NCBI GenBank assembly: GCA_017520105.1
Contig: JAFWRL010000013.1
Location: 1 to 5,495, forward strand
Direction of reading: 5' to 3'
DNA length: 5,495 bases
From: Fibrobacter sp.
GTDB taxonomy: Bacteria > Fibrobacterota > Fibrobacteria > Fibrobacterales > Fibrobacteraceae
This document shows, one piece after another, positions 1 to 5,495 of the stretch. Within the stretch, counting starts at the first letter, position 1, and each line of letters starts with the position of its first letter. The translations under genes were made by a program, and so were the position numbers. The notes below the pieces were generated by a model. It saw only the letters and a list, made by a program, of their open reading frames with translations, did not search any database and was not told the origin of the DNA.

Positions 1-196
1 AGCCCAGTTCAAAATTCGGCATGACCGTATAACGGGAGCCGATATAAGGCGTGAGCCACATGCGATCACCCCGTTTGAAGAATTCCGTACCGACATCAAT
101 TTCACCCTTGTGATTCTCAAGGACAGGGAATTTATCCCAAGATGCAAAACTTGCAATTGCACAAAAAAGCGCTACAAGAATTATTTTTTTCGACAT
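1..196 (-). CDS. N-terminal fragment of an exported protein, possibly an outer-membrane beta-barrel
   Basis: The reading frame starts at ATG 196-194 and runs off the left edge after 65 codons, so only the N-terminus is visible. The start is well supported: a strong Shine-Dalgarno (AAAGGAGGAT on the minus strand, 201-210) sits just upstream. Residues 1-18 form a typical Sec signal peptide: a short Lys-containing n-region (MSKK), a hydrophobic core (IILVALFCAIASF) and a small-residue cleavage site near Ala18. The mature part begins around SWDKFPVLENHKGEIDVG and then has alternating polar/aromatic stretches (MWLTPYIGSRYTVMP) that could be beta strands. The outer-membrane barrel idea is inference from this alternation and from a Gram-negative setting; no family can be named from 65 residues. 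The gene lies downstream of the symporter gene in the same direction, but the terminator at 315-346 and its own promoter-like boxes suggest separate transcription. Confidence 0.75.
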   Translation of the reverse strand, partial: MSKKIILVALFCAIASFASWDKFPVLENHKGEIDVGTEFFKRGDRMWLTPYIGSRYTVMPNFELG

Positions 197-228
197 ATAA
201 ATCCTCCTTTTTATTGATTTAATTCTGT

Positions 229-258
229 ATTTTATCAAGGAATATACAAAACAAGCAA
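229..258 (-). promoter_or_regulatory. Putative promoter for the exported-protein gene
   Basis: On the minus strand, TTGCTT (258-253) and TAAAAT (234-229) are separated by 18 bp and resemble sigma-70-type -35 and -10 boxes. Transcription would start near 222, leaving a short leader ending in the strong ribosome binding site at 201-210. The surroundings are very AT-rich, so chance matches are easy. The position between the symporter terminator and the start codon is what makes it credible. Confidence 0.4.
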
Positions 259-314
259 ATTACAGAAAAAATGATTACCAATGTTTTTAAGTAAATTTTT
301 TTGCATTCAAATAC

Positions 315-346
315 AAAAAGCCCAGCTTAATTGCCGGGCTTTTTTT
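315..346 (-). terminator. Rho-independent terminator of the symporter gene
   Basis: The arms 315-326 and 333-344 form a 12-bp stem around the 6-nt loop 327-332. Read on the minus strand, AAAAAGCCCGGC pairs with GCTGGGCTTTTT, all Watson-Crick except one G-U wobble, and ends in a U tract. Read on the plus strand the same position is an A-C mismatch, so the hairpin is better on the minus strand. It lies about 70 bp past the stop codon of the minus-strand symporter gene, which fits its use there. Confidence 0.85.
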
Positions 347-414
347 AATTCAAAAATTTCAGTTTGTTCTATCGCTTTCTACATGAGAAGAGCACAATTT
401 GTGTTTTCGTCACA

Positions 415-1299
415 TCACGATAGTTTCATATCGCTCAGGCGCGTTTTGTCGACTTGTTCAAACTCATCGATTATTTCTTTGCTCGGAGCTTTGGTGCAGA
501 GGCTCACGACGACAATCGTCAAGAACGAAAGCACAAAGCCCGGCACGAGTTCGTAAATCTGGAAGATTTCAGCGGAGAATCCGGAGAGGTAGAATTTCCA
601 GACAAACGTCGTAAGGCCGCCCACGAGCATACCGCTGATAGCGCCTGCGAGAGTCGTGCGTTTCCAGAAAAGAGCGAGTAACATAATCGGGCCAAAGGTC
701 GCACCGAAACCGCCCCAGGCAAAGCTCACGAGACTCATGACCACGTCGAGGAAGCTCTTACCGTGTTTCACGCCGTCGGCACTGGGAGCGCCCTGCATGG
801 CAACAAGAACGGCGACAAGCGTAATCAAGACGACCACGCCGCGGCTCACCCACATTACTTCCTTGTTGCTCGCGTTCTTGCGGAACAAGTGCTTGTAAAG
901 GTCGTTACTGAAAGCGGATGCAGACACGAGGAGCTGGGAGTCGGAGGTACTCATGATTGCAGCGAGAATGGCGGCCATGAGGATGGCGGCAATCGCCGGA
1001 TGACAAAGCGCCTGGCAGAGAATCATGAAAATACGTTCCGGGTCATCAACGGTGATGCCATGAGCCGTCACGTAATAGCGACCGAGGAGAGCAATCATCA
1101 CGACTGCGGCAAGGCAGATAATCACCCAGGTCATAGCGATGCGACGAGAATCCTTGATTTCTTCGGCGTTCTTGATGGACATGAAGCGCACGAGAATATG
1201 TGGCATGCCAAAGTAGCCAAGTCCCCATGAGAGGCTAGAAATCAGTGCGATAAGCCCAATGGACTTGCCCGTCGTCGCATTCGTGAAAAGGCTCATCAA
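415..1299 (-). CDS. putP: PutP C-terminal part (downstream of the internal TAG)
   Basis: This frame is in phase with the N-terminal part and continues three codons (Asn-Pro-Tyr) after the TAG. The first possible starts are TTG 1299-1297 and ATG 1296-1294, and neither has a Shine-Dalgarno, so independent translation is unlikely. It carries the remaining transmembrane helices. It also carries the MSTSDSQLL motif, whose Ser-Thr (about residues 337-338 of the joined protein) corresponds to Ser340-Thr341, Na+ ligands in E. coli PutP. The end (LCTKAPSKEIIDEFEQVDKTR) resembles the cytoplasmic tail of PutP. It ends in TGA (417-415), upstream of the terminator at 315-346. Confidence 0.5.
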   Translation of the reverse strand: MMSLFTNATTGKSIGLIALISSLSWGLGYFGMPHILVRFMSIKNAEEIKDSRRIAMTWVIICLAAVVMIALLGRYYVTAHGITVDDPERIFMILCQALCHPAIAAILMAAILAAIMSTSDSQLLVSASAFSNDLYKHLFRKNASNKEVMWVSRGVVVLITLVAVLVAMQGAPSADGVKHGKSFLDVVMSLVSFAWGGFGATFGPIMLLALFWKRTTLAGAISGMLVGGLTTFVWKFYLSGFSAEIFQIYELVPGFVLSFLTIVVVSLCTKAPSKEIIDEFEQVDKTRLSDMKLS

Positions 1300-1308
1300 G
1301 TACGGATT

Positions 1309-1959
1309 CTAGGCGTTCACGGCGTCAATCGTCGAGGCAAAACCGCCCGAGCCGTTCATGATCATCAGCGGAATCACAAGCACCGCAATCAGCATCATTG
1401 AAGCTTGAATAAAGTCTGTCCAGCACACGGCAAAGAACCCGCCCATGAACGTGTAACTCACCACCACGACCGCACCAAGGATAAGCCCAGTCGTATAGCT
1501 CATGCCAAAGATAGTTCCGAACAACTTAGCGCAGGCGACAAAGCCGGAGACCGTGTAGAACAGGAAAAACGCAAGAATGAAAATCGAGGCAATGACGCGG
1601 ATGATTCCCTTCTTGTCGCGGAAACGGTTCGAGAAAAAGTCCGGGAGCGTAATCGAATCGCCGCAGAAATGGCTGTACTTGCGCAACCTGCGACCGACGA
1701 TTTTCCAGTTAAAGTAAGTGCCGATAACAAGGCCGATTCCAATCCAAGCTTCGGAAAAACCGCTCACGAAAACGGCACCCGGAAGGCCCATCAAAAGCCA
1801 GCCACTCATGTCGGAGGCCTGGGCAGACATGGCGACCACCCACTTGTTCATGCCGCGGTTGCCGAGGTAATAGGCGTTCAGGCTATTCGCCTTGCGGGAG
1901 AAATACGCCCCAATGCCAAGCATCATTAACAGATAAAGGATAAAGACAACTAACGTCAT
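1309..1959 (-). CDS. putP: PutP N-terminal part (216 codons, ends at the internal TAG)
   Basis: This is the part translated without readthrough. It holds about six hydrophobic segments (roughly residues 1-20, 38-63, 71-84, 119-142, 157-178 and 184-203). The second is the broken helix with the Na+-site motif SAQASDMSGW: Asp50, Ser52 and Gly53 correspond to Asp55, Ser57 and Gly58 of E. coli PutP. CWTDFIQAS (around Asp182) matches the E. coli SWTD segment. The chain stops in the loop before the next transmembrane helix. It lacks the Ser-Thr pair that completes the sodium site, so it should not transport on its own. Confidence 0.6.
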   Translation of the reverse strand: MTLVVFILYLLMMLGIGAYFSRKANSLNAYYLGNRGMNKWVVAMSAQASDMSGWLLMGLPGAVFVSGFSEAWIGIGLVIGTYFNWKIVGRRLRKYSHFCGDSITLPDFFSNRFRDKKGIIRVIASIFILAFFLFYTVSGFVACAKLFGTIFGMSYTTGLILGAVVVVSYTFMGGFFAVCWTDFIQASMMLIAVLVIPLMIMNGSGGFASTIDAVNA

Positions 1960-1990
1960 GTGACCTCCGAATTGTTTTTTATAAAAAATA

Positions 1991-2077
1991 AAAACTAGTT
2001 TTGAGTTCCAAGTTACTAGTTACTAGAAAAATCTGTATAGCAATCACTAGTAACTACTAACTATCAACTAGTAACTT
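1991..2077. repeat. AT-rich ACTAGT repeat cluster with inverted copies
   Basis: The motif ACTAGT, often extended to ACTAGTAAC or its complement, recurs several times: a perfect 12-bp palindrome AAAACTAGTTTT at 1991-2002, a double copy at 2010-2026, one at 2045-2054 and one at 2066-2077. AAGTTACTAGTT (2010-2021) and AACTAGTAACTT (2066-2077) are perfect 12-bp inverted repeats about 44 bp apart, extendable to 17 bp with two mismatches. The cluster fills most of the gap between the Rossmann-protein gene and the symporter gene and reaches into the last codons of the former. It could be an intergenic repeat family or a weak hairpin. No long U tract follows on the minus strand, so it is not a clear terminator. 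Confidence 0.7.
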
Positions 2078-2792
2078 TACACAGCTGACGGTTATAGACA
2101 ATCCGTTTGCCCTTGACTCCGTCGGTCGCGCACACATGATCCACAGGCGGCTTAAGCAGATTTGCCACAAGATGCGCTGCGACAGCCTCTGCACGCACCG
2201 GACGGAAATGCGCCGGCACCCATTCCGGATGCGCCCCGAAAAGCTTTTGCATCAGCTCTTCGCCAAAGCGCTTGTCCTTATGCTTGCCCAACAAGAGCGA
2301 CGGACGCACGAGCGTGAGCGTTTCAAAGCCCATCATCGTAAGCCCTTCTTCAAGCAGCCCCTTCAATCGATTGTAGAAAAACGGCGAATGGGAATTCGCT
2401 CCCATGGCGCTGATACAAATAAAATGTTTCACGCCCTGCCGTTTGGCCAAGGCCGCAAGCGTAAGCGGCAATCGCAAGTCGATTTTTTCCTGCGCAGCCT
2501 TGCTCCCCGCCTGTTTAAGCGTCGTTCCTAAGCAACAAACTACGGCTTCGCAACCGTCAAGGTTCACGCAAACGCTCGACGCCCGCTGTTCTTCGGGGCG
2601 GGCATTCAACAACGCATCAAAATCGACGGTATCAAACTTGAACTTCGAGGCTCCCTGCAAAACACCCATGGCCCCTAAATCAGGGACCGAGCGCACCGGG
2701 CAATAAACACTTTCGGCTTCGTCCAACTGGGCTAGCAGCTGGACGACATTCTTACCGACAAGTCCTGTAGAGCCAAGAAGCGCTATTCTCAT
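2064..2792 (-). CDS. NAD(P)-binding Rossmann-fold protein, TIP30/NmrA-like (atypical SDR)
   Basis: The 242-residue product begins with a Rossmann nucleotide-binding motif, MRIALLGSTGLVGKNVV (glycine-rich loop at residues 7-13). This marks the atypical/extended short-chain dehydrogenase group near HTATIP2/TIP30 and NmrA. CEAVVCCLGTTLKQAGSK (81-98) is the characteristic segment after the fourth strand. A Ser128/Tyr140/Lys144 triad arrangement is visible in ICISAMGANS and FFYNRLKG, followed by LTLVRPSLLLG (159-169), also typical of this family. It is probably a soluble cytoplasmic oxidoreductase or redox-sensing protein; the substrate cannot be told. The ATG overlaps the TGA of the upstream lipoprotein gene by 4 bp (ATGA, 2792-2789) and no Shine-Dalgarno is visible, so translation is likely coupled. 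The last four sense codons (Lys-Val-Thr-Ser) and the stop lie inside the ACTAGT repeat cluster. Confidence 0.85.
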   Translation of the reverse strand: MRIALLGSTGLVGKNVVQLLAQLDEAESVYCPVRSVPDLGAMGVLQGASKFKFDTVDFDALLNARPEEQRASSVCVNLDGCEAVVCCLGTTLKQAGSKAAQEKIDLRLPLTLAALAKRQGVKHFICISAMGANSHSPFFYNRLKGLLEEGLTMMGFETLTLVRPSLLLGKHKDKRFGEELMQKLFGAHPEWVPAHFRPVRAEAVAAHLVANLLKPPVDHVCATDGVKGKRIVYNRQLCKVTS

Positions 2793-3880
2793 TGAGCTAC
2801 TGATTCATCAACTTCGTCTCTGGGAATCATCCAACCGACTTCATCGCCACGAACCGGGAGAGCCGTTACAGCACCAGCTTCGTCAACAATCACAGCGATA
2901 CCCGACAGGTAATTGACCCAGCGATATGGATCTTCAAAAACTTTCAAGTTGATTGTCCTGTTCGAGACAAAGGCGACCAACGGTTCAACAAGCATGTCGT
3001 GGCTGACGAGGATGCTTACACGTTTCCACTTCGGCATGTTCGGAACAATGACCTCGCTCAAGAACTGTGTACCACGCGGGAAGAAATCATGGAAGTAAGT
3101 CGAGAGCGTTGGAGCCAAGGCTGCCGGATAATCAGCACCATAAGAATACATGGCAATAAACTTCGGGTTACCACCTCTCTTGGATACATACGCATCCAAC
3201 GTATCGCTAGGCACCGTCAAGAAATAGCTACCATTGATGCCATCCCACGTCACGACTTCGATGTTTGTTTCACCACGACCTGCAGCAATGTTCTCGCAAG
3301 TCGCACGGGTACGCAAGAAGTTCGTCGAGGAGTAATAGAACGGTTCGTCACCCACAAGCTTAGCACCAAGCGTCTGAGCCATTTGGATACCAATCGGAGT
3401 CAGCGAAGATTCCGTGCCCAAGTTATTCTTTTCGCGCTTGGAATGGCGAATCACAAAAGCAATCTTGCTCGTCTTCGGAACGGCCTTATACACATCACCC
3501 ATGTCATAGAAGCCGTCGGCGTCAGGAGCCAAAGCAAGCGTGCCCGGAGTCGTCGCAAAAGTGAACGTTCCGTTGTTGGCAGGCGGAGTTACGGCAGAAC
3601 TTGCAGGTGTCGCCGCATCGGACGAGCTCGCCGGAGTATCAGGGCCAGGAACCGTTGCGCTCGAAGCAGGAACAGCAGCACTTGAAGTCGCGCTGGGAAC
3701 ACTTACGCTAGACGAAAGCGGATTATCGACAGGCTGATTTTGCTGCACACTCGACGAAGAGGCTACACCCGGATTCGGGGCGACAGGAATAGCACTGGAA
3801 GAGTCGTCACCGCACCCGGCAAACATGCAAAGCCCAACAAAAAGGGCACTGACCAAATACTTAGCAGAAAAATTTTTCAT
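2789..3880 (-). CDS. Lipoprotein with a histidine-phosphatase-like domain
   Basis: The 363-residue protein starts with a lipoprotein signal peptide: MKNFSAKYLV, a hydrophobic stretch, then the lipobox FAGC with Cys23 as the lipidated residue. Residues 24-104 are a low-complexity Ser/Ala/Pro/Val linker, as in many exported Fibrobacter proteins. From about residue 138 it resembles the histidine phosphatase (phosphoglycerate mutase-like) superfamily. KIAFVIRHSKRE holds the Arg145-His146 pair (RHS in place of the usual RHG), SLTPIGIQMAQTLGAKL matches the LTxxGxxQA segment, and SSTNFLRTRATCENIA supplies a second Arg (Arg190). ILVSHDMLVEP supplies the second catalytic His (His294). It would act outside the cytoplasm, anchored to the membrane; the substrate is unknown. 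AAGGA (3893-3889) is the likely ribosome binding site. The stop overlaps the next gene by 4 bp, which defines a two-gene operon with the Rossmann protein. Confidence 0.85.
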   Translation of the reverse strand: MKNFSAKYLVSALFVGLCMFAGCGDDSSSAIPVAPNPGVASSSSVQQNQPVDNPLSSSVSVPSATSSAAVPASSATVPGPDTPASSSDAATPASSAVTPPANNGTFTFATTPGTLALAPDADGFYDMGDVYKAVPKTSKIAFVIRHSKREKNNLGTESSLTPIGIQMAQTLGAKLVGDEPFYYSSTNFLRTRATCENIAAGRGETNIEVVTWDGINGSYFLTVPSDTLDAYVSKRGGNPKFIAMYSYGADYPAALAPTLSTYFHDFFPRGTQFLSEVIVPNMPKWKRVSILVSHDMLVEPLVAFVSNRTINLKVFEDPYRWVNYLSGIAVIVDEAGAVTALPVRGDEVGWMIPRDEVDESVAQ

Positions 3881-4025
3881 TCTAAAATTCCTTAATGACT
3901 ATCAATTGAAATTTAAATTATTCCCTAAAAATTTCACGTAAAAGTTTCATAAACACCGCTAATAAGCGTCAAAATTCCATGAATCCGCTCATTTCAGCAA
4001 ACTTCAAGCGGTTTTCCGCAAACGC

Positions 4026-4064
4026 GTACCTATAAAACAGCAAAAAACAAGGATTTATAGGTAC
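4026..4064. repeat. Inverted-repeat unit 1 of 3 (TACCTATAAA family)
   Basis: The arms GTACCTATAAA (4026-4036) and TTTATAGGTAC (4054-4064) are a perfect 11-bp inverted repeat around a 17-bp A-rich spacer. AAGCGGTTTTCC stands 8 bp upstream (4006-4017), and a close copy (AAGCGGATTTTCC, 4079-4091) precedes unit 2. The whole block may therefore have arisen by duplication. Confidence 0.85.
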
Positions 4065-4109
4065 CCATACCTCGTTTAAAGCGGATTTTCCAACGTCAAC
4101 AGCACGGGG

Positions 4110-4149
4110 GAACCTATAAAAACCACCTAAAACAGACTTTTATAGGTAC
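4110..4149. repeat. Inverted-repeat unit 2 of 3 (TACCTATAAA family)
   Basis: ACCTATAAAA (4112-4121) and TTTTATAGGT (4138-4147) pair perfectly over 10 bp around a 16-bp spacer. The outer bases differ from unit 1: GAACC on the left, GGTAC on the right. The spacer does not match that of unit 1 or unit 3, so the arms are what is conserved. This argues for selection on the arms or for a defined repeat family. Confidence 0.85.
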
Positions 4150-4205
4150 TCAACAAAACAAAATCAAGAAAATTTCTATTAGTTTATACAAACATTTCGT
4201 AAAAC

Positions 4206-4244
4206 GTACCTATAAAAACCATTTTTAACAAAATTTATAGGTAT
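4206..4244. repeat. Inverted-repeat unit 3 of 3 (TACCTATAAA family)
   Basis: TACCTATAAA (4207-4216) and TTTATAGGTA (4234-4243) pair perfectly over 10 bp around a 17-bp spacer, and the flanking G4206/T4244 could add a G-U pair. The unit centre is near 4225, about 60 bp upstream of the likely transcription start of the leader RNA. That distance would suit a regulator site acting on that promoter. Confidence 0.85.
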
Positions 4245-4271
4245 CCACACCATCTTTTTTGATAAAAAACG

Positions 4272-4279
4272 TATATTAT
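4272..4279 (+). promoter_or_regulatory. Putative -10 region of the leader/GNAT promoter
   Basis: TATATTAT (4272-4279) is a good -10-like sequence. It places the start of transcription near 4286, right where the first helix of the leader begins (CCCGGC, 4287-4292). No good -35 hexamer lies at the right distance (positions around 4249-4256 read ACCATCTT). The promoter may therefore need an activator, for which the repeats upstream are candidate sites. Confidence 0.45.
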
Positions 4280-4285
4280 AGACAA

Positions 4286-4470
4286 TCCCGGCTTCCCCCT
4301 GATACATCCAGAATGAGGTCGCCGGGTGATCCCTTGTTGATGTATAGCCTGGGTGGTCATTTTTTAATGAGGCTGGATGTTATCTAGTAAATATGGGTTC
4401 ATTGTTTAACGCCTTGGAAGACGAATGTTTTCAAGGCGGTCTTCCAAGGTGGCTGTGCCTATTCACACAA
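4286..4470 (+). ncRNA. Structured 5' leader RNA of the GNAT gene, candidate cis-regulatory RNA
   Basis: About 185 nt between the promoter-like box and the GNAT ribosome binding site are dense in complementary segments. CCCGGC (4287-4292) pairs with GCCGGG (4321-4326). GATACATCCAG (4301-4311) pairs with CTGGATGT-T-ATC (4373-4384), 11 bp with one bulged T. ATACATC (4302-4308) can instead pair with GATGTAT (4339-4345), which together with the first helix gives a pseudoknot arrangement. CCTTGGAAGAC (4412-4422) pairs perfectly with GTCTTCCAAGG (4439-4449), while GCCTTG (4411-4416) can pair instead with CAAGGC (4432-4437). Such mutually exclusive helices are typical of riboswitches and attenuators. 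I do not recognise a known class and see no intrinsic terminator inside. It could also be a repeat element or a stand-alone small RNA that happens to precede this gene. Confidence 0.55.
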
Positions 4471-4477
4471 AAATTTT

Positions 4478-4483
4478 GGAGAT
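4478..4483 (+). promoter_or_regulatory. Ribosome binding site of the GNAT gene
   Basis: GGAGAT lies 5 nt before the ATG at 4489 and fixes that start. It falls outside the strong leader helices, immediately after the small hairpin TGTG/CACA (4454-4457 with 4464-4467). Structural rearrangement of the leader could still influence ribosome access. Confidence 0.75.
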
Positions 4484-4488
4484 AAACA

Positions 4489-5112
4489 ATGAAAAAATAC
4501 AATATCCGCACGGAACAACCGCGCGACTTTAAAATCGTCGAAAATCTCACCCGAGAAGCTTTCTGGAACGTTTACCGTCCCGGCTGCGTGGAGCATTTTG
4601 TCCTCCACCATTACAGGAACGACCCAAGCTTTATCCCGGAACTCTCGCTCGTCATGGAAGTTGACGGACAAATTATCGGACACGTGATGTACGCGTGGTC
4701 GAAAATCGACGCCGACGACGGACGCAAAATCCGCATGATGACCTTCGGGCCCATCAGCATCCATCCGGACTACAAGCGACAAGGATACGGCAAGGCACTC
4801 CTCGGCTACTCCATGGAACTCGCACGCAAAATGGGCGCAGGTTGCCTGCTCATCGTCGGGAACATCGGATTCTACGGCAAGAGCGGATTCGTCCCCGCTT
4901 ACACCAAGGGCATCCGCTACGCCGACGACCCGAACAGCGACGCGCCATACTTCTTGTGCAAGGAACTCGACGAGGGATTCCTGGACAGAGTGACAGGCTC
5001 GTACAAAGACCCCGAGGGCTATTTCGTAACCGAGCGAAAGCCCGAAGAATTCGAGAAGTACGAAGCAAGCTTCCCGCCTAAGGAAAAGCTAGTGCTCCCC
5101 GGACAACTGTAA
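4489..5112 (+). CDS. GNAT-family N-acetyltransferase
   Basis: The 207-residue product is a GCN5-related acetyltransferase that would transfer an acetyl group from acetyl-CoA to an amine; the substrate cannot be read from the sequence. The GNAT core is clear. MKKYNIRTEQPRDFKIVENL is the first strand and helix. ELSLVMEVDGQIIGHVMYAW (51-70) gives strands 2-3. MTFGPISIHPDYKRQGYGKALL (84-105) is motif A with the acetyl-CoA pyrophosphate loop (KRQGYG, 96-101; Lys where Gln/Arg is usual). GNIGFYGKSGFVPA (124-137) is the YhbS-like strand 5/helix 4 region. The C-terminal tail (about 150-207) is longer than a minimal GNAT domain. It is cytoplasmic and transcribed alone, between the long structured leader and a strong terminator at 5213-5247. 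Regulation through that leader is the notable aspect of the context. Confidence 0.9.
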   Translation: MKKYNIRTEQPRDFKIVENLTREAFWNVYRPGCVEHFVLHHYRNDPSFIPELSLVMEVDGQIIGHVMYAWSKIDADDGRKIRMMTFGPISIHPDYKRQGYGKALLGYSMELARKMGAGCLLIVGNIGFYGKSGFVPAYTKGIRYADDPNSDAPYFLCKELDEGFLDRVTGSYKDPEGYFVTERKPEEFEKYEASFPPKEKLVLPGQL

Positions 5113-5212
5113 TCGAGCGCTTTTCCCGCAATAACGAGATGCGCGACGACGAGATGTGCGGCAACACAATTGGAATGCGTCGCGATGTTCCCGGGAATGT
5201 ACGGAAAATAGC

Positions 5213-5247
5213 AAAGGCAGCTCGCGAAATACGGGCTGCCTTTTTTT
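5213..5247 (+). terminator. Rho-independent terminator of the GNAT gene
   Basis: AAAGGCAGCTCG (5213-5224) pairs with CGGGCTGCCTTT (5232-5243), a 12-bp stem with one wobble, around the 7-nt loop 5225-5231. A run of seven T (5241-5247) follows. It lies 100 bp after the GNAT stop codon and on the plus strand only. Confidence 0.9.
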
Positions 5248-5324
5248 CATTTTCTTTAAATTACGTCATTATTTGTCGCAGTGAAAGTTTAATTTTAGGA
5301 TATAACAAAAAAAGAGAGTGAATT

Positions 5325-5387
5325 ATGAAAAAGGACTACTTCAAAAACGTTTTAAAGGCTACCTCTAAAAATACATCTTTTTCGTAA
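5325..5387 (+). CDS. Possible 20-residue small protein or part of a small RNA
   Basis: An ATG at 5325 preceded by a purine-rich stretch (AAAGAGAGTG) opens a short frame, MKKDYFKNVLKATSKNTSFS, ending in TAA at 5385-5387. It lies between two terminators, 78 bp after the first and 66 bp before the second. Upstream are weak promoter-like boxes (TTGTCG 5273-5278 and TAGGAT 5296-5301, 17 bp apart). A short basic peptide, a leader peptide or a plain non-coding transcript are all possible; there is no homology evidence. The frame is too short to be trusted by itself. Confidence 0.25.
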   Translation: MKKDYFKNVLKATSKNTSFS

Positions 5388-5453
5388 AAATGGATTTTCT
5401 TTCGCTTTCACAACCTGAAAAAGTCCACTTTTTGCCCTTTACCCCATTCCATT

Positions 5454-5476
5454 CCGGGCCTTTCGGCCCGGTTTTT
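5454..5476 (+). terminator. Rho-independent terminator of a short downstream unit
   Basis: CCGGGCC (5454-5460) and GGCCCGG (5465-5471) form a perfect 7-bp GC stem with a TTTC loop and a TTTTT tail (5472-5476). With no long gene between 5247 and here on the plus strand, it would end a transcript of under 200 nt starting after the GNAT terminator. Confidence 0.8.
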
Positions 5477-5489
5477 CGCCCCGGGGGCG
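5477..5489. repeat. GC-only palindrome at the window edge
   Basis: CGCCCC (5477-5482) and GGGGCG (5484-5489) flank a single G directly after the terminator T tract. With only one base between the arms it cannot form a normal hairpin. It stands out against AT-rich surroundings and may belong to the next feature beyond the window. Confidence 0.5.
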
Positions 5490-5495
5490 CCCGCT

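Follow-up and report, generated by a model that had tools for sequence, protein, structure and literature searches.

The window analyzed here, a stretch of 5,495 nucleotides of Fibrobacter DNA, carries a gene for a GNAT acetyltransferase (positions 4489..5112, plus strand; 207 amino acids) behind a leader rich in complementary segments, and the question raised by this locus is what that leader does. A sequence-only reading proposed that positions 4286..4470 form a single leader RNA with mutually exclusive helices, a candidate for an unrecognized riboswitch or attenuator. Comparison with relatives instead divides the region into two unrelated RNAs. The segment 4286-4363 is absent from the other group 1 leaders shown, and the sequence from ~4366 onward is conserved. 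In the leaders L003 and L004, which lack 4286-4363, a promoter-like stretch lies directly before TTTTTAATGAGGC or TTTTATCAGAGGC, and the sequence thereafter is near-identical. We propose that the conserved part, positions 4366-4493, is probably a leader-peptide translational control element of the GNAT gene that acts through a short open reading frame (ORF), with or without regulated stalling of the ribosome.

The nearest solved fold for the GNAT protein is Escherichia coli YhbS, and the protein is 95-97% identical to six copies in MAGs of Fibrobacter or F. succinogenes, one of which is partial and one of which lacks its first residues. No substrate can be named from the fold, since many other acetyltransferases come below the nearest match, YhbS. 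A likeness to nourseothricin acetyltransferase is weak (E 0.0013, residues 82-126) and was set aside as a substrate clue. Elsewhere in the window, a sodium:solute symporter gene (415-1959, minus strand) is interrupted by one in-frame stop, with both halves in the same Pfam family, and three inverted-repeat-like units (ACCTATAAA...TTTATAGGT) lie upstream of the leader at ~4024-4247.

A protein search matched the GNAT in 74 of 167 Fibrobacterota genomes, and a DNA search of these genomes recovered leaders at 98% down to 71% identity, with more found through the protein only. We retained 38 distinct intact Fibrobacter leaders, counting that of the window, with copies identical over ~160 nt around the GNAT start merged (for example, L012 with L020). 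Excluded from the counts were nine deletion-type leaders (L013, L033, L034, L058, L063, L065, L068, L086 and L095), six copies whose upstream 420 nt contain no TGGATG (L064, L085, L092, L094 and, at contig ends, L014 and L081), loci L001-L008, hits beginning past residue 20, and the leaders of genomes G116 and G001, which lie at contig ends. L146 was added by hand and is left out of the GNAT tree, its protein being truncated by a contig end. Alignment A1 contains 35 of the 38 leaders, without L028, which repeats another row, and L082 and L089, which carry long inserts. A3 additionally omits L090, and in both A1 and A3 the 3' end is out of register for L071, L078 and L079. Homologues in Fibrobacterota, to which the sequence-only reading had looked, exist for 4366-4493 (38 leaders with that of the window); among GNAT leaders, only three have 4286-4363, again counting the window.

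Outside the clade, inspection by eye of 17 stretches upstream of GNAT homologues (35-41% identity) revealed no such leader. At E 1e-50 or better, only G168 has a GNAT relative among 296 genomes of its phylum (taken as Bacteroidota); G169 also has one. The viral contigs searched contain no GNAT relative and no short ORF of the group 1 and 2 type, and the plasmids searched gave no DNA match to the leader. Plasmid GNAT genes of Selenomonas (L158, 1360-1490) and Pusillibacter (L161, 655-792) share a different leader, in which a short ORF with a TTG start (MRNNTLEIAG or MKKNNTLESVG) is followed by a hairpin after its stop. This Firmicutes motif matched no phages and occurs, among plasmids, in the two source records alone; in viral contigs a long pattern gave no match and a short pattern eight, none with the surrounding leader. 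On a Roseburia plasmid (L165, 701-2005), a single fused gene combines a GNAT domain with RsgA, a GTPase of ribosome assembly (Pfam RsgA_GTPase, 3.5e-35).

All of the pairs listed in the sequence-only reading are present, none more than one base from where it placed them. These include CCCGGC/GCCGGG (4287-4292/4321-4326), ATACATC/GATGTAT (4302-4308/4339-4345), GCCTTG/CAAGGC (4411-4416/4432-4437), the pair GATACATCCAG/CTGGATGTTATC (4301-4311/4373-4384), which contains a one-base bulge, and an 11-bp helix, CCTTGGAAGAC/GTCTTCCAAGG (4412-4422/4439-4449). Within 4286-4470, perfect helices of at least 7 bp number four where 0.63 are expected, a count attained in 1 of 200 dinucleotide shuffles, and one perfect helix has 11 bp (0 of 200 shuffles). 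The excess is weak for helices of at least 6 bp (5 against 2.9; 34 of 200 shuffles), and by fold energy 4284-4490 stands out only mildly (z -1.94, with 9 of 200 shuffles equally low). The helix bridging 4301-4311 and 4373-4384 is within chance, its best duplex energy being matched by 231 of 1000 shuffles. We also rejected it as a second switch, given this chance-level energy and a 5' strand that is unchanged in copies away from GNAT. That first list contains neither the short ORF nor the pairing with most support, 4398-4408/4483-4493, which has one arm beyond the region considered. The sequence-only reading saw no match to the riboswitch cores it named; our Rfam search found nothing within 4286-4490 up to E 5. 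For the leaders of eight relatives, a search at E up to 1 gave none inside the leaders and three sub-threshold matches elsewhere in those loci.

The upstream RNA is a lineage-specific 5' extension (4268..4363, plus strand) with a -10-like TATTAT at ~4273-4278, two helices and a terminator-like end (GATCCC...GGGTGGTCATTTTTT). The -10-like box is the basis for the putative transcription start that the sequence-only reading placed at the first helix. Together, the helices 4287-4292/4321-4326 and 4302-4308/4339-4345 could form a pseudoknot, as the sequence-only reading suggested, in what is a separate element, found ahead of the leader in the window lineage only. Strong matches to the extension occur in 4 of 167 genomes, and a fifth is weak (E 0.006). 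It precedes the same GNAT in G002 (100% identity) and G005 (98%), and lies away from the GNAT leader in G132 (89%) and G137 (88%); its exact core is also found in three IMG/VR contigs. In G132 and these three contigs, the extension is flanked, on the opposite strand to its own, by the end of a Mu F-like gene and by the start of a small head gene, and in G137 only a remnant of the Mu-like neighborhood surrounds it. Outside GNAT, a TTGACT/TATATT promoter-like pair stands before the extension and 8 or 9 T follow it; the names of Mu-like genes and promoters are our reading of the sequence. Rfam gave no match in the extension at relaxed thresholds. A structured element of ~80-95 nt, possibly a phage small RNA, is common to three Fibrobacter GNAT leaders, that of the window among them, and to a Mu-like head-gene region, whose genes run opposite to it; it has a promoter-like start and a T-run end of its own (window 4268-4363; L152, 1501-1595; L153; L155-L157). 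The 5' extension is a separate, mobile addition to the conserved leader, and may have come from a phage, as a small RNA or a terminator unit that was captured ahead of it.

The conserved leader of the YhbS-like GNAT gene (4366-4493, plus strand) opens with a Shine-Dalgarno-like GAGG and spacer (4366..4376; seen across the 35 leaders of A1, with GGAG in groups 2 and 3), followed by a short upstream ORF of 10 codons (4377..4409), which encodes MLSSKYGFIV-stop in the window. The corresponding peptides are MLSSKYWFIV in group 1 and MLFSKSWFIV or MLSSKSWFIV in group 2. Group 3 contains MLNIQNWFIV, MINILNWFIV and similar forms in part, the rest having an 18-codon form that usually ends in QNWDIV. 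In L032 the ORF is cut by a premature stop and in L084 it continues beyond the helix P1 described below; both end points were placed by hand from relatives. The Trp codon, largely outside P1, is retained in 32 of 38 short ORFs and is the one codon so kept. It is replaced by Gly in the window (GGG), L009 and L074, by Arg in L084, by Leu in L090 and by a stop in L032.

Translation of this ORF is argued for by its Shine-Dalgarno-like motif, frame-keeping changes in length, an excess of synonymous differences and natural in-frame fusions. The distance from its start to P1 differs by 3 nt (L071 and L084) or 24 nt (the 18-codon group) only, so that the P1 arm is always entered in the same reading frame; the argument rests on this distance, as any ORF is by definition a multiple of three. 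Among 14 distinct 33-nt forms, synonymous and nonsynonymous differences number 182/315 in the frame of the ORF and 30/384 and 80/330 in the other two, and among 8 distinct 57-nt forms 71/55 in frame against 0/114 and 27/91, these being counts over pairs of related sequences and not independent events. In L033 the short-ORF start is fused in frame to a full-length GNAT, which is also present in the protein database (P0007); in L086 and L095 the same junction occurs on damaged or partial copies. These fusions suggest that the initiation site of the short ORF works. By comparison of relatives, then, the short ORF appears to be translated from a ribosome-binding site that belongs to it.

All of the 44 pattern matches listed that represent this short ORF, in 42 of 167 genomes, precede GNAT or a contig end reaching its start. 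No other gene under the same short ORF was recognized in the 167 Fibrobacterota genomes with the one exact pattern used; the remaining matches were judged from sequence to be due to chance, and L103 alone was examined further. In the nine deletion-type leaders, all or part of the P1-P3 region or the GNAT start is removed, in some cases on otherwise full-length GNAT genes. Three of them (L034, L058 and L063) have lost P1 to P3 and are not in frame with GNAT. We speculate that the deletion alleles are constitutive.

The pairing with the best support joins the short ORF to the GNAT start. The 5' arm of P1 (UUCAUUGUUUA, 4398..4408, plus strand) is formed by the final codons of the short ORF together with its stop, and its 3' arm (UAAACAAUGAA, 4483..4493, plus strand) covers the GNAT start-codon region; the GNAT start lies 40-142 nt beyond the 5' arm. 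An 11-nt perfect complement such as P1 was reached by 2 of 5000 shuffles. Across the leaders, 97.6% of cells are paired and three pairs show two-sided change. The nine central pairs are all present in 27 of 38 leaders, and eight in L084. In seven leaders, those of group 2, eight central pairs are combined with a C-A mismatch, and in L071, L078 and L079 the predicted fold retains the helix with one bulged base. Two-sided changes give CAUUGUGUA or CAUUGUAUA against UAUACAAUG in L076, L083 and L090; here the U-A pair at codon GUU has become G-U in L076 and L090 and A-U in L083. In the GNAT tree, L090 falls inside the 18-codon group, apart from L076 and L083. Beside the nine central pairs, TTC..AUGAA has become GAC..AUGUC in the 18-codon group, with two pairs changed on both sides. 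Since P1 dictates much of the conserved peptide end, selection on the peptide and on the RNA are inseparable at F-I-V-stop.

Three further structures accompany P1, all on the plus strand. The hairpin H0 (CUGGAU/AUCUAG, 4373..4387) covers the start codon of the short ORF; in the alignment of groups 1 and 2 (A2), 100% of its cells are paired, with G-U replacements and no pair changed on both sides, and group 3 has UGGAU/AUCCA. The hairpin P2 (4410..4438; pairs 4410-4416/4432-4438 and 4418-4422/4427-4431, or segments 1:2) stands right after the stop codon, with 88.0% of cells paired and two pairs changed on both sides in A2. Group 3 has an equivalent 1:2-type hairpin, with 88.9% of cells paired and seven pairs changed on both sides. 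P2 is missing in L089 and L090, and in most other leaders directly follows P1. Inside the leaders of L082 and L089 there is a repeat-like insert (GTGTCATCCTGAGC...), downstream of P2 in the former and in its place in the latter, with P1 intact in both. P3, present in most leaders, pairs an anti-Shine-Dalgarno arm (segment 3, 4443..4449), recovered by RNAalifold, with a Shine-Dalgarno arm (4474..4481) that includes the GGAG of GNAT at 4478-4481. In P3, 83.5% of cells are paired and all five counted pairs show two-sided change in some row; the range across alignments is 75-89%, partly because the position of the Shine-Dalgarno shifts.

The 11-bp helix 1:3 (4412-4422/4439-4449, spanning 4412..4449, plus strand) would exclude both P2 and P3. 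The competition between helices put forward in the sequence-only reading is possible to the extent that 1:2 and 1:3 can both form in each of the 18 leaders aligned for groups 1 and 2. Helix 1:3, with 100% pairing in these leaders, has a probability of 0.02 in the window fold and shows no two-sided change that would speak for it.

Unprompted, RNAalifold on the MAFFT alignment (35 rows) returned P1, P3 and part of P2; the energy of this consensus is small (-2.63 kcal/mol). For P1 and P3 in A1, 93.2% of cells are paired against 41-49% when the arms are slid, with 60 two-sided cells against 23.5 in shuffles; these cells count sequences and not events, and several changes are common to a clade. The corresponding figures are 93.1% against 35-51% for groups 1 and 2 (A2), and 91.7% against 40-45% for group 3, where 14 two-sided pairs compare with 8.3 in shuffles (0 of 500). 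Counted as pairs, two-sided changes show no excess in A1 (8 against 6.8 shuffled, 85 of 500; further pair types 14 against 14.5, 400 of 500) or in A2 (2 against 1.8, 416 of 500; further pair types 9 against 9.8, 490 of 500). These controls do not favor the structure; the case for P1 and for the reading frame draws on other counts.

Folding models indicate what this pairing may do. The GNAT start codon is closed in 38 of 38 free folds (openness at most 0.09), and, with the two-sided changes in P1 and P3, this points to conserved pairing, in part with the short ORF itself, that keeps the start region shut. When a ribosome is modelled with its A site on the Trp codon position, median start-codon openness rises from 0.00 to 0.75 (at least 0.4 in 32 of 38 leaders), and with the stop in the A site it is 0.50 (29 of 38). 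A ribosome at codon 2 leaves it at 0.00, with none of the 38 at 0.4 or above. The GNAT Shine-Dalgarno is still paired with a modelled ribosome near the end of the ORF (medians 0.09; at least 0.4 in 3 and 4 of 38). Of the 38 free folds, 6 have it open to at least 0.4, so P3 does not lock it in every leader.

We suggest that the GNAT start would remain closed as long as the end of the short ORF is free of ribosomes, and that a ribosome in the final third of the ORF, whether translating or stalled, would open P1 and allow GNAT synthesis, either by fresh initiation or by re-initiation after the short-ORF stop. More tentatively, the trigger might be a slow or arrested ribosome, as caused by a translation inhibitor, a nascent-peptide ligand or a lack of charged tRNA-Trp at the Trp codon, and GNAT might modify the compound that arrests the ribosome. 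The modelling appears to support half of this mechanism. The opening of P1 is predicted and full release is not, so that re-initiation, a standby 30S subunit or replacement of P3 by helix 1:3 would be needed. As the modelled ribosome frees the start codon and not the Shine-Dalgarno, stalling is something we infer.

The simplest alternative is a sub-case of this proposal, plain translational coupling, in which the short ORF is translated constantly, each ribosome opens P1 and re-initiation takes place at GNAT, giving a ratio and not a switch. We regard this as possible, if short of probable. Re-initiation fits the ribosome-blocked folds, in which the start codon is freed and the Shine-Dalgarno is not, and pairing alone can explain the conserved peptide end, the Trp being dispensed with in the six leaders named above. 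However, a helix set kept for so long seems much for simple coupling, and the retention of a Trp codon largely outside P1 in most leaders is a further point against it. Transcription attenuation through the 5' extension, whose terminator-like hairpin and T run, placed ahead of the short ORF, would act in the window lineage, is quite unlikely. The copies outside the GNAT leader do carry GATCCC...GGGTGGTC followed by the T run, and the window has a weak terminator-like site at 4317-4331, but an A separates the stem from the six-T run there, and GNAT leaders other than those of the window, G002 and G005 do without the extension. A simple scan of the plus strand found no terminator-like site between the short ORF and the gene (4409-4489).

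A small-molecule riboswitch or RNA thermometer, with the short ORF incidental, is very unlikely. It would account for a conserved structure that ends on the start codon and for the pair of helices that could compete in groups 1 and 2, but not for the frame-specific synonymous excess, the frame-keeping length changes or the fusion of the short-ORF start in frame to GNAT; moreover, apart from the codons we see no conserved unpaired core, and the leaders lack Rfam matches. Of the two functions originally envisaged for this RNA, attenuation is supported for 4366-4493, in a translational form built on the short ORF, and the riboswitch is not, as no conserved ligand-binding core beyond the short ORF and helices and no Rfam match were seen.

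Within the preferred reading, leader-peptide translational control of GNAT, the element could be a drug- or stress-inducible detoxification switch, in which GNAT acetylates a compound that the short ORF detects by its slowing of the ribosome or of tRNA-Trp charging. Related Firmicutes enzymes have a different short-ORF leader (the Selenomonas and Pusillibacter plasmids), and in this reading leader-less alleles would be constitutive. We consider this elaboration unlikely. If translational control is correct, rumen Fibrobacter gains a testable short-ORF switch backed by comparison, and the natural trigger of the GNAT may be something that acts on translation, as perhaps then would the substrate of the enzyme. 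The two-sided changes that run through short-ORF codons offer a clean case of pairing and reading frame preserved together.

A Fibrobacter leader peptide, or this GNAT leader, was not found described among the literature matches listed; comparison is with systems from other organisms. The trpL and tnaC leaders encode amino-acid leader peptides with a conserved Trp codon in a short ORF. The Fibrobacter ORF likewise has a conserved Trp codon, but it is a single one and is lost in the window, GNAT is not a known Trp gene, and there is no terminator-like site between short ORF and gene. In Salmonella, translation of the 8-codon ORF mgtQ, which controls mgtB, is reported to release a ribosome-binding sequence held in a stem-loop (PMC8092293). 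The likeness is in a very short ORF and a downstream ribosome-binding sequence held in structure. In contrast to the GNAT leader, mgtQ is intra-operonic and is described as needing the ribosome-destabilizing codons Asp2 and Glu5 (PMC8092293). Asp or Glu occurs at codon 2 or 5 in none of the 38 Fibrobacter short ORFs.

The cat leader is a translational attenuator of the same type as those of the erm genes. In the ermC and ermB attenuators, a short ORF lies upstream, and the opening of an RNA structure that contains the ribosome-binding site is attributed to a ribosome stalled on that ORF (PMC5118997, PMC8274638). Unlike erm and cat, the Fibrobacter leader would control a YhbS-like GNAT, and the last codons and stop of its short ORF pair directly with a start codon 40-142 nt further on; stalling at this leader is presumed, and the Shine-Dalgarno is not freed in the model. 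What it has in common with erm and cat is a short ORF before the gene and a structured ribosome-binding site, and, as for erm, leader deletion alleles also occur at the Fibrobacter GNAT. Among the literature matches listed, the GNAT leader would represent a known style of control at a new gene and in a new phylum.
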